64,000 nucleotides of DNA from Pelobacter propionicus DSM 2379 (GTDB taxonomy: Bacteria; Desulfobacterota; Desulfuromonadia; Geobacterales; Pseudopelobacteraceae): positions 1 through 64,000 of the forward strand of contig NC_008609.1 of NCBI RefSeq assembly GCF_000015045.1, written 5' to 3'. This document shows positions 1-64,000 of the stretch, piece after piece. Below the pieces are notes generated by a model. That model did not search any database, had not been told where the DNA came from, and saw only the letters and a program-made list of their open reading frames with translations. The first letter of the stretch is position 1, and the number at the start of each line of letters is the position of its first letter. The position numbers and the translations under genes are program-made.

Positions 1-1353
1 ATGCACGATGTCTGGCGACAAGCCACCGAAAACCTCGAAAAAGTAATGTCAGAGAGTGACTTTACGACATGGATTCAACCCATATCGTACAGTCATGCCG
101 ATGACACGACAGTCTTCCTTACGGTTCCCACGCTCTTCTTCAAGGAGTGGATCGATGAACACTACCGTCAGGTGCTTGTCGGCGCCCTCTCCGTCACGGC
201 GGGAAAAAAGTATTTCATCGAGCTCGTGGTGCAGGAGGAGGACCAGAACGCCGAAGTGCCCCAGGCCGAAGACCTGATCATAAAGGGGCACCAGGAAATC
301 GAGCAACCTGTAACCAGCCAGCCGGAAACCAGCTCCAGCTCCCTCAATCCAAAATACACCTTTGAACTCTTCGTCAGCGGAACGGGAAACCAGTTCGCCC
401 ATGCCGCGGCCATGGCGGTGGCCAACAACCCGGCCGACACCTACAATCCGCTCTTCATCTACGGCGGCGTCGGCTTGGGCAAGAGCCACCTTCTCAACGC
501 CATCGGCCACACTATCCGGTCATCCTCACCAAACCTGAGCGTCTGCTACTGTTCAGCGGAAAAGTTCATGTACGAAATGGTCAATGCCCTGCGCCAGAAA
601 CGCATGGACCAGTTCAGGTCACGCTTCAGAAACCTGGACGTGCTCCTGGTGGACGATATCCAGTTCATTTCCGGAAAGGTGGGCACGCAGGAAGAGTTCT
701 TCCACACCTTCAACGCACTCTACGACATGCAGAAGCAGATCGTGATCACCTCCGATAAATTCCCGCGGGAAATATCGGACCTGGAGGAACGACTGCGCTC
801 CCGCTTCGAATGGGGTCTGATCGCGGATATCCAGCCGCCGGATCTCGAAACCAAGATAGCCATATTAAAGAAGAAATCAGAAATAACCCGCATCCAGCTC
901 CCCGAGGACGTAATCTACTTCCTGGCTTCCAGCGACACGCGCAACATACGCGAACTGGAGGGAATGCTCATCCGCTTGGGTGCCTACAGCAGCCTGCAGG
1001 GCATCCCCATCACCCTGGATATGGCACGGGAGAATCTGAAGGAGATCATCGGCGACCGTCGCAAGGACATAACCGTCGAGTTGATCCAAAAGGTGGTCGC
1101 GGAACAGTTCGGCCTCAAGATGGCTGACCTGAAATCAAGCAAGCGGCTGAAAAATTTCGTTCAGGCCCGTCAGATCGCGATCTGGCTTTGCCGGGACATG
1201 ACCAGCTTTTCCTATCCGGACATCGGCGCGAAATTCGGGGGCAAGGACCATTCAACAGTCATCTACGCAGCCAAAAAAATCGATCTGGCACTGAAGGACG
1301 ACCCTAAACTATCAAGAATCATTGAGGATATTAAACTTATCCTCCTCAAGTAG
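1..1353 (+). CDS. dnaA: Chromosomal replication initiator protein DnaA
   Basis: DnaA is the AAA+ ATPase that binds DnaA boxes at oriC, melts the origin and recruits the helicase. The 450-residue product has the usual four-part plan: an N-terminal domain I (about 1-85), a variable linker rich in Gln, Glu and Ser (about 85-115), the AAA+ core and a C-terminal helix-turn-helix. Walker A GGVGLGKS is at residues 155-162 and the Walker B aspartates are D218-D219. The DnaA-box signature DHSTVIYA lies near the C-terminus. The gene starts at base 1, the usual numbering origin of a finished chromosome, and is followed by dnaN and recF in the classical order. Identity is very secure; its own promoter lies outside the window. 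Confidence 0.99.
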   Translation: MHDVWRQATENLEKVMSESDFTTWIQPISYSHADDTTVFLTVPTLFFKEWIDEHYRQVLVGALSVTAGKKYFIELVVQEEDQNAEVPQAEDLIIKGHQEIEQPVTSQPETSSSSLNPKYTFELFVSGTGNQFAHAAAMAVANNPADTYNPLFIYGGVGLGKSHLLNAIGHTIRSSSPNLSVCYCSAEKFMYEMVNALRQKRMDQFRSRFRNLDVLLVDDIQFISGKVGTQEEFFHTFNALYDMQKQIVITSDKFPREISDLEERLRSRFEWGLIADIQPPDLETKIAILKKKSEITRIQLPEDVIYFLASSDTRNIRELEGMLIRLGAYSSLQGIPITLDMARENLKEIIGDRRKDITVELIQKVVAEQFGLKMADLKSSKRLKNFVQARQIAIWLCRDMTSFSYPDIGAKFGGKDHSTVIYAAKKIDLALKDDPKLSRIIEDIKLILLK

Positions 1354-1564
1354 GGATAAGCTGTTGATAGCCTGTGCAGCCATTGTTAACAACTCAGGCG
1401 CTGTTGATAAGCCCCGGAAAGTGGGCAGTATCATCAACAGCCACCAAGGCGGAATTCTCATTCAGAATCCAAGACTTGAACGGTTATCACCAGATTCACA
1501 GCCCCTATAACAACAACAAAGCTTTTCTTTTTTAATAAAAGATACTGACAGTAAGGAGTGACCC
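1354..1564. other. dnaA-dnaN intergenic region, candidate oriC or part of it
   Basis: This 211-base gap contains several DnaA-box-like 9-mers: TGTTGATAG at 1362-1370, TGTTGATAA at 1402-1410 (one mismatch from the complement of TTATCCACA) and TCATCAACA at 1431-1439. There is also the palindrome TTGTTAACAA at 1383-1392. An AT-rich stretch at about 1508-1545 could act as an unwinding element. Many bacteria have oriC next to dnaA, but the region upstream of dnaA is not visible and could hold the main origin. No perfect TTATCCACA box was found, so the assignment is tentative. Confidence 0.4.
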
Positions 1565-2686
1565 ATGGAATTCAGAATTGACAAGGAAGTCTTCCTCAAA
1601 TCGCTTCAAAAGATACAGGGTATCGTCGAAAAGCGAACCTCCATGCCGATCCTGTCAAACGTATTGCTGGAAGCCACCGAATCGTCACTCCGCGTCACGG
1701 CAACCGATCTGGAAGTCGGAATGAAATGCATCTACCCGGCTGAAATCCTCTCTCCGGGGAGAATCACCGTGGGAGCCAAGAAAATCTACGAAATCGTCAA
1801 GGAACTGCCCAACCAGCAGATCAGTTTCTCCGCCAAGGACAACGACTGGGTGGAGATAAGATGTGGCAAGGTTCATTTCAATATCGTCGGATTATCAGCC
1901 GAGGAATTTCCCTACTTCCCCGAAGTGCACGAGGAGAACCTGTTCGAAATCGAGAGCGCCCTGCTTAAGGGAATGATCGAAAAGACCTCCTATGCCATCT
2001 GCAACGATGACACGAAGTACAACTTAAACGGCCTGTTCGCCAAGACGGAAATCAACGACGACGACGTACAGCTGCTCAAGATGGTTGCCACCGATGGCCA
2101 CCGGCTCTCCATCGCCAGCTGCCCGTTCAAGGGCAACGCGGGCCAGGAGCTTTCCAAGGGGGTCATCCTCCCCAAGAAGGGCGTCTACGAACTGAAGAAG
2201 ATCGCCGAGGAAGATGGCGGGACACTGATGTTCGGATTCATGGACAACAGCGCCGTCATCAAACGGGGCGATTCCTACATGGTCATGCGCCTGGTTGACG
2301 GAGAATTTCCCGACTACAACCGCGTCATTCCCACGTCGAATGACCGAAGCATCATCATCAACTGTGACGACTTCACCCACTCGGTACGCAGGATGGCCAT
2401 ACTCTCCAGCGAAAAATTCAAGGGAATCATGCTGGATATATCCGAATCCAGCATCAGGATCTCTTCCAGCAATCCCGAACTGGGAGACGCCATGGAGGAG
2501 ATCGATGTCAGCTACGGCGGCGAGCCGTTCTCGGTCAGATTCAACGCCCGCTACCTCCTGGACGTACTCGCCGTAACCGAGACCGAATCAGTGGAGATGA
2601 AATTCAAGGATGAACTGGCGCCCTCCATCATCCTGCCGGACAAGAGCGACAGCTTCCTGGCCGTTATCATGCCCATGAGACTCTGA
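1565..2686 (+). CDS. dnaN: DNA polymerase III beta subunit (sliding clamp)
   Basis: The beta clamp is a ring-shaped homodimer that encircles DNA and tethers Pol III and many repair proteins. The 373-residue length and the three repeated clamp folds match the family. Typical segments are visible: the N-terminal strand with SLQKIQGIVEKRTSMPILSN, the central ATDGHRLS motif, and a C-terminus ending in PMRL, the conserved end of the partner-binding pocket. The ATG is preceded by AAGGAG at good spacing. The gene lies between dnaA and recF, as in most bacteria. Confidence 0.99.
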   Translation: MEFRIDKEVFLKSLQKIQGIVEKRTSMPILSNVLLEATESSLRVTATDLEVGMKCIYPAEILSPGRITVGAKKIYEIVKELPNQQISFSAKDNDWVEIRCGKVHFNIVGLSAEEFPYFPEVHEENLFEIESALLKGMIEKTSYAICNDDTKYNLNGLFAKTEINDDDVQLLKMVATDGHRLSIASCPFKGNAGQELSKGVILPKKGVYELKKIAEEDGGTLMFGFMDNSAVIKRGDSYMVMRLVDGEFPDYNRVIPTSNDRSIIINCDDFTHSVRRMAILSSEKFKGIMLDISESSIRISSSNPELGDAMEEIDVSYGGEPFSVRFNARYLLDVLAVTETESVEMKFKDELAPSIILPDKSDSFLAVIMPMRL

Positions 2687-2697
2687 CAGAAGGATTT

Positions 2698-6211
<3,514 letters not shown>

Positions 6212-6242
6212 TCTTCCGTATCGAGCGATAAACGAGGTTGTA

Positions 6243-8774
6243 ATGATTAACACTCCGCAGAACAAGATAGCCGTCAACATCGAAGACGAGATGAAACGTT
6301 CCTACATGGACTACGCCATGTCGGTCATCATCGGCCGCGCCCTGCCGGACGTGCGGGACGGACTCAAGCCGGTGCACCGGCGCTGTCTGTACGCCATGTA
6401 CGACATGAGCAACGACTGGAACAAGCCGTACAAGAAATCGGCCCGTGTGGTCGGTGACGTGATCGGTAAGTACCACCCCCACGGCGACACTGCGGCCTAC
6501 GATACCATCGTGCGCATGGCCCAGGACTTCTCCCTGCGCTATACCCTGGTGGATGGCCAGGGTAACTTCGGCTCCATCGACGGCGACCGGCCGGCGGCCA
6601 TGCGCTACACCGAGATCCGCCTGCGCCAGCTATCCCACGAGCTTCTGGCCGATCTGGACAAGGAAACCGTGGGCATGGCCCCCAACTACAACGACGAGTT
6701 GCTGGAGCCGACGGTCCTCCCCTCAAAGTTCCCCAACCTGCTGATCAACGGCTCCACCGGCATTGCCGTGGGCATGGCCACCAACATCCCGCCCCACAAC
6801 CTGGGCGAGGTGATCGACGGCATCATCGCCGTGATCAACAACCCCGATCTGGCCCATGAAGAGCTTTTGGCCCTGATACCGGGTCCCGACTTCCCCACCG
6901 GCGCCACCATCTACGGCCGCCAGGGGATCCGGGACGCCTACACCACCGGTCGCGGCATCATCCAGATCCGCGCCAAGGCCCACATCGAGGCGGCCAAGAA
7001 GTCTGAACGCCAGTCCATCATCGTAACCGAACTCCCCTACCAGGTTAACAAGGCCCGGCTGATAGAGAAGATCGCCGAACTGGTCAAGGAGAAGAAGATC
7101 GAGGGAATCGCCGAGATCCGCGACGAGTCGGACCGGGAAGGGATGCGCATCGTCGTCGAGGTGAAACGGGACGATAATCCCGAGGTGCTGCTCAATCTGC
7201 TCTACAAGCTGACCCAGATGCAAACCTCCTTCGGCATCATCCTGCTGGCCATCGTACACAACCGTCCGCGCATCCTCTCGCTGAGGGAGATGATTGACTG
7301 TTTCATCGAGCACCGTGCCGAGGTGGTCACCCGCCGCACCAACTTCGAGCTGAAAAAGGCACTGGCCCGGGCCCACATCCTGGAAGGCCTGAAGATAGCC
7401 CTGGACTGGCTGGACGCGGTGATCGAGCTGATCCGCTCCTCCAAGACCCCGCCTGAGGCCAAACAAGGGCTGATGGAAGGGGCCTTCGCCGACGCCGAAT
7501 TCCTGGCGCGCCTGGAGCTCCCCCGTCCCGTAGGCTACGATGATGGCGTGCATCTGAGCGAGATCCAGGCCCAGGCCATCCTGGAGATGCGCCTGCAGCG
7601 CCTGACCGGCCTGGAGCGGGACAAGATCCTCTCCGAGTACGAGGAGATCATGAAACTGATCGCCCGCCTGCGGGAGATTCTGGCCTCGGATCGGGAGATC
7701 TTCAACATCATCATCTCTGAACTTACCGAAATAAGGGATAAATTTGGCGACATTCGCCGCTCTGAGATATCCGATACCACCCCGGACATATCCCTGGAAG
7801 ACACCATCATGGATGAGGAGATGGTGGTTACCATCTCCCACACCGGCTACATCAAGCGCAGCGCCGTTGATCTGTACCGTTCCCAGCGCCGCGGCGGCAA
7901 GGGCAAGACCGGCATGAAGACCAGGGAAGAGGATTTCGTCGAACAGCTCTTCATCGCCTCCACCAAGGACTACCTGCTCTGCTTCACCGATGCCGGCCGT
8001 ATGTACTGGCTCAAGGTCTACGAGATCCCGGAGGGGAACCGCACCACCAAGGGCAAGGCGGTGGTCAACCTGGTCAATGTGGGCATGGAGGAGAAAATCA
8101 CCACCATCCTGCCGGTGAAGGAGTTCAGCGAGCATACCTTCCTGTTCATGGCCACCCGCAACGGGGTGGTCAAGAAGACTCCGCTTATCGAATATTCCAA
8201 CGTGCGCAGCGGCGGCATCATCGCCGTCAACCTGGACGACGGGGACAAGCTGATCGGCGTTGCCCTGACCGATGGCACCAAGGACGTCTTCCTGGCTTCG
8301 AGGAACGGCAAGGCCATCCGCTTCAGCGAGCAGGACGTGCGTTCCATGGGGCGCGTCACCCGCGGCGTGCGCGGCATGAACCTGAATGAGGACGATCATG
8401 TCATCGGCATGGAGATCGTGCACAACGACGTGGTCGGCTCCACCATCTTCACGGTCTGCGAGAACGGTTACGGCAAGCGCACCGACCTGGACGAGTATCG
8501 CGACCAGAGCCGCGGCGGCAAGGGGATCATAACCATCAAGACCAATGCCAGGAACGGCAGCGTGGTCAACGTCATGCAGGTATCAAACGACAACGACCTG
8601 ATGGTGATCACCGACAATGGCAAGATCCTGCGCGTGCCTGTCTCCGGCTTCTCGGTCATCGGGCGCAACACCCAGGGGGTGCGCCTGATCACCACCGAGG
8701 AGAAGGAGAAGGTGGTGGCCGTTGCCCGCCTGGCCGAGAAGGAAGAGGACGACGAAAACGAGGGAACCGAGTAG
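6243..8774 (+). CDS. gyrA: DNA gyrase subunit A
   Basis: GyrA is the breakage-reunion subunit of gyrase. The 843-residue protein has the winged-helix and tower region with catalytic Tyr122 in the motif RYTEIRL, followed by a coiled coil and the C-terminal six-bladed DNA-wrapping domain. GyrA-box sequences such as [10 protein letters not shown] are seen around residues 555-565. In the quinolone-resistance-determining segment the residues equivalent to E. coli Ser83 and Asp87 are Thr83 and Asp87. The gene begins 31 bases after gyrB, so the two are probably one transcript. Confidence 0.98.
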
Positions 8775-8794
8775 GGGCGCCGTCCACGGCGACC

Positions 8795-10417
8795 GTGACT
8801 CAAACCATGCCCAGTCCCATGAACAGTACCAATGCCATGAGTAGACTTATTTCCATCGATACCTCCCTGCGGGAACGGCGGCGTATCATGCGACTGCTGG
8901 ATTTTCTCACGCGGGACGACCTTTCCACCGACCAGATGGAGCGCATCGGCAGGCGGCTGCAGAAGGCGGGACGGCGGGCGCTTGGTCCGCTGGTGCGCAA
9001 GCTGTGGCGCGAGAAGAACGGCACCGCCATCTACCGCTACACCTGCATGCTGGATTTCTTCGATGACCGGCAGTGGCTGGACCAGCTGGTGCAGATCACC
9101 CTCAGACGCACCGACCTGGACGAGCAGGGACGCATGGCGCTCCTGGATGCCCTGCACGACTATGGGGTGGATGTGACCGCCCCCCCCTTCGCCGGCATGA
9201 CCGGCTACGGGGCCAGCTCCATGGAGGGGTTCATCGCCGATTGCCTGAAGGATGGCGAACCGGGGCTGGTGCGTTTCATGGACATGTTCCTGGACGCCAC
9301 CGACGAGGTGCGCGAGCAGATGACCCGGCGCTTGTCGGAGGTGGGCACACCCGATGCGGTGTCGCTGCTGGAGATCCTGATCTCCTTCGAGCGGCCCGAG
9401 GTGGTGCGCGAGGCGATCATTGCCCTGGGCAAGATCAAAAACGGCCTGGCCCTGACGGTCCTGACCAGCGCCGAGAAACGGCACGAGGGGGATCTGGCCG
9501 ACCTGATCAGGCGCAGCATCCGCCGCCTCTCCTTCATGGGAATCCGCCAGCCGGCCCAGCTGCCCCCCTCGTTTCCGGTGCCGCTGCCGCTTTACCAGAT
9601 CCAGGCCGGACCGGTGGATGTGTACGGCTCGCGGTCGCTTCTGTTCACCTGGGTTCTGGAGGATGGAACCTATGCGGCCCTGCTGCTGTTGATCGGCGAA
9701 TCCGAGGGGATCATCAACGCTTTAAGCTACCGCATGAAGGATGACCAGGAGTACGACATGGTCCAGCGGGAGGTCACTGCCGGCGAGCTGCTGGATCCGG
9801 TGGAGGAGTCCTATGCCATGGCTCTGCTACGGGACGCCCTCTCCACCAGCCGCAAGCAGGGCTTCTACCTGCCGCCCGACTTCTATGTGGACATGCGGCT
9901 GTTCGCTCCCGACTCCCTGCGTTCCGAGGCCTATATCCCCCGTTTCAGTCTGGTCCACCTGGAGGGGATCGTGGAGCGCATACCGGCCTACATCGTCGGC
10001 AGCGGCGAGCTGCTGGACACTCCCGCCCTGGAGGGGTGGCTCTTGTCCGAGCCGGCAATGTACGATGCCGCCGAACGTCTGGCCAGCCTGGAGAAGAACG
10101 CGCCCGATGGCCGCATCCCTGATGATCAGCTGGAGGCCGAACTGAGCGACTTCTGCGCCCGGCAGATCGTTCCCCGCCGGGCCGAGATCGTCAAACGCCT
10201 GCTTCTGACCGCCGATTTCCTGCAGCAGACCGGCGCCGAAGAGCAGCTTGTTCAGCATACCCTGGCCACGGCGCTCAGCCTGGTGGGTGGATTCGTTCCC
10301 GAGTCGCGCCACCCCTTTATCAGGCGCTTGATTATGGATAGTATCGAGACGGCCCGCCAGGCCCTGGCCGACGGGTACGACCTACGATTGGAGGAAGGCT
10401 ATGACGACGAAGAATAG
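8795..10417 (+). CDS. HEAT-repeat protein of unknown function
   Basis: The product is up to 540 residues, soluble, and rich in leucine, arginine and acidic residues. The segment from about 30 to 245 reads as alpha-helical HEAT/PBS-lyase-like repeats, for example the stretches around DAVSLLEILISFERPEVVREAIIALGK when read in pieces of about 30 residues. The C-terminal half has no motif I recognise. It follows gyrA by 20 bases and overlaps gpsA by 17 bases, so it is probably co-transcribed with both. No clear ribosome binding site precedes GTG 8795; the in-frame ATGs at 8807, 8819 and 8837 are alternatives. A scaffold or protein-interaction role is only a guess from the repeat fold. Confidence 0.7.
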   Translation: MTQTMPSPMNSTNAMSRLISIDTSLRERRRIMRLLDFLTRDDLSTDQMERIGRRLQKAGRRALGPLVRKLWREKNGTAIYRYTCMLDFFDDRQWLDQLVQITLRRTDLDEQGRMALLDALHDYGVDVTAPPFAGMTGYGASSMEGFIADCLKDGEPGLVRFMDMFLDATDEVREQMTRRLSEVGTPDAVSLLEILISFERPEVVREAIIALGKIKNGLALTVLTSAEKRHEGDLADLIRRSIRRLSFMGIRQPAQLPPSFPVPLPLYQIQAGPVDVYGSRSLLFTWVLEDGTYAALLLLIGESEGIINALSYRMKDDQEYDMVQREVTAGELLDPVEESYAMALLRDALSTSRKQGFYLPPDFYVDMRLFAPDSLRSEAYIPRFSLVHLEGIVERIPAYIVGSGELLDTPALEGWLLSEPAMYDAAERLASLEKNAPDGRIPDDQLEAELSDFCARQIVPRRAEIVKRLLLTADFLQQTGAEEQLVQHTLATALSLVGGFVPESRHPFIRRLIMDSIETARQALADGYDLRLEEGYDDEE

Positions 10418-11420
10418 CCCGCTCAGGGTGGCGGTCATCGGCGGCGGAAGCTGGGGTACGGCCCTGGCCAACGTGCTGGCGGGGAATAGCCATGACACGG
10501 TTCTCTGGGTGCATGACACCGAGCTGGTGGACGAGATCAACCAGCGCCACATGAACCCGCTCTTCCTCCCCGGCATCCCGCTCTGCCCCGCTTTGGTCTG
10601 CACAGAGAACCTGACCCACGCCCTGTCCGGTCGCGATCTTGTCCTGATGGTGACGCCGGTGCAGGTCATGCGCGGCGTCCTGGACCGGGCCCGGGGGCTG
10701 ATCGACCCGGATGCCGTGATCGTCAACGCCTCCAAGGGGATCGAGCTGGAGAGCCTGAAGACCGTGTCCCAGATCTGCGCCGAGTTTTTCGGAGAGCGGT
10801 TCCTGGAGCGCTATGTGGCCCTGTCCGGCCCCACCTTTGCCCGCGAGGTCGCTCAGGGACTCCCCTCCTTGATCGTGGCCGCCTCCCGCGTTGAATCCTG
10901 TGCCCGAAAGGTGCAGACCGCCTTCAGCAATCCAACATTCCGCGCCTACACCAACAGCGACGTTATCGGCGTGGAGCTGGGGGGAGCGGTCAAGAACGTG
11001 ATCGCCATTGCCGCCGGCATCTGCGATGGCCTGGGTTTCGGCCACAACGCCCGTGCGGCCCTGATCACCCGCGGCTTGGCCGAGATGAACCGTCTGGGGC
11101 TGGCCATGGGGGCCCAGGCTGCCACCTTCGCTGGCCTGGCCGGCATGGGCGACCTGGTGCTGACCTGCACCGGCGATCTCTCCCGCAACCGCACCGTCGG
11201 CTTTAAGCTGGGGCAGGGGATGCGTTTGAAAGACATCCTGGCCGAGATGCGCATGGTGGCCGAGGGGGTCAAGACCGCCGAATCGGTCTTCCAGCTCTCC
11301 CGCAAGCTGGGGGTGGAGATGCCCATCGTGGAGAAGGCCTATCAGATCCTTCACGAGGACAAGCCGGCCAAGCAGGCGGTGACGGAACTGATGGCCAGGG
11401 CGCTGAAGGCGGAGGGGTAG
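10401..11420 (+). CDS. gpsA: NAD(P)+-dependent glycerol-3-phosphate dehydrogenase
   Basis: GpsA reduces dihydroxyacetone phosphate to sn-glycerol 3-phosphate, the backbone for phospholipids, in the cytoplasm. The 339-residue protein has the N-terminal Rossmann motif GGGSWGTALA at about residues 14-23, the SGPTFAREV segment, and the catalytic lysine in GAVKNVIAIAAG with the following GLGFGHNARAALITRG signature. All are diagnostic of the family. It overlaps the 3' end of the upstream HEAT-repeat gene by 17 bases. A strong intrinsic terminator follows at 11505-11548. Confidence 0.97.
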   Translation: MTTKNSPLRVAVIGGGSWGTALANVLAGNSHDTVLWVHDTELVDEINQRHMNPLFLPGIPLCPALVCTENLTHALSGRDLVLMVTPVQVMRGVLDRARGLIDPDAVIVNASKGIELESLKTVSQICAEFFGERFLERYVALSGPTFAREVAQGLPSLIVAASRVESCARKVQTAFSNPTFRAYTNSDVIGVELGGAVKNVIAIAAGICDGLGFGHNARAALITRGLAEMNRLGLAMGAQAATFAGLAGMGDLVLTCTGDLSRNRTVGFKLGQGMRLKDILAEMRMVAEGVKTAESVFQLSRKLGVEMPIVEKAYQILHEDKPAKQAVTELMARALKAEG

Positions 11421-11504
11421 GGGACGTTATTGTCCATTGTGGATAGCTTGCCGGTCCGTTCCCGATATGAAGGACAATGACCATGGCGAGGGATCGAGGA
11501 AAAG

Positions 11505-11548
11505 CGCCGGTCACAGTAGCCTTGTGATGCGGCGTTTTTTCTTTTTTT
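11505..11548 (+). terminator. Intrinsic terminator after gpsA
   Basis: The arms CGCCG..TCACA and TGTGA..CGGCG pair around a seven-base loop, and a nearly uninterrupted run of T residues follows (11535-11548). It would end the gyrA-gpsA transcript and isolate it from the accessory toxin-antitoxin module. Confidence 0.8.
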
Positions 11549-11639
11549 AGGTCAGACAGCCAGTTGTCGCCAAACGCGCCGTGGAAATCGACATCGAGCA
11601 GGACGGGCAGGCGGCTTTAGCCTTTATCGAGGAGAATTC

Positions 11640-12665
11640 ATGAGCAAAGACCTAACAAATTCCGCAATTCATCGCCAGAACATTCTCAATAATACGTATG
11701 CCCTGCAGGAAATCGAGAAGGCGACCCATATCACCGGTATTCCCTTTGAGGGAAAGACGGTGGTACTCAAAGAACAAGTAGCCGACTTTTTTGAAGTTTC
11801 CCTTCGTACAGTGGAAAGCTACCTGTCCCGTTTCGAAGCAGAACTGGTTCGCAACGGTTACGAGGTTATCAAGGGTAAACGACTGAAATCTTTAAAATCC
11901 GTCCTGCAGGGAATGGATGTTCCCGAAACATACTTCGGGAACATCGCAAAAGCACCGCAATTAGGCATACTTGACTTCCGCGCTTTTCTAAACCTGGCCA
12001 TGCTGATGGTGGAAAGTGAACGGGCGCGTCTGCTGCGCCAAGCGATCCTTGATATCGTCATCGACACCATTAACCTGCGTACCGGTGGCGGCACCAAGTA
12101 CATCAATCAGCGCGATGAGGATTTTCTGCATTCCTTGTTTGTGGAAGAAAATTACCGCAAGCAGTTTACAGATGCACTGCGAGATTGTGTGGATATGGGC
12201 AATTTGAAGTACCCGATGTATACGGACAAGATTTATGTGAGTATCTTTCGGGAGAAAGCTAAGGAATATCACAAAATCTTGCGACTGCATGAGAAGGATA
12301 GCGTGAGGGATACGTTCTATGCGGAAATTCTTGATCTTGTTGCCTCGTATGAATGCGGATTAGCCGAAATGCTGCGCAGTGCGTCTGGCTCAAAAGGGAG
12401 GGCATTGTCAGTTTTGGAGGTTGATATTCTATTCAAAGAGTTTGAATCGCTACCCCACTGGAAACCGCTGATTGAAAAGGCCCGCAACAAGATGGCTAGC
12501 CGTGATCTGGCTTTTCGGGACGCGCTGCATAACCAATTGCAAGAGTACATAACACCATTGCGGGCGGAAGAGTTTGAACGATTTCTGGGCGAAAAGAGTA
12601 AGGAACTTGCCGAACGATTGGATGACGCCAAAGACGTTATGAAGCGCCTGAAGGAACGGGAATAG
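11640..12665 (+). CDS. DNA-binding protein, probable partner or antitoxin of a Fic/Doc protein
   Basis: This 341-residue protein has a predicted helix-turn-helix at about residues 45-85 (segment VVLKEQVADFFEVSLRTVE), then a mainly helical body ending in a charged helix. It reads like the DNA-binding proteins (RhuM-like and relatives) often encoded just before a Fic/Doc gene. Only two bases separate it from the downstream doc-like gene, so the pair is an operon. Ribosome binding site GAGGAG precedes the ATG. The region is clearly AT-richer than its surroundings, consistent with acquisition by transfer. Antitoxin or autorepressor function is inferred from the context, not shown. Confidence 0.65.
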   Translation: MSKDLTNSAIHRQNILNNTYALQEIEKATHITGIPFEGKTVVLKEQVADFFEVSLRTVESYLSRFEAELVRNGYEVIKGKRLKSLKSVLQGMDVPETYFGNIAKAPQLGILDFRAFLNLAMLMVESERARLLRQAILDIVIDTINLRTGGGTKYINQRDEDFLHSLFVEENYRKQFTDALRDCVDMGNLKYPMYTDKIYVSIFREKAKEYHKILRLHEKDSVRDTFYAEILDLVASYECGLAEMLRSASGSKGRALSVLEVDILFKEFESLPHWKPLIEKARNKMASRDLAFRDALHNQLQEYITPLRAEEFERFLGEKSKELAERLDDAKDVMKRLKERE

Positions 12666-12667
12666 TC

Positions 12668-13120
12668 ATGCCAATCATCTATCTGACACTCGATCAGGCC
12701 ATAGAGGTACATCGCAAAACAGTTGAAGTTAGTGGCGGCGGAGCTTTAGGGCATTTGGAACTGGGTAAGTTGGAAAGTGTTTTGGAGCATATCCAAAATG
12801 ATGACTATTACCCAACATTTGAAGGTAAGCTTACTCACCTGTTTTTCAGTGCCTGCAAGTTTCACTGTTTTCAGGATGGTAACAAAAGGATTGCTATCAC
12901 TCTTTGCGCTCAAATGCTCTTATTAAATGGATATTTATACTGTTCAAGCTCTTTTATTCGTGAAATGGAAAATATCAGTTACCATGTTGCAGCTGGTAAA
13001 ATAGGCAAAGAATTGTTGATGGAGATTATTTCGGCAATAATTGATGGTGAAATGGATTCAGAACCACTTAAACTCAAAATATTAGAAGCAATCTCAAATT
13101 GCACAAGTCTTAGAAACTGA
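12668..13120 (+). CDS. Fic/Doc family protein, probable toxin
   Basis: Fic/Doc proteins transfer AMP or phosphate to target proteins; phage P1 Doc phosphorylates EF-Tu. This 150-residue protein has the complete Fic core motif H-C-F-Q-D-G-N-K-R at residues 66-74, matching HxFx(D/E)GNxR, and the Doc-type short length. The N-terminal motif IYLTLDQAIEVH also resembles Doc. It is the second gene of a two-gene operon with a DNA-binding protein. Since the catalytic His, acidic residue, Asn and Arg are all present, it should be active. Low GC content suggests horizontal acquisition. Whether it AMPylates or phosphorylates cannot be told. Confidence 0.85.
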   Translation: MPIIYLTLDQAIEVHRKTVEVSGGGALGHLELGKLESVLEHIQNDDYYPTFEGKLTHLFFSACKFHCFQDGNKRIAITLCAQMLLLNGYLYCSSSFIREMENISYHVAAGKIGKELLMEIISAIIDGEMDSEPLKLKILEAISNCTSLRN

Positions 13121-13407
13121 TCAGAATATTTTACCTAGTTTAAATAACAGTGTATTTCATTGCACGCAAAAAATTATCGCTATTTTTAGCATGGTTGTCA
13201 GACTGTTCAGGAGCGGAGGAAGCAACTCTACGAACAGAAGGGATACCCCAAGGAGTGGGGCGATAAGCGTCTGCGGGGAGATCCCGCAGGGATATCGAGC
13301 AGCAGAGCGGAACGCCGGTGGGGAGTAGCTCGAATTTCAAGGAACTGGTGCGGAAGAGAGACAAGAAACTTACGTAGAACGGCCATCTCATCCAGGGGAG
13401 ATCTTAC
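13121..13407 (+). pseudogene. Possible decayed coding remnant in the gap before rmuC
   Basis: No intact gene is seen here. In the frame through 13219-13287 the sequence reads ERRKQLYEQKGYPKEWGDKR followed by LRG, which from memory resembles the C-terminal part of phage-type BRO/KilA or DinD-like DNA-binding proteins; after that the reading loses resemblance, as if frameshifted. No start codon with a ribosome binding site is associated. Together with the adjacent Fic/Doc module it may mark an eroded mobile region. The last bases contain AGGGGAG, the ribosome binding site of rmuC. Confidence 0.3.
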
Positions 13408-14952
13408 GTGACCACTATTCTTCTATTCATCGTATTGGCGTTGCTGGCGGCCATCGTCATTCTCCAGATCCTTCTCCTCAAAAAGTCATCCCGGAATGAT
13501 GTCTCCTCCCTTGTTCCCCGTATTGATTCTTTCTCGCTGGCTTTGGACAGGACGGAACGCGCTGTGAGGGAAGAAGCCGCCCGGAGCAGGGATGAGGCCG
13601 GGAAGGCGGCGAAAGAGCAGCGCCAGGAGCTTGCGGAGGCCTTCAAGAGCTTCGGCGGAACCCTCATGCAACGGACAGTTGAGGCCGCCAGTTTGCAGAA
13701 GATGCAGCTTGATACCTTTTCCAATCAACTCTCCACGTTTTCCCAGGCCAGCGGTGAAAGGCTCGATGGTATCCGGAGCGAATCCGCTACGGGTGCCAAA
13801 CAGTTGAGAGAAGAGGTCATCGCTACGTTGAAAGGGATAACAGAATCCACTACGACCACGATGGGCGAGATGGCAAACCAGCAAAAGTCGCAACTGGATT
13901 CCATGTCTCTGGCCATCGGCAAGCTTTCCGAGTCCAACGAGAAGAAACTGGAAGAGTTGCGGACCGCGATGGAAGGCAAGCTGCAGAGCATGCAGGCCGA
14001 TAACGCAAAGCAGCTGGAACTGATGCGCCAGACCGTTGACGAGAAGCTCCAGGGCACGCTGGAAAAGCGTCTGGGGGAATCGTTCAGGCAGGTGAGCGAG
14101 CGGCTGGAACTGGTCCACAAGGGGCTGGGCGAAATGCAGGTTCTGGCCTCGGGCGTCGGCGACCTGAAGAAGGTGCTCTCAAACGTGAAAACCCGCGGGA
14201 CATGGGGGGAGGTGCAGCTGGGCGCGCTCCTGGAGCAGGTTCTGACTCCCGATCAGTATGTCGCCAACCTGTCGACCAAAGGGGGTGGCGAGCGGGTGGA
14301 GTTCGCCATCAGGCTTCCCGGGCAGGGCAACGACCGGGATGAGGCCGTGTGGCTTCCCATAGACGCCAAGTTCCCGGTGGAGGATTACCAGCGGCTTGTT
14401 GAGGCTCAGGAGCGGGGCGACCTGGATGGGGTCGAGGCGGCGGGAAAACTGCTGGAAATGCGGGTCAAGGCTTGCGCTGGCGATATCTGCTCCAAATATC
14501 TGAATCCGCCCAGGACCACCGATTTCGCCATTCTCTTTCTGCCGGTGGAGGGGCTGTTCGCCGAGGTGATTCGAAGAACCGGTTTGACGGAGTTCATACA
14601 GCGCGAGTGTCGAGTCGTCATCGCCGGGCCGACCACGCTCTGGTCCATTCTGAGCAGTCTCCAGATGGGCTTCCGCACCCTGGCCATCCAGAAGCGCTCC
14701 AGCGAGGTCTGGAACCTCCTGGCCGCGGTGAAGACCGAGTGGACCAAATACGGTGATGTGCTGGAGTCGGTGCAGAAGAAGCTCCATCAGGCTTCGGAAA
14801 CCATCGAGAAAGCCAAGACCAGATCGCGGGCCGTCGGGAGAAAACTCAGGGATGTGCAGGAACTCCCGGTCAGCGAGGCGAATGCCATTCTTCCCCACAG
14901 CCTCCTGGCGGATGAAGACGCGGGGGGCGGTGATGTGGGGACAGTTGGCTAA
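13408..14952 (+). CDS. rmuC: DNA recombination protein RmuC homologue
   Basis: RmuC limits recombination at inverted repeats and is predicted to be a nuclease-fold protein. The 514-residue product starts at GTG 13408 behind AGGGGAG. It has an N-terminal membrane anchor (about residues 2-24), a long coiled coil (about 35-225) and the RmuC domain (about 230-470) with the motifs NVKTRGTWGEVQLGALLEQ and LPIDAKFP, where the aspartate and lysine fit the restriction-endonuclease-like core. The length and layout are typical. It begins a new transcription unit on the far side of the Fic/Doc island. Confidence 0.93.
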   Translation: MTTILLFIVLALLAAIVILQILLLKKSSRNDVSSLVPRIDSFSLALDRTERAVREEAARSRDEAGKAAKEQRQELAEAFKSFGGTLMQRTVEAASLQKMQLDTFSNQLSTFSQASGERLDGIRSESATGAKQLREEVIATLKGITESTTTTMGEMANQQKSQLDSMSLAIGKLSESNEKKLEELRTAMEGKLQSMQADNAKQLELMRQTVDEKLQGTLEKRLGESFRQVSERLELVHKGLGEMQVLASGVGDLKKVLSNVKTRGTWGEVQLGALLEQVLTPDQYVANLSTKGGGERVEFAIRLPGQGNDRDEAVWLPIDAKFPVEDYQRLVEAQERGDLDGVEAAGKLLEMRVKACAGDICSKYLNPPRTTDFAILFLPVEGLFAEVIRRTGLTEFIQRECRVVIAGPTTLWSILSSLQMGFRTLAIQKRSSEVWNLLAAVKTEWTKYGDVLESVQKKLHQASETIEKAKTRSRAVGRKLRDVQELPVSEANAILPHSLLADEDAGGGDVGTVG

Positions 14953-15001
14953 CCCCGAATGAAACCAAAAATTACTAATAAACTCAAGGAGATACCATAA
15001 C

Positions 15002-15478
15002 ATGCGCATCGGACACGGCTACGACGTCCACAAACTGGTTGAGGGGAGAAAGCTGATCATGGGGGGGGTGGATATCCCCTGGGAGAAGGGACTGTTGGGG
15101 CATTCCGACGCCGACGTGTTGCTGCACGCCATTGCCGACGCCATCCTGGGCGCCCTGGGCGAGGGGGATATCGGCAAGCATTTCCCCGACACCGATCCGG
15201 CATACAAGGGGGCCGACAGCCTGAAGCTTCTGGAGCATGTGGCTAATCTGGCGATCGCGAAGGGGTACTGCCTGGGCAACCTGGACGCCACCATCATCGC
15301 CCAGCGTCCCAAGATGGCGCCTCACATCCCTGCCATGCGGGAGAACATCGCCCGGGTGCTGAGGAGCACGGTGGATCGGGTCAATGTCAAGGCCACCACC
15401 GAGGAGGGCTTGAGCTTCACCGGCAGGGGGGAAGGGATCTCGGCCCATGCCGTGGTGCTGATGATCGGTAAGGGGTGA
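15002..15478 (+). CDS. ispF: 2-C-methyl-D-erythritol 2,4-cyclodiphosphate synthase
   Basis: IspF converts CDP-methylerythritol 2-phosphate to the cyclodiphosphate in the non-mevalonate isoprenoid pathway. The 158-residue protein has the family signature from the N-terminus: RIGHGYDVH with zinc ligands D8 and H10, the [12 protein letters not shown] motif with the third ligand H42, and the C-terminal [21 protein letters not shown] segment. AAGGAG precedes the ATG. ispD is not adjacent; rmuC precedes it by 49 bases. Confidence 0.98.
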
Positions 15479-15644
15479 TTCAAGTTGGAAAAGGCGGATA
15501 CTCACGCAAAGGCGCAACGTTCGCGAAGACAACCGAAAACGTATCTAAAACAAACGACTCACTCCATGCGGGGAGTTGGTTATGTTGTATACCAGTTGAT
15601 TATCATTGCGTGAGACGAATTGTCGATTTGAGGTTCAAATGACG

Positions 15645-15672
15645 CAGGGGCGGGTCTGATGGCCCGCCCCTG
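15645..15672. terminator. GC-rich hairpin between converging ispF and dnaJ-like genes
   Basis: CAGGGGCGGG (15645-15654) pairs perfectly with CCCGCCCCTG (15663-15672) around an eight-base loop. There is only a weak T-rich tract on either side, so termination is likely but not certain. It sits between two convergent genes. Confidence 0.55.
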
Positions 15673-15698
15673 GAATACTGCCTCTTTTCAGTTTCCGC

Positions 15699-16607
15699 CT
15701 ACAGCCCCTTCTGGGCCAGTTCCTCCACCAGCTTCTTCTGGTCGCTGTTCAGCCGTTCCGGCACATGCAGGCCGATCTTCACGTACAGGTCCCCTTTGGT
15801 GTTGGACGAGAGGGTCTTGACGCCGCACCCCTTCAGCCGGATTTTGGTTCCGGGCTGAATGCCGGCCGGTACCTTGATGCGCTTGTCCCCCTCCAGGGTC
15901 GGCACATCCAGGGATACCCCCAGGCAGGCGGCGCTGAAGGCGATCGAGCGCTCCACGAACAGGTCGCCGCCGTCGCGGGTGAATACCGGGTCAGGCAGGG
16001 TACGGATGATCAGAAACAGGTCGCCCGACGGACCACCCCCGTCACCCGGGCTCCCCTTACCGCTGATGCGGATCCTGCTGCCGTTGTCCACCCCGGCCGG
16101 GATTTTGACCTTCAGTTCCTCGCGGACGCCGTTGCGGCGGAAGGCGATCACCTTCTCGGCCCCCTGGACCGCATCGCGGAAGCTGACATCGGTCTCCATC
16201 TCCAGATCGCTGCCCCGCTGGGGGCCGGGCCGGAAGCCTCCCCGGGCTCCCCTCCTGCCTCCACCGAAACCACCGCCGCCGAACAGGCGCGAGAAGATGT
16301 CCTCGCCCCCCCCCATGCCCATGTCGCGGAAGGTTCCGCCAAAGTCGAAGTTGCGGAAGATGTCCTCCTGGCTGTACTGCTTGTGGAAGCCGCTGGAGCC
16401 GTAGGTATCGTACTGTTCCTTCTTCTGTGGGTCGGAGAGCACAGCGTAGGCCTCGTTGATCTCCTTGAACTTCTCCTCGGCGGACTTGTCGCCCTGGTTG
16501 CGGTCCGGGTGGTACTTGACCGCCAGCTTGCGGAAAGCCTTCTTGATCTCGTCGGGGGTGGCCTTCTTGTCGACTCCGAGGGTCTTGTAGTAATCGGTCT
16601 GTGACAT
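15699..16607 (-). CDS. DnaJ-class co-chaperone, CbpA-like (no zinc finger)
   Basis: The 302-residue protein starts with a J domain (about 5-70) containing the HPD tripeptide in VKYHPDRNQGD, which stimulates DnaK ATPase activity. A Gly/Phe-rich linker (about 75-130) follows, then the C-terminal substrate-binding domains (about 135-295). The CxxCxGxG zinc-finger repeats of true DnaJ are absent, so it belongs with type II proteins such as CbpA/DjlB. It is a single gene on the minus strand, facing ispF. dnaK is not nearby. Confidence 0.93.
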   Translation of the reverse strand: MSQTDYYKTLGVDKKATPDEIKKAFRKLAVKYHPDRNQGDKSAEEKFKEINEAYAVLSDPQKKEQYDTYGSSGFHKQYSQEDIFRNFDFGGTFRDMGMGGGEDIFSRLFGGGGFGGGRRGARGGFRPGPQRGSDLEMETDVSFRDAVQGAEKVIAFRRNGVREELKVKIPAGVDNGSRIRISGKGSPGDGGGPSGDLFLIIRTLPDPVFTRDGGDLFVERSIAFSAACLGVSLDVPTLEGDKRIKVPAGIQPGTKIRLKGCGVKTLSSNTKGDLYVKIGLHVPERLNSDQKKLVEELAQKGL

Positions 16608-16743
16608 GCGCTTTCCTTTGTAAATAAATCAACTGGTTTTGAGAACAATGTAAGTCGCCTTGTCCGGCATGTCAATACGGCTGCCCAACCTTGACAGCCA
16701 CTTTTCGTCAACGTACTATCCACGCCATGGAGGGAACCATCCC

Positions 16744-18153
16744 ATGAAGAGAGCGATCATCGTCGGTGGCGGCATATCCGGCCTGGCAACGGCCTGGCTG
16801 CTGCGGGAGAAAGCGCTGGCGTGCGGCATACAACTGGAGCTTGTGCTGCTGGAAAAGGATCAGCGGCCAGGGGGGAAGATCCGCAGCATCCACGAGGGTG
16901 GATACGTCTGCGAGTGGGGCCCCAACGGCTTTCTGGACAGCAAGCCCCAGACCCTGGAACTGTGCGACGCCGTAGGCGTCAGCAGCGATCTGCTGCGCAG
17001 CAACGACAATGCCCGCAAGCGCTTCATCTATTCCGACGGAGAGCTGCACCGCCTTCCCGAGGGTGGGGGTACGTTCCTCAAGAGCCGCCTTATTTCCTGG
17101 CCCGGCAAGCTGCGCCTGGCCCTGGAGCCGACCCCCTTCATTGCCCGTACCCCTGCGGGGGTTGACGAGTCCCTGGCTGATTTCGCCCGCCGCCGCCTGG
17201 GAGGGGAAGCCTTGGACAAACTGATCTCACCCATGGTCTCGGGTATCTTTGCCGGCGACCCGGAGACCATGTCGCTGGTCTCCTGTTTCCCCCGCATCGC
17301 CCAGCTGGAGCGGGAGTACGGCGGCCTGATCAGGGCCATGGTCAGGCTGGCCAGACAGAAGAAGCGGGAACGGGCCGCCGGGAAGGCGGTCTCCTCTGCT
17401 GCCGGACCGGGAGGGGTGCTGACCTCCTTCCGTCCGGGTATCCAGTATCTCACCGACAGTCTGGCGGCCTCCCTGGGGGGGATCGTCATGGCGGACCGGG
17501 AGGTGAGCTGGGTCAGGCGGGGGAAGAGCGCGGCCTGGAGAGTCGGTTGCCGTGACGGCGGCGAGTATGACGCCGATCTGGTGATCGTTGCCTCGCCGGC
17601 CCATGCGGCCAGCGCCATACTCCATGACTGTGACGCAGGGATCGCTTCGATCTTGGAGAGCATCCCCTATGCCAGCATGACGGTGGTCTGCCTCGGCTAT
17701 GAGCGGGAGCTGGTCAGCCACCCCCTGGACGGTTTCGGCTACCTGATCCCCAAAAAAGAGGGGCGCAGCATCCTGGGAACGCTCTGGGACTCCAGCATGT
17801 TCGAGAACCGGGCGCCGACGGGAAAGGTGCTCTTGCGCAGCATGGTGGGTGGGGCCTGTTTTCCCGACTATGTGCACATGGGTGACGACGAACTGCTTGG
17901 CCGGGTCAGGGGGGATATGAAAGATGTCATGGGTATCGTCGCGGAGCCCTCTTTCATCCGGATCTTTCGCCATCCCCAAGCCATCCCCCAGTACACCGTC
18001 GGTCACGGGGAGAGGCTTAAGCACCTGGAGGAGCGGCTGGCTTGTCATCCCGGCCTGATCCTGACCGGCAACTCCTATCGCGGCATCGGCCTGAACGACT
18101 GCGTGGCTGCGGCCCAGAGGGCGTCGGATCAGGCCCTGGAACTGCTTCGCTGA
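16744..18153 (+). CDS. hemY: Protoporphyrinogen oxidase, HemY/HemG type
   Basis: The enzyme is a FAD-dependent oxidase that oxidises (copro)protoporphyrinogen during haem synthesis. The N-terminus has the dinucleotide-binding motif VGGGISGLATAWLL and a downstream EKDQRPGGKIRS segment. The central region has SPMVSGIFAGDPETMSL, and the C-terminus has GNSYRGIGLNDCV, both typical of the oxygen-type oxidase family. The frame is open upstream, but ATG 16744 is preceded by GGAGGG nine bases away and matches family starts, giving 469 residues. Whether the substrate is coproporphyrinogen or protoporphyrinogen cannot be decided here. Confidence 0.93.
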   Translation: MKRAIIVGGGISGLATAWLLREKALACGIQLELVLLEKDQRPGGKIRSIHEGGYVCEWGPNGFLDSKPQTLELCDAVGVSSDLLRSNDNARKRFIYSDGELHRLPEGGGTFLKSRLISWPGKLRLALEPTPFIARTPAGVDESLADFARRRLGGEALDKLISPMVSGIFAGDPETMSLVSCFPRIAQLEREYGGLIRAMVRLARQKKRERAAGKAVSSAAGPGGVLTSFRPGIQYLTDSLAASLGGIVMADREVSWVRRGKSAAWRVGCRDGGEYDADLVIVASPAHAASAILHDCDAGIASILESIPYASMTVVCLGYERELVSHPLDGFGYLIPKKEGRSILGTLWDSSMFENRAPTGKVLLRSMVGGACFPDYVHMGDDELLGRVRGDMKDVMGIVAEPSFIRIFRHPQAIPQYTVGHGERLKHLEERLACHPGLILTGNSYRGIGLNDCVAAAQRASDQALELLR

Positions 18154-18155
18154 GC

Positions 18156-18899
18156 ATGGCGGGGAACGGGGAACGCCGGCATGATGCCATGCCAGCCATG
18201 GAGATTATTCATCAGGGGGTGACGATCAGCTTCCACTACTGCCGGTCGCGGCGCAGAAGTCTGGGCATGACCGTGAGAAGGGACAAGTCGGTGTGGGTCA
18301 GGGTTCCCCTGGCTACTCCCCTGGATGAGATCAGGGCTTTCGTGGGCCGTAAGGCGGACTGGATCCAGATGGTCTGGCAGCGCCTGGAGAGCTGCCTACC
18401 GCAAAGCGGACAGAGTTTCCAGAGCGGCGCGATCTTTCCCTATCAGGGGAGGGAGTACCTGTTGCGCGTGGAGCGGGGGGCGGGCGAGGCTGTTTCGCTC
18501 CGTGGTCATGAACTGGTGGTGTGCAGCAGCCAGGGGGATGATCATGGACAACTGGCCGGTGTGATCGATGCCTGGTACCGCGGGCGGGCCGTGGAACTCT
18601 TCGGGGAGCGGGCCAGGGAATGCCACCGCAGAATGGAGGCGGAAGCTTTTCCGCTTCCTCCCATCGTGATCAGAAGCATGAAGAGCCGCTGGGGGAGCTA
18701 TTCCTACCGCACCGGCCGCATCTGCCTCAACCTGAACCTGATCAAGGCGCCGCTCCCCTGTCTCGATTATGTGATCATCCACGAACTCTGCCACATCAGG
18801 GTACCGAACCACGGGCCGCACTTCTGGAAGTTGGTCAGCCGCTACGCCCCGGATCACGCCGAGTTGCGGCGGCAACTGAGACAGTGCGGGGCGCTCTGA
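18156..18899 (+). CDS. YgjP-like (DUF45) metallopeptidase-fold protein
   Basis: The product of about 247 residues ends in a zinc-metallopeptidase motif, HELCH followed by HGPHFW, with the preceding MKSRWGSY segment typical of the YgjP/WLM-related DUF45 family. The substrate is unknown; relatives are sometimes linked to nucleic-acid metabolism, but this is weak. The start is uncertain: ATG 18156 lies two bases after the protoporphyrinogen oxidase stop, and ATG 18189 or 18198 would be 11 to 14 residues shorter; none has a good ribosome binding site. It is probably co-transcribed with the oxidase. Confidence 0.85.
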   Translation: MAGNGERRHDAMPAMEIIHQGVTISFHYCRSRRRSLGMTVRRDKSVWVRVPLATPLDEIRAFVGRKADWIQMVWQRLESCLPQSGQSFQSGAIFPYQGREYLLRVERGAGEAVSLRGHELVVCSSQGDDHGQLAGVIDAWYRGRAVELFGERARECHRRMEAEAFPLPPIVIRSMKSRWGSYSYRTGRICLNLNLIKAPLPCLDYVIIHELCHIRVPNHGPHFWKLVSRYAPDHAELRRQLRQCGAL

Positions 18900-18929
18900 T
18901 CGCGCCGAAGGGCTTTTTACGCTGCAAAC

Positions 18930-18973
18930 GACAATGCCGGAGTTTCGTGGTGATCACGAACTCCGGCATTGTC
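18930..18973. terminator. Long near-perfect hairpin between convergent genes
   Basis: GACAATGCCGGAG at 18930-18942 pairs with CTCCGGCATTGTC at 18961-18973, extended inward by TTCGTG/CACGAA with a single bulged T, giving about 19 base pairs around a five-base loop. No T run follows on either strand. It may terminate the convergent DUF45 and fabH transcripts or act as an RNA-stability element. Confidence 0.55.
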
Positions 18974-19005
18974 ACACATTGGACAAGGGATTTCCGTGAA
19001 GCGGA

Positions 19006-19989
19006 TCAGAACCTGATCAAAAGCCCGCCCCAGGAGAGCCCGCCACCGAAGGCCATGGTAAGCACCAGGTCGCCCGGCTTAATGGTGCCGTTGTTCATGT
19101 TTTCCGCCAGGACCAGGGCAACGGAAGCGGAGGAGGTATTGCCGCAGCGATCAAGGTTGAGCAGAAAGCGTTCCTTGGGGTAGTCGAACTTCTTGGCGAT
19201 GAAGTCGATCATGCGGATGTTGGCCTGGTGGGGGATGATGTGGGTCAGGTCGGACGGTTCCACGCCGGCCCTCCTGCACAGTTCGGTGATGATCTCGGGG
19301 ATCACGCTGGTGGCGAAGACATAGACCTGCTTACCGGCCATCTTGAAGGTGTTCTCCCGGTTGGCGATGGTCTCGGCGTTGATCGGCTTGCGCGACCCGG
19401 AGGAGGGGACCTGGATCAGCTCCCAGCCGGAGCCGTCGCTGCGCATGTAGGTGCTGAGGATACCCCGGTCCGGGGTGTCGCTGGCCCGCAGGATGGCGGC
19501 GCCGGCGCCGTCGCCGAAGAGCGTGCAGGTGTTCTTGTCCTGGAAGTCCAGGATACGGGAATAGGTATCGGCGCCGATGGCCATCACGGTCTTGTACTTG
19601 CCGCTGCGGATGAAGTTGTCGGCGGTTTCCATGGCAAAGACGAAGCTGCTGCAGACCGCGTTGATGTCGAAGACAAAGGCGTTTTTGGCGCCGATGTTGT
19701 TCTGGACGATGCAGGCCGTGGCAGGGAGACTCATGTCCGGCGTGGATGTACCCAACACGATGCAGTCGATCTCGTCGGCCGAAATTCCGGCGGACTCAAG
19801 GGCGTTCCGGGCGGCGATGGTCGCCAGGTCGGACGTGGCCTGATCTTCGCGGGCAAAACGCCGCTCCCGTATTCCGGTACGGCTGAAGATCCACTCGTCG
19901 GCGTTCTCCACCAACGGTTCAAAATAGTCGTTGGAAATCACCTGTTCCGGCGAATAACCGCCACTGCCAATTATCTGAGAATGAATCAT
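19006..19989 (-). CDS. fabH: Beta-ketoacyl-[acyl-carrier-protein] synthase III
   Basis: FabH condenses acetyl-CoA with malonyl-ACP to start type II fatty acid synthesis. The 327-residue protein has the catalytic Cys113 in DINAVCSSF, the His in IIPHQANIR, and the Asn in NLDRCGNTSSAS, a complete C-H-N triad. Length is typical. It is not within a fab cluster here, so it may be one of several paralogues, and priming with a different acyl-CoA is possible. Confidence 0.96.
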   Translation of the reverse strand: MIHSQIIGSGGYSPEQVISNDYFEPLVENADEWIFSRTGIRERRFAREDQATSDLATIAARNALESAGISADEIDCIVLGTSTPDMSLPATACIVQNNIGAKNAFVFDINAVCSSFVFAMETADNFIRSGKYKTVMAIGADTYSRILDFQDKNTCTLFGDGAGAAILRASDTPDRGILSTYMRSDGSGWELIQVPSSGSRKPINAETIANRENTFKMAGKQVYVFATSVIPEIITELCRRAGVEPSDLTHIIPHQANIRMIDFIAKKFDYPKERFLLNLDRCGNTSSASVALVLAENMNNGTIKPGDLVLTMAFGGGLSWGGLLIRF

Positions 19990-20124
19990 GGTAGCTCCAC
20001 TTCCTGTTTAAAATTGCCAACTGCATGATAAAACGTGAAAAAAGCACTTATCTCACAGCGGGGGGCTGTTTGTCAAACCGATTAAGGACCGCCCATGGCT
20101 GATGCGCCAGGGGTGGTCCCCCCG

Positions 20125-20454
20125 TCAACGTCCCCCGTCGATGGCTTCACGGTGGAAGAGGATATCCGCCACCGCTCCTGCCCAGAGCAGCACGAAGGCG
20201 CCCAGAAGAGCCCGGCCGTATCCCGCGGAACCCTCCAGGCCGGTCATGATGTCGGCGGGACTGACCGCGCCGGAAGCCAGCCGGGCAGAGAGCGCCGGCG
20301 CCGCGGCCTTGAGAAGAACGACCAGCGCCAGAAGGAGCAGCAGATTGGTCAGCAGGATCAGGGCGATCCCCCGGGCGCTGCGACCGAGGTAGAGCTGTCC
20401 CAATCCCGGCAGGATCAGGGCGGTCATCAGTAGAGCCCGGTTCTTGCGCGTCAT
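20125..20454 (-). CDS. Small membrane protein, unknown function
   Basis: A 109-residue protein with an N-terminal hydrophobic segment containing LILPGLGQLYLGR, reminiscent of the P-G-x-G-x-x-Y motif in TM2/DUF5683-type proteins, a second very hydrophobic stretch rich in Leu (about 28-50), and a third near residues 83-100. Its ATG overlaps the stop of suhB by four bases, indicating an operon with translational coupling. No function can be assigned. Confidence 0.7.
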   Translation of the reverse strand: MTRKNRALLMTALILPGLGQLYLGRSARGIALILLTNLLLLLALVVLLKAAAPALSARLASGAVSPADIMTGLEGSAGYGRALLGAFVLLWAGAVADILFHREAIDGGR

Positions 20455-21251
20455 GCCGCCTCCTCACTGGCAACCCGCTCCAGCATGGTCGCCATTTCTC
20501 CATGGATCAGGCCGTTGCTGGCCAGGATCCGGTTATGGAAGATTGAGTACTCCGATCCGTCGAAGCCGCTGACCATGCCCCCCGCCTCGCGCACCAACAG
20601 CACGCCGGCGGCAACGTCCCAGGGTTTGAGCTTCAGTTCCCAGAAACCGTCCAGGCGACCGGCTGCAACGCTCGCAAGGTCCAGGGCCGCCGCTCCCGCC
20701 CTGCGGATTCCCCGCGCAGCCCTTTGAAAGGCCATGAAATTGTCGAAGTTGTTAACCGGGTCGCTGGCGCAGTCATAGGGAAAACCGGTGCCCAGCAGGG
20801 TGTCTTTCAGGGGGGAACGTTCTGAAACGCGCAGGCGGCGGCCGTTCAGGAAGGCGCCCCCGCCCCTGGTGGCGGTAAACAGTTCGTCGTGGATCGGGTT
20901 GAGGATCACGCCCGCCACAAGCTCTCCATCCGCCTCCAGGGCGATGGAAACGCAGAACCAGGGAAAGCCGTGGGCGAAATTGGTGGTGCCGTCCAAGGGG
21001 TCGATGATCCAGCAGTGGGGGGATTCACTGTGGGGGCAGCTGCCCTCTTCGGCCAGTATGGAGTGATCGGGGAAGCGGTTCAGCAGTTGTTGGACGATCA
21101 GGCGTTCGGACTCCCGGTCCACCTCGGTCACCAGGTCCTTGTCCCCCTTCAGCTCTATGCTGAGCGGCGACGTGAAACGGTGGCGCTGATAGCTGCCAGC
21201 CAGGCGGGCAGCCTCGATGGCTACCTGCAGATGGTCATTCCAGGTATTCAT
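20451..21251 (-). CDS. suhB: Inositol-1-monophosphatase family protein
   Basis: The family hydrolyses inositol phosphates and related sugar or nucleotide phosphates with Mg2+. The 266-residue protein contains the metal-binding residues of the family: EE in ILAEEG, the IDPLDGTTNF motif, and the C-terminal WDVAAGVLLVREAGG motif. The frame extends upstream, but ATG 21251 has GGAGC seven bases before it and matches the usual start. It is followed by the small membrane protein with a four-base overlap. Whether it is a SuhB-like ribosome/Nus partner cannot be told. Confidence 0.92.
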   Translation of the reverse strand: MNTWNDHLQVAIEAARLAGSYQRHRFTSPLSIELKGDKDLVTEVDRESERLIVQQLLNRFPDHSILAEEGSCPHSESPHCWIIDPLDGTTNFAHGFPWFCVSIALEADGELVAGVILNPIHDELFTATRGGGAFLNGRRLRVSERSPLKDTLLGTGFPYDCASDPVNNFDNFMAFQRAARGIRRAGAAALDLASVAAGRLDGFWELKLKPWDVAAGVLLVREAGGMVSGFDGSEYSIFHNRILASNGLIHGEMATMLERVASEEAA

Positions 21252-21420
21252 GTGCGATGCTCCATGAAAAAATGCGGCCCATGTGCCGTCGGAGAAGGAG
21301 CGAATATAGCAGAGTGGCGGTTCGAGGGCAAGGACGGCCATGATTCTGCTTTGACATTACAGGAGCTTTAAGGCATATTTGCCGCATTTACACTACCGTT
21401 ACGACAGTGGAGCGTCGGCC

Positions 21421-21452
21421 ATGATCCTTATCGCAAACATACTTCTGGCCTT
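21421..21452 (+). pseudogene. yggT: 5' fragment of yggT, interrupted by an insertion sequence
   Basis: ATG 21421, preceded by GGAGCG, begins the frame MILIANILLAL, which looks like the hydrophobic start of YggT. Ten codons plus two bases later the sequence enters the left inverted repeat of an IS element. Removing the element and one copy of the flanking TT joins this frame exactly to the downstream part at 23132. The present reading frame continues into the IS for a total of 35 codons and is probably non-functional. Confidence 0.85.
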
Positions 21453-21468
21453 GGAGTCTGTCGGGCTT
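21453..21468 (+). repeat. Left terminal inverted repeat of the IS
   Basis: GGAGTCTGTCGGGCTT, an exact reverse complement of bases 23116-23131. It marks the left boundary of the element directly after the yggT 5' fragment. Confidence 0.93.
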
Positions 21469-21615
21469 AACGCATTCAGCCGTCATCTCCAGGGCGTTTT
21501 CAATTGGTTAACCTGCTGTATTTATTGAATAAGTCGTCAGCTTTAGCTTGCGTTTTCTTGGTGTATCCCGTATATTTGTCCGGTAATATCAACTGGTTAG
21601 GTATCGGGGTTGACT

Positions 21616-22974
21616 ATGAAATCAAAGTTTATTGAAGTTGACCGGGAAACACCCTATCTGCTCCCGCCATCGCTGCAGGATTGGCTACCAGAAAAGCACT
21701 TGGCCCGGTTTGTGGTCGAAATTGTCGAACAGCTCGACCTGCGCTCTTTGAAAGCTACCTATGCCGGCCGAGGCTCGCAGCCCTATAACCCTGAGATGCT
21801 GGTAGCATTGTTGTTTTACGGTTATGCGACAGGCGTATTCTCCAGCCGGAAGCTTGAGCGCAGCACCTACGACTCCGTGGCATTCCGGTTCATAGCGGCA
21901 AACAGTCATCCTGACCACGATACCATTGCCACCTTCCGCCGGCGTTTTCTGCCGCAACTGAACAAGCTGTTTGCCCAGATTCTGCTGATCGCTCATCAGA
22001 TGGAGGTGCTGAAACTGGGCAACGTTAGTTTGGATGGCAGCAAAATCAAGGCGAACGCCTCCAAGCACAAGGCGCTGAGCTATGAGCATGCCTGCAAGCT
22101 TGAAGAGCAGATCAAGGCTGAGGTTGGCGAACTGCTCAAAAAGGCCGAGGCAGCGGACCGTGCCGATATTCCGGACGGCATGAACATCCCCGAAGAACTG
22201 GAACGTCGGGAAAAGCGTCTTTCCGCCATTGCCGCAGCCAAGGTCGAGATCGAAAAACGAGCCGCTGAGCGCCATGCTCGTGAACAGGCCGCTTATGAGA
22301 AGAAAGTCGCCGAACGGGCCAAGAAGGAGCAGGCAACGGGCAAGAAGGCCAAGGGGAAAGAGCCGAAACCGCCCAAATCCGGCCCCACTGCCAAAGATCA
22401 GGTCAATCTGACCGATGAAGAGTCGCGGATCATGCCGACCTCCGGTGGCGGATTCGAGCAGACTTACAACGCCCAGGCCGGTGTGGATACAGCATCAAAG
22501 CTCATCGTTTCGGCCCATGTTACCCAGAATCCCAATGACAAACAGGAGCTGACACCGACCCTGGAGAACCTGGCGGCGCTGCCTGAGAAGCTTGGCAAGG
22601 CAACCGATCTGGTAGCTGACAGTGGCTACTTCAGCGAAACCAATGTAACTGCCTGTGAGGAGAACGGGATAACTCCCTACATTGCCGTAGACCGGCAGAG
22701 TCACAACGTGCCACTGATGGAGCGCTTTGCCGAACCGCCGCCGTTACCCGAAGATGCCGATTCCGTGGCCAGAATGAAGCATCGCCTGAAGACACCTTCC
22801 GGCAAGGCGATCTACGCCCAGCGAAAAGTCACCTCGGAACCGGTCTTCGGCATCATCAAGGCGGTCATGGGATTCAGAAGCTTTCTTCTTCGTGGCTTTG
22901 AAGCAGTAAAAGGCGAATGGAACCTCGTCTGCATGGCCTACAACATCAAACGGCTGCATGTCTTGGCCGGATAG
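21616..22974 (+). CDS. IS1182-family transposase
   Basis: The 452-residue DDE transposase has the DUF772 N-terminal region (about 40-115, with YNPEMLVALLFYGYATGVFS), a catalytic Asp in LDGSKIKA, an expanded Lys/Glu/Ala-rich middle (about 170-265), a second Asp in VADSGYFSE, and the Glu in EPVFGIIKAVMGFR. These agree with the IS1182 family. The ATG at 21616 is used; the frame opens slightly upstream at a TTG. No frameshift or stop is seen, so it should be functional. Confidence 0.95.
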   Translation: MKSKFIEVDRETPYLLPPSLQDWLPEKHLARFVVEIVEQLDLRSLKATYAGRGSQPYNPEMLVALLFYGYATGVFSSRKLERSTYDSVAFRFIAANSHPDHDTIATFRRRFLPQLNKLFAQILLIAHQMEVLKLGNVSLDGSKIKANASKHKALSYEHACKLEEQIKAEVGELLKKAEAADRADIPDGMNIPEELERREKRLSAIAAAKVEIEKRAAERHAREQAAYEKKVAERAKKEQATGKKAKGKEPKPPKSGPTAKDQVNLTDEESRIMPTSGGGFEQTYNAQAGVDTASKLIVSAHVTQNPNDKQELTPTLENLAALPEKLGKATDLVADSGYFSETNVTACEENGITPYIAVDRQSHNVPLMERFAEPPPLPEDADSVARMKHRLKTPSGKAIYAQRKVTSEPVFGIIKAVMGFRSFLLRGFEAVKGEWNLVCMAYNIKRLHVLAG

Positions 22975-23115
22975 AATGAGAAATAGCGAAAATCAGCCTG
23001 TAATAACCGCAGTCATCGCTGAAAGGGCTGAATTAACCAGGTTGCCGGTGGGAAGACGAACACATACGGAACTTTTTTAATCGGCTTGGCCACAAAAGAG
23101 GGCGCCCCTGAGGTC

Positions 23116-23131
23116 AAGCCCGACAGACTCC
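23116..23131 (-). repeat. Right terminal inverted repeat of the IS
   Basis: AAGCCCGACAGACTCC, the exact complement of the left repeat at 21453-21468, immediately followed by TTGGCA of the interrupted yggT. Confidence 0.93.
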
Positions 23132-23428
23132 TTGGCAAAGATCATGGAACTGGCCAACGGATTACTGACCATCTACAAGTACATCCTGCTGGCAAGCGTG
23201 ATCATCTCCTGGGTGAACGCCGACCCCTACAATCCCCTGGTTAATTTCATCTACAGGGCTACCAACCCCCTGCTCAACAGGATCAGACGCCACATGCCCG
23301 ATACCGGCATGCTCGATTTTTCGCCGCTGGTGGCGTTTGTCCTCATCTATGTGCTTCAGATCATCCTGTTCGACACGGCAGTTCACTACCTGACCACAAT
23401 CAGCATGGCGCTCAAACTGAGAGGTTGA
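23132..23428 (+). pseudogene. yggT: 3' part of yggT (YggT family integral membrane protein), displaced by an IS
   Basis: The frame encodes a hydrophobic protein with the YggT signature SWVNADPYNPLVNFIYRATNP and a second hydrophobic segment, matching the YggT family of small inner-membrane proteins often encoded with divIVA and yggU/DUF167. Its first codons are supplied by the fragment at 21421-21452 on the other side of the IS. Starts at TTG 23132 or ATG 23144 might still give a slightly shortened protein of 94-98 residues, so function may not be wholly lost. The intact gene would be 108 residues. Confidence 0.85.
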
Positions 23429-23434
23429 CCAGCA

Positions 23435-23887
23435 ATGAAAATCACTCCGATCGATATTCAGCAACAACAGTTCAAGGGCAAGTTGTGGGGAGGGATCGAC
23501 CCCGATGACGTGGATGCCTTCCTGCAGAGCGTGGCGTCCGAGATGGAAAACCTGGTCAGGGAGAACAACGAGCTAAAGGAGCAGCAGGCGCGCCACAACC
23601 GCGAGATGCAGGACATGGCCGAAAAGGAGAAGGACCTCCGCGAGGCCATGCTGGCTGCCCAGCGGGTGATCGAGGAGATGAAGGCCTCGGCCCAGAAGGA
23701 AGCCAGCCTGATCATCGGCGAGGCCGAGCTGAAGGCGGAAAAGATCGTGGCCGAATCGGAGCGCCGCCTGGGGGACCTCAAGGCGCGCATCGAGGATGTG
23801 AGCCGCCAGAAGGTCCAGTTCGAATCGAGTCTGAGGAGCCTGTTGGAATGCCATGTCCGCATGCTGGACGGCGATGAACCGTCCTGA
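23435..23887 (+). CDS. divIVA: DivIVA-domain coiled-coil protein
   Basis: The 150-residue protein starts with the DivIVA N-terminal motif MKITPIDIQQQQFKGKLWGG..PDDVDAFL (read in two pieces), which binds curved membranes in family members, followed by a long coiled coil rich in Glu, Lys and Ala (about 30-140). It lies six bases after yggT and overlaps the DUF167 gene, a neighbourhood seen in many bacteria. A role in cell-pole or division-site organisation is inferred. Its native promoter may have been separated from it by the IS in yggT, so expression may now depend on a promoter in or after the element. Confidence 0.9.
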   Translation: MKITPIDIQQQQFKGKLWGGIDPDDVDAFLQSVASEMENLVRENNELKEQQARHNREMQDMAEKEKDLREAMLAAQRVIEEMKASAQKEASLIIGEAELKAEKIVAESERRLGDLKARIEDVSRQKVQFESSLRSLLECHVRMLDGDEPS

Positions 23888-24185
23888 GACTTCCTGCTAC
23901 AGCGTGACGGCGAAGGGGGTCGTCCTCAACCTCTACATCCAGCCGCGGGCATCGAAAAACGAGATCTGCGGCCTGGTGGACAACTCCCTCAAGCTCAGGC
24001 TGACCTCGCCGCCGGTGGATGGAGCGGCCAACAAGCTCTGCCGCGAATTTCTGGCCGACCTGCTGCATGTGCCCAAGTCGGCGGTGGAGATCATCTCGGG
24101 GGAAACCTCCCGCCATAAGCGTGTGCGCATCGCCACGGCCGACTCCGACCTGATCAGCAGCCGCATCCAGGGACTGCTCTCCTGA
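23874..24185 (+). CDS. DUF167/UPF0235 (YggU) family protein
   Basis: The product is 103 residues with the YggU family pattern: LNLYIQPRASKNEI near the N-terminus, LRLTSPPVDGAANKLCREFLADLL in the centre (shown as two adjacent motifs) and VEIISGETSRHKRVRI near the end. The biochemical role is unknown. The start ATG 23874 overlaps the divIVA end by 14 bases; the frame is also open upstream. It closes the yggT-divIVA-DUF167 operon. Confidence 0.9.
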   Translation: MNRPETSCYSVTAKGVVLNLYIQPRASKNEICGLVDNSLKLRLTSPPVDGAANKLCREFLADLLHVPKSAVEIISGETSRHKRVRIATADSDLISSRIQGLLS

Positions 24186-24261
24186 TAATGAACACACTCC
24201 TGAACCCATAACGACACGTACGCCACAGAGAAATAATCCCGGAAATTCATGGAATCCTGAA

Positions 24262-24298
24262 TCACCGGCCTGGTGCATCGGTGACTTTTCCTGTTTTT
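24262..24298 (+). terminator. Possible weak terminator after the DUF167 gene
   Basis: TCACCG (24262-24267) can pair with CGGTGA (24279-24284) around an eleven-base loop and is followed by a T-rich tract. The stem is short, so this is tentative. The remaining gap to 24424 shows no gene. Confidence 0.4.
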
Positions 24299-24424
24299 GT
24301 CTCCGATAGCTCTGTGTGCCCTGTTGTCATTGCAATTTTGTGCGAGCTTGTACACGCAGCACGTAGTCCGATGCCGGTCAATCCGGGACAGAGGGCTGAA
24401 CTACACAACGAGAGGAAACACTGA

Positions 24425-24949
24425 ATGGCTCAGGCAAAGATCGGAGATACCGTCCGGGTACACTACACCGGGACACTGGATAACGGCAGCATATTCGACA
24501 CATCCGAAGAGCGGGAGGCTGCGTGCGGCGATGGGTGCGGGGACCGTTGCGCCGACCACGGCAATGATTGTGGTGACCACGATTGCGGCTGCGGCGAGCG
24601 AGCCTCCGGCCCCCTGGAGTTTGTCATCGGCCAGGGAAACCTGCTGGCCAAGTTCGAAGAGGCGGTTGTCGGGCTCGAGCCGGGGCAGGGCGTCAGGGTT
24701 AAAATCGTGGCCGATGATGCCTATGGCCAGCGCTTGGAGCAGTTGGTGGCGGTTGTGGAGCGGAGCGAGATCCCGGACGATATCCATCCGGAAGTGGGTG
24801 ACCGGATGGAGGTGGTCACTCAGGATGGAAGCGGTATGCCGGTCATGGTGACCGGGGTGAGCGACACGACCCTCACGCTGGATGCCAATCATCCCCTGGC
24901 GGGAATGGACCTGACCTTCGACATCAGGCTGGTGGAAATCGTGGCATAA
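24425..24949 (+). CDS. FKBP-type peptidyl-prolyl isomerase, SlyD-like, with internal Cys/His-rich insert
   Basis: The 174-residue protein has the SlyD-type FKBP domain: GDTVRVHYTGTLDNGSIFDT at the N-terminus, PLEFVIGQGNLLAKFEEAV, then an insert-in-flap chaperone domain (about 95-150) and a closing NHPLAGMDLTFDIRLVEI segment. Unusually, between residues 33 and 58 it carries a run with six cysteines (34, 38, 42, 49, 54, 56) and two histidines (45, 52) among Gly and Asp. E. coli SlyD binds nickel and zinc through a Cys/His-rich C-terminal tail; here the likely metal site is inside the FKBP fold near the N-terminus. It probably assists folding and may bind metal. No partner gene is adjacent. Confidence 0.9.
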   Translation: MAQAKIGDTVRVHYTGTLDNGSIFDTSEEREAACGDGCGDRCADHGNDCGDHDCGCGERASGPLEFVIGQGNLLAKFEEAVVGLEPGQGVRVKIVADDAYGQRLEQLVAVVERSEIPDDIHPEVGDRMEVVTQDGSGMPVMVTGVSDTTLTLDANHPLAGMDLTFDIRLVEIVA

Positions 24950-24995
24950 CCGGGGAAGAGGAAAGATTTCTTCACCTGTCCGCCGATTTCGGACG

Positions 24996-25026
24996 AAAAA
25001 GGGGCGCGGAATCAATTCCGCGCCCC
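24996..25026 (-). terminator. Strong intrinsic terminator for the zinc-ribbon/DUF3426 gene
   Basis: On the minus strand GGGGCGCGGA pairs with TCCGCGCCCC around a six-base loop and is followed by TTTTTC. It ends the minus-strand unit beginning at 26696 and probably also helps to end the FKBP transcript from the other side. Confidence 0.85.
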
Positions 25027-25052
25027 TTGTGCGTGAGGAGGAGCTTTACCTC

Positions 25053-26696
25053 CTATTTGGCTTTTTCACCCAGAGCCTGTGATCCGGCAGGGACAATGCC
25101 GATATTTTTGGCTCCCTCCGGCACCGTTGCGATGACAACCGTGAAGGGGAGTGCCTTGCCGGGGGCGATTTCCAGGTTGGAGAGGCCGCTGCCGACCTGA
25201 TTGGCCATGGCCAGTTCAATGGCGTCCAGCGGCATGCTGGCCAACTGCTGCGCCGACAGGGGGTTGCCGCAGTAGGCGTTCTTACTGGCCAGCACCTGGC
25301 CCTTGTCGCCGTACACCATTCCCTTTACCTGTAGGGATGCCCGCGGGGTGGTAAATCCGTTGACCGCTTCTCCGCTGATCACCAGCAGTTCGCTGCCGGT
25401 GGTCGTGTTCCTGACAAATGATGAGGAGATGGAGCGGAGCTGGATTTTGCCCGATTCGGGAGCGATCATCTGTTTCAGTTTCGGGTAGAGATCCTTGCCG
25501 TAGAAGGCGGCCGCGCCGACCATTGCCAGCACCAGAAGAGCCACCAGCGCCTTCAGCAGGGATGACGACTTGCGGCGTGAGGGGATCGAGAGGGGGGGCA
25601 GCTCTTCCTGGGCCGGTTCGGGCGGAACCAGATCGCTATCGGCCGTGCCAGGCGCTGGCTCTGGCGCTGGCGAGATGACCGGGCCGTATGGTTTCATCTC
25701 TGTCCCTGCCGGCTGCACGGGCTCCGGCTGAACCGGAAGTGCTGCAGAAGGGACAGCCGCTGCCGGCTGTGGGGGGGTGATCGCCGTTTCAGCGGGAACG
25801 TCGAAGCTGAATGCCTCCTCCAGTTGGGGCAGCTTCTGCCCGCTGGGAGGGGTGGGCAACTCCATGGCAAAATCGAACGCATCCGCGGTGGGTATGTTTT
25901 CCGGTCCGGCTGGGACGGTCTCCGTTTTTTCCCCGGAGAGCTGGCTCTGGGTGTCGTTGCTTTCGGGCAGATCGAATTCGAACTCCAGGGGGGGCGGGAC
26001 CTGCGGGGTAGCGCTTCCCTGTTCGGCTATGAACGGTTCCGCGCTGGCCGCAACCTCGGGTTGCCCGAAATCCACCTGGCCGAAATCGATCTCTCCGTGG
26101 GGGGCGGCCGGGGCCTGCTCTTCTACCGATGCGGCCTGCTGCTGGCTATCCAGGGGCTGGAAGTCGAATTCATCTCCGAAGGGCTGGTGCGGAGCTGCGG
26201 CCTTGGCCTCCGGGAACGGTTCCAGGGCGGATTCAGCCATGGTCGGCTGTTCCGCGGGCTGTCCGAAATCCACCTCGCCGAACTGGAATTCACCGGGAGG
26301 GGAGGGGGGAGTCTCCCCCATGGCTGGAGCGCTCTCCTGGTTGGCGGAAAAGGAGAACTCCTCGGCCGGAGCCTGGGGCTGCTCTTCCTGCGGCGGCTCA
26401 ACTGCACCAAAATCGAAGGACTGTCCGCTCTGCTCCTGTTCCTGGGCAGCGGCAAAGGGGTTTTCGGCGGCCTGCTCCTGGGGAAAGCCAGACTCGGCCT
26501 CCTGAGGCGTGGCGCCAAGGGCGGAGCTCTGCTCCAGCATGGCGCCGAAGTCGCTCTGTTCCGCCTGCTCAGGCTGCTGTTTCATGACCGTAAAGACGTG
26601 TCGGCACTTTGCGCAGCGAACCTTGACTCCGTTCTCCTTGATCTTGGAATCATCGAGCCTGAACTTTGTCCGGCACTGTTCACACTGGATTATCAT
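25053..26696 (-). CDS. Zinc-ribbon, DUF3426 membrane protein with acidic repeat linker
   Basis: The 547-residue protein begins with an MJ0042-type zinc ribbon (CEQC at residues 5-8 and CAKC about 20 residues later, in VRCAKCRHVFTV). A long acidic, Pro/Gln-rich region (about 40-370) follows with imperfect repeats of an F-x-F-G / VDFGQP type. A single transmembrane segment (about 385-405) precedes the DUF3426 domain (about 415-540). The arrangement matches proteins commonly annotated as zinc-ribbon/MJ0042 family; the function is not known. ATG 26696 is preceded by AGGGAG; a 13-residue upstream extension is less likely. Confidence 0.85.
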   Translation of the reverse strand: MIIQCEQCRTKFRLDDSKIKENGVKVRCAKCRHVFTVMKQQPEQAEQSDFGAMLEQSSALGATPQEAESGFPQEQAAENPFAAAQEQEQSGQSFDFGAVEPPQEEQPQAPAEEFSFSANQESAPAMGETPPSPPGEFQFGEVDFGQPAEQPTMAESALEPFPEAKAAAPHQPFGDEFDFQPLDSQQQAASVEEQAPAAPHGEIDFGQVDFGQPEVAASAEPFIAEQGSATPQVPPPLEFEFDLPESNDTQSQLSGEKTETVPAGPENIPTADAFDFAMELPTPPSGQKLPQLEEAFSFDVPAETAITPPQPAAAVPSAALPVQPEPVQPAGTEMKPYGPVISPAPEPAPGTADSDLVPPEPAQEELPPLSIPSRRKSSSLLKALVALLVLAMVGAAAFYGKDLYPKLKQMIAPESGKIQLRSISSSFVRNTTTGSELLVISGEAVNGFTTPRASLQVKGMVYGDKGQVLASKNAYCGNPLSAQQLASMPLDAIELAMANQVGSGLSNLEIAPGKALPFTVVIATVPEGAKNIGIVPAGSQALGEKAK

Positions 26697-26795
26697 CGGC
26701 GACTCCCTGGCAGACGTGATGGAACGGCATGGCAAACCGGCATGGAACTAGCTGAAACAACGAATCCTATATCAGAAAGGGGGGTGGGTGTCAAA

Positions 26796-27686
26796 TCATA
26801 AACCTTTTCTTATCGTAGTGATAGCGCCCTGTTGCGGACAGATTCCGGCGATGGGGCAGGCTGCGCAGGCGGCCGGATCCACACCGTTACAGCCCTCGGA
26901 AATTCCCAGGTGAGCCAGGGCAAAATCGTACCTGACCGGGTCGAAGGGGTCCAGCCGGCGCAGCGCCGCGGTTATCTCCCGGGCCGTACGCCAGTCGGCG
27001 CTCCTGCGTCCGCTGAACCCCAGATAACCGCAGATGCGCTGGATGTGGGTGTCCACCGGGATGATCAGCTGGGAGGGCGATATTCCGCGCCAGATGCCCA
27101 GATCGATGCCGTCGGCCGGACGCGCCACCCAGCGCAGAAACATGCAGAGTCGCTTGCAGGCGCTTCCCGAGTGGGGGGCGGGAAACAGGAACGGAAAAGA
27201 GGAGCTTTTCGGGAAGCTCTCCTGGCCGAATAGCGGTGAATAGTCCAGGGCCAGCGCGGCCGTGGAGTAGCGGTTCAGGGATTCGGTCACATCCGGGGCG
27301 CTGTCGTCGTGGCCGCGCAGGAAGAACTCCTCGACATTGCCAGCCTCCCGGATCATCAGCCGTATGCACCACAGCAGGGCACACAGGTCGCGGCCGTCGT
27401 TGAAGCGGTGTTTGAAAGCGTTGAAATCGCGCAGGCCGCGCTCCGGCTGGAAACATTCCACATAGCGGCGCGGCGACGGCCCCATATGGTCGAAGATCGA
27501 CTCCAGCGTGCGCAGGATGATCCCGACCGCGCCGTAGGCGAATGCGGAGGAGATGACGGCGGCCACCTCCCTGTCCAGCGGGTCGCGGTAGCGGTGACAG
27601 AAGGAGAGCGGGTCGTTGGCCAGTTGTCGCGGTGATCGGGTGGCGCAGAGACGGTCCAGGACGGCCTTGATCGGGAGGTCGTGCAT
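26796..27686 (-). CDS. TIGR02757 family protein (helix-hairpin-helix DNA-glycosylase-like, probable Fe-S)
   Basis: The 296-residue protein matches what I know of the TIGR02757/DUF2400 family: SFCHRYRDPLDREVAAVISSAFAYG near the N-terminus (shown in part), and LIIPVDTHIQRICGYLG, where PVDTHI parallels the catalytic-loop region of HhH-GPD glycosylases. The C-terminus has a C-x7-C-x2-C-x5-C pattern (CNGVDPAACAACPIAGIC), close to the Fe-S loop of endonuclease III. The function is unproven; a DNA- or RNA-binding role is an inference. No clear ribosome binding site is visible before the ATG. Confidence 0.85.
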   Translation of the reverse strand: MHDLPIKAVLDRLCATRSPRQLANDPLSFCHRYRDPLDREVAAVISSAFAYGAVGIILRTLESIFDHMGPSPRRYVECFQPERGLRDFNAFKHRFNDGRDLCALLWCIRLMIREAGNVEEFFLRGHDDSAPDVTESLNRYSTAALALDYSPLFGQESFPKSSSFPFLFPAPHSGSACKRLCMFLRWVARPADGIDLGIWRGISPSQLIIPVDTHIQRICGYLGFSGRRSADWRTAREITAALRRLDPFDPVRYDFALAHLGISEGCNGVDPAACAACPIAGICPQQGAITTIRKGL

Positions 27687-27814
27687 TTCCGCACGATAGC
27701 AGGGGTGGGGGGCGGGGGCAAGGGATAATACGAGCCGCTCACAATCCTGTTTTAAAACGCCGGTGGCTGTGCTATAGAGGTGTCAAAATCGGCCAAACGG
27801 AACGAGGTTAACAA

Positions 27815-28021
27815 ATGAACAATATCAAGCGGGTGAACAATAAGGTAACCGAGGAAGAAATCGAGAAGGTAAAGAGTCTCGACTGGGCCAGTTATTACAA
27901 GAGCTTTCCCAACATGGACGAGAGTATTCAGAGTTGTCCAAAATGCGATGTGATGATTTTTCCCCAGCAGGGGGATACTGAATTCATCTGCAAGCGTTGC
28001 GGCGAGAAGATTATCCTGTAG
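27815..28021 (+). CDS. Small zinc-ribbon protein, unknown function
   Basis: A 68-residue protein with a charged N-terminal half (TEEEIEKVKSLDW) and a C-terminal four-cysteine zinc ribbon, CPKC (about 41-44) and CKRC (about 59-62). AACGAGG precedes the ATG. It stands alone between two minus-strand genes and is followed by a strong terminator at 28075, so it is a monocistronic unit. No specific function can be named. Confidence 0.75.
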   Translation: MNNIKRVNNKVTEEEIEKVKSLDWASYYKSFPNMDESIQSCPKCDVMIFPQQGDTEFICKRCGEKIIL

Positions 28022-28074
28022 GCGGCTACAGGCGGGTGTCGCGCCCAGGGCCGCGATGAAACGCTAGAGAATAG

Positions 28075-28113
28075 CGACAAAAGGACGACTCCCCGGGGGC
28101 CGTCCTTTTGTCG
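28075..28113. terminator. Bidirectional terminator between zinc-ribbon ORF and galT
   Basis: CGACAAAAGGACG pairs perfectly with CGTCCTTTTGTCG (28101-28113) around a GC-rich 13-base loop. The A/T runs lie inside the stem, so it can work for both the plus-strand small gene and the minus-strand galT. Confidence 0.8.
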
Positions 28114-28132
28114 TCAGGCTAGCTTGGTTCCG

Positions 28133-29158
28133 TTACACCTCTGCCTCGCGCAGGAACTGTGCCGCGTCCTCCGGCGAGGTGGGGTTGATGTAGAAACCGG
28201 TGCCCCACTCGAAGCCGGCCGTCTGGGTCAGGCGCGGGACCAGCTCGATATGCCAGTGGTAGTCATACTCCAGCGAACCCCAGTGCCCCGGTTTGCCCGG
28301 TCGGTGATGGGGCGGCGGCGCGGTGTGGAGGATGAAATTGTAGGGAGCGTCCAGCAGCACGCTCTTGACCCGCAGCAGCATGTCCTTCAGTGCCATTGCC
28401 AGTTCGGACAGCTGGGCGTCGTTCATCAGGGCAAAGTCATGGCTGTGCTGTTTGGGGAAGAGCCTGAGTTCGAAGGGGGAACTGGATGCGAAGGGGGTCA
28501 TGGTCAGATAGTTGGGAAATTCCCGCACCACCCGCTGTCCCTCCCTAAGTTCGAAGTCGATGATGTCGCAGAAGATGCAACGCTCCTTTGTGCCGAAATA
28601 GGTGCGGGCCACCTTCAGCTCGGTGGCGGCCACCGGCGGGAGTAGCGGAACGGCGATCAACTGGCTGTGGGAATGGTGCAGGGTCGCGCCGGCGCGCAGG
28701 CCATGGTTCTTGAAGATCACCATGTAGCGCAGGCGGAAATCTTTACGCAGATCCAGGTAGCGGGCGCGGTAGGCCCTGAGCACATCGCAGATCTCGTTCA
28801 CCGCCAGGTCGGCCATGGAGCGGTTGTGGTCGGGGGTTTCGATGATCACCTCATGGGCGCCGATGCCGTTCATCACGTCGTAGAGCCCGTAGCCGCGGCT
28901 CCCCGCCTGCCCCTCCACCCTCAGTGCCGGGTACTTGTTGGGGATGACCCGCACGCGCCAGTTGGCGGCGTTGGGCATGCCGCTGGGGCGTATGGCGAAG
29001 ATCTCCGGCGGCGTCTTGTCCTCGTTGCCGTAGCAGAAGGGGCAGGCGGTCATGCCGTTATGTTCCCGCTCAACCTGGAAATCCCGCGGTCGCCGGCCCC
29101 GCTCGGTGGCGATAATCACCCAGTGCAGTTTCAATGGATCCCAGCGCAGTTCTGACAT
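28133..29158 (-). CDS. galT: Galactose-1-phosphate uridylyltransferase
   Basis: GalT exchanges UMP between UDP-glucose and galactose 1-phosphate. The 341-residue protein has the catalytic HxH motif in LHHSHSQLIA and paired CxxC motifs (CPFC and CIFC) that bind zinc in the family. Start ATG 29158 has GGAGG five bases upstream, so the longer frame was not used. It neighbours a GH57 amylase-like gene and a nucleotidyltransferase gene, suggesting a carbohydrate-metabolism block, but galK and galE are absent; a role in nucleotide-sugar or alpha-glucan metabolism is possible. Confidence 0.93.
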   Translation of the reverse strand: MSELRWDPLKLHWVIIATERGRRPRDFQVEREHNGMTACPFCYGNEDKTPPEIFAIRPSGMPNAANWRVRVIPNKYPALRVEGQAGSRGYGLYDVMNGIGAHEVIIETPDHNRSMADLAVNEICDVLRAYRARYLDLRKDFRLRYMVIFKNHGLRAGATLHHSHSQLIAVPLLPPVAATELKVARTYFGTKERCIFCDIIDFELREGQRVVREFPNYLTMTPFASSSPFELRLFPKQHSHDFALMNDAQLSELAMALKDMLLRVKSVLLDAPYNFILHTAPPPHHRPGKPGHWGSLEYDYHWHIELVPRLTQTAGFEWGTGFYINPTSPEDAAQFLREAEV

Positions 29159-29258
29159 TATTCCTCCAAAAGACGCTTCATAAAACGGTTCGCAGTTCAT
29201 GGTTCGAGGTTGAAATCACTCAACAACGAATCTTGAAGCACGAACCTTGAACTTCGAA

Positions 29259-31454
29259 CTAAATCAGCCAGTTTTCCAGCTCTATCTCCGGACCGGCGTA
29301 GTACAGCATCAGCGGTGCGTCCGAGGGCCATCTGCCGATCTCCTCGTTGTCGCGCACCAGTGACAGGGAGGCGAAGAGCTTGCTCCTGGGGGGAAGTCTG
29401 AGCACTTCCAGGGGGATGCTGACTTCGCAGGTCTTGGCCACCTTCCAGTGGCAATGGCCGTGGGTGGGCACCCAGAGATTGCTCTCCTTGACCAGCAGCA
29501 GCCCCTCGTCGCAGCTGATCTGCATGGGGAGACGGTACTCGCGGTCGAAGATCAGATGCAGGTTGAGCACATCCACCTCCCGTAGCAGGCGGGAGAGCTC
29601 CTGGATGCCGTCGATGCGCACGAAGAACGAGGTCCGGTTGTAGCCGTAGTAGAAGCTCTGCAGCATGCGGTCCGAAGAGTGCATGGCCGACCCCTGGCGG
29701 GTCAGATCATAGAGCCCGGCGGCCAGCCACTCGAAATAGTCGCTGATCCGGCCGTTGATGTTCGGATCGATGAAGGTCGCCGGTTCGCGGATCAGGCCGG
29801 CGGGGCTCTTCTTTTTGATCGGTTCCAGCAGCTGGCTGGGCGGGTCCAGTCCCAGCAGGTGGTAGACGTTCAGCAGGTGCTGGCGGAACAGGCGGTCGAA
29901 GCGGTCGCTGTGGGGGGAGAAATGGTCGTCGCCGTACCACCAGAACCAGTCGCTCCCCTCCGCCGCATAGAGGGAGCAACAGATCTGTTCGGCGATCCGG
30001 CTACCGTCGCCGTCCGCTTGATGGCCGTCCAGGATGGCCGCCACGTCCGGGTTGCTGCTGGCGGCCGTTTCGCGCGTTCGCGCCAGCAGCTCCCAGGCCA
30101 GATTTTCCTCGGGATGGCCGATCCAGATGCCGAAGTTGGCGTTGATCCAGGAACCGGGGTGGACGGTGTGCAGGCGTCCCGTGAAGCTGGTGTTGGTCAG
30201 CACGTCCGAGCAGGTGGTCAGGTTGAGTTCAGGCGTGCCGGAGATGGCGGTGTACATGCTGCGCAGGAAGTCGTAGCCGTTGTTGGCGTAGTATTCCCAG
30301 GCATTTTCGCCGTCCAGGATGATCGGGATGACGCGCCCCTCGCCACCGATACGCTCCTTGATGGCCGTGAGCCGGCAACAGAGATCGTCGGCGGCGCGGC
30401 CGGCGTCCCAGGACGAGTAGGTGAAGCCGATCAGGTCCGACAGATGGTGGTCGCGGAAGAACATGCCCAGGCCACCATGGCTGCCGTCGAAACGCCAGGG
30501 GCGGTAGAGCCGCTCCTTGTGATCCCCCAGCCCCCGCTCCAGGCTCTTGGCCAGCACCTCCTCGTCCGAGGCGATCCAGGAGAGGCCGCACTCGGCGATG
30601 ATCTCCAGGGCCTCGCTGCTGACCGACCCCTCGGGCGGCCACATGCCGTTGGGAATGAAGCCGAACACGGACCTGAAATAGTCGATGCCGCGGCGAATCT
30701 GGGCCCTGGCGTCTTCGGGGTAGCTGAAGTGCGCAGCGGGAACCGCGATGCGCGGCAAGGCGTTCAGGGCGATGCGGGTATCGCACAAAAGCGGCAGAAT
30801 CGGATGGTAGTAGGGGGAGACCGCCAGTTCGACGGCCCCCGCATCGTGGAGCCGCTTGTAGAGCGGGATGATTGCCCGGACCACCTCCCGTTGGGTAGTG
30901 AAGAGCAGTTCCTTGTCGGCGTTGGTGTAGGAATCCCCCTTGACGATAAGCTCGCCAAAGGCCGGGTAACGGCGGCGGGCCGCCTCGCCGGTCCAAGCCA
31001 GGAAGAAGCAGACCTGCAGGTCCAGCAGGTCTTGATCGCTGAAATGCCGCACCCGATCGCGGGCATTGCCCGCTTTGCCCTCTCCGGCCATGTAGAGCAG
31101 CTCCAGGTAGCGACGGTTCGGTTCGATCATGCGCTGGCGGTTGGCGGAGAAGAAGTTCTCCAGCAGGAAGATGCGGTCGTCTTCGCAGAGGTCCGCAGGA
31201 GCGGCCCTGCCCATCTCCAGGAAGCGGTCCACGGCCGTGCCGTCGGCATAGTCCAGAACCTGCTCGATCAGCGACGGGACCAGGTTGAACACCGCCCGCG
31301 CCCCGGGTGTGTCCTCGACGATGGCCGGCATGTCGAAGTAGTCCTTGATCGCATGCAGGTAGGTCCAGGGGAGCGCGTAGGCGTTTTTGATCGGATCCTT
31401 GTAGTATGGCTGGTGCATGTGCCATACGATGACCACATCGAGAGGGGTTGGCAT
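29259..31454 (-). CDS. Glycoside hydrolase family 57 protein
   Basis: The 731-residue protein has the GH57 layout: N-terminal VVIVWHMHQPYY with the conserved His-x-His-Gln, a barrel with the glutamate motif NGMWPPEGSVS, and the ILDGENAWE segment, which resembles conserved motifs 3 and 4 of the family. The C-terminal part (about 520-730) is beta-rich. GH57 enzymes hydrolyse or transfer alpha-glucans; the specificity here is not clear. It is 34 bases downstream of the GMPP/PMM-like gene on the same strand, and near galT, so a function in storage-polysaccharide metabolism is plausible. ATG 31454 is preceded by AAGGAG. Confidence 0.9.
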   Translation of the reverse strand: MPTPLDVVIVWHMHQPYYKDPIKNAYALPWTYLHAIKDYFDMPAIVEDTPGARAVFNLVPSLIEQVLDYADGTAVDRFLEMGRAAPADLCEDDRIFLLENFFSANRQRMIEPNRRYLELLYMAGEGKAGNARDRVRHFSDQDLLDLQVCFFLAWTGEAARRRYPAFGELIVKGDSYTNADKELLFTTQREVVRAIIPLYKRLHDAGAVELAVSPYYHPILPLLCDTRIALNALPRIAVPAAHFSYPEDARAQIRRGIDYFRSVFGFIPNGMWPPEGSVSSEALEIIAECGLSWIASDEEVLAKSLERGLGDHKERLYRPWRFDGSHGGLGMFFRDHHLSDLIGFTYSSWDAGRAADDLCCRLTAIKERIGGEGRVIPIILDGENAWEYYANNGYDFLRSMYTAISGTPELNLTTCSDVLTNTSFTGRLHTVHPGSWINANFGIWIGHPEENLAWELLARTRETAASSNPDVAAILDGHQADGDGSRIAEQICCSLYAAEGSDWFWWYGDDHFSPHSDRFDRLFRQHLLNVYHLLGLDPPSQLLEPIKKKSPAGLIREPATFIDPNINGRISDYFEWLAAGLYDLTRQGSAMHSSDRMLQSFYYGYNRTSFFVRIDGIQELSRLLREVDVLNLHLIFDREYRLPMQISCDEGLLLVKESNLWVPTHGHCHWKVAKTCEVSIPLEVLRLPPRSKLFASLSLVRDNEEIGRWPSDAPLMLYYAGPEIELENWLI

Positions 31455-31488
31455 GCGCTGCTGCTCCTTGCCGGGGGTGATAACGCCC

Positions 31489-33996
31489 CTATTCCAGCTC
31501 TTTCTTCCAGCTCTCCACTTTTTTCTGGTATTCAGCCAGCAGCCTCTGGGCCGATTTATGGTCCTTCCCCTCGGCAACGATATGGATGTAGTGGCTGTGC
31601 TGGTCCGGCAGCAGCAGGATCCACTCGTCGCCGAAATGGACCTTGATCCCGTCGATGAAGGTTGCCTCCTTGTCCAGGCTGTCCTCGCTCATCTTGCGCA
31701 TGATGCCCCCCTTCATCTCCCAGGGACAGGAGATGCTGGTCTGCAGATAGGCGCACTCCGGGAGGTCGGCCAGTGATCGGGAGAGCGGGCCGCCGCTGGC
31801 CGCGGCCAGCTCGATCAGCCGGGCGATGGCGAACATGCCGTCGAAGGAGGCCTGGAAGACCGGCAGGGCGAAACGGCCGTCGGTGGAGCCGGCCAGGATC
31901 ACCTCGCTGGAACCGGCCGCCTCCAGCATGGCCCGTTCGCTGCTCTTGGTGCGGGTGATCTGGCAGCGCTTGGGGGCAGCCATCTGTTCGATGCTCGAGG
32001 GGGCCTGCACCGGTACGGCGATCACCCCCCTCTGGCCGCTCTTCATGGTCAGTGAGGCGAACAGGGACAGGAGTTCGATGCCGCTCAGGATGTGGCCGGT
32101 TTCGTCCAGCAGGGTGATGGCTTCCGCGGTGGGGTCGAGCCAGAAACCGGCTTGGGCGCCCACGGAGGAGACGATCTTGGAGAGCTGCTCCAGAGCGGTC
32201 TGCTTGTCCATCTCCCTCGTGAAGCCGCGCCCCTCGTCCACGTAGGCGTTCAGGGCGATGACGTAGCAACCCAGTTCGTTGAGGATCAGCGGCAGGATCT
32301 GGCTGGCGGCGGAGTGGTTGAAGTCGATCACCACTGTCCAGGCGGCCTTCTTGAGCTGTTCCCGGTCAATCGCACGCAGGAAACCCTCGCGGTAGTAGTC
32401 GGCCACGTTGTTGATGTCCGTGATGGCGCCCGGCTCGGTGTGGTGGGCGCGGCGGAAGTTTTCCTTGAAGAAGATGCGCTCCACGTTCTTGGCCATGCCG
32501 CTGGAGAAGTCCAGCCCGTCGCTGTCCATGAACACGATCTCCAGGGCTGCCGGGTCGTCCTCTGCCTGGCGGAAGTGGAATCCCCCCACCTCGCCGAAGG
32601 TCTTCAGCTTGTAGCGCAGCATGGGCTGGGGCGCCATCTTCAGGTCGCGCACGTTGACCCCGGTGGAGAGGATGCCGCCCATGAAGCAGCGCTTGAGCAT
32701 GCGCGTGACCCGGTTGGAATCGCGGCCACCAAGCACGAAACTCCCCTTGGGGAGCATGGTGCCGTAGGCGCAGCCCAGCTTGGCCACGAATTCCGGGGTC
32801 AACTCCACGTTGGAGAGCCCCCTGACGATGGCCCCTTCGAAGAGCAGCTTGCGCCATTTTTCGCCCCAGATCAGGTTGGCGGTGACAATGGATCCCGGCT
32901 CAACCACCTTGCGTGGCCAGATCTTCACATCCCGCCTGATCACCGTCTCGTCGCCGATGGAGGTTCCGTCGGCAATGATGACCCCCTCTTCCAGGCTTGC
33001 TCCCTGGCCGATGAGCACGTTGGAGCAGACCACGCAGTCGTTGATGCGCGCCCCCTTCTTGACATAGGTGTTGTCCCAGATCACGCAGCGGCTCAGTCTG
33101 ACCCCCTGCTCGATGGTGCAGTTGCGTCCGATGACCGAGTCCTTTATCTGCACGCCGCGCAGGATCTGGCTGTTGTCACCCACGACCACCGTTCCCTCCA
33201 GCCCCGACGGGTCGCCCAGGGTCACGTCGCTGGCGATGCGCAGATCCTTGCCCACGAAGTCCAGCTTGGGCTCGTAGATCTTCAGGTTGACCTTGCCCCT
33301 GAAGATGTCGTGGTAGGCCTCGCGGTAGGAATCGGTGTTGCCGATGTCCCGCCAGTACCCCCTGGCTGGGAAGCCGAACAGCGGGTCGTTGTTCGCCAGC
33401 AAGGTGGGGAAGAGATCCTGGGAGAAGTCGAAGTTTTCTCCCTCGGGAATGTACTTGAATATCTCCGGCTCCAGGACGTAGATGCCGGTATTGATGGTGT
33501 CGGAGATAACCTCGCCCCAGCCCGGCTTTTCCAGGAACTGGGTGATGCGCCGCTCCTTGTCGGTGATCACCACCCCGAACTGGAGCGGGTCCTTGACCGA
33601 AGTCAGGGTGATGGTGGCCATGGCCTTGTTGTCGTTGTGGAAGTTGACGACCTTTTTCAGGTTGAAGTCGGTTAGCAGGTCGCCGCTGATCACCAGGAAG
33701 CGTTCGTCCAGGTACTTCTCGGCCGCCTTGACCGCCCCGGCCGTGCCCATGTCCTGCAGCGGTATCACGTAGGTGATCTTGACCCCGAAATCGGAGCCGT
33801 CCCGGAAGAACTTCTTGATCACCTCGGGCTGATGGTAGAGCAGCATGACCAGATCGGTTATGTCATGTTTTTTGAGCAGCTCCACGATATGGAGCATGAT
33901 CGGACGGTTGAACAGGGGAATCATCGGCTTGGGGAGGTTGCTGGTGAGCGGCTGGATGCGGGTGCCGAATCCGCCGGCCATGATGACGGCTTTCAT
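31489..33996 (-). CDS. Sugar-nucleotidyltransferase / phosphomannomutase-like fusion protein
   Basis: The 835-residue protein has an N-terminal nucleotidyltransferase domain (about 1-230) with AGGFGTRIQPLTSNLPKPM, a left-handed beta-helix region (about 250-375) and a phosphohexomutase-like domain (about 385-830). Such proteins are usually annotated as mannose-1-phosphate guanylyltransferase/phosphomannomutase. In the mutase domain, the region expected to hold the phosphoserine loop (TASHNP in active enzymes) reads GGFHFRQAEDDP at about residues 468-480 and lacks the serine, so mutase activity is doubtful. It precedes the GH57 gene, probably in one operon. Confidence 0.85.
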   Translation of the reverse strand: MKAVIMAGGFGTRIQPLTSNLPKPMIPLFNRPIMLHIVELLKKHDITDLVMLLYHQPEVIKKFFRDGSDFGVKITYVIPLQDMGTAGAVKAAEKYLDERFLVISGDLLTDFNLKKVVNFHNDNKAMATITLTSVKDPLQFGVVITDKERRITQFLEKPGWGEVISDTINTGIYVLEPEIFKYIPEGENFDFSQDLFPTLLANNDPLFGFPARGYWRDIGNTDSYREAYHDIFRGKVNLKIYEPKLDFVGKDLRIASDVTLGDPSGLEGTVVVGDNSQILRGVQIKDSVIGRNCTIEQGVRLSRCVIWDNTYVKKGARINDCVVCSNVLIGQGASLEEGVIIADGTSIGDETVIRRDVKIWPRKVVEPGSIVTANLIWGEKWRKLLFEGAIVRGLSNVELTPEFVAKLGCAYGTMLPKGSFVLGGRDSNRVTRMLKRCFMGGILSTGVNVRDLKMAPQPMLRYKLKTFGEVGGFHFRQAEDDPAALEIVFMDSDGLDFSSGMAKNVERIFFKENFRRAHHTEPGAITDINNVADYYREGFLRAIDREQLKKAAWTVVIDFNHSAASQILPLILNELGCYVIALNAYVDEGRGFTREMDKQTALEQLSKIVSSVGAQAGFWLDPTAEAITLLDETGHILSGIELLSLFASLTMKSGQRGVIAVPVQAPSSIEQMAAPKRCQITRTKSSERAMLEAAGSSEVILAGSTDGRFALPVFQASFDGMFAIARLIELAAASGGPLSRSLADLPECAYLQTSISCPWEMKGGIMRKMSEDSLDKEATFIDGIKVHFGDEWILLLPDQHSHYIHIVAEGKDHKSAQRLLAEYQKKVESWKKELE

Positions 33997-34050
33997 AGAT
34001 GGGTGACTCCTTGCGATGGAATGGGGTGTCTGCTCCGAGTACGGGGGTGG

Positions 34051-34431
34051 TTACAGTCCGATCTTTGCCTTCTGGATCTTCTTGGCCAGCACGCGGGCGA
34101 TCTCCTGCTTCAGCTCGGTCAGGTCACCGGACTTGACGATATAGCCGTCCGCCAGCCAGGCGGAAAAGTCGTCCTTGTAGCAGGAGAAGGCCGAGCAGAG
34201 GATCACCGGCATCTCGTGTCGCTCCCGGACCAGCTTCTGGAGCAGTTCGATGCCGTTTTCGTTCTTCAGTTTGATGTCCAGAACCACCAGATCGAAGGGG
34301 GTCTGCTGCAGTTTTTCGATGGCTTCGGCGGTGTTGGCGGCGGTGACTACCTCGTACCCCTCGTCCGCCAGCTCTTCCGAGTACAGAATGCGAATGTTGG
34401 CCTCATCATCAACTACCAGGAGCCTGCTCAT
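34051..34431 (-). CDS. Single-domain response regulator
   Basis: The 126-residue product is a receiver domain only. It has the acidic pair in LLVVDDE, the phosphoacceptor Asp52 in VVLDIKLKN, and a conserved Lys near the end (IVKSG). There is no output domain, so it probably acts as a phosphorelay intermediate or by protein interaction. Its start overlaps the upstream histidine kinase gene by 23 bases, so the two are co-translated partners. It is terminal in the operon. Confidence 0.93.
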   Translation of the reverse strand: MSRLLVVDDEANIRILYSEELADEGYEVVTAANTAEAIEKLQQTPFDLVVLDIKLKNENGIELLQKLVRERHEMPVILCSAFSCYKDDFSAWLADGYIVKSGDLTELKQEIARVLAKKIQKAKIGL

Positions 34432-36010
34432 GGCTGCTCTCCTTTTCCGTGGGAAGTATGATCGTAAAGGTGACCCCGCCTCCGGGAGGCGCGGCAACGA
34501 TAAAGGGGATGTCCTGCTTTTCCAGCATGGTACGGCAGAGCGCCAGGCCGAGTCCCGATCCCATGGTGTGGGTGATGGCAAAGGGGGTCAAGAGCGCATC
34601 AAGGTCTTCTGGGGTGACGCTGCGCGCCCTGTCCGTGATGACCACATGGATGCCGTCACCCTGCCGGAGGGCCCGCATGGAGAGCAGTTCTCCGCTGCGT
34701 CCCTCCAGGCTGTCCATGACCAGGGTGCGCACGCAGTAGGCTACCTGCTTGAAGTCGATGTACGCCAGGGGGAGTTCCTCCTGCGGCTCGAACTGGCAGA
34801 TGCAGTCGCGTTCCAGGAGAAACTCCTGGATCTCCCGCAGGGATGCCTCCAGCAACTGATTCACATCCCAGAAATCCCTGGTGGGATAGAGCGAATCGGA
34901 GTAGTTGAGGATCTCGTCCAGCACGTCCTCCAGGTGGCGAGCCTCCCCCACGATGGATTCGATGAAGCCCCGCTTGGGGTCTGCCTCGGGGGTGCTCTTC
35001 AGGATGGAGCGTGCGAATCCGCCGATGACCATCAGCGGGTTATGGATGGAGTGGGCGATGCTGGAGGTGATCCGCCCCACCAGTGCCATCTTCTCCATCC
35101 TGACGATCAGTTCCTGCTGTTCCTTCAGTTTGTTGCCCGCCTCGGTGGCACGGCTCAGTTCCACCTGGAGCCGTTCGTACAGTGAGGCGCGCTCGATGGC
35201 AAAGGCCACCAGAAAGGAAAAATTCTCGATGGAGCGCATGTCTTCTTCACTGATCCGGCGGTGGGTGATGCAGTTGTCGGTGATGATCATGCCCACCCGG
35301 CGTTTGCGGCTGATCAACGGCAGCAGCAGGAAGGTATCGACCCCCAGGAGGTTGGCGATTTCAGTGGAGATGTCCGGGTTGTGGAAGGCGTTTTCCACCA
35401 AAAGCGGCTGTGTGCCGTTCAAGGTGCTGATCAGCAGGTGATCGCTGTTTGACAGGGGAACGGTAAGCTGCTCCAGGATATCGTGAAACTTGGCCCGTTC
35501 TGAGTCGAGTTTGTTGGCGCGGAAATTCTGGGCCAGACCCTGCAGGTCCATGTCGTTGCGGGAGATCTCGTCCCAGGTCTGGTTGGCCTCTTCATAGCTG
35601 CGCGGTCCGATGGCCAGGTGCCCCTGGAGGAGACCCTGCTCACGGTTGATGATCAGCAGAAAGGCCCGGTTCATGCCGAAGCCCTTGCCGGCGGTAATGG
35701 CGGTCAGGGCAACGGAGAGCACCTCCTCCAGGTCCACGGAACTCTGCAGGGTAGAACCAAGCTCGTGGAGGAAACGCACCTCCAGGGTTTTGCTGTCCAG
35801 GAAGCTGACCAGGGAATCGATCTGGGATTTTTGGCGCTGGTGCGCGCCGTGCAGGGTGAGGATGACCGGAGCCAGGGGGTGACCGCTCTCGCGGAAACGC
35901 CGCAGGTCGTCCTTGAAACTGGCGCAGTCGCAACACTTTTCAAGGATGCGGCGCTGGCGGGACGCAAGAAGGGCCTCATCCCCCTCGAGGATGTTCGGGC
36001 AGTCGCCCAT
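34409..36010 (-). CDS. GAF-domain sensor histidine kinase
   Basis: The 533-residue soluble protein has a short Cys-containing N-terminus (DCPNI and EKCCDC), a coiled region (about 60-85), a GAF domain (about 90-285), and a HisKA/HATPase module with the phosphorylated His320 in SSIAHSIHNPLM and G-box GSGLGLALC. No transmembrane segment is visible, so the signal is probably cytoplasmic. The N-terminal cysteines could sense metal or redox. The frame extends to a TTG at 36049; ATG 36010 was chosen. It overlaps the response regulator. Confidence 0.9.
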   Translation of the reverse strand: MGDCPNILEGDEALLASRQRRILEKCCDCASFKDDLRRFRESGHPLAPVILTLHGAHQRQKSQIDSLVSFLDSKTLEVRFLHELGSTLQSSVDLEEVLSVALTAITAGKGFGMNRAFLLIINREQGLLQGHLAIGPRSYEEANQTWDEISRNDMDLQGLAQNFRANKLDSERAKFHDILEQLTVPLSNSDHLLISTLNGTQPLLVENAFHNPDISTEIANLLGVDTFLLLPLISRKRRVGMIITDNCITHRRISEEDMRSIENFSFLVAFAIERASLYERLQVELSRATEAGNKLKEQQELIVRMEKMALVGRITSSIAHSIHNPLMVIGGFARSILKSTPEADPKRGFIESIVGEARHLEDVLDEILNYSDSLYPTRDFWDVNQLLEASLREIQEFLLERDCICQFEPQEELPLAYIDFKQVAYCVRTLVMDSLEGRSGELLSMRALRQGDGIHVVITDRARSVTPEDLDALLTPFAITHTMGSGLGLALCRTMLEKQDIPFIVAAPPGGGVTFTIILPTEKESSHEQAPGS

Positions 36011-36192
36011 CCCGATGCTTTCCCTGCTCCAGCAGCATTGCCAATCCAAGTGGTGCCCCGTAACTGATGTAGTAGCTATGGACTATACCAGACAATTCCG
36101 GCGGTTCAAGGCGTGGGGAGGAGAAATGCCCGCGGCCCGGTCGAAGGGGTCGGGCCGCGGGTCAGGTGATGCCATGCATCAATAAAGAAGGG

Positions 36193-37674
36193 TCACCTGA
36201 TGTTCCAGGTCGTCCCCTGGGGAGAGTCCAGCAGTTGGATGCCCTTCTGCAGCAGCAGGTCCCTGATCTCGTCACCGCGCTTGAAATCCCTGTTCGTGCG
36301 CGCCGCCGCACGTTCGGCGATCAGCTGCTCGATCTCCTGGGGGGATATCTCCATCTGGTCGCTCTTGGCCTGTTTGATGGACTCCAGCCATGCCGCTGGC
36401 TGGCTGGTGAACAGGCCAAGCACGTCGCCGGTTTCCGCGAACAGTCGCCGTACCTGGCCCAATAGCGCCAGGGTTGCCGGTGTCTGGTCGCCGCTCTCCG
36501 CCATGAAGCGATTGGTGGCCCGCACGGCTTCGAAGAGCACGCCCAGGGCCTGGGCGGTGTTGAAGTCGTCATCCATGGCCTCCCTGAAGCGGGAAATGAG
36601 CGACTGGAGCTTTTCGTGCAACTCGGCGCCGGCAGGGGGGAGGGGAGCGCCTTCGACCGGTTGGTTGGGGACGTCCTGTCCCTCCATGGCCCCGTCCACC
36701 GCCGCCAGGCAGGAGTAGATCCGCTCTAGGCCGGCCTGGGCGTCGTTCAGGTTCTGGTCGGAGAAGTCGATGGGCGAGCGGTAGTGGGCCGAGAGGATGA
36801 AGAAGCGCAGGGTTTCCGGGTCGTATTGCTCCAGCACCTCGCGGATGGTGAAGAAGTTGCCCAGGGACTTGCTCATCTTCTCCGAGTTGATGTTCACGAA
36901 TCCGTTGTGCATCCAGTAGCGGACGAACTGGCAGCCGTTGGCCGCCTCGGACTGGGCGATCTCGTTTTCGTGGTGGGGAAAGACCAAGTCTTTGCCGCCG
37001 CCATGGATGTCGAAGGTTTTGCCCAGATATTCCATGCTCATGGCCGAGCACTCGATGTGCCATCCCGGCCGCCCCGCTCCCCAAGGGGAATCCCAGCTCG
37101 GTTCGCCCGGCTTGGATCCCTTCCAGAGGGCGAAATCCATGGGGTTGCGTTTGCGGTCATCCACCTCGACCCGCGCACCGGCCAGCATGTCTTCCAGGTT
37201 GCGGCCGGAGAGCCTGAGATAGCTTGGGAAGCTCTCCACGGCATAGTACACGTCGCCGTCCGATTCATAGGCGTGCCCCTTGGCGATCAGGGTCTCGATG
37301 ACGCTGATTATCCCCCCCATGTGGTCGGTGGCCTTGGGCTCCACGGTCGGCTTTGCCAGGCCCAGTCGGGCCATGTCCTGGTTGAAGGCCTCGATGTAGC
37401 GCTCGCTGATGGTGGTGTAATCAACCCCCTCCTGGTTGGCACGGTTGATGATCTTGTCGTCGATATCGGTGAAGTTGCGCACATAGGTGACAGCGTAGCC
37501 GCTGTAGCCCAGGTAGCGGTAGATGACATCGAAGACCACATTGGCCCGGGCGTGGCCGATGTGGCAGTAATCGTAGACGGTGACGCCGCAGACGTACATG
37601 CCTGCCTTGCCGGGGTGCAGCGGAACGAAGGTATCCTTCTCGCCGGTGAGGGTGTTGTAGATGCGCAGTGCCAT
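36193..37674 (-). CDS. cysS: Cysteinyl-tRNA synthetase
   Basis: CysS charges tRNA-Cys with cysteine. The 493-residue class I synthetase has the HIGH motif H38-I-G-H41 in [14 protein letters not shown], the zinc ligand Cys29, and the KMSKS motif in [13 protein letters not shown]. Length and domain order are typical. It is divergent from the transcarboxylase operon across a 455-base gap. Confidence 0.98.
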
Positions 37675-38129
37675 GAATCAGGTCCCCTGTATAAAAAAAG
37701 TGCTATATTTATGCATTTTTTTGGGCGGGAAGGCAAGCGGCTAATGTCCGCCTCTTCTCCCGCGGGTGACGCCTGAATCAATCTGTCAAGCGGGTGTGCC
37801 TACAGAGACTTGGCGGCAGTCACCATGGCCGGAAACCCCTGCTAGTTGAGGCATGCAGCCAGGGGCTGTTCCGGGAGGGGGCGCCCTGGCAGATTGAGGC
37901 TGAAATTCGATGCAGCCATGGGGCGGTCAGCCATCGGCAGACATGCCTGTATGTGGATCGAGATCAGGGTTGATTTTTTTATTATGGCTAAAATCAGGCG
38001 GGGCGCGCGGTTACGATAAATCGGGGCCAAATGGCTGGATAAAATAGCTTGACTAATTGGTTTGATTATGTTTTTTACCCAAGGTAGCAATTTAGCACCA
38101 CTATTTTCATTGGGGAGACAGGAAACTAC
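37675..38129. other. Long intergenic region between cysS and the transcarboxylase operon
   Basis: This 455-base gap between divergent genes has no convincing ORF. The part next to cysS is AT-rich (TATAAAAAAAGTGCTATATT near 37690) and probably holds its promoter. The 100 bases before the 5S gene are AT-rich with a TTGACT at 38049-38054, but no well-spaced -10 element was found. GGGGAGA near 38112 is the likely ribosome binding site. No riboswitch was recognised. Confidence 0.5.
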
Positions 38130-39629
38130 ATGGATAAGATCATCGACATAACCGAACTTGCCCTGCGGGATGCTCACCAGAGCCTCATCGCCACCCGTCT
38201 TGGTATCGAGGACATGACCGGCATCTGTGAAGAGCTTGACAACGCCGGGTACTGGTCAATCGAATGCTGGGGTGGAGCCACCTTCGACTCCTGCATCCGC
38301 TACCTGAACGAGGATCCGTGGGAGCGTCTGCGCACCTTCAAGAAGCTGATGCCCAAGACCAAGCTTCAGATGCTGCTTCGCGGCCAGAACCTGCTTGGCT
38401 ACCGCCACTACCAGGACGAAGTGGTTGAGCGTTTCGTGGACAAGTCGGCCGAGAACGGCATGGACGTGTACCGCATCTTCGACGCCCTGAACGACCTGCG
38501 CAACCTTGAGACCTCCATCAAGGCGGTCAAGAAAGCCGGCAAGCACGCCCAGGGCACCATCAGCTACACGGTCAGCCCGATCCACACCACCGCCCTGTTC
38601 GTGGACCAGGCCAAGCGCCTGCAGGACATGGGCGTTGACTCCATCTGCATCAAGGACATGGCCGCCCTGATCAAGCCGCAGCCGGCCTATGACCTGGTCA
38701 AGGGGATCAAGGAAGCCTGCCCCGGCCTGCGCGTCCAGCTGCATGCCCACTCCACCACCGGCGTCACCCTGGTCAGCCTGATGAAAGCCATCGAAGCCGG
38801 CGTGGACTGCGTGGACACCGCCGTCAGCTCCATGAGCTTGGGACCTGGCCACAACCCCACCGAGAGCCTGATCGAAATGCTGGAAGGCACCGGCTACACC
38901 ACCAAAGTTGACCTGGACCGGGTCCTCAAGGCCAAACTGTACTTCTCCAAGACCCTTGGCCGCTACAAGCAGTTCCTCTCCGCCGTCACCGGCGTCGAGA
39001 CCGAAATCTTCAAGAGCCAGATCCCGGGCGGCATGCTCTCCAACCTGGAAAGCCAGCTCAACCAGCAGGGCGCCGGCGACCGCCTCACCGAAGTTCTGGA
39101 AGAAGTACCGCGCGTTCGCAAGGACACCGGCTATGTACCGCTGGTCACCCCCAGCAGCCAGATCGTCGGCACCCAGGCCGTCCTCAACGTCCTGATGGGC
39201 AAATACAAGGTCCTCACCGGCGAATTCGCCGACATCATGCTCGGCTACTACGGCGCCAGCCCCGGCGACAAGAACATGGAAATCGTTGCCAAGGCCCAGG
39301 ATCATGCCAAGAAAGAGCCGATCACCTGCCGCCCCGCCGACCTGCTCGATCCTGAATGGGCAAAACTGAGAGCTGAAGCAGAAGCACTGGAAGGCAACGA
39401 CGGTAGCGACGAAGACGTGCTCACCTACGCCATGTTCCCCCAGGTAGCCGCCAAATTCTTCGCCACCCGCGCAGAAGGCCCGATGAACCTGGGCAAGGAC
39501 CCGGAAGAAGGCGCCGTCGACGCAGCCACCGCTGCCGAGCACCAGGGCAAGATCACCGGCCCGATCACCTATGCCGTCACCCTGGAAGGGCAGAAACACA
39601 AGGTAGTCGTCGCCCCGTACAAAAAGTAA
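38130..39629 (+). CDS. Methylmalonyl-CoA:pyruvate transcarboxylase, 5S subunit
   Basis: The 5S subunit accepts the carboxyl group from carboxybiotin and transfers it to pyruvate, forming oxaloacetate, in the propionate-forming pathway. The 499-residue protein is very like the Propionibacterium 5S subunit: an HMGL-like barrel with RDAHQSL at 13-19, the carboxylated lysine K175 in CIKDMAALIKPQ, metal ligands H205 and H207 in LHAHSTTG, then a conserved carboxylase domain containing SQIPGGMLSN. It opens the four-gene operon with the 12S, epsilon-like and biotin subunits. Strong codon bias suggests high expression. The alternative name pyruvate carboxylase subunit B or oxaloacetate decarboxylase alpha is possible, but no membrane subunit is present. 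Confidence 0.93.
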   Translation: MDKIIDITELALRDAHQSLIATRLGIEDMTGICEELDNAGYWSIECWGGATFDSCIRYLNEDPWERLRTFKKLMPKTKLQMLLRGQNLLGYRHYQDEVVERFVDKSAENGMDVYRIFDALNDLRNLETSIKAVKKAGKHAQGTISYTVSPIHTTALFVDQAKRLQDMGVDSICIKDMAALIKPQPAYDLVKGIKEACPGLRVQLHAHSTTGVTLVSLMKAIEAGVDCVDTAVSSMSLGPGHNPTESLIEMLEGTGYTTKVDLDRVLKAKLYFSKTLGRYKQFLSAVTGVETEIFKSQIPGGMLSNLESQLNQQGAGDRLTEVLEEVPRVRKDTGYVPLVTPSSQIVGTQAVLNVLMGKYKVLTGEFADIMLGYYGASPGDKNMEIVAKAQDHAKKEPITCRPADLLDPEWAKLRAEAEALEGNDGSDEDVLTYAMFPQVAAKFFATRAEGPMNLGKDPEEGAVDAATAAEHQGKITGPITYAVTLEGQKHKVVVAPYKK

Positions 39630-39684
39630 CCTGACCACGTAATCGCTTACTTCTACATTGTAATTTCAATACAAGTGAGGAACC

Positions 39685-41235
39685 ATGGCAATCACAATAG
39701 AGGATAGAATCCAGGAACTCAACGACAAGAAGGCCGAGATCGCCCTTGGTGGCGGTCGCGCCCGAATTGAGAAACAGCACGCCGCCGGCAGCATGACCGC
39801 CCGTGAGCGTCTCGACTACATGCTGGACCAGGACAGCTTCCTGGAGAGCGGCATGTACGCCAAGCACCGCTGCACCTACTTCGGCATGGAAGGCAAAGTC
39901 CTGCCTGCCGAAGGTGTCGTCACCGGCGCCGGCACCATCGACGGCCGCCTCGTGCACGTAGCCAGCCAGGACTTCACCGTCGCCGGCGGCGCCGTGGGCG
40001 AAGTCCACGCCGACAAGATCGTGCGGGCCATGGAAGACGCCCTCAAGACCGGCTCTCCCTGCGTCGTCATCAACGACTCCGGCGGGGCGCGCATCCAGGA
40101 AGGTAACCACAGCCTGGGTGGCTACGGCCGCATCTTCTACGCCAACGTCAAGGCCTCCGGCGTCATCCCCCAGATCTCCATCATCGCCGGTCCCTGCGCC
40201 GGTGGCGCCGTGTACAGCCCGGCTCTCACCGACTTCATCATCCAGACCAAGAGCGCCCGCATGTTCATCACCGGCCCTGCCGTCATCAAGGCCGTCACCG
40301 GTGAAGTGGTCAGCGCCGAAGACCTGGGTGGGCCGCAGGTTCACATGAACACCTCCGGCGTCATCCACTTCGTCGCCGAAGACGACAAGCACGCCCTGGA
40401 CATCACCCGCAGGCTGCTCTCCTTCCTGCCCAGCAACAACCTGGAAGATCCTCCCCAGCTGGAAGCGGAAGAGACCATCCTGCCCAACAAGGCTCTCAAC
40501 AACATCGTACCGCTGGATCCCAAACTGCGTTACGACGTCCGTGACGTCATTGTCAACATCTTTGACAAGGGCGACTTCATGGAGATCCAGGCCGGCTACG
40601 CCACCAACATCGTCATCGGCTTTGCCCGCCTGCAGGGTCGCACCGTCGGCGTCATCGCCAACCAGCCCAACGCCATGGCCGGCGTCCTGGACATCAACTG
40701 CTCCGACAAGGCTGCCCGCTTCATCCGTTTCTGCAACGCCTTCAACATCCCGCTGATCACCTTCGTCGACACCCCCGGCTTCATGCCCGGTGTCCAGCAG
40801 GAATACGGCGGCATCATCCGTCACGGCGCCAAGATGCTCTTCGCCTACTCCGCCGCCACCGTACCCAAGCTCACCGTCGAGCTGCGTAAATCCTACGGCG
40901 GCGCCAATCTGGCCATGTGCGCCAAAGACCTGGGCGCCGACCGCGTCCTGGCCTGGCCCACCGCCGAGATCGCCGTCATGGGTGCCGAAGGCGCCGTCGA
41001 CGTCATCTTCCGTAAAGAGCTCAAAGAAGCTGCCGATCCCAAGGCCAAGCGCCAGGAACTCATCGACGAATACCGCGAGAACTTTGCCAACCCGTTTGCC
41101 GCCGCCGCCTGCAACCAGGTGGACGACGTCATCGAACCGGCGTACACCCGTCGCGAACTGGCCATGGCCCTCGACATCCTCTACCGCAAACGCGAGCTGC
41201 GTCCGGCCAAGAAGCACGGCCTGATTCCGCTGTAA
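39685..41235 (+). CDS. Methylmalonyl-CoA carboxyltransferase, 12S subunit
   Basis: The 12S subunit moves carboxyl between (S)-methylmalonyl-CoA and biotin. The 516-residue protein has the crotonase-fold carboxyltransferase repeats: NDSGGARIQEG and GRIFYANVKASGVIPQISIIAGPCAGGAVYSPALTDF in the N-terminal half (shown here as pieces only) and FVDTPGFMPGVQQEYGGIIR in the C-terminal half. Acyl-CoA carboxylase beta chains have the same fold, so it could serve propionyl-CoA carboxylase too; the context of a 5S gene argues for transcarboxylase. Codon use is strongly biased. It ends 24 bases before a small ORF at 41260. Confidence 0.92.
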   Translation: MAITIEDRIQELNDKKAEIALGGGRARIEKQHAAGSMTARERLDYMLDQDSFLESGMYAKHRCTYFGMEGKVLPAEGVVTGAGTIDGRLVHVASQDFTVAGGAVGEVHADKIVRAMEDALKTGSPCVVINDSGGARIQEGNHSLGGYGRIFYANVKASGVIPQISIIAGPCAGGAVYSPALTDFIIQTKSARMFITGPAVIKAVTGEVVSAEDLGGPQVHMNTSGVIHFVAEDDKHALDITRRLLSFLPSNNLEDPPQLEAEETILPNKALNNIVPLDPKLRYDVRDVIVNIFDKGDFMEIQAGYATNIVIGFARLQGRTVGVIANQPNAMAGVLDINCSDKAARFIRFCNAFNIPLITFVDTPGFMPGVQQEYGGIIRHGAKMLFAYSAATVPKLTVELRKSYGGANLAMCAKDLGADRVLAWPTAEIAVMGAEGAVDVIFRKELKEAADPKAKRQELIDEYRENFANPFAAAACNQVDDVIEPAYTRRELAMALDILYRKRELRPAKKHGLIPL

Positions 41236-41259
41236 CCACACACCACACCGGAGGACGCA

Positions 41260-41436
41260 ATGTCGGAAGAGAAAATAGCACCGGAAATACTGATGATCAT
41301 GTCAGCCTCCATCGCCGCCTTCCTTGGCAAGAACGTGCGTATCAGAAAAGCGCGCGTGATCAGGGACCAGGGACCCAGCAGCTGGGCCATGCAGGGGCGT
41401 GTTGCACTGCACGGGGCACGTATCAGCAGTATCTAG
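41260..41436 (+). CDS. Small 58-residue subunit-like protein, epsilon/delta-type
   Basis: An ATG at 41260 preceded by GGAGG five bases away opens a 59-codon frame (58 residues, stop at 41434) between the 12S and biotin-carrier genes. The product ends with SSWAMQGRVALHGAR, close to the W-x-x-x-G-R motif at the end of the small epsilon/delta chains of methylmalonyl-CoA decarboxylases and acyl-CoA carboxylases. A helical N-terminus with a Met/Ala-rich stretch precedes it. It is likely to be an assembly or structural subunit of this enzyme complex. It is short enough to be missed by gene callers. Confidence 0.75.
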   Translation: MSEEKIAPEILMIMSASIAAFLGKNVRIRKARVIRDQGPSSWAMQGRVALHGARISSI

Positions 41437-41487
41437 AAACGCGCATACATCCATGACTGTAAGAATATCTTTCAGAGGAGACTCGAC

Positions 41488-41877
41488 GTGCAGCTAACCT
41501 TAACAATAGACTCGAAAAAATACGTCGTAGACGTTGAAATCGTCGAAGGCGAAGAAGTCCGCATGCCGGCGGCCGCGCCGGTTCCCGCCGCCACCATCAG
41601 CTCCCAGCCGGTGACCCCGATTGTTCCGGTCGCCACCGCGCCTGCCGCCGACGGCCTGCCGGACGACAAGGTCTGCCGCAGCCCCATCGCCGGCGTTGTC
41701 TTCAAGGTCACCAGCGAAGTGGGCCAGGAGATCAAGCAGGACGACCTGCTGTTGGTGCTTGAGGCCATGAAGATGGAGACCAACATCACGGCGCATGTGG
41801 CCGGCAAGATCAAGGCCATCCACGTAAGCCCGGGCGAGGCCGTGAAGAACGGCCAGGTCCTGGTGGAATTCGAATAG
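41488..41877 (+). CDS. Biotin carboxyl carrier protein of transcarboxylase (1.3S subunit)
   Basis: The 129-residue protein carries biotin on Lys95 in the conserved motif EAMKMETNI and swings the carboxyl group between the 12S and 5S subunits. The N-terminal strand region (about 1-25) is followed by a Pro/Ala/Val-rich linker (about 28-55) and the biotinyl-lipoyl domain (about 60-129). The start is GTG 41488 with AGAGGAG seven bases upstream. It is the last gene of the operon. Confidence 0.93.
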   Translation: MQLTLTIDSKKYVVDVEIVEGEEVRMPAAAPVPAATISSQPVTPIVPVATAPAADGLPDDKVCRSPIAGVVFKVTSEVGQEIKQDDLLLVLEAMKMETNITAHVAGKIKAIHVSPGEAVKNGQVLVEFE

Positions 41878-41890
41878 TCGCCAGCCTAAA

Positions 41891-41928
41891 CCCCTCCAAA
41901 CCTCCCCTTATCAGGGGAGACTGAGGGG
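41891..41928. repeat. Nested hairpin, probable dispersed intergenic repeat
   Basis: CTCCCCT and AGGGGAG pair around TATC (41902-41919), and the flanking CCCCTC (41891-41896) can pair with GAGGGG (41923-41928). The C-rich/G-rich form is like the intergenic repeats scattered in Geobacter-type genomes. Whether it is a repeat must be checked against the whole genome. Confidence 0.4.
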
Positions 41929-41945
41929 GGTGGCAGTACAACCGG

Positions 41946-41990
41946 AAGCGCCCCGCGAACCGAAAGGTTCCGCGGGGCGCTTGTGTGTTT
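41946..41990 (+). terminator. Terminator of the transcarboxylase operon
   Basis: AAGCGCCCCGCG..AACC pairs with GGTTCCGCGGGGCGCTT around a GAAA tetraloop, with one bulged base, and is followed by a T/G-rich tract. The GAAA loop makes this a very stable hairpin. It can also limit read-through from the opposite minus-strand gene at 42037. Confidence 0.75.
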
Positions 41991-42036
41991 GGGGTGGGCT
42001 GAGCTGAAAGGAGGGGAGGGGGCAAGCGGGTGAAAG

Positions 42037-42474
42037 CTAGCGCCTGATGACCAGCGCTGCGCCGCCAGCCAGGAGCAGCATGCCAGCCAAGCGCAGCGGC
42101 GTCAGCGGCAGCTGGCGCAGCCCGAACAGGCCGTAGTGGTCTAGCAGTGCGCCTGCCACCAGCTGGCCGGTGATGATGGTTGCCATCACCGCCGCCGTGC
42201 CCAGCCGCGGCACGCAGATGATGGTCAGGGTGACGAAGAAGGCGCCCAGGAAGCCGCCGGTCAGCTCCCACCAGTCGGCGGTCGTGATGCCCCGCAGGTT
42301 GCCCCGGCCGGTCACGAGCACAACCATAAGCAGGGCCAGAGTTCCCACACCAAAGGAGACCATGGAGCTCTCCAATGGCCCGATCTTCTGGGCCAGGCGG
42401 GCGTTGATGGAGGGCTGCACGGCGATGGCCATGCCGCCGCAGAGCATGAGCAGGATCAGGGTCGGGTTGTTCAT
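42037..42474 (-). CDS. DMT-type small transporter, YdcZ/DUF606 family
   Basis: The 145-residue protein has about five hydrophobic helices, starting with NPTLILLMLCGGMAIAVQP and including FGVGTLALLMVVLVTG and AAVMATIITGQLVAGALL. This is the half-size DMT layout of the YdcZ family. Half-size DMT proteins work as dimers or with a second subunit. The substrate is unknown. It is a single gene between the transcarboxylase operon and the M16 peptidase. Confidence 0.85.
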   Translation of the reverse strand: MNNPTLILLMLCGGMAIAVQPSINARLAQKIGPLESSMVSFGVGTLALLMVVLVTGRGNLRGITTADWWELTGGFLGAFFVTLTIICVPRLGTAAVMATIITGQLVAGALLDHYGLFGLRQLPLTPLRLAGMLLLAGGAALVIRR

Positions 42475-42753
42475 GGGGGCTCCTTCGCGCGTTGATTGAC
42501 TCGCTCAGGAATGGCATACCCATGAATCTGGCGGTGTGTCAACAGAGTTTTCGCGTTCCCTGCTCCGGCCGGAACCGGGAGTGTCACCGAAAGAGAGGGA
42601 TAGCATGATGGCACGGAGGCCTTCGCCGGGAGAGAGCATTTCCCTGATGCGTATCCACATAAAAGTTGCTATTGTACCTCCTTTGTTGAATCGACCCTCA
42701 CCCCTGCCCACCTCGATTCGGTGCTGTTTGGGGGGAAAGCAAAAGGAGCAGTA

Positions 42754-44028
42754 ATGCCGCACAGTATAGAACTACCCAGGCCACGCATGACCACCCTCGA
42801 CAACGGCATCCGCGTGGTCACCCAGAGCATTGCCGGCATGCAGAGCGCCGCCATCGGCATACGCATCGACAGCAGCACCAGGAACGAGCCGGCTGACATG
42901 GGGGGGGCGTCCCACTTCATCGAGCACCTGCTCTTCAAGGGGACCGATCGGCGCAGCGCGGACCGGATCATGGAGGAGTTCGACGCCCTGGGCGCCGGCG
43001 CCAACGCCTACACCAGCCAGGAAGAGGTCTTCTACTACGCCACCTGCCTCTGCTCCGCCCTCCCGGCCACCTTCGACATCCTGGCCGACCTGTTCGTGAA
43101 CTCCACCCTGCCGCAGGAGGAGGTGGAAAAGGAGCGGGGCGTGGTGCTGCAGGAGATCTCCATGATCCAGGACAACCCGGGGCGCTACCTGTATCAGCGC
43201 TTTCACCAGGGGTTCTGGAAGGATCACCCCATCGGCCAGAGCGTGCTGGGAACGACGGAGTCCATCGCTTCCGTGGGGCGCGACCGCCTGATGGGACACA
43301 AGCTTTCCCAGTACGTCGCCAACGCCACCATCGTCTCCGCTGCCGGCAATGTGGAGCATGACCGTATCGTGGAGCTGGTCCAGCGGTTGCTGTGTGAACT
43401 GCCTGGCGGCAGTGTACCACGGATCGCGCCCGAGCCGGGATGGCAGCCGTCCATCGGCGTGTATGTCCACAACCCGCGCCCCATGGAGCAGACCCAGTTC
43501 TACATGGGCTACCCCATCCCGCCGGCGGGAAACGAGCATCGTCACACCTTGGCCGTGTTCAACCAGATTCTGGGCGGCGGCATGAGCTCGCGCCTGTTCC
43601 GGGAGGTCAGGGAGCGCCGTGGCCTGGCCTATGCCGTCTACTCCACCATGGTCTCCTACAGCGACAGCGCCAGCCTGCTGGTTTTTGCCGGCACCGGACC
43701 GGAGCGGGCCCAGGAGGCCATCGATGTCTGTCATGGCGAGTTGCTGCGCTTCTGCGGTGAGACGGTCAGTAGTGAGACCTTGGATTCCGCCAGGGAGCAA
43801 CTGCGCTGCAAACGGCTGATGTCCCTTGATGACTGCGAAACCCAGGTGCGCAGGATCTCCAACTCCCTATCCGTACTGGGGACGCCAGAGCCTATGGAGG
43901 ATGTACTGCGGGGAATCGCCGCGGTCAGCGCCGAGGATGTGCGCTCCCTGGCGCAGTCGCTGTTTGGAGAGGTCACCCCGAGGGTCGAGTCTGTTGGCCC
44001 GGGAGACGGCCCCGGCCTGCCGCGCTGA
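42754..44028 (+). CDS. M16 family zinc peptidase (pitrilysin/processing-peptidase type)
   Basis: M16 peptidases cut peptides inside a clamshell chamber. The 424-residue protein carries the inverted zinc motif H54-F-I-E-H58 followed by LLFKGT, as in mitochondrial processing peptidase beta and bacterial YmxG/PqqL relatives. The C-terminal homologous half lacks zinc ligands, as expected. ATG 42754 is preceded by AAAGGAGC; the longer GTG start is less likely. It is a single gene followed by a terminator. The substrate is unknown. Confidence 0.93.
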   Translation: MPHSIELPRPRMTTLDNGIRVVTQSIAGMQSAAIGIRIDSSTRNEPADMGGASHFIEHLLFKGTDRRSADRIMEEFDALGAGANAYTSQEEVFYYATCLCSALPATFDILADLFVNSTLPQEEVEKERGVVLQEISMIQDNPGRYLYQRFHQGFWKDHPIGQSVLGTTESIASVGRDRLMGHKLSQYVANATIVSAAGNVEHDRIVELVQRLLCELPGGSVPRIAPEPGWQPSIGVYVHNPRPMEQTQFYMGYPIPPAGNEHRHTLAVFNQILGGGMSSRLFREVRERRGLAYAVYSTMVSYSDSASLLVFAGTGPERAQEAIDVCHGELLRFCGETVSSETLDSAREQLRCKRLMSLDDCETQVRRISNSLSVLGTPEPMEDVLRGIAAVSAEDVRSLAQSLFGEVTPRVESVGPGDGPGLPR

Positions 44029-44183
44029 ATTAGCTTTCCTGATTCATTACCGGCTGTTTTGCCAGCGCTGAGGCACCGGAGCCTCCCCCGCTGCAAAAGG
44101 AACCCTGGGGCGATTCCCTCTGTTGCCAACGCTGGGTAATCCCCACGCCCCCCTTTTGCAAGGGGGCGAGTTTGCTTCAGTCG

Positions 44184-44220
44184 AGCGGAAGATTGTTACG
44201 AATCTTCCGCTTTCGTTTTT
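44184..44220 (+). terminator. Intrinsic terminator after the M16 peptidase
   Basis: AGCGGAAGATT (44184-44194) pairs perfectly with AATCTTCCGCT (44201-44211) around a six-base loop, followed by TTCGTTTTT. The gap before it has C-rich sequence of the kind found in dispersed repeats and no gene. Confidence 0.9.
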
Positions 44221-44304
44221 ACAAAACTATTACATTGATCCCGTCGGCTCTCCTGCTAAGATGCGCGTGCTTTTTCCGTGCACAATTCATAAGGAGGCTG
44301 ATCC

Positions 44305-45363
44305 ATGACGCAGCCGTTACAGATTGGAAACTATACCGTGCGCTATCCACTGATCCAGGGGGGCATGGGGGTGCGCATCTCCGCCGGGCGCCTGGCCGGA
44401 CATGTGGCCAGATGTGGCGGGGTTGGGGTTGTTGCCGCGGCGGGTATCGGCGCCAACAGCAGCTTCTACAATGGAAAGAACTTCTTTTACGCCGACAGCG
44501 AGGCGTTCAAGGAGGAGATTCGCAAGGCCTACGAGATCGCCCCGGATGGCATTGTCGGCGTCAACGTGATGGTGGCGTTGGCTGATTACGAGGAGCTGGT
44601 CAAGGCGGCGGTGGTTGCCGGAGCAAAGGTGATCATCTGCGGAGCCGGCCTGCCCATGAGCCTGCCGGAGCTGACCGCCGACCATCCCGATGTGGCGCTG
44701 GTACCCATCGTCTCCTCCCTGCGGGCGGCCCAGTTGATCACCAAGAAGTGGTTCAAGAGCTATCACCGCCTGCCGGATGCCGTGGTTGTTGAGGACCCGG
44801 ACACTGCAGGGGGCCATCTGGGCGAGAAGATGGAAAACATCGGAACCGGCGAGTACGACCAGTACGAAACGGTCCGCCAGGTGAAAGAGCTGTTCCGCAG
44901 CGAGTATTGCACCGATGTGCCGATCATTGCCGCCGGCGGCATCTGGGACCGTAATGACCTGGAGTATGCCCTGGCCCAGGGGGCAGATGGCGTGCAGATG
45001 GCCAGCCGCTTCGTCTGTACCGAGGAGTGTGACGCCGACGACGCCTTCAAGCAGGCTTACCTGGAGTGCGGGAAAGAGGACATCGGTCTGATCATGAGTC
45101 CGGCCGGTCTGCCGGGGCGGGTCATTCTGAAGAATTTCGACAATATCCGCGGCTATGATGTTGAAAATCACACCGTCTGCCGCATGGCCTGCCTCAAGAA
45201 GTGCACCTACAAGGAGAATGGCGAGCGTTTCTGCATCGTGGGCGCCCTTGACCGGGCCCAGCGCGGCGATACCGACAGCGGCCTGCTCTTCTGTGGCACC
45301 AATGCCTGGAAGGCGGACCGCATCACCACTGTCCAGGCCATCTTCGACGAACTGTTCGGGTAG
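44305..45363 (+). CDS. Nitronate monooxygenase/enoyl-reductase-like flavoprotein (NPD family)
   Basis: The 352-residue protein is a TIM-barrel FMN enzyme of the 2-nitropropane dioxygenase family: PLIQGGMGVRISAGRLAG at the N-terminus, VEDPDTAGGHLG, and the phosphate-binding segments IIAAGGIWDRNDLEYALAQGADGVQMASRF (shown as two parts). The C-terminus has several cysteines (CRMACLKKC and later FC, FCG), a feature of the subgroup found in anaerobes. The substrate is uncertain; nitronate detoxification or an enoyl-ACP reductase role are both possible. Confidence 0.88.
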   Translation: MTQPLQIGNYTVRYPLIQGGMGVRISAGRLAGHVARCGGVGVVAAAGIGANSSFYNGKNFFYADSEAFKEEIRKAYEIAPDGIVGVNVMVALADYEELVKAAVVAGAKVIICGAGLPMSLPELTADHPDVALVPIVSSLRAAQLITKKWFKSYHRLPDAVVVEDPDTAGGHLGEKMENIGTGEYDQYETVRQVKELFRSEYCTDVPIIAAGGIWDRNDLEYALAQGADGVQMASRFVCTEECDADDAFKQAYLECGKEDIGLIMSPAGLPGRVILKNFDNIRGYDVENHTVCRMACLKKCTYKENGERFCIVGALDRAQRGDTDSGLLFCGTNAWKADRITTVQAIFDELFG

Positions 45364-45400
45364 AGCCAGGTACCGCACTCTTTTCATATTCCGGATACAG

Positions 45401-45434
45401 CCATGGCCCGCGGGAAATTTCCCACGGGCCATGG
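45401..45434. terminator. Hairpin after the NPD-family gene
   Basis: CCATGGCCCGcGGG pairs with CCCaCGGGCCATGG around AAATTT, with one mismatch. There is only a short T tract after it. It separates the NPD gene from the ArsR-methyltransferase gene. Confidence 0.6.
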
Positions 45435-45456
45435 TCGTTTACGGCTGATATTTGGC

Positions 45457-45499
45457 TTGACCCTTGCCGCGGTAAGATGCTATATCAAGAATACTTGAT
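45457..45499 (+). promoter_or_regulatory. Promoter with overlapping palindromic operator before the ArsR-type regulator
   Basis: TTGACC (45457-45462) and TATATC (45481-45486) are spaced 18 bases and look like a sigma-70 promoter. The palindrome ATCAAGaataCTTGAT (45484-45499) overlaps the -10 region and start point and lies 31 bases before the ATG of the ArsR-type gene. This placement suits autorepression. No matching copy was found immediately upstream of ahcY or metK. Confidence 0.65.
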
Positions 45500-45529
45500 G
45501 TAACAAAATGACAAGAATTGATATATTCC

Positions 45530-46459
45530 ATGCTCACACTTCTCAAATCCTTGGCTGACCCCTGCCGTCTCCGTCTGGTGGACCTGCTGCTGCGCGGCGA
45601 GTTCACCGTACAGGAACTGACCCGCATGCTCGGTATGGGGCAGTCGCGCATCTCGCGGCACCTCAAGATCCTGACCGAGGCGGGGGTGCTGAACGTCAAG
45701 CGCCAGGGGACCTGGAGCTACTATCGGGCCGGGGAGGGAAACCCGCTCTTCGCTGCCATGCTGCCGGCTCTGGAACAGGGGCTGGCGCGGCTTCCCGAAC
45801 GGGAGGATGATCTGGCCGCGCTGGCTCGGATCCTGGAGGAACGGCGCAGCCGCAGCCAGCAGTTCTTCGACCGTAACGCCTTGCAGTGGGACGACCTGTG
45901 CCGGGCGCTGCTGCCGGTGTCCGACTATCTGGAGCGTCTGCTGGCTGCCGTTCCGGACAAAGTTCCGGTTCTGGAGGTGGGGGTCGGGACCGGGAGCCTG
46001 CTGCTGGAACTGGCAACAGGTGCCCGGCAGGTGATCGGCGTGGACCACTCCCCGGCCATGCTGGAGGAGGCCCGCCGCCGGGTGGAGGCGGCCGGACTGG
46101 AGAAGGTGGAACTGCGCCTGGGAGAGATGACCCACCTGCCGCTCCCCAACGAAAGCGTCGGCTGCGTCGTGGTCAACATGGTGCTGCACCACGCCCCTGA
46201 CCCGCCTGCGGTGCTGCGGGAGATCAGGAGGGTCCTGGCTCCCGACGGCCTGCTGCTTGTGGCCGACCTGACCCGCCATGAACGGGAATGGGTGCGGGAA
46301 CAGCTGGCTGACCAGTGGCTCGGTTTCGAGGAGGATGAGCTGCGGGTGTGGCTTCAATCGGCCGGATTCGCAGCGACCACAATGGAACGGATTGCCCCTG
46401 CAGCTGGCAGGGAAGGGGTGCTGCTGGTGCGGGGAGCTATAGGTAAGATTTCAGCCTGA
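45530..46459 (+). CDS. ArsR-family regulator fused to a SAM-dependent methyltransferase, SahR-like
   Basis: The 309-residue protein has an N-terminal ArsR winged helix (about 1-85; LKSLADPCRLRLVDLLL, and the recognition helix MGQSRISRHLKIL) and a C-terminal class I methyltransferase domain (about 110-300) with the SAM motif VLEVGVGTGSLLLELA. This arrangement and the proximity of ahcY (about 900 bases on) and metK suggest a regulator of the SAM/SAH cycle such as SahR, which senses S-adenosylhomocysteine; this is inference. The methyltransferase fold may act as a ligand sensor. ATG 45530 is used. A palindrome at 45484-45499 suggests autoregulation. Confidence 0.85.
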   Translation: MLTLLKSLADPCRLRLVDLLLRGEFTVQELTRMLGMGQSRISRHLKILTEAGVLNVKRQGTWSYYRAGEGNPLFAAMLPALEQGLARLPEREDDLAALARILEERRSRSQQFFDRNALQWDDLCRALLPVSDYLERLLAAVPDKVPVLEVGVGTGSLLLELATGARQVIGVDHSPAMLEEARRRVEAAGLEKVELRLGEMTHLPLPNESVGCVVVNMVLHHAPDPPAVLREIRRVLAPDGLLLVADLTRHEREWVREQLADQWLGFEEDELRVWLQSAGFAATTMERIAPAAGREGVLLVRGAIGKISA

Positions 46460-46555
46460 AAAACGAATCAACAAGGCCTGACAATGAGTGTCACTGGCCG
46501 TCGATCATGTGCGGGTTTCTAACTCCGACTTTAGAGACAACAGAGGAGAATCGTT

Positions 46556-47305
46556 ATGAATACCAGAGAAGCATTGCAACAAGAAGTGGATAAGTTCCCC
46601 TACTGGTATCACAGAATAGAACTACCATTTGGCATCGTAACACCTGGTTGGGCTCCTATCAATGCAGCCGCATACGGTATCCCGCAGTCACTGCACGACA
46701 AGCGTATATTGGATATTGGAGCCTGGGACGGATACTGGACATTCGAGGCGTTAAAACGTGGCGCTGCACAGGTTGTTGCCATCGACGATTTTTCAGACTA
46801 CTTGGGAACTCTTGATCAGTCTCAAAGAGTGGCTTGGAAAACTTTTGATTTTTGCAGAGATGCATTGGGATATGCCATTCAACGCTGCCCACGTATTGAC
46901 ATGTCGGTCTATGACCTGAATGTGGAAAGGCACGGGCTTTTTGACACTGTATTCTTTTTTGGAACGCTCTATCATCTTCGCTACCCGCTTCTCGCACTGG
47001 ACAAGATTTCGTCGGTATGTCGAGGCGAAATCTATGTTGAATCTGCTATCCTTGACGACTTCAGTCCCTATCATGGTGGACTTGGGCACGGTCTTAAAAA
47101 CAGTGTGGCAATGGAATTTTACCCTGAAAATCAGTATGCAAACAACAATTCAAACTGGTGGGTACCGACCTTAGCCTGTCTCGCCCAAATGGTTCGTGCG
47201 GCAGGTTTTGACGATGTGACCGGGTGGAAATTGACCGAGAACCCTAATAACCTGAGTATGTGCAGGGGGTTTGTAAAAGGTAGAAAAACAAAGTCCTCGT
47301 ATTGA
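46556..47305 (+). CDS. SAM-dependent methyltransferase, CmoB/DUF1698-like
   Basis: The 249-residue protein has the fold of CmoB-like methyltransferases: PYWYHRIELPFGIVTPGW at the N-terminus, a SAM motif DIGAWDGYWTFEA, and the FFGTLYHLRYPLLALDK segment. CmoB itself modifies tRNA wobble uridine using carboxy-SAM; this shorter protein may use SAM on another substrate. Its AT-rich base composition differs clearly from neighbours, and it sits between the ArsR-type regulator and ahcY, so it looks like a transferred insertion. AGAGGAG precedes the ATG. Confidence 0.8.
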   Translation: MNTREALQQEVDKFPYWYHRIELPFGIVTPGWAPINAAAYGIPQSLHDKRILDIGAWDGYWTFEALKRGAAQVVAIDDFSDYLGTLDQSQRVAWKTFDFCRDALGYAIQRCPRIDMSVYDLNVERHGLFDTVFFFGTLYHLRYPLLALDKISSVCRGEIYVESAILDDFSPYHGGLGHGLKNSVAMEFYPENQYANNNSNWWVPTLACLAQMVRAAGFDDVTGWKLTENPNNLSMCRGFVKGRKTKSSY

Positions 47306-47362
47306 TTGCAGATACGTTAGTCGCTACGAAAAACCATATAATGTAAAAGGAGAAATACTGAA

Positions 47363-48760
<1,398 letters not shown>

Positions 48761-48783
48761 GTGGCTTTATCCGAGGCTAATGA

Positions 48784-48823
48784 AAAAAGGGGGGCGGCAT
48801 CATGAGATGCCGCCCCCCTTTTT
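48784..48823. terminator. Strong bidirectional terminator between ahcY and the chemoreceptor gene
   Basis: A 17-base-pair stem with A5G6CGGCAT and its complement, around a six-base loop, has T/A runs on both sides. It serves ahcY on the plus strand and the chemoreceptor gene on the minus strand. Confidence 0.9.
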
Positions 48824-48855
48824 GTTCATACCGATTCCAGCCAGATCGAGTCTGG

Positions 48856-50553
48856 CTATACCTGGAACCTCCTCACCAGGTCCTGCAGGTCTACGGAGAG
48901 CTGGGAGAGGCTGGAAGAGGACTGGGATATGTCCTGGGCGCCCTTGGCGGTCATATCCACGACTTCCGAAATCTGCTGAATGTTGTTGGATATCTCGCGG
49001 GTGGTGGCGGTTTGCTCTTCAGCCGCCGTGGCGATCTGGCTGATCTGGGTGGTTACTTCGTTGATCTTTTCCAGGATCTCCTCCAGGGCCTGGCCGGAGC
49101 GGGCCGCTTCCACCGTTCCCTGTTCCACCTCCTGGACCCCCTCCTCCATGGACGATACGGCGCACCTGGTTTCGTTCTGGATGTTCTTGATCATCTCGCC
49201 GATCTCGCGGGTGGCCCGCGTGGTCCGTTCGGCAAGGGCCCTGACTTCGTCGGCGACAACCGCGAAGCCGCGTCCCTGCTCGCCTGCCCTTGCTGCCTCG
49301 ATGGCGGCGTTGAGGGCCAGCAGGTTGGTCTGATCGGCAATGTCCTGGATGGTGGCCACGATCTCGCCGATCTGGTCGGAGCGGACGCCCAGCTGCTCGA
49401 CCACCGTAGCTGAACCGCGCACCTTTTCGGCTATACGGCTCATGCCGTCAACCGTGCTCCTGACGATGTCGGCGCCTGCCTGGGCCGTCCTGCTGGCCTG
49501 GTTGGAACTTTCGGCGGCGCGATGGCAGTTGTTGGCGATGTCCATGCTGGTGGCCGACATCTCTTCGCTGGCAGTCGCCACGGTATTTGCCTGACTGACC
49601 ACCTCGTGGGACGCACTGGCCATCTGATCGGCGCTGCTGTTCAGCTCTACCGACGCCGAGGCCACATCCTGGGAGCTCCTGTTGACCTTGTCCATGACCT
49701 GCCGCAACTGCTCCACCATCTGGCGCATGGCCTCATACACGCCCCCCTTGCCCTGCTCGAAGCGGTAGGTCAGATCGCCCTCCGCCACCTGACGGGTGAT
49801 TTCTTCAAGCTGTACCGGTTCTGTGCCGATGTGACGCAGCAGGCGGCGGGTGACCATGAGCGAGACAAACGCTATGATAACCGCCAGGACGAGGGTGACC
49901 CCTACGATCAGGTAGATCCCCTGACGGAGGTTCTTCTTGCTCTCTTCCGCGGCCTTGGCCACCAGACCTTCCAGGTCGTCCACATAGTTGCCGGTGCCGA
50001 TCACCCAGCCGAAAGGCTTGAATTCCAGGGAGTAGCCGCGCTTGGGGGAGGGGGCTGTCTCCCCCTGTTTGGGGAACCAGTAGTCGGTGAAGCCGCCGCC
50101 CGGCTGTTTCCCCTTCTCGATCAGCTCGCGGATCATGTACGTGCCCTTCTTGTCCTGGAGATCGATCCTGCTCGTGCCCTCGGATGGCTTGCCCAGCAGC
50201 ACCACATTGATGCCCTCGGTCGTGTCTGCCCAGAAGTACCCCTCCTTTCCGTAGCGCAGTTCGCGCAGCAGGTCGGCGCCCAGCTTCCTGGCCTGCTCGG
50301 GGGAGAGTTCACCCTTCTGCTGCCGCTCATACACGGCCTGGAGCATGCTCACCGCCGTATCGACCTCGCTTCGGGCCTGGCTGTCGAAATCGCTGAACAG
50401 GGATGCGCGATACATGTCGATGAAGCGGGTGTACGACCCCACATACTCCCTCAGGGCGATCAACGAGGTCAGCGAGGCCAGGCCGATGCTGCACACGAGT
50501 ACCATCAAGAGGATCTTGTTCCCGAATCCCAACCCCTTACCTGAAACAGCCAT
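48856..50553 (-). CDS. Methyl-accepting chemotaxis protein with single Cache sensor
   Basis: The 565-residue chemoreceptor has a transmembrane helix (about 12-34), a periplasmic sCache-type sensor (about 40-205) with the motifs [20 protein letters not shown] (in two pieces) and [11 protein letters not shown], a second transmembrane helix (about 215-237), a HAMP domain, and a long signalling domain with the hairpin tip [42 protein letters not shown] (only parts shown). Cache sensors of this type often bind small carboxylates. It is a single minus-strand gene between the SAM cycle genes. Confidence 0.93.
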
Positions 50554-50796
50554 ATCATCCTCCTTGTGCAGTTGATTTTAAATCAGTGCGTTCCGCGACA
50601 CACAGACCCCCTTAGTATAGCAGCAGTGGGGAGAATGGCAGGAAATGGGCAGCGTGCGGTGAAGGCGCGGCTCCCGTTCCCAGGCCATTCTCATGCTTGA
50701 CAAGCGCGGTAATATGGGGTTTTGTGGCGAGGACGAAGGATATCTTTCGGATACTAACCGCAAAAACTTGAGCAAGAACGTGAAAAAGGAGCGGCG

Positions 50797-51405
50797 ATGC
50801 GCTATTACGGATTCCTGCTTGGACTGACCCTGCTGCAGCTCTCGGCCTGCTCGGCTGGCCCCTCGCTTCCCCCTCTGCCGGCTGACGGAGTCGTGCTGGC
50901 CTACGGCGACAGCCTGACCTTTGGGACCGGTGCCGGGCCGGACCAGAGCTATCCCGCCGTCCTGTCGCGGCTGATCGGGCGGCGGGTGGTGAATGCCGGC
51001 ATACCGGGAGAGGTTTCGGCCGAAGGGTTGCGGCGCCTGCCGGCAACCCTGGAAACGGTGAAGCCGTCGCTGGTGATCCTCTGCCATGGCGCCAACGACC
51101 TGATGCAGGGGCTGGACCAAAAACGGACGGCCGACAACCTGAGGGCCATGCTGGCAATGATACGGGAACGGGGTGCTTCCGCAGTGCTGGTGAGCGTGCC
51201 GGCCATCGGCCTGTCGCTGGAGCCGCCCCCTTTCTATGACCAGGTTGCCGAAGAGGCGGGTATACCAATCGAACGGAAGGTTCTTCCCCGCATCATCGCC
51301 AAACCGTCGCTCAAGTCCGACATCGTCCATCCCAACGCCGCCGGCTATCGTGCCATGGCCGAGGCGTTTTCTGATCTGCTGCGCAAGCACGGGGTCCTGC
51401 CCTGA
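50797..51405 (+). CDS. SGNH-type esterase, TesA-like lipoprotein
   Basis: The 202-residue protein has a signal with lipobox LSAC (Cys18), so it is probably anchored in a membrane. It then has the catalytic Ser39 in GDSLTFGTG, the G-x-N-D block GANDLMQG, and the final DIVHPNAAGY motif that supplies the Asp and His. This is the SGNH hydrolase fold of TesA/arylesterase lipoproteins, which act on lysophospholipids or thioesters. AAGGAGCGGCG precedes the ATG. It stands alone upstream of metK. Confidence 0.9.
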   Translation: MRYYGFLLGLTLLQLSACSAGPSLPPLPADGVVLAYGDSLTFGTGAGPDQSYPAVLSRLIGRRVVNAGIPGEVSAEGLRRLPATLETVKPSLVILCHGANDLMQGLDQKRTADNLRAMLAMIRERGASAVLVSVPAIGLSLEPPPFYDQVAEEAGIPIERKVLPRIIAKPSLKSDIVHPNAAGYRAMAEAFSDLLRKHGVLP

Positions 51406-51435
51406 GCGGTGGGGCAGGGATGAAGCGCTCTTTGC

Positions 51436-51464
51436 TTGACAAAACAGGCACCTGCCTATAAATT
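51436..51464 (+). promoter_or_regulatory. Candidate metK promoter with palindrome in the spacer
   Basis: TTGACA (51436-51441) and an AT-rich -10 (TATAAA 51457-51462, or TAAATT 51459-51464) form a sigma-70-like promoter, with a spacer of 15 or 17. The palindrome AGGCAccTGCCT (51446-51457) lies in the spacer and could be an operator. The -10 assignment is uncertain. Confidence 0.45.
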
Positions 51465-51546
51465 AAACAGTCTTATTTCGCCGGAACGGCTCGGTTGAAT
51501 ATCCGCCGATCAAACATATTACGGAAAACGGGAGGAGTAACCCATC

Positions 51547-52713
51547 ATGGCTGAAAAATACATCTTTACATCCGAGTCGGTATCCGAAGGGCATCCCGAC
51601 AAGGTTGCCGACCAGATCTCCGATGCGGTGCTGGATGCGATCCTGGAGCAGGACACCAGTGCCCGCGTCGCATGTGAAACCATGGTGACCACCGGCATGG
51701 TGGTCGTTGCCGGCGAGATAACCACATCCGCCAACATCGATTTTCCCGCCACCATTCGTCAGACCGTCAAGGAGATCGGCTATAACGATTCCGCCATGGG
51801 TTTCGACTACGAGACCTGTGCCGTGCTGACCTCCATCGACAAGCAGTCTCCCGACATCTCCCAGGGGGTCACCGAGGGGGACGGCCTGTACAAGGAGCAG
51901 GGGGCAGGCGACCAGGGGTTGATGTTCGGCTATGCCTGCAACGAGACTCCCGAACTGATGCCCATGCCGATCCAGCTCTCCCACCAGTTGGTGAAGAAAC
52001 TGGCCGATGTGCGCAAGTCCGGGCAGTTGAGCTTTCTCCGTCCCGATTCCAAATCCCAGGTGTCGGTTGAGTACTTGAACGACAAGCCGGCCCGCATCGA
52101 CACCGTGGTGATCTCCACCCAGCACGCCCCGGACGTGACCCACAAACAGATCGAGGAGCAGGTCATCGAAGAGGTGGTCAAGAAGGTCATCCCGGCCGAG
52201 CTCTTGGACAGCGCCACCCGCTACTTCATCAACCCCACCGGCCGTTTCGTGGTCGGCGGCCCCATGGGCGACTGCGGCCTGACCGGCCGCAAAATCATCG
52301 TCGATACCTATGGCGGCATGGGCCGCCACGGCGGCGGCGCCTTTTCGGGCAAGGACCCATCCAAGGTGGACCGCTCGGCAGCCTACATGGGGCGCTATGT
52401 GGCCAAGAACCTGGTGGCGGCCGGCCTGTGCGACCGCTGCGAGGTGCAGGTGGCCTATGCCATCGGCGTGGCCCAGCCGGTCTCCATCATGGTGCACACC
52501 TTCGGCACCGGCAGGGTCTCGGAAGATCGACTGGCCGAACTGGTGCGCGAGGTGTTCGACATGCGTCCCCGGGCCATCATCGAGCAGCTGGACCTGCTGC
52601 GCCCGGTCTACAAGAAAACCGCCGCCTACGGTCATTTCGGTCGGGAACTGCCGGAATTCACCTGGGAGAAGACCGACAAGGCCGCCATCCTCAAGGAAAA
52701 AGCCGCTTGCTGA
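51547..52713 (+). CDS. metK: S-adenosylmethionine synthetase
   Basis: MetK makes SAM from methionine and ATP. The 388-residue protein has the N-terminal [20 protein letters not shown] motif, the [11 protein letters not shown] segment and the [19 protein letters not shown] signature (phosphate and metal binding). Length is typical. It is preceded by GGAGGAG and a probable promoter with a palindromic spacer, and followed by a terminator, so it is likely monocistronic. Confidence 0.98.
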
Positions 52714-52768
52714 AAGCGCTGACCGTACGCTGAATCCGTATTCCGTTTGACGGAACAGGGCAAGGCCG

Positions 52769-52796
52769 GGGCGGTTGCATCAACCGCCCTGTTTTT
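52769..52796 (+). terminator. Intrinsic terminator after metK
   Basis: GGGCGGTTG (52769-52777) pairs with CAACCGCCC (52781-52789) around a CAT loop, followed by TGTTTTT. It lies only 17 bases before the leuB start, so it may also attenuate leuB transcription. Confidence 0.85.
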
Positions 52797-52813
52797 ATTA
52801 CCAAGGAGAAATC

Positions 52814-53902
52814 ATGTCGAAATCGTACAAAATCGCGGTCCTGGCCGGCGACGGCGTCGGTCCCGAGGTTATGGCCGAGGCGCTTAGAGTGCTGGACTGC
52901 GTTGAGCAGAAGTATGGCGTCACCTTCCAGCGCACCCCGGCCAATGTGGGGGGCGCGGGCATCGACAACGAGGGCAAGGCGTTGCCGGAGAGCACCGTGA
53001 ATATCTGCCGGGCGTCGGACGCCATCCTGTTCGGTTCCGTGGGCGGCCCCAAGTGGGAGAACCTGCCGGCTGAAGAGCAGCCCGAGCGGGGCGCGCTTTT
53101 GCCGCTGCGCAAGATCTTCGGCCTGTACGCCAACCTGCGGCCGGCCATCATTTTTCCGTCCCTCACCGGCGCCTCGTCCCTGAAGGAAGAGGTGATTGCC
53201 GGCGGCTTCAACGTGCTGGTGGTGCGCGAACTCACCGGCGGGATCTACTTCTCCCAGCCCAAGGGGATCGAGGGAGAGGGGCGTGAACGGGTCGGCTTCG
53301 ACACCCTGCGCTACAGCGTGCCCGAGATCGAGCGCATCACCCACGTGGCCTTCCAGGCCGCCCGGAAGCGGGGCAAGAAGGTCTGCTCCATCGACAAGGC
53401 CAACGTGCTCTCATCGTCGGTGCTCTGGCGCGAGATCGTCACCACCATCTCCAAGGAGTACCCGGACGTGGAGCTGTCCCACATGTACGTGGACAACGCT
53501 GCCATGCAACTGGTCAAGTGGCCCAAGCAGTTCGACGTGATCCTGTGCGAGAACATGTTCGGCGACATCCTCTCCGATGAGGCGGCCATGCTCACCGGCT
53601 CCCTGGGCATGCTCCCCAGCGCCTCCCTGGCCGAGGGCTCCTTCGGCATGTACGAGCCGTCCGGCGGTTCGGCACCGGACATCGCCGGCCAGGGGATTGC
53701 AAACCCCATCGCCCAGATTCTCTCCACCGCCATGATGCTCAAGTTCTCCTTCGGCATGCTGGAGGCGGCCGATGCCATCGACAGCGCCGTTGCAACGGTT
53801 CTGGAGCAGGGATACCGCACCCATGACATCCATCAGAACAAGCCGGGGGAGAAGCTGGTCAACACGAAAGAGATGGGCGACGCGATTATCGCTGTGCTCT
53901 GA
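52814..53902 (+). CDS. leuB: 3-isopropylmalate dehydrogenase
   Basis: LeuB oxidises and decarboxylates 3-isopropylmalate in leucine synthesis. The 362-residue protein has the family motifs [11 protein letters not shown] at the N-terminus, RELTGGIYF, and [24 protein letters not shown] with the metal- and NAD-binding residues. ATG 52814 with AAGGAG five bases upstream was chosen. It begins an amino-acid synthesis operon with asd and usg. leuA and leuCD are not in the window. Confidence 0.97.
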
Positions 53903-53942
53903 GCGCGGCAGAAAAATTCACTTCAGAAAAGGAAGACAAGCA

Positions 53943-55040
53943 ATGAAAGTCGGACTGGTCGGTTGGCGTGGCATGGTTGGCTCGGTACTCCTTCAGCGCA
54001 TGCGGGAGGAAAACGATTTTGACGGTATTGAACCGCTGTTCTTTACCACCTCCCAGCAGGGTCAGCCGGCCCCCATGGACAGGGGCGTGCTGATCGACGC
54101 CCTGAATTTCGAGGAACTGAAGAAACAGGACATCATCGTCACCTGCCAGGGCGGAGGCTATACCACCAAGGCCCACGCCGAACTGCGCCGCCAGGGATGG
54201 GATGGCTACTGGATCGATGCCGCCAGCACCCTGCGCATGGAGAGGGATTCGGTGATCGTGCTGGATCCGGTCAATCGCGACGTGATCGACGCCGCCCTGG
54301 CCAACGGCCAGAAGGACTTCATCGGCGGCAACTGCACCGTCAGTCTGATGCTGATGGCCCTGGGCGGCCTGTTCCGCGCCGGGCTGGTGGAGTGGGTCTC
54401 CTCCATGACCTATCAGGCCGCCTCCGGCGCCGGCGCCCCCAACATGCGTGAGCTCCTGAACCAGATGGGTATGCTCAGGGACTGTGTCGCCGACCAGCTG
54501 GCAACCCCCTCCTCGGCCATCCTGGACATCGATTGCCAGGTCACCGCAACCATGCGCGGCGACAGCCTGCCCACCAAGGCATTCGGCTATCCCCTGGCCG
54601 GCAACGTGCTTCCCTGGATCGACAGCGAGGTGGAGGACGGCCAGAGCCGCGAGGAGTGGAAGGGATTCGTGGAGACCAACAAGATCCTGGGAACCACCAC
54701 TCCCATCCCGGTGGACGGCCTCTGCGTGCGGGTCGGTTCCATGCGTTGCCACAGCCAGGCCCTGACCATCAAGCTGAACAGGGACCTGCCCATTGCCGAC
54801 ATTGAAAGCCTGATCGCCCATGACAACCAGTGGGTCGATCTGGTGCCCAACACCAAGGCGGAAAGCCTGTCCCGCCTGACCCCGGCCGCCATTGCCGGTA
54901 CCCTGACGGTGCCCATCGGCCGGGTACGCAAGATGAAGCAGGGGCCGGAGTACATCTCGGCCTTTACCTGCGGCGATCAGCTCCTCTGGGGAGCCGCCGA
55001 GCCTTTGCGCCGCATGCTGCGCATACTGATGGAACGATAG
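53943..55040 (+). CDS. asd: Aspartate-semialdehyde dehydrogenase (enteric type)
   Basis: Asd makes aspartate semialdehyde for lysine, threonine, methionine and cell-wall diaminopimelate. The 365-residue protein resembles the E. coli/Haemophilus enzyme: [20 protein letters not shown] at the N-terminus, the active-site cysteine C131 in [16 protein letters not shown], and [15 protein letters not shown]. The start is ATG 53943 behind GGAAGA. The next gene is an inactive-looking paralogue. Confidence 0.97.
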
Positions 55041-55055
55041 GGAGAACAGAGTATC

Positions 55056-56075
55056 GTGCCTAAAAAACGTTGGAATATCGCAGTTGTGGGAGTCAGTGGC
55101 GTCATTGGCGAACAGCTGCTGGAGTGCCTGGAGGAAGGGGATTTCCCGGTGGGAAACATCCGCTTCCTGTCCGATTCCGCTGAGGCGGGCAAGCTTCTGG
55201 AATTCAGGGGCAGGGGAGTGGCGGTGGAGGAGCTGGCCAGCGACTCCTTCGCCGGGACCGACATCGCCTTCTTCTGCACTGCCGTCTCCGAATCCCGTGA
55301 GTTCTGCCCCGCGGCCCGCCAGGCCGGGGCGGTCTGCATCGACACCAGCGCTGCCTGGCGCCGGGAGCCGGATGTCCCCCTGGTGGCGCCCGAGGTCAAC
55401 CCCCAGGACATTTCCGGCTTCGGCGACAGGGGTATCGTCGCCATTCCCGGCGCGATGACGCTCCAGTTGCTGGCAGCGCTCAAGCCGCTGCACGACCGGG
55501 GAACCGTCAGGCGCATCGTCGTCTCCACCTACCAGGCGGTTTCCGACAGCGGCAAGGAGGCCATCGACGAACTGCACCACCAGGTGCTGGAACTGCTCAA
55601 CGGCCGCTCCCCCGACAGCCGGGTCTACCCCCACCGCATCGCCTTCAACTGCATCCCCCAGGTGGGGGAGTTCCTTGAGAGCGGCGTCACGGATGAAGAG
55701 CTTGATGTGGCCGCCGAGACCCGCAGGATCCTGGGGGACAGCGTCAGGGTCAGCGCCACCGCGGTGCGCCTGCCGCTCTTCTACGGTCAGGCCGCCTCGG
55801 TCAACGTGGAGACCGCCAGCAGGATCGGCGCGGACCAGGCCAGGGAGCTGATCGGCCAATATGCCGCCTGCGAGCTGGTGGATGACCCGGCCGAGCAGAG
55901 CTACCCCATGCCGTGCGATGCCGTTGGTCAGGACCTGGTCCAGGTGGGACGCATCCGTGAGGACGACTCCATCGAAAACGGCCTCAACCTGTGGCTGGCG
56001 GCCGACAACACCCGGCAGGTCGCCATGGCCAGCCTGCGAGTGGCCGAGCTGCTGGTGGAGAACCTCTTGAAATGA
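55056..56075 (+). CDS. usg: USG-1-like paralogue of aspartate-semialdehyde dehydrogenase, probably not catalytic
   Basis: The 339-residue protein has the same fold as Asd: NIAVVGVSGVIGEQLLECL at the N-terminus, ETRRILGDSVRVSATAVRLP and a C-terminal ENGLNLWLAADNTRQVA segment. The active-site cysteine (normally in an NCST motif) is replaced by A133 in PGAMT, so semialdehyde formation is unlikely. It matches the USG-1 protein of unknown function, which is often next to asd or leucine genes. The start is GTG 55056, with AGGGAG upstream. It closes the leuB-asd-usg group and is followed by a terminator. Confidence 0.9.
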   Translation: MPKKRWNIAVVGVSGVIGEQLLECLEEGDFPVGNIRFLSDSAEAGKLLEFRGRGVAVEELASDSFAGTDIAFFCTAVSESREFCPAARQAGAVCIDTSAAWRREPDVPLVAPEVNPQDISGFGDRGIVAIPGAMTLQLLAALKPLHDRGTVRRIVVSTYQAVSDSGKEAIDELHHQVLELLNGRSPDSRVYPHRIAFNCIPQVGEFLESGVTDEELDVAAETRRILGDSVRVSATAVRLPLFYGQAASVNVETASRIGADQARELIGQYAACELVDDPAEQSYPMPCDAVGQDLVQVGRIREDDSIENGLNLWLAADNTRQVAMASLRVAELLVENLLK

Positions 56076-56113
56076 CCGGGATAAGCCGGTCCCGGTTCTG
56101 AAGGAAGCAGAAA

Positions 56114-56143
56114 GCGCCTTGTCTCACACGGGCGTTTTTTTTT
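56114..56143 (+). terminator. Terminator after usg
   Basis: CGCC..TGT pairs with ACACGGGCG with one internal mismatch, followed by nine Ts. It marks the end of the core amino-acid operon and the start of the accessory cluster. Confidence 0.75.
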
Positions 56144-56277
56144 GTATGTCACCATGGAAATCTCTGCTACCTTTTGTGCCCTGTGGTGGAGACGGAGTTG
56201 CCGGCTGGCGGGGTGTGGGAAATCCGGCGGTCTTCCAAATCACCCCTATCTGTGGATATAGCATGTAAGGAGTCATC

Positions 56278-56568
56278 ATGGGTACAAACGGAATTTCCCA
56301 GGAAAGCCTGGTCAGTCAGGTTAAGGATATCGTTGCCAGCGATATCGACGACGAGAAGGTCATGATGAGTATCGAAAAGGGAAACTATTACGGGCTCGAT
56401 CCGGTGGGAAGTCGAGTATGGGAGTTGATGGAGAAGCCCATAAAAGTTTCGGAGCTGATTGGCGCGCTGCTGGGGAGATATGAGGTGGACCGGCAGACCT
56501 GCGAGGAGGACGTGCTGGCGTTTCTCCGGGAACTCCATGAAGCCGGGATAGTGCGGATAGAGGGATAG
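56278..56568 (+). CDS. PqqD-like RiPP recognition element (lasso B1-type)
   Basis: The 96-residue protein has the PqqD/RRE fold of B1 proteins: YYGLDPVGSRVWELMEKP, followed by a helical stretch ending in LAFLRELHEAGIVRIEG. In lasso peptide pathways this protein binds the leader of the precursor and delivers it to the peptidase and cyclase. AAGGAG precedes the ATG. It is separated by four bases from the ATP-grasp gene and is the first gene of the cluster. PqqD domains also occur in other RiPP systems; the downstream cyclase homologue and the precursor at 61814 point to a lasso system. Confidence 0.85.
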   Translation: MGTNGISQESLVSQVKDIVASDIDDEKVMMSIEKGNYYGLDPVGSRVWELMEKPIKVSELIGALLGRYEVDRQTCEEDVLAFLRELHEAGIVRIEG

Positions 56569-56572
56569 CGCC

Positions 56573-57811
56573 ATGTCGTTGGGGCGTATGGCGGTTGGTT
56601 TTCGAAATCACATCCTGCGCCGCGCCTTGCCGCACGGAATCATCAGCTGGCGCTATCTGCTTCCCCGTCCATCGCAGAAAGTGCGTATTCATCGGACGTT
56701 ATGGCTCAGAGGCAGACATCCGGACCTTCAGATTCCGTTCTTCCTGATTGTCGAGTTTCTGTTGTGGATGCGCTGGGTTTTGTTCTCATGCTGGAGATCC
56801 TCCATACGCGCCGTGGCGCATCGGGGCAGGGCTGTTGCCGAACAGGAAGGGATCGGCAGGGTGACGCAACTGGGACACCTTCTGCGGTTGGGGCTTTGTC
56901 ACTGCATCCCACCTGGTGAGGCTTATGCCTTCCGACTCTATCACCGTGAAGCAAGACGGAATTTCTGGGACTATGTCTTTATCCACGAAGTAAAGGCCTT
57001 TCACCGTTGGCGCGGCGCGAGGTCCGGCGAAACGCCGGCGTCTCTGGCCATGCTGCAGGACAAATTCCGCCTCGCCGAATTTCTCGGTGCCCGCGGCGTT
57101 CCCATGGCAACGGCTCTGGGGACTGCTCCCCGTGGCGGCGTCTTCGATCCGACACCCTATCTGCAAACTCGCTCCCGGATCTTTTGCAAGCCCAACCGCG
57201 GCTCCGCCGGGCGCGACGCCTTTGTCATCAAAAGGCGGGGGGTGGATATCGACATATTCGCGGCGAAAAACGGCGTGATGACGAAGCGTTCCAGTCTTGA
57301 TTGCCTGAAGAGGGCCATGGCCAGGGACGACTTTCTGATTCAGCCGTTTCTGGAGAATAATCCCGATTTTGCCGGTTTGTGCCCCACGGAGGATGTCGTT
57401 ACCCTGCGCGTTATTACTGAAATCCATCCGGCGCGCGGCATGGAGTGCTACTGCGCGACCCTGGAGATACCGAATCTATCGAATGGCGCCCTCAAAGGGC
57501 ATATCATGCTGCCCATCGAAGTGTCGTCCGGCCGGATAGCGTCTTTTCCAGGGCGGTTGCCGCCTGAGATCCAGCTGAACCATGACGCCGTATTTGACCG
57601 GATTGGCAATCAAACCGTACCCTTTTGGGACAGCATCATGGAGAGCGCCTTTCGTGCCCATCGGTGCTTTCCCGATATCTACGCCGTTGCCTGGGACTAT
57701 GTCGTAACACCCGCCGGTCCCGTCATGCTGGAGGGGAACACGGGCTGGGGGGCCACAACGCCCCAGACTATGTACCGTGGTCTTCTGCGTGATGAGACCG
57801 GGACAGGATAA
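56573..57811 (+). CDS. ATP-grasp enzyme, sugar-transfer-associated type
   Basis: The 412-residue protein reads as the sugar-transfer-associated ATP-grasp family: a basic N-terminal part, DKFRLAEFLGARGVPMATALG, then a possible ATP-binding lysine in RIFCKPNRGSAGRDAFVIKR, and a final metal-binding segment LEGNTGWGATTP. ATP-grasp enzymes join carboxylates to amines via acylphosphates. In RiPP clusters such enzymes can attach an amino acid or other group. The substrate here is unknown. It overlaps no gene but follows the PqqD protein by four bases, so the two are one operon. Confidence 0.75.
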   Translation: MSLGRMAVGFRNHILRRALPHGIISWRYLLPRPSQKVRIHRTLWLRGRHPDLQIPFFLIVEFLLWMRWVLFSCWRSSIRAVAHRGRAVAEQEGIGRVTQLGHLLRLGLCHCIPPGEAYAFRLYHREARRNFWDYVFIHEVKAFHRWRGARSGETPASLAMLQDKFRLAEFLGARGVPMATALGTAPRGGVFDPTPYLQTRSRIFCKPNRGSAGRDAFVIKRRGVDIDIFAAKNGVMTKRSSLDCLKRAMARDDFLIQPFLENNPDFAGLCPTEDVVTLRVITEIHPARGMECYCATLEIPNLSNGALKGHIMLPIEVSSGRIASFPGRLPPEIQLNHDAVFDRIGNQTVPFWDSIMESAFRAHRCFPDIYAVAWDYVVTPAGPVMLEGNTGWGATTPQTMYRGLLRDETGTG

Positions 57812-57820
57812 CCAATCGTT

Positions 57821-59731
57821 ATGTTCTTCTTCTGCTTTAATCCACAAGGCTCTGCACCCGCCCACCGGATCGATCCGGCCGGTATTATCAAGAGGCTCAT
57901 GCCTTATGCGCCGCCGGACAAGAGCGGTTATCTGGCGGATGCTGAAAACAGCCTGCTGGTGCAGTGCCTGCATTGGAATACCGCCCGCTCCCGGCTGGAG
58001 CCGGTCCCGTTTCATCACGGGCCAAGCGATACAACGGCGGCCTCCTGGGCGCGGCTGGACAACCGGGATGAGCTGGCGAAAAAACTGGACATTGATTCGG
58101 CCGAGCTAGCCCGATGCTGCGACACGGAACTGATCCTGCAGAGTTACCTCAAGTGGGGAGAAGCCTGCGTCGATCACCTGATCGGCGATTTCGTCTTCGT
58201 CATCCATGACCGGAGGAACAGCAGGGTCTTCTGCGGCCGGGATCAGATGGGGGTACGGCCGCTCTACTATTTCTCCTTGGACAACCTGTTCGTCTGTGCA
58301 ACCTCGCTTGCAGCCTTTCGACATCTGAAAGGGGTGACACTGGAGATCGATTCCCAGTGGGTGGCGGAATATCTGGTACAACTCTCCATGAGCTTCGACC
58401 GCACGCCGTACTCGGGGATAAAAAAACTGCCTCCGGCTCACTCTCTGACCGTCACGGCGGAGCGGACCGAACTGCGGCAATATTTCCAGCTCTCCGCCGA
58501 ACCGGAACTGAAGCTAAAGGATTCCCGAGAGTACGTTATTGCCTATCGGGAGCAGATGGAAGAGGCGATACGCTGCCGTCTCGATTCCGACTACCCCATC
58601 GGCTCGGAACTGAGCGGCGGTATCGATTCCTCCACCATCACCGCCTTTGCCGCCCGGTTCTTGGAACAGCCGAACAAGCAGTTGCACACTTTCGGCTTTG
58701 CCTTTGCTGAGCTGGAACCACGCTACATCATGGCCGTTGCCCAGGCGTGTCGCCTTCATAACAACCATATCGTGGCGGCCCGCGAGGCTGAGTCGGAAAA
58801 GGTCCGGAAACGTTCCCTGGCACTGCTTGGTTACCCGGTGGAGCACGGCACCGCAACCCTGCATGAGCCGTTCTACCATCTGGCGGAACAGATTGGCATC
58901 CGCACTCTGTTGTCCGGTTTCGGTGGCGACGAGTTCGGCACCACCATCCACGGCTACCTGGTGCCCATGGGAATGGCGGTGCAGGGACGCTATCGTGAAC
59001 TCTTCAACACCCTGCCGGGTAACCCTTTGTATCGCCTTCTGCGTCTGCTCAAGCTGGAATGGAGACGGCGCAAAACGAATAATTTTAGTTGTTTCGGCCA
59101 GATCGCCGACAACGGCTTTGTTGACGCCTACAAAAGTCGTTGGCCCCACCGGGTGGTACGCGACGAACTGGCGGTGCGCTACGGGCTGGAAGAGCGTTAC
59201 TTTGAGGATGCCCGTTTCGACACGGGGTACACCGACCTAAAGAAGTTTACCCTGGAAAAACGCTGGCAGCCGTTTATGCCCACCCGGATGGAGAACTGCA
59301 GCCTGATGGCTGCCGGACGCAGGATCGACTACCGCTGGCCTCTGCTGGACCTGCGTCTGGTCAGACTGTTTCTGTCGATCCCCTCGCAGGAAAATATTTA
59401 TCGCGGTATGGGACGCTATCTGCACCGCCGGGCAATCGATGGCGTAGTACCGCAACTGGTGGCCTGGAAACAGGGCAAGGACATGGGTATGGTCACGGGC
59501 CAGCGGGAGGATAGTTGGCGTCCTCTGCTCGACCTTGACGTGTCTGAATTACACCCGGCACTGGAAGAGTACATCGATACGGAATTGTTGCGGCGGCAGG
59601 TCAAGCAGTTGCCTTCGCTGGGTAACGGTCCGGGAGATAACAGGAGATTTCAGCTGACCAGGAATATCTCGTCAGCCATAAAACTGAGTGCTTGGTTTAA
59701 GCATCTGGAAACCGGAGAGGGACTGTCATGA
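57821..59731 (+). CDS. Asparagine-synthetase homologue, probable lasso cyclase (macrolactam synthetase)
   Basis: The 636-residue protein has an N-terminal class II glutaminase-like domain (about 1-215) and a C-terminal ATP pyrophosphatase domain with the signature LSGGIDSST at residues 264-272 (S265-G-G-I-D-S270). The catalytic Cys2 of true asparagine synthetase B is missing, since the chain starts MFFFCFN, so ammonia from glutamine is not expected; lasso C proteins likewise use the fold to adenylate the side chain of Glu/Asp for ring closure. It overlaps the downstream methyltransferase by four bases. The PqqD protein, precursor and kinase neighbours support the lasso assignment. Confidence 0.85.
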   Translation: MFFFCFNPQGSAPAHRIDPAGIIKRLMPYAPPDKSGYLADAENSLLVQCLHWNTARSRLEPVPFHHGPSDTTAASWARLDNRDELAKKLDIDSAELARCCDTELILQSYLKWGEACVDHLIGDFVFVIHDRRNSRVFCGRDQMGVRPLYYFSLDNLFVCATSLAAFRHLKGVTLEIDSQWVAEYLVQLSMSFDRTPYSGIKKLPPAHSLTVTAERTELRQYFQLSAEPELKLKDSREYVIAYREQMEEAIRCRLDSDYPIGSELSGGIDSSTITAFAARFLEQPNKQLHTFGFAFAELEPRYIMAVAQACRLHNNHIVAAREAESEKVRKRSLALLGYPVEHGTATLHEPFYHLAEQIGIRTLLSGFGGDEFGTTIHGYLVPMGMAVQGRYRELFNTLPGNPLYRLLRLLKLEWRRRKTNNFSCFGQIADNGFVDAYKSRWPHRVVRDELAVRYGLEERYFEDARFDTGYTDLKKFTLEKRWQPFMPTRMENCSLMAAGRRIDYRWPLLDLRLVRLFLSIPSQENIYRGMGRYLHRRAIDGVVPQLVAWKQGKDMGMVTGQREDSWRPLLDLDVSELHPALEEYIDTELLRRQVKQLPSLGNGPGDNRRFQLTRNISSAIKLSAWFKHLETGEGLS

Positions 59732-60534
59732 AAACCGCGACAGCCGAACGGATGGCCGAATTGTTGGGATTGCCGCTTTTTCGGACCCCGTGGTTTCTCC
59801 CCGAGTACCCGGAAGGGGAATGGGGCGCGTGGCGCATTTCCCGGACCGGCATCGGCATCGACCATGGCTATTACAGCGGGTGTCAGGTCATTGCCGGTAC
59901 GCCGGTCTTACTGAGGCGCAGTCCTGATGATTTTGAACTGTGGGAGCCTTGGATGTCCCTGACCCCCCACGAGATCGAGAGCCAGGAACCGGGCTGCCTC
60001 TGCGCCCATGGCCATACGGTTATCATGGGGCTGGGTATGGGATGGGTCGCCCTGAACGCGGCACTCAATCCGGCTGTTGCGAAGGTTACGGTGGTGGAAC
60101 GAGATAGCGAGGTATTGGAACTGATCGTCGCAACCGGTGTGGTAGGGCAATTGCCCCCGGAGATTGCGGCGAAGATTGAGATTGTCCAGGCTGACGCTCT
60201 GGAGTGGGAACCGACTGATCCGGTTGATTTTCTCTATGCCGATATCTGGTGCCCCGTAGCCGACGCCGCGGCGCTGGGTGACACGCAGCGGATGCAGCAG
60301 AACGTCAAGGCCCGTAAGGTGTATTTCTGGGGCCAGGAGCTGCGGCTCTATACGGCAACAAAGCAGCGCTTCGGTCCACAGGCAGCCCTTACCGCCGCTC
60401 AGCTTGCCGTTTGCGCAGCAGAGGACCTGTGCCTGCCGCTGCTGCTGCCGTGGGGGGATGACTACCCGGCGATGATCGAAACATCGGTGCGGAATCGGCA
60501 GGCCAGGGGATTGCCAATGGAGGAAAAGGCGTAG
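59728..60534 (+). CDS. Class I SAM-dependent methyltransferase (spermidine-synthase fold)
   Basis: The 268-residue protein has the SAM-binding motif VIMGLGMGWVALNAAL, followed by VTVVERDSEVLEL with the acidic residue after strand 2, and IEIVQADALEW with FLYADIW, as in spermidine-synthase-fold enzymes. The start ATG overlaps the stop of the cyclase gene (ATGA), implying coupled translation and a role in the same pathway, maybe methylation of the lasso product or a cofactor. The substrate is unknown. Confidence 0.75.
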   Translation: MKTATAERMAELLGLPLFRTPWFLPEYPEGEWGAWRISRTGIGIDHGYYSGCQVIAGTPVLLRRSPDDFELWEPWMSLTPHEIESQEPGCLCAHGHTVIMGLGMGWVALNAALNPAVAKVTVVERDSEVLELIVATGVVGQLPPEIAAKIEIVQADALEWEPTDPVDFLYADIWCPVADAAALGDTQRMQQNVKARKVYFWGQELRLYTATKQRFGPQAALTAAQLAVCAAEDLCLPLLLPWGDDYPAMIETSVRNRQARGLPMEEKA

Positions 60535-60563
60535 GGGCACCACATGCTGCTGCCTGCGTAAAC

Positions 60564-60584
60564 GGATACCCGCAAGGGGTATCC
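60564..60584. terminator. Hairpin between convergent methyltransferase and DUF6916 genes
   Basis: GGATACCC pairs with GGGTATCC around GCAAG. No T run follows, so terminator function is doubtful; it looks like an REP-type palindrome between converging genes. Confidence 0.4.
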
Positions 60585-60890
60585 CTACCCGAGAAATACA
60601 TTAAACACGGCCTCGTAGTAATAGACATTGGGGTCCGGTGTCCCGGCGTGTGTGGCGGAGATGTGGATCAGCTCCGGGCCGAAGCCTTCGGCAGCCATGA
60701 GATAGGAGTCGTCAGGCAAGGCCGGCGTTCCCGGAGGTGGATCGAAGTTCAGGGTAAAGCTCTCATAGCGGGATGCTGTCTGCTGGGTGCTGATATTCGC
60801 CAGCCTCAGCTCCAGAACGTGGTTGCCGTCGAGATGTACGGTGAATATTTTCCCCACCAGTGATTCAAAAAGTGTCTTGCTGAATTTCAT
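60585..60890 (-). CDS. DUF6916 family protein, associated with tail-collar proteins
   Basis: The 101-residue protein begins FSKTLFESLVGKIFTVHLDG and ends in YEAVFNVFLG, which agrees with the DUF6916 family as I remember it. The function is unknown. It is on the minus strand and divergent from the tail-collar gene at 61100, a pairing consistent with shared control. AAGGAGG stands 11 bases before the ATG. Confidence 0.65.
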   Translation of the reverse strand: MKFSKTLFESLVGKIFTVHLDGNHVLELRLANISTQQTASRYESFTLNFDPPPGTPALPDDSYLMAAEGFGPELIHISATHAGTPDPNVYYYEAVFNVFLG

Positions 60891-61099
60891 ACTCGTTTTC
60901 CCTCCTTGCAGGGCCCGTTCCGGGCGTGCGTGAAACGGTTCATGATGTCACCGGGGTGAATCGGGCCGAAGAAGACAGGGTAATTGTCTGGTGGTTTCAA
61001 GGCAAGAATTAATTCGCATGGTTTCATTGATACAATATGCTTCACATGGTATGTAGTTGTCCGGCTGTATCACTTCTGCACCATGGAAAGGAGACGAGT

Positions 61100-61729
61100 A
61101 TGGATTGCTATCTGGGGATGGTCATGACGTTTGCGTACAACTGGGCACCAGTGGGGTTTGCGGCCTGTAACGGCCAAACGACGCAAATCATGCAAAATCA
61201 AGCGCTTTATTCGCTCTTGGGGGTTGCGTTCGGCGGTAACGGCAGTACCTCCTTCAATCTGCCGGACCTGCGCGGACGGACGCCGGTGCATTTCGGCCAG
61301 GGGACGAACCTGACCCCCCGCACCTTTGCGGCGCAATTCGGACAGGAGAACGGAACCCTGACCGTAGCGAATCTTCCTCCCCACAATCACGCCATCGGCG
61401 AGAAAACCGCGGGCCAGACCGTAACGGCGACGGCCGCAGCCACGGTCAATGCCGGTGATGTACAGGGTTCGCTCAATAAACCGCAGAATACCGCATATTG
61501 GGCAAAGGGGTGGGATGCGGCTGATTCGTCAGTGCTTTCCAACTACACCACCACAAAAAACGTCACCATGGCTTCCGATGCGGTACAGGTAACAGTGACT
61601 CCCGCCTTCAATGCATCGAACCTGAACGTCGCCAACACCGGCGGCGGCGGCGCCTTCCCGCTGGCCCAGCCGTCGCTGGCTCTGAACTTCTGCATCTGCA
61701 CGTCAGGTCTTTACCCGTCCAGGTCGTGA
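61100..61729 (+). CDS. Phage tail-collar domain protein, microcystin-dependent-protein-like
   Basis: The 209-residue protein has the collar-domain pattern: MDCYLGMVMTFAYNWAPVGF, ACNGQTTQIMQNQALYSLLG, GGNGSTSFNLPDLRGRTPVH, and a variable Ala/Thr/Val-rich middle before a final LNFCICTSGLYPSRS. In most relatives this end reads with hydrophobic residues instead of the two cysteines. Family members come from phage tails and from MdpB-like bacterial proteins. ATG 61100 is preceded by AAGGAGA. There are no other phage structural genes, so it is not a prophage. Confidence 0.8.
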   Translation: MDCYLGMVMTFAYNWAPVGFAACNGQTTQIMQNQALYSLLGVAFGGNGSTSFNLPDLRGRTPVHFGQGTNLTPRTFAAQFGQENGTLTVANLPPHNHAIGEKTAGQTVTATAAATVNAGDVQGSLNKPQNTAYWAKGWDAADSSVLSNYTTTKNVTMASDAVQVTVTPAFNASNLNVANTGGGGAFPLAQPSLALNFCICTSGLYPSRS

Positions 61730-61813
61730 AAACGTATCACTGCACGGTTCGGGCTCCGTTGTGAGCGGAGTCCGAACCACTGATTCAGGAAAAAAACATA
61801 GGGGGAAATGGCC

Positions 61814-61984
61814 ATGGAACATCTGATCGACGAAACCGGCAGCTGCCGGCTGGATGAAAAGAACAGCCCAGGAGCAGACCGTGCTGCGTGGAGCGCGCCG
61901 CACCTGCGGCGTATCGCAACCCGGGACACCGCAGGCAAGTCAAGCCCTGGCGGCGAGTCCGGCATTACAACCGGACTATCTTAA
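61814..61984 (+). CDS. Candidate lasso peptide precursor (paeninodin-like)
   Basis: A 56-codon frame with an AGGGGG ribosome binding site eight bases before ATG 61814 (an alternative ATG at 61808 is too close to it). The leader (residues 1-40) ends in WSAPHLRRIATRDTA, which fits the paeninodin-type W-x2-P-x-L...T-x pattern: W26, P29, L31 and T39 at -2. The predicted core is GKSSPGGESGITTGLS (16 residues): Gly1 amine to Glu8 side chain would form an eight-residue macrolactam, with a tail of eight residues and a C-terminal Ser. Paeninodin-type kinases phosphorylate such a terminal Ser, and an HPrK-like gene lies at 63704. The frame is too short for many gene callers. Confidence 0.75.
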   Translation: MEHLIDETGSCRLDEKNSPGADRAAWSAPHLRRIATRDTAGKSSPGGESGITTGLS

Positions 61985-62016
61985 TCATTCTGGCAAGAAG
62001 GCCTTTAACAGTCATT

Positions 62017-62700
62017 ATGAACCACAGCGAAACCGACTTTCAGGGCGGAATCGAGCATTACAAGCTGGGACTGTTGCCCCAGGCAAAGACGCTGCTGAAG
62101 AGCTGCGTCACCCGGGACCCGCGTCATGCCGAGGCCCACAACCTGCTGGGGATCGTCTGCTATCAGCGGGAGGAGTTCGGCGAGTCCCTGGCTTGGCTGC
62201 GGCGCGCCATCGCCCTGCGGCCCCACGAACCCAACTACTGCAACAACGCCGGGGTGACGGCCCATGCCCTGCGGCTCTACGAAGAGGCGCGCACCTTTTT
62301 CCTGCAAGCCATGGAGCTGAGCCCTGATTATCACGATCCCTACAACAACCTGGGCAATCTGCTGCGGGACCTGTTCCGTTTTGATGAGGCGGTCCTGCAT
62401 TTCAAACAGGCCCTGGCTCTGAAGCCTGATTTCAGCGAGGCCTGCTTCAACCTGGCCATGACCCTGGAACAGAAGGGTCACACCATTGAGGCGATCTTCT
62501 ACCTGCAACAGACCGTGAAGATGGCGCCGGACCACCTCCAGGCCCACCAGCATCTGGCCCGGCTGCTGCCGAAGCAGCGGCGCGGCGACGAGGCCGGCGA
62601 CCACGCCCGCCAGGCCGTATACCTGCAACCGCGTCAGAAAGTCTTCTTCAAAGACACCCCGGTGTGGTTGGCCCCGGACTATCGGGGGCTGTTATCGTGA
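62017..62700 (+). CDS. Tetratricopeptide repeat protein
   Basis: The 227-residue protein consists of about five TPR units of 34 residues, such as AEAHNLLGIVCYQREEFGES and HDPYNNLGNLLRDLFRFDEA, with the usual small and large residue positions. TPRs mediate protein interactions. There is no signal peptide. Its stop overlaps the start of the formyltransferase gene by four bases, so the two are coupled. Its role in the cluster is unknown. The ribosome binding site is weak; upstream extension of the frame is possible but lacks support. Confidence 0.8.
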   Translation: MNHSETDFQGGIEHYKLGLLPQAKTLLKSCVTRDPRHAEAHNLLGIVCYQREEFGESLAWLRRAIALRPHEPNYCNNAGVTAHALRLYEEARTFFLQAMELSPDYHDPYNNLGNLLRDLFRFDEAVLHFKQALALKPDFSEACFNLAMTLEQKGHTIEAIFYLQQTVKMAPDHLQAHQHLARLLPKQRRGDEAGDHARQAVYLQPRQKVFFKDTPVWLAPDYRGLLS

Positions 62701-63632
62701 GGATTGCGGTTCTGTGCAGCGGCAGCGTACTGCAACCGGTTCTGGAGGCGCTCTACAGCCAGGGGTTGCTGGCCGGCGTGGCCGTGCCAGCGGCACCGGC
62801 AGTCGAAGATCCGAACCTGGCGCTGGAGACTGTGCTGCGTCAGGCCCGGGTATCCTGCCTGCGGGTGGATAACGGCGACCTGACCGGGCAGATGGCTCCC
62901 TGGTTGCGCTCGCTTGCGGCGGATGCGCTCTGCTGCATGGGGTTTCCCCGCAAACTTCCGGCTGACCTCCTTACCATGCCGCCACTGGGCTGTTATAACT
63001 TCCATGGCGGCCCTCTCCCCCAGTATCGCGGACCGGACCCGGTTTTCTGGCAGATCAGAAACCGGGAGGTGGCCGGTGCCATCACCGTCCACCGCATGAC
63101 TCCCCGGATCGACTCCGGTGCCATCGCCCATGAGGCGCACCTGCCGATAGGGACGGATGATACCTATGGTCTCTGGATGCAGAGGCTGGGTGGAGCGCTT
63201 CCCCGGGTGATGATCGAATTCGTCCAGCAGTTGGCGATCCATGGCGCGGCAGTGCCGTTACGGGAACAGGATCCGGAAACGGGCCGCTATTTCCCCCGCC
63301 CCACCGATGCGGACCGCACCATCGACTGGTCATGGGGCGCATCCGCCATCGATGCCCTGGTGCGGGCCTGCAACCCGGTCTACGGCGGCGCCCTGACCAC
63401 ACTGCACGGGGTGCCGGTGCGTTTGCTGGAGGTTTCTCCCCTGCCTGCCCAGGCAGGGGGGGAGAGTACCTCCGGCACGGTTGTTACGGCGGATGCTGCG
63501 GAGGGGCTGCGCGTTGCCTGCGGTACAGGCGAATTGCTCCGGCTGGAGCTGTTGTACGGTATGGAAGGTTTTTTCAGCGGCCCTCGTCTGGCGCGTATTT
63601 TTGGTTTGAAACCGGGGCAGCGGTTGGCATGA
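62697..63632 (+). CDS. Formyltransferase-family protein (methionyl-tRNA formyltransferase-like)
   Basis: The 311-residue protein starts at GTG 62697, overlapping the TPR gene stop. It has the formyltransferase active-site motifs: NFHGGPLPQYRGPDP with the Asn and His of the catalytic core, and TVHRMTPRIDSGAI, where the Asp is conserved. A C-terminal domain (about 200-300) resembles the OB-fold of Fmt. It is not the housekeeping Fmt, as def is not adjacent. Relatives formylate sugar amines or amino acids. Its target in this cluster is unknown. Confidence 0.8.
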   Translation: MRIAVLCSGSVLQPVLEALYSQGLLAGVAVPAAPAVEDPNLALETVLRQARVSCLRVDNGDLTGQMAPWLRSLAADALCCMGFPRKLPADLLTMPPLGCYNFHGGPLPQYRGPDPVFWQIRNREVAGAITVHRMTPRIDSGAIAHEAHLPIGTDDTYGLWMQRLGGALPRVMIEFVQQLAIHGAAVPLREQDPETGRYFPRPTDADRTIDWSWGASAIDALVRACNPVYGGALTTLHGVPVRLLEVSPLPAQAGGESTSGTVVTADAAEGLRVACGTGELLRLELLYGMEGFFSGPRLARIFGLKPGQRLA

Positions 63633-63703
63633 TCACCGACACGGCGATGGCTGCTCTTTTGCAATGTTGTAGACACTATTCGTCCTAAGGTTCTTACATT
63701 CCC

Positions 63704-64000
63704 ATGACCAACCAGTATCGAGTCTTTGGCCTGACCGTTTCTTCGCCCCTGCCGCTTCCGGCTTTAGCCGTGCCATCAGGTATATCCTCCCCAGCGGATA
63801 TCGTCATATCCTACGGCGACACTCCGGCTGAATTGAGCGCCCCACAGGTGCGGGGGATTCGTTTTCAGGCTGCGCCGGGGGAGTTTCTCCTGCGGGTGGA
63901 TGACGTTGCCCGCTTTTATGTGCAGGGCGGATACCGCATCACCATTACCCCGGAAAACGGTGCCCATGACAACGATCTATTGCCGTTTTTGATGGGGTCG
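63704..64000 (+). CDS. HPr-kinase-like protein, N-terminal part (cut by window end)
   Basis: The first 99 codons of a frame that runs off the window. It begins MTNQYRVFGLTVSSPLPLPA and has the N-terminal beta-rich region (DDVARFYVQGGYRITITPENGA) seen in the HPrK-like kinases that accompany lasso peptide and PqqD/asparagine-synthetase clusters. The Walker A part is not yet reached, so the assignment rests on the N-terminal pattern and context. If right, it would phosphorylate the precursor's terminal Ser. It follows the formyltransferase after 71 bases. Confidence 0.7.
   Translation, partial: MTNQYRVFGLTVSSPLPLPALAVPSGISSPADIVISYGDTPAELSAPQVRGIRFQAAPGEFLLRVDDVARFYVQGGYRITITPENGAHDNDLLPFLMGS

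Follow-up and report, generated by a model that had tools for sequence, protein, structure and literature searches.

Towards its right-hand end the window, by which the whole analysed stretch of 64,000 nucleotides from Pelobacter propionicus DSM 2379 is meant, holds a run of genes on one strand that begins with the gene of a PqqD-like protein at 56278 and continues beyond the window end; among the genes assigned to this cluster, only that of a DUF6916 protein lies on the opposite strand. Between the genes of a phage tail collar domain protein and of a TPR protein, the run encloses a small open reading frame (61814-61984, plus strand), the direct translation of which gives 56 residues, MEHLIDETGSCRLDEKNSPGADRAAWSAPHLRRIATRDTAGKSSPGGESGITTGLS, followed by a stop codon. 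The features of the cluster inside the window are as follows, the identities being those to the corresponding proteins of two syntenic clusters described below.

56278-56568, plus strand: B1, PqqD-type RiPP recognition element (NF033536 lasso_PqqD_Bac, 103 bits, cut-off 80; PF05402, 80.6 bits)
56573-57811, plus strand: ATP-grasp protein of the sugar-transfer associated type (PF14397, 87.8 bits; 53-54% identical in both syntenic clusters)
57821-59731, plus strand: C, predicted lasso macrolactam cyclase, asparagine-synthetase type (PF00733, 130.6 bits, cut-off 21; 66-69% in the syntenic clusters)
59728-60534, plus strand: conserved protein with weak methyltransferase-like similarity (sub-threshold matches only, RrnaAD 12.6 bits; 66% in both syntenic clusters)
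60585-60890, minus strand: DUF6916 protein (PF21880, 55.5 bits; 65-71% in the syntenic clusters)
61100-61729, plus strand: phage tail collar domain protein, directly 5' of the putative precursor (PF07484, 86 bits; same place in both syntenic clusters)
61800-61805, plus strand: Shine-Dalgarno-like AGGGGG (direct reading)
61814-61984, plus strand: putative lasso peptide precursor (A), with residues 1-40 as leader and residues 41-56 as predicted core, GKSSPGGESGITTGLS
62017-62700, plus strand: TPR protein (PF07719, 99.5 bits, and other TPR models; 75-77% in the syntenic clusters)
62697-63632, plus strand: formyltransferase, Fmt/ArnA-like (PF00551, 58.4 bits; PF02911, 54.8 bits)
63704-64000, plus strand: start of K, an HprK-like kinase that runs on to 64609 outside the window (L004:7705-8610; HprK_rel_A, 48.5 bits, cut-off 200)

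Past the window end the same numbering is kept (window coordinate = L004 coordinate + 55999), and the cluster continues with the following genes.

63704-64609: the kinase, in full
64606-65442: sulfotransferase (PF00685, 101.7 bits, cut-off 22)
65504-66286: second sulfotransferase-like protein, below the Pfam cut-off
end at 66773, start uncertain (ATG at 66309): B2 leader peptidase, transglutaminase-like (NF033537, 108.8 bits, cut-off 33; PF13471, 105.3 bits)
66825-67577: TauE family protein
67574-69394: ABC transporter
69391-70665: NTP_transf_5 protein (NTP transferase)
70793-71698: CysD
71698-73614: CysN-CysC

The best NCBIfam match of the predicted cyclase is to lass_lactam_cya (346 bits), a score below the cut-off of 525 that counts against a narrow assignment, and the kinase likewise falls short of the thresholds set for kinase models. 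In the kinase, H114, K135, D152 and D153 are invariant in all six aligned sequences and were equated, by their order, with the His-Lys-Asp-Asp motif of lasso kinases given in an excerpt of PMC9266682. The formyltransferase has in common with the Fmt chain 1fmt, on alignment, an N-x-H and a D, which we take to be the catalytic residues. The collar and DUF6916 proteins precede the precursor in all three close clusters, and collar matches are also found in six of 80 more distant loci (the best 80 of at least 542 relatives, see below) and in L035 and L036.

The small reading frame and its relatives

The first-pass annotation of this stretch had credited the frame with a good ribosome binding site, and an AGGGGG does stand 8 nt ahead of the ATG at 61814; the in-frame ATG at 61808 was rejected as a start, the AGGGGG being too near to it. 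The residues on which the same annotation had built its reading (W26-x2-P29-x-L31, T39, and Gly1 and Glu8 of the core) are all found at those positions in the translation. The leader motif WxxPxL reads W26-S-A-P-H-L31, T39 is W+13, and T39, G41 and E48 (core position 8) agree with the rule for lasso precursors, i.e. Thr at -2, a core starting with Gly, Ala, Ser or Cys, and Asp or Glu at 7-9.

It had also been held that such features are hard to obtain by chance in one small frame, a claim of which only part could be kept. A pattern made of [YWFH]-x2-P-x-[LIVMF], T-x-[GASC] and an acid at 7-9 occurs 0.68 times per window in 200 dinucleotide shuffles, so that the motif alone is weak evidence; the real window has two matches, namely the precursor frame and a 30-aa frame at 12115-12207. 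When a terminal Ser is added, the figure is 0.025 per shuffle (five of the 200 shuffles with one). No Pfam or NCBIfam model matches the frame at E≤1, and what raises it above chance is its position and conservation.

A search with the cyclase across 141 genomes of the order, among them that of the window, gave a match at E≤1e-40 in eight; besides the window's own, close cyclases (66-69% identical) are found in G076 and G068. Homologous frames at the same place in related genomes, which had been proposed as a check, were indeed found, since two syntenic clusters with a homologous precursor at the corresponding place are present in the 140 other genomes of the order. Both contain B1, ATP-grasp, cyclase, methyltransferase-like, DUF6916, collar, TPR and formyltransferase proteins, along with kinase, sulfotransferase, B2, ABC transporter and NTP transferase, the cluster proteins being 53-77% identical and the gene order partly changed. 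B2, which lies 2.3 kb past the window end, is 70-72% identical in both, and the second sulfotransferase-like gene is 64% identical in L034 and 63%, over a partial cover and upstream of B1, in L033. TauE, CysD and CysN-CysC have no match in the L033 and L034 stretches, which extend ~6.3 and 4.9 kb beyond the NTP transferase gene.

By tblastn, the homologous precursor frames follow the collar gene at L033:6314-6481 (plus strand; MNEPTNKNILHENAKTDVTPRTWSAPRLRRIPAANTSGSGKPVFGGESGVTTGLS) and at L034:13394-13546 (minus strand; MNDFTSENENKQEQLRIWNAPRLRRIEASTTAGKHYNTSETGLHINGPAS), and both keep the W, P and L, the Thr at W+13, Gly-Lys and the terminal Ser. The conservation that had been anticipated for the leader and ring positions thus holds in both relatives for W, P, L, Thr, Gly and Ser; that of Glu8, counted by placing Thr at -2, holds in L034 and fails in L033, which has Glu10. 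The codons of the window frame and of L033 were compared over two gap-free blocks (27 codons including the stop), which leave aside the parts that do not align, namely the leader's N-terminal half and the central ring residues. Differences at codon positions 1, 2 and 3 number 8, 4 and 18, with 14 codons differing synonymously (the stop included) and seven non-synonymously, and the positional bias is therefore the pattern of a conserved protein-coding frame. As the sole query, the 56-aa precursor gives matches at E≤1 in 111 of the 141 genomes of the order, nearly all noise, the credible ones besides the window's own being only those in G076 (E 3e-7) and G068 (E 0.024, by place). Among 395 sampled genomes of the phylum, a search at E≤1e-80 recovers that of the window alone; as G068 and G076 would pass this threshold, they are evidently absent from the sample.

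That 61814-61984 is a chance frame lying between the collar and TPR genes, as the 0.68 motif matches per shuffled window (terminal Ser apart) and the lack of any family-model match might suggest, is rejected on synteny and the codon pattern; the syntenic homologues, the third-position bias and the conserved C-terminus leave to it a very small probability. In L034, an extra frame, small-methyltransferase-like by eye, lies between precursor and kinase (12800-13370, minus strand).

Placement among paeninodin-like clusters

From its sequence and surroundings, the frame at 61814-61984 is read, with a probability of roughly 0.9, as coding for the precursor (A) of a paeninodin-like lasso peptide of class II, and the predicted product is likely to be phosphorylated. 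The PqqD/asparagine-synthetase cluster in which the first-pass annotation had placed it is recovered by the models of B1 (NF033536) and of the cyclase (PF00733), and the B2 peptidase, the absence of which beyond the window would, by the annotation, have refuted its reading, is present there, well above the cut-off of NF033537. In an excerpt of PMC13381572, WxxP is described as nearly invariant among paeninodin-like precursors, and HprK kinases and NTP transferases as their typical partners; the label of paeninodin type given earlier therefore stands for a cluster with a WxxP leader, an HprK-like kinase, a discrete B1, an NTP transferase and an ABC exporter.

In the proposed pathway, the PqqD-like B1 would bind the leader via W26-x2-P29-x-L31, and the HprK-like kinase would phosphorylate the C-terminal Ser of the linear precursor, as the kinase of paeninodin relatives is described to do in the excerpt of PMC9266682. 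B2 would then cleave between Ala40 and Gly41, with Thr39 at -2, the cyclase would join Gly41 to the side chain of Glu48 to form an eight-residue ring, and the ABC transporter would export the product. These enzymatic steps and the core boundary are predicted from genes, families, conservation and synteny, and any role in the pathway of the NTP transferase, the formyltransferase and the ATP-grasp protein is to be taken as equally putative.

Among known systems, paeninodin (Paenibacillus dendritiformis) and other clusters with HprK kinases are alike in the WxxP leader, the C-terminal Ser, the split B1/B2, the cyclase and the exporter, and also in the HprK-like kinase with His-Lys-Asp-Asp (excerpts of PMC8498205, PMC9266682 and PMC13381572). 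Unlike that of paeninodin, the window cluster has a sulfotransferase after the kinase, PAPS-forming genes, and formyltransferase, ATP-grasp, TPR, collar and DUF6916 genes. The pseudomycoidin cluster (Bacillus pseudomycoides) is similar in combining a kinase with a nucleotidyltransferase-type protein (excerpts of PMC8498205 and PMC9266682); a hexose on the phosphate is reported there.

The cluster itself has very probably been listed before. In an excerpt of PMC4289311, Ppro_0050 of Pelobacter propionicus DSM 2379 is tabulated as a lasso cyclase, with a citation of Maksimov 2012, and the window cluster is very probably that of Ppro_0050, because the position of the cyclase, ~58 kb from the start of the chromosome, agrees with a locus number close to 50. 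The same excerpt calls precursor annotation not conclusive in most cases and mentions HPr kinase and sulfotransferase as unexplained extras in some lasso clusters; the precursor may already have been named in Maksimov 2012 or in one Zhu 2016 paper. The gene and the cluster are, thus, of a known kind, and it is the predicted sulfation, with the PAPS-forming genes, that makes of them a testable variant.

The kinase-sulfotransferase pair and a possible supply of PAPS

The sulfotransferase gene lies directly behind that of the kinase, and CysD and CysN-CysC are found at the cluster end. The PAPS-binding motifs YPKSGNTW, RNPLDxAxS and RxGxxGxW are invariant in all five aligned sulfotransferases. 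By sequence profile the closest solved chains are the sulfotransferases of glycopeptide antibiotics Teg12 and Teg14 (E 7e-24 to 3e-22), with StaL further down, all of which act on non-ribosomal glycopeptides. Over the genome, the cluster sulfotransferase is the only match of PF00685 and the one, sub-threshold, match of PF13469, which does not recover the protein at 65504-66286; the predicted structure of the latter (mean pLDDT 39.9, from 2 sequences) is too poor for use.

CysD is single-copy and is the only match of PF01507 in the genome (all 14 control genomes give a match), no PAPS/APS reductase of this family being found, and APS kinase is matched in CysN-CysC only. A search of the genome for aprA gives nothing over the cut-off, but it says less than that with PF01507, because no control genome passes the aprA cut-off either. 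As the genome-wide profile searches yield neither a further PF00685 protein nor a PF01507 reductase, PAPS has no evident consumer outside the cluster. APS kinases of G068 (two) and G076 (one) are on contigs other than the cluster contig.

In the extended pathway, CysD and CysN-CysC would supply PAPS, from which the sulfotransferase would transfer sulfate to the peptide or to a group placed on it. That the lasso peptide is also sulfated, as the genomic context suggests, is a tentative proposal, given here a little under an even chance. The core contains no Tyr, and the C-terminal Ser is, by eye, the only hydroxyl at a matching place in four close precursors (the fourth is described below), which makes the C-terminus a candidate site; sulfation may occur on the phosphorylated C-terminus or beside it. 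A gain of 80 Da, which the first-pass annotation had taken as the sign of phosphate, does not single it out when a sulfotransferase is present in the cluster, since sulfate (+79.9568) and phosphate (+79.9663) are 9.5 mDa apart.

The wider distribution of the pair was surveyed by scanning the sulfotransferase alignment over named genomes and taking the best 80 of at least 542 confirmed relatives, with the gene content of the loci determined by tblastn (E≤1e-4). Among these best 80, a kinase match is found in 76 loci, a B1-like one in 65 and B2 in 49, together with cyclase-like matches in 54 and NTP transferase matches in 44, both of which may at this threshold include other proteins of those superfamilies. 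B1, B2 and cyclase occur together in 37 of the 80 and none of the three in seven, six of these being on incomplete contigs and the other, L106 (Legionella erythra), full length and also without kinase; the remaining loci without a kinase match are L051 and L060 (incomplete contigs) and L100. In 72 of the 80, the kinase immediately precedes the sulfotransferase on the same strand, and in 65 of these the extrapolated gap between the two is at most 30 nt. Within the locus, 13 of the 80 contain an APS kinase (>60 bits), a raw count, and two contain CysD, the gene order in L067 being kinase, sulfotransferase, CysD, CysN-CysC. Formyltransferase, TPR, methyltransferase-like, DUF6916 and second sulfotransferase proteins have no match in these 80 loci. 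The record titles name Bacteroidetes, Bacillota, Chloroflexi, Acidobacteria, Verrucomicrobia, Proteobacteria, Desulfobacteria and others; one of the loci, L116, and the L035 locus of the order evidently represent a single contig (100% matches), and proteins of L035 were among the queries. Another lasso-type cluster of the order has two tandem HprK-like kinases directly 5' of the sulfotransferase (L036:15791-17472).

A strict precursor pattern was run on 88 loci, i.e. these 80 and eight of the order, the window's own included. It returned 37 frames in 31 loci, 25 of which end in Ser, a residue not demanded by the pattern, as against 6-11 matches, 0-2 of them ending in Ser, in five shuffled sets. 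Several of the 12 frames without terminal Ser resemble chance matches; the pattern misses L033, and further misses are expected from incomplete contigs. In a Bacillota MAG (L070:17701-18243), three consecutive small precursor-like frames, whose leaders are nearly identical and whose cores are rich in Tyr and acids, lie near kinase, CysD and CysN-CysC genes.

The window peptide may be one of a broad multi-phylum class of sulfated, phosphorylated lasso peptides with a coupled kinase-sulfotransferase pair and PAPS sometimes made on site, the close subfamily tolerating Thr at -4 or having rings of more than nine residues; slightly less than half of the probability is assigned to this view. A sizeable minority share goes to an ordinary phosphorylated paeninodin-like peptide, with the sulfotransferase and the PAPS genes modifying another target, such as a sugar or a surface polymer. 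The formyltransferase, the 'sugar-transfer associated' ATP-grasp protein and the NTP transferase could act on a sugar, CysD and CysN-CysC adjoin the cluster in the window's genome only among the three close clusters, and the second sulfotransferase-like protein falls below the cut-off. Against a target other than the peptide, the sulfotransferase stands just behind a lasso-type kinase in 72 of the best 80 loci, among them L042, a Desulfobacteraceae MAG whose 10-kb contig gives no match to formyltransferase or ATP-grasp.

Should the lasso peptide be sulfated, sulfation would join the known lasso modifications and would point to a widespread family of peptide sulfotransferases paired with a kinase. 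No report of a sulfated lasso peptide was found in the open-access literature at the level of titles and abstract starts, and the available portions of PMC13352647 and PMC9266682, by word search, and of PMC12325987, PMC9484694 and PMC10978704 hold nothing on such peptides; an excerpt of PMC8498205 mentions a sulfotransferase gene, without function, in some Firmicute lasso clusters. The strain offers a clean test system, with, by profile, one PF00685 sulfotransferase, one APS kinase, CysD, no PF01507 reductase and one small precursor, the masses of which are predicted.

Register of the core in the relatives

A fourth, more distant precursor candidate is found at L042:4340-4534 and ends WNTPSIRKISTVVTSMPGKIAPSEDANSGSS. 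Because the pattern used to select it requires an aromatic residue, Pro and a hydrophobic residue, agreement at these positions is not independent evidence; the pattern set no condition on the candidate's place between cyclase and kinase, on Gly-Lys, on the terminal Ser or on the Thr at W+13. In the candidate W and P are retained, Leu is replaced by Ile, and Gly-Lys and Ser are present, as is the Thr at W+13, so that both this Thr and the terminal Ser are common to the window frame, L033, L034 and L042. The stretch L042:1794-10033 is a reduced cluster of B1, cyclase, precursor candidate, kinase, sulfotransferase, B2, ABC transporter and NTP transferase, the contig giving no collar match either, and hints at the minimal gene set of the subfamily. 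Formylation of Lys by the formyltransferase suggested itself, since a single Lys lies beside Gly in every one of the four close cores; it is not claimed, as L042 has Gly-Lys and no formyltransferase match in its 10-kb contig.

Between Thr and Gly-Lys, L033 (T-S-G-S-G-K) and L042 (T-S-M-P-G-K) have two extra residues, and a strict placement of Thr at -2 therefore puts the acid at 9-10 in these two: Glu10 in L033, and Glu9/Asp10 in L042, with Met at position 1. With the same rule, the core of the window frame and of L034 starts from Gly-Lys and has Glu at 8. If the core is instead counted from Gly-Lys in all four, an acid is at 8 in each (E7/D8 in L042) and Thr falls at -4 in two. The boundary might obey one of two fixed rules, a view regarded as less likely than not: either the core always starts from Gly-Lys (acid at 8, Thr at -2 or -4), or Thr is always at -2 (rings of nine to ten residues in L033 and L042). 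The acid at 8 in the Gly-Lys register and the Thr at W+13, each in four of four precursors, speak for such regularity, but L033 comes from an assembly of ~90 contigs and L042 from a MAG, with one sequence each, and the question is limited to the relatives. For the window frame, the predicted core of the paeninodin-like precursor is identical under both rules.

The relatives in which Thr is shifted could show how strict the leader peptidase is in setting its cleavage site. As a further observation, a 9.5-kb stretch of L041 (1371-10856), which belongs to the 30.7-kb replicon of the window's genome (G000 contig C2), shares 98% identity with a plasmid of Providencia, the counterpart there being annotated with a Tn3-family transposase and efflux genes.
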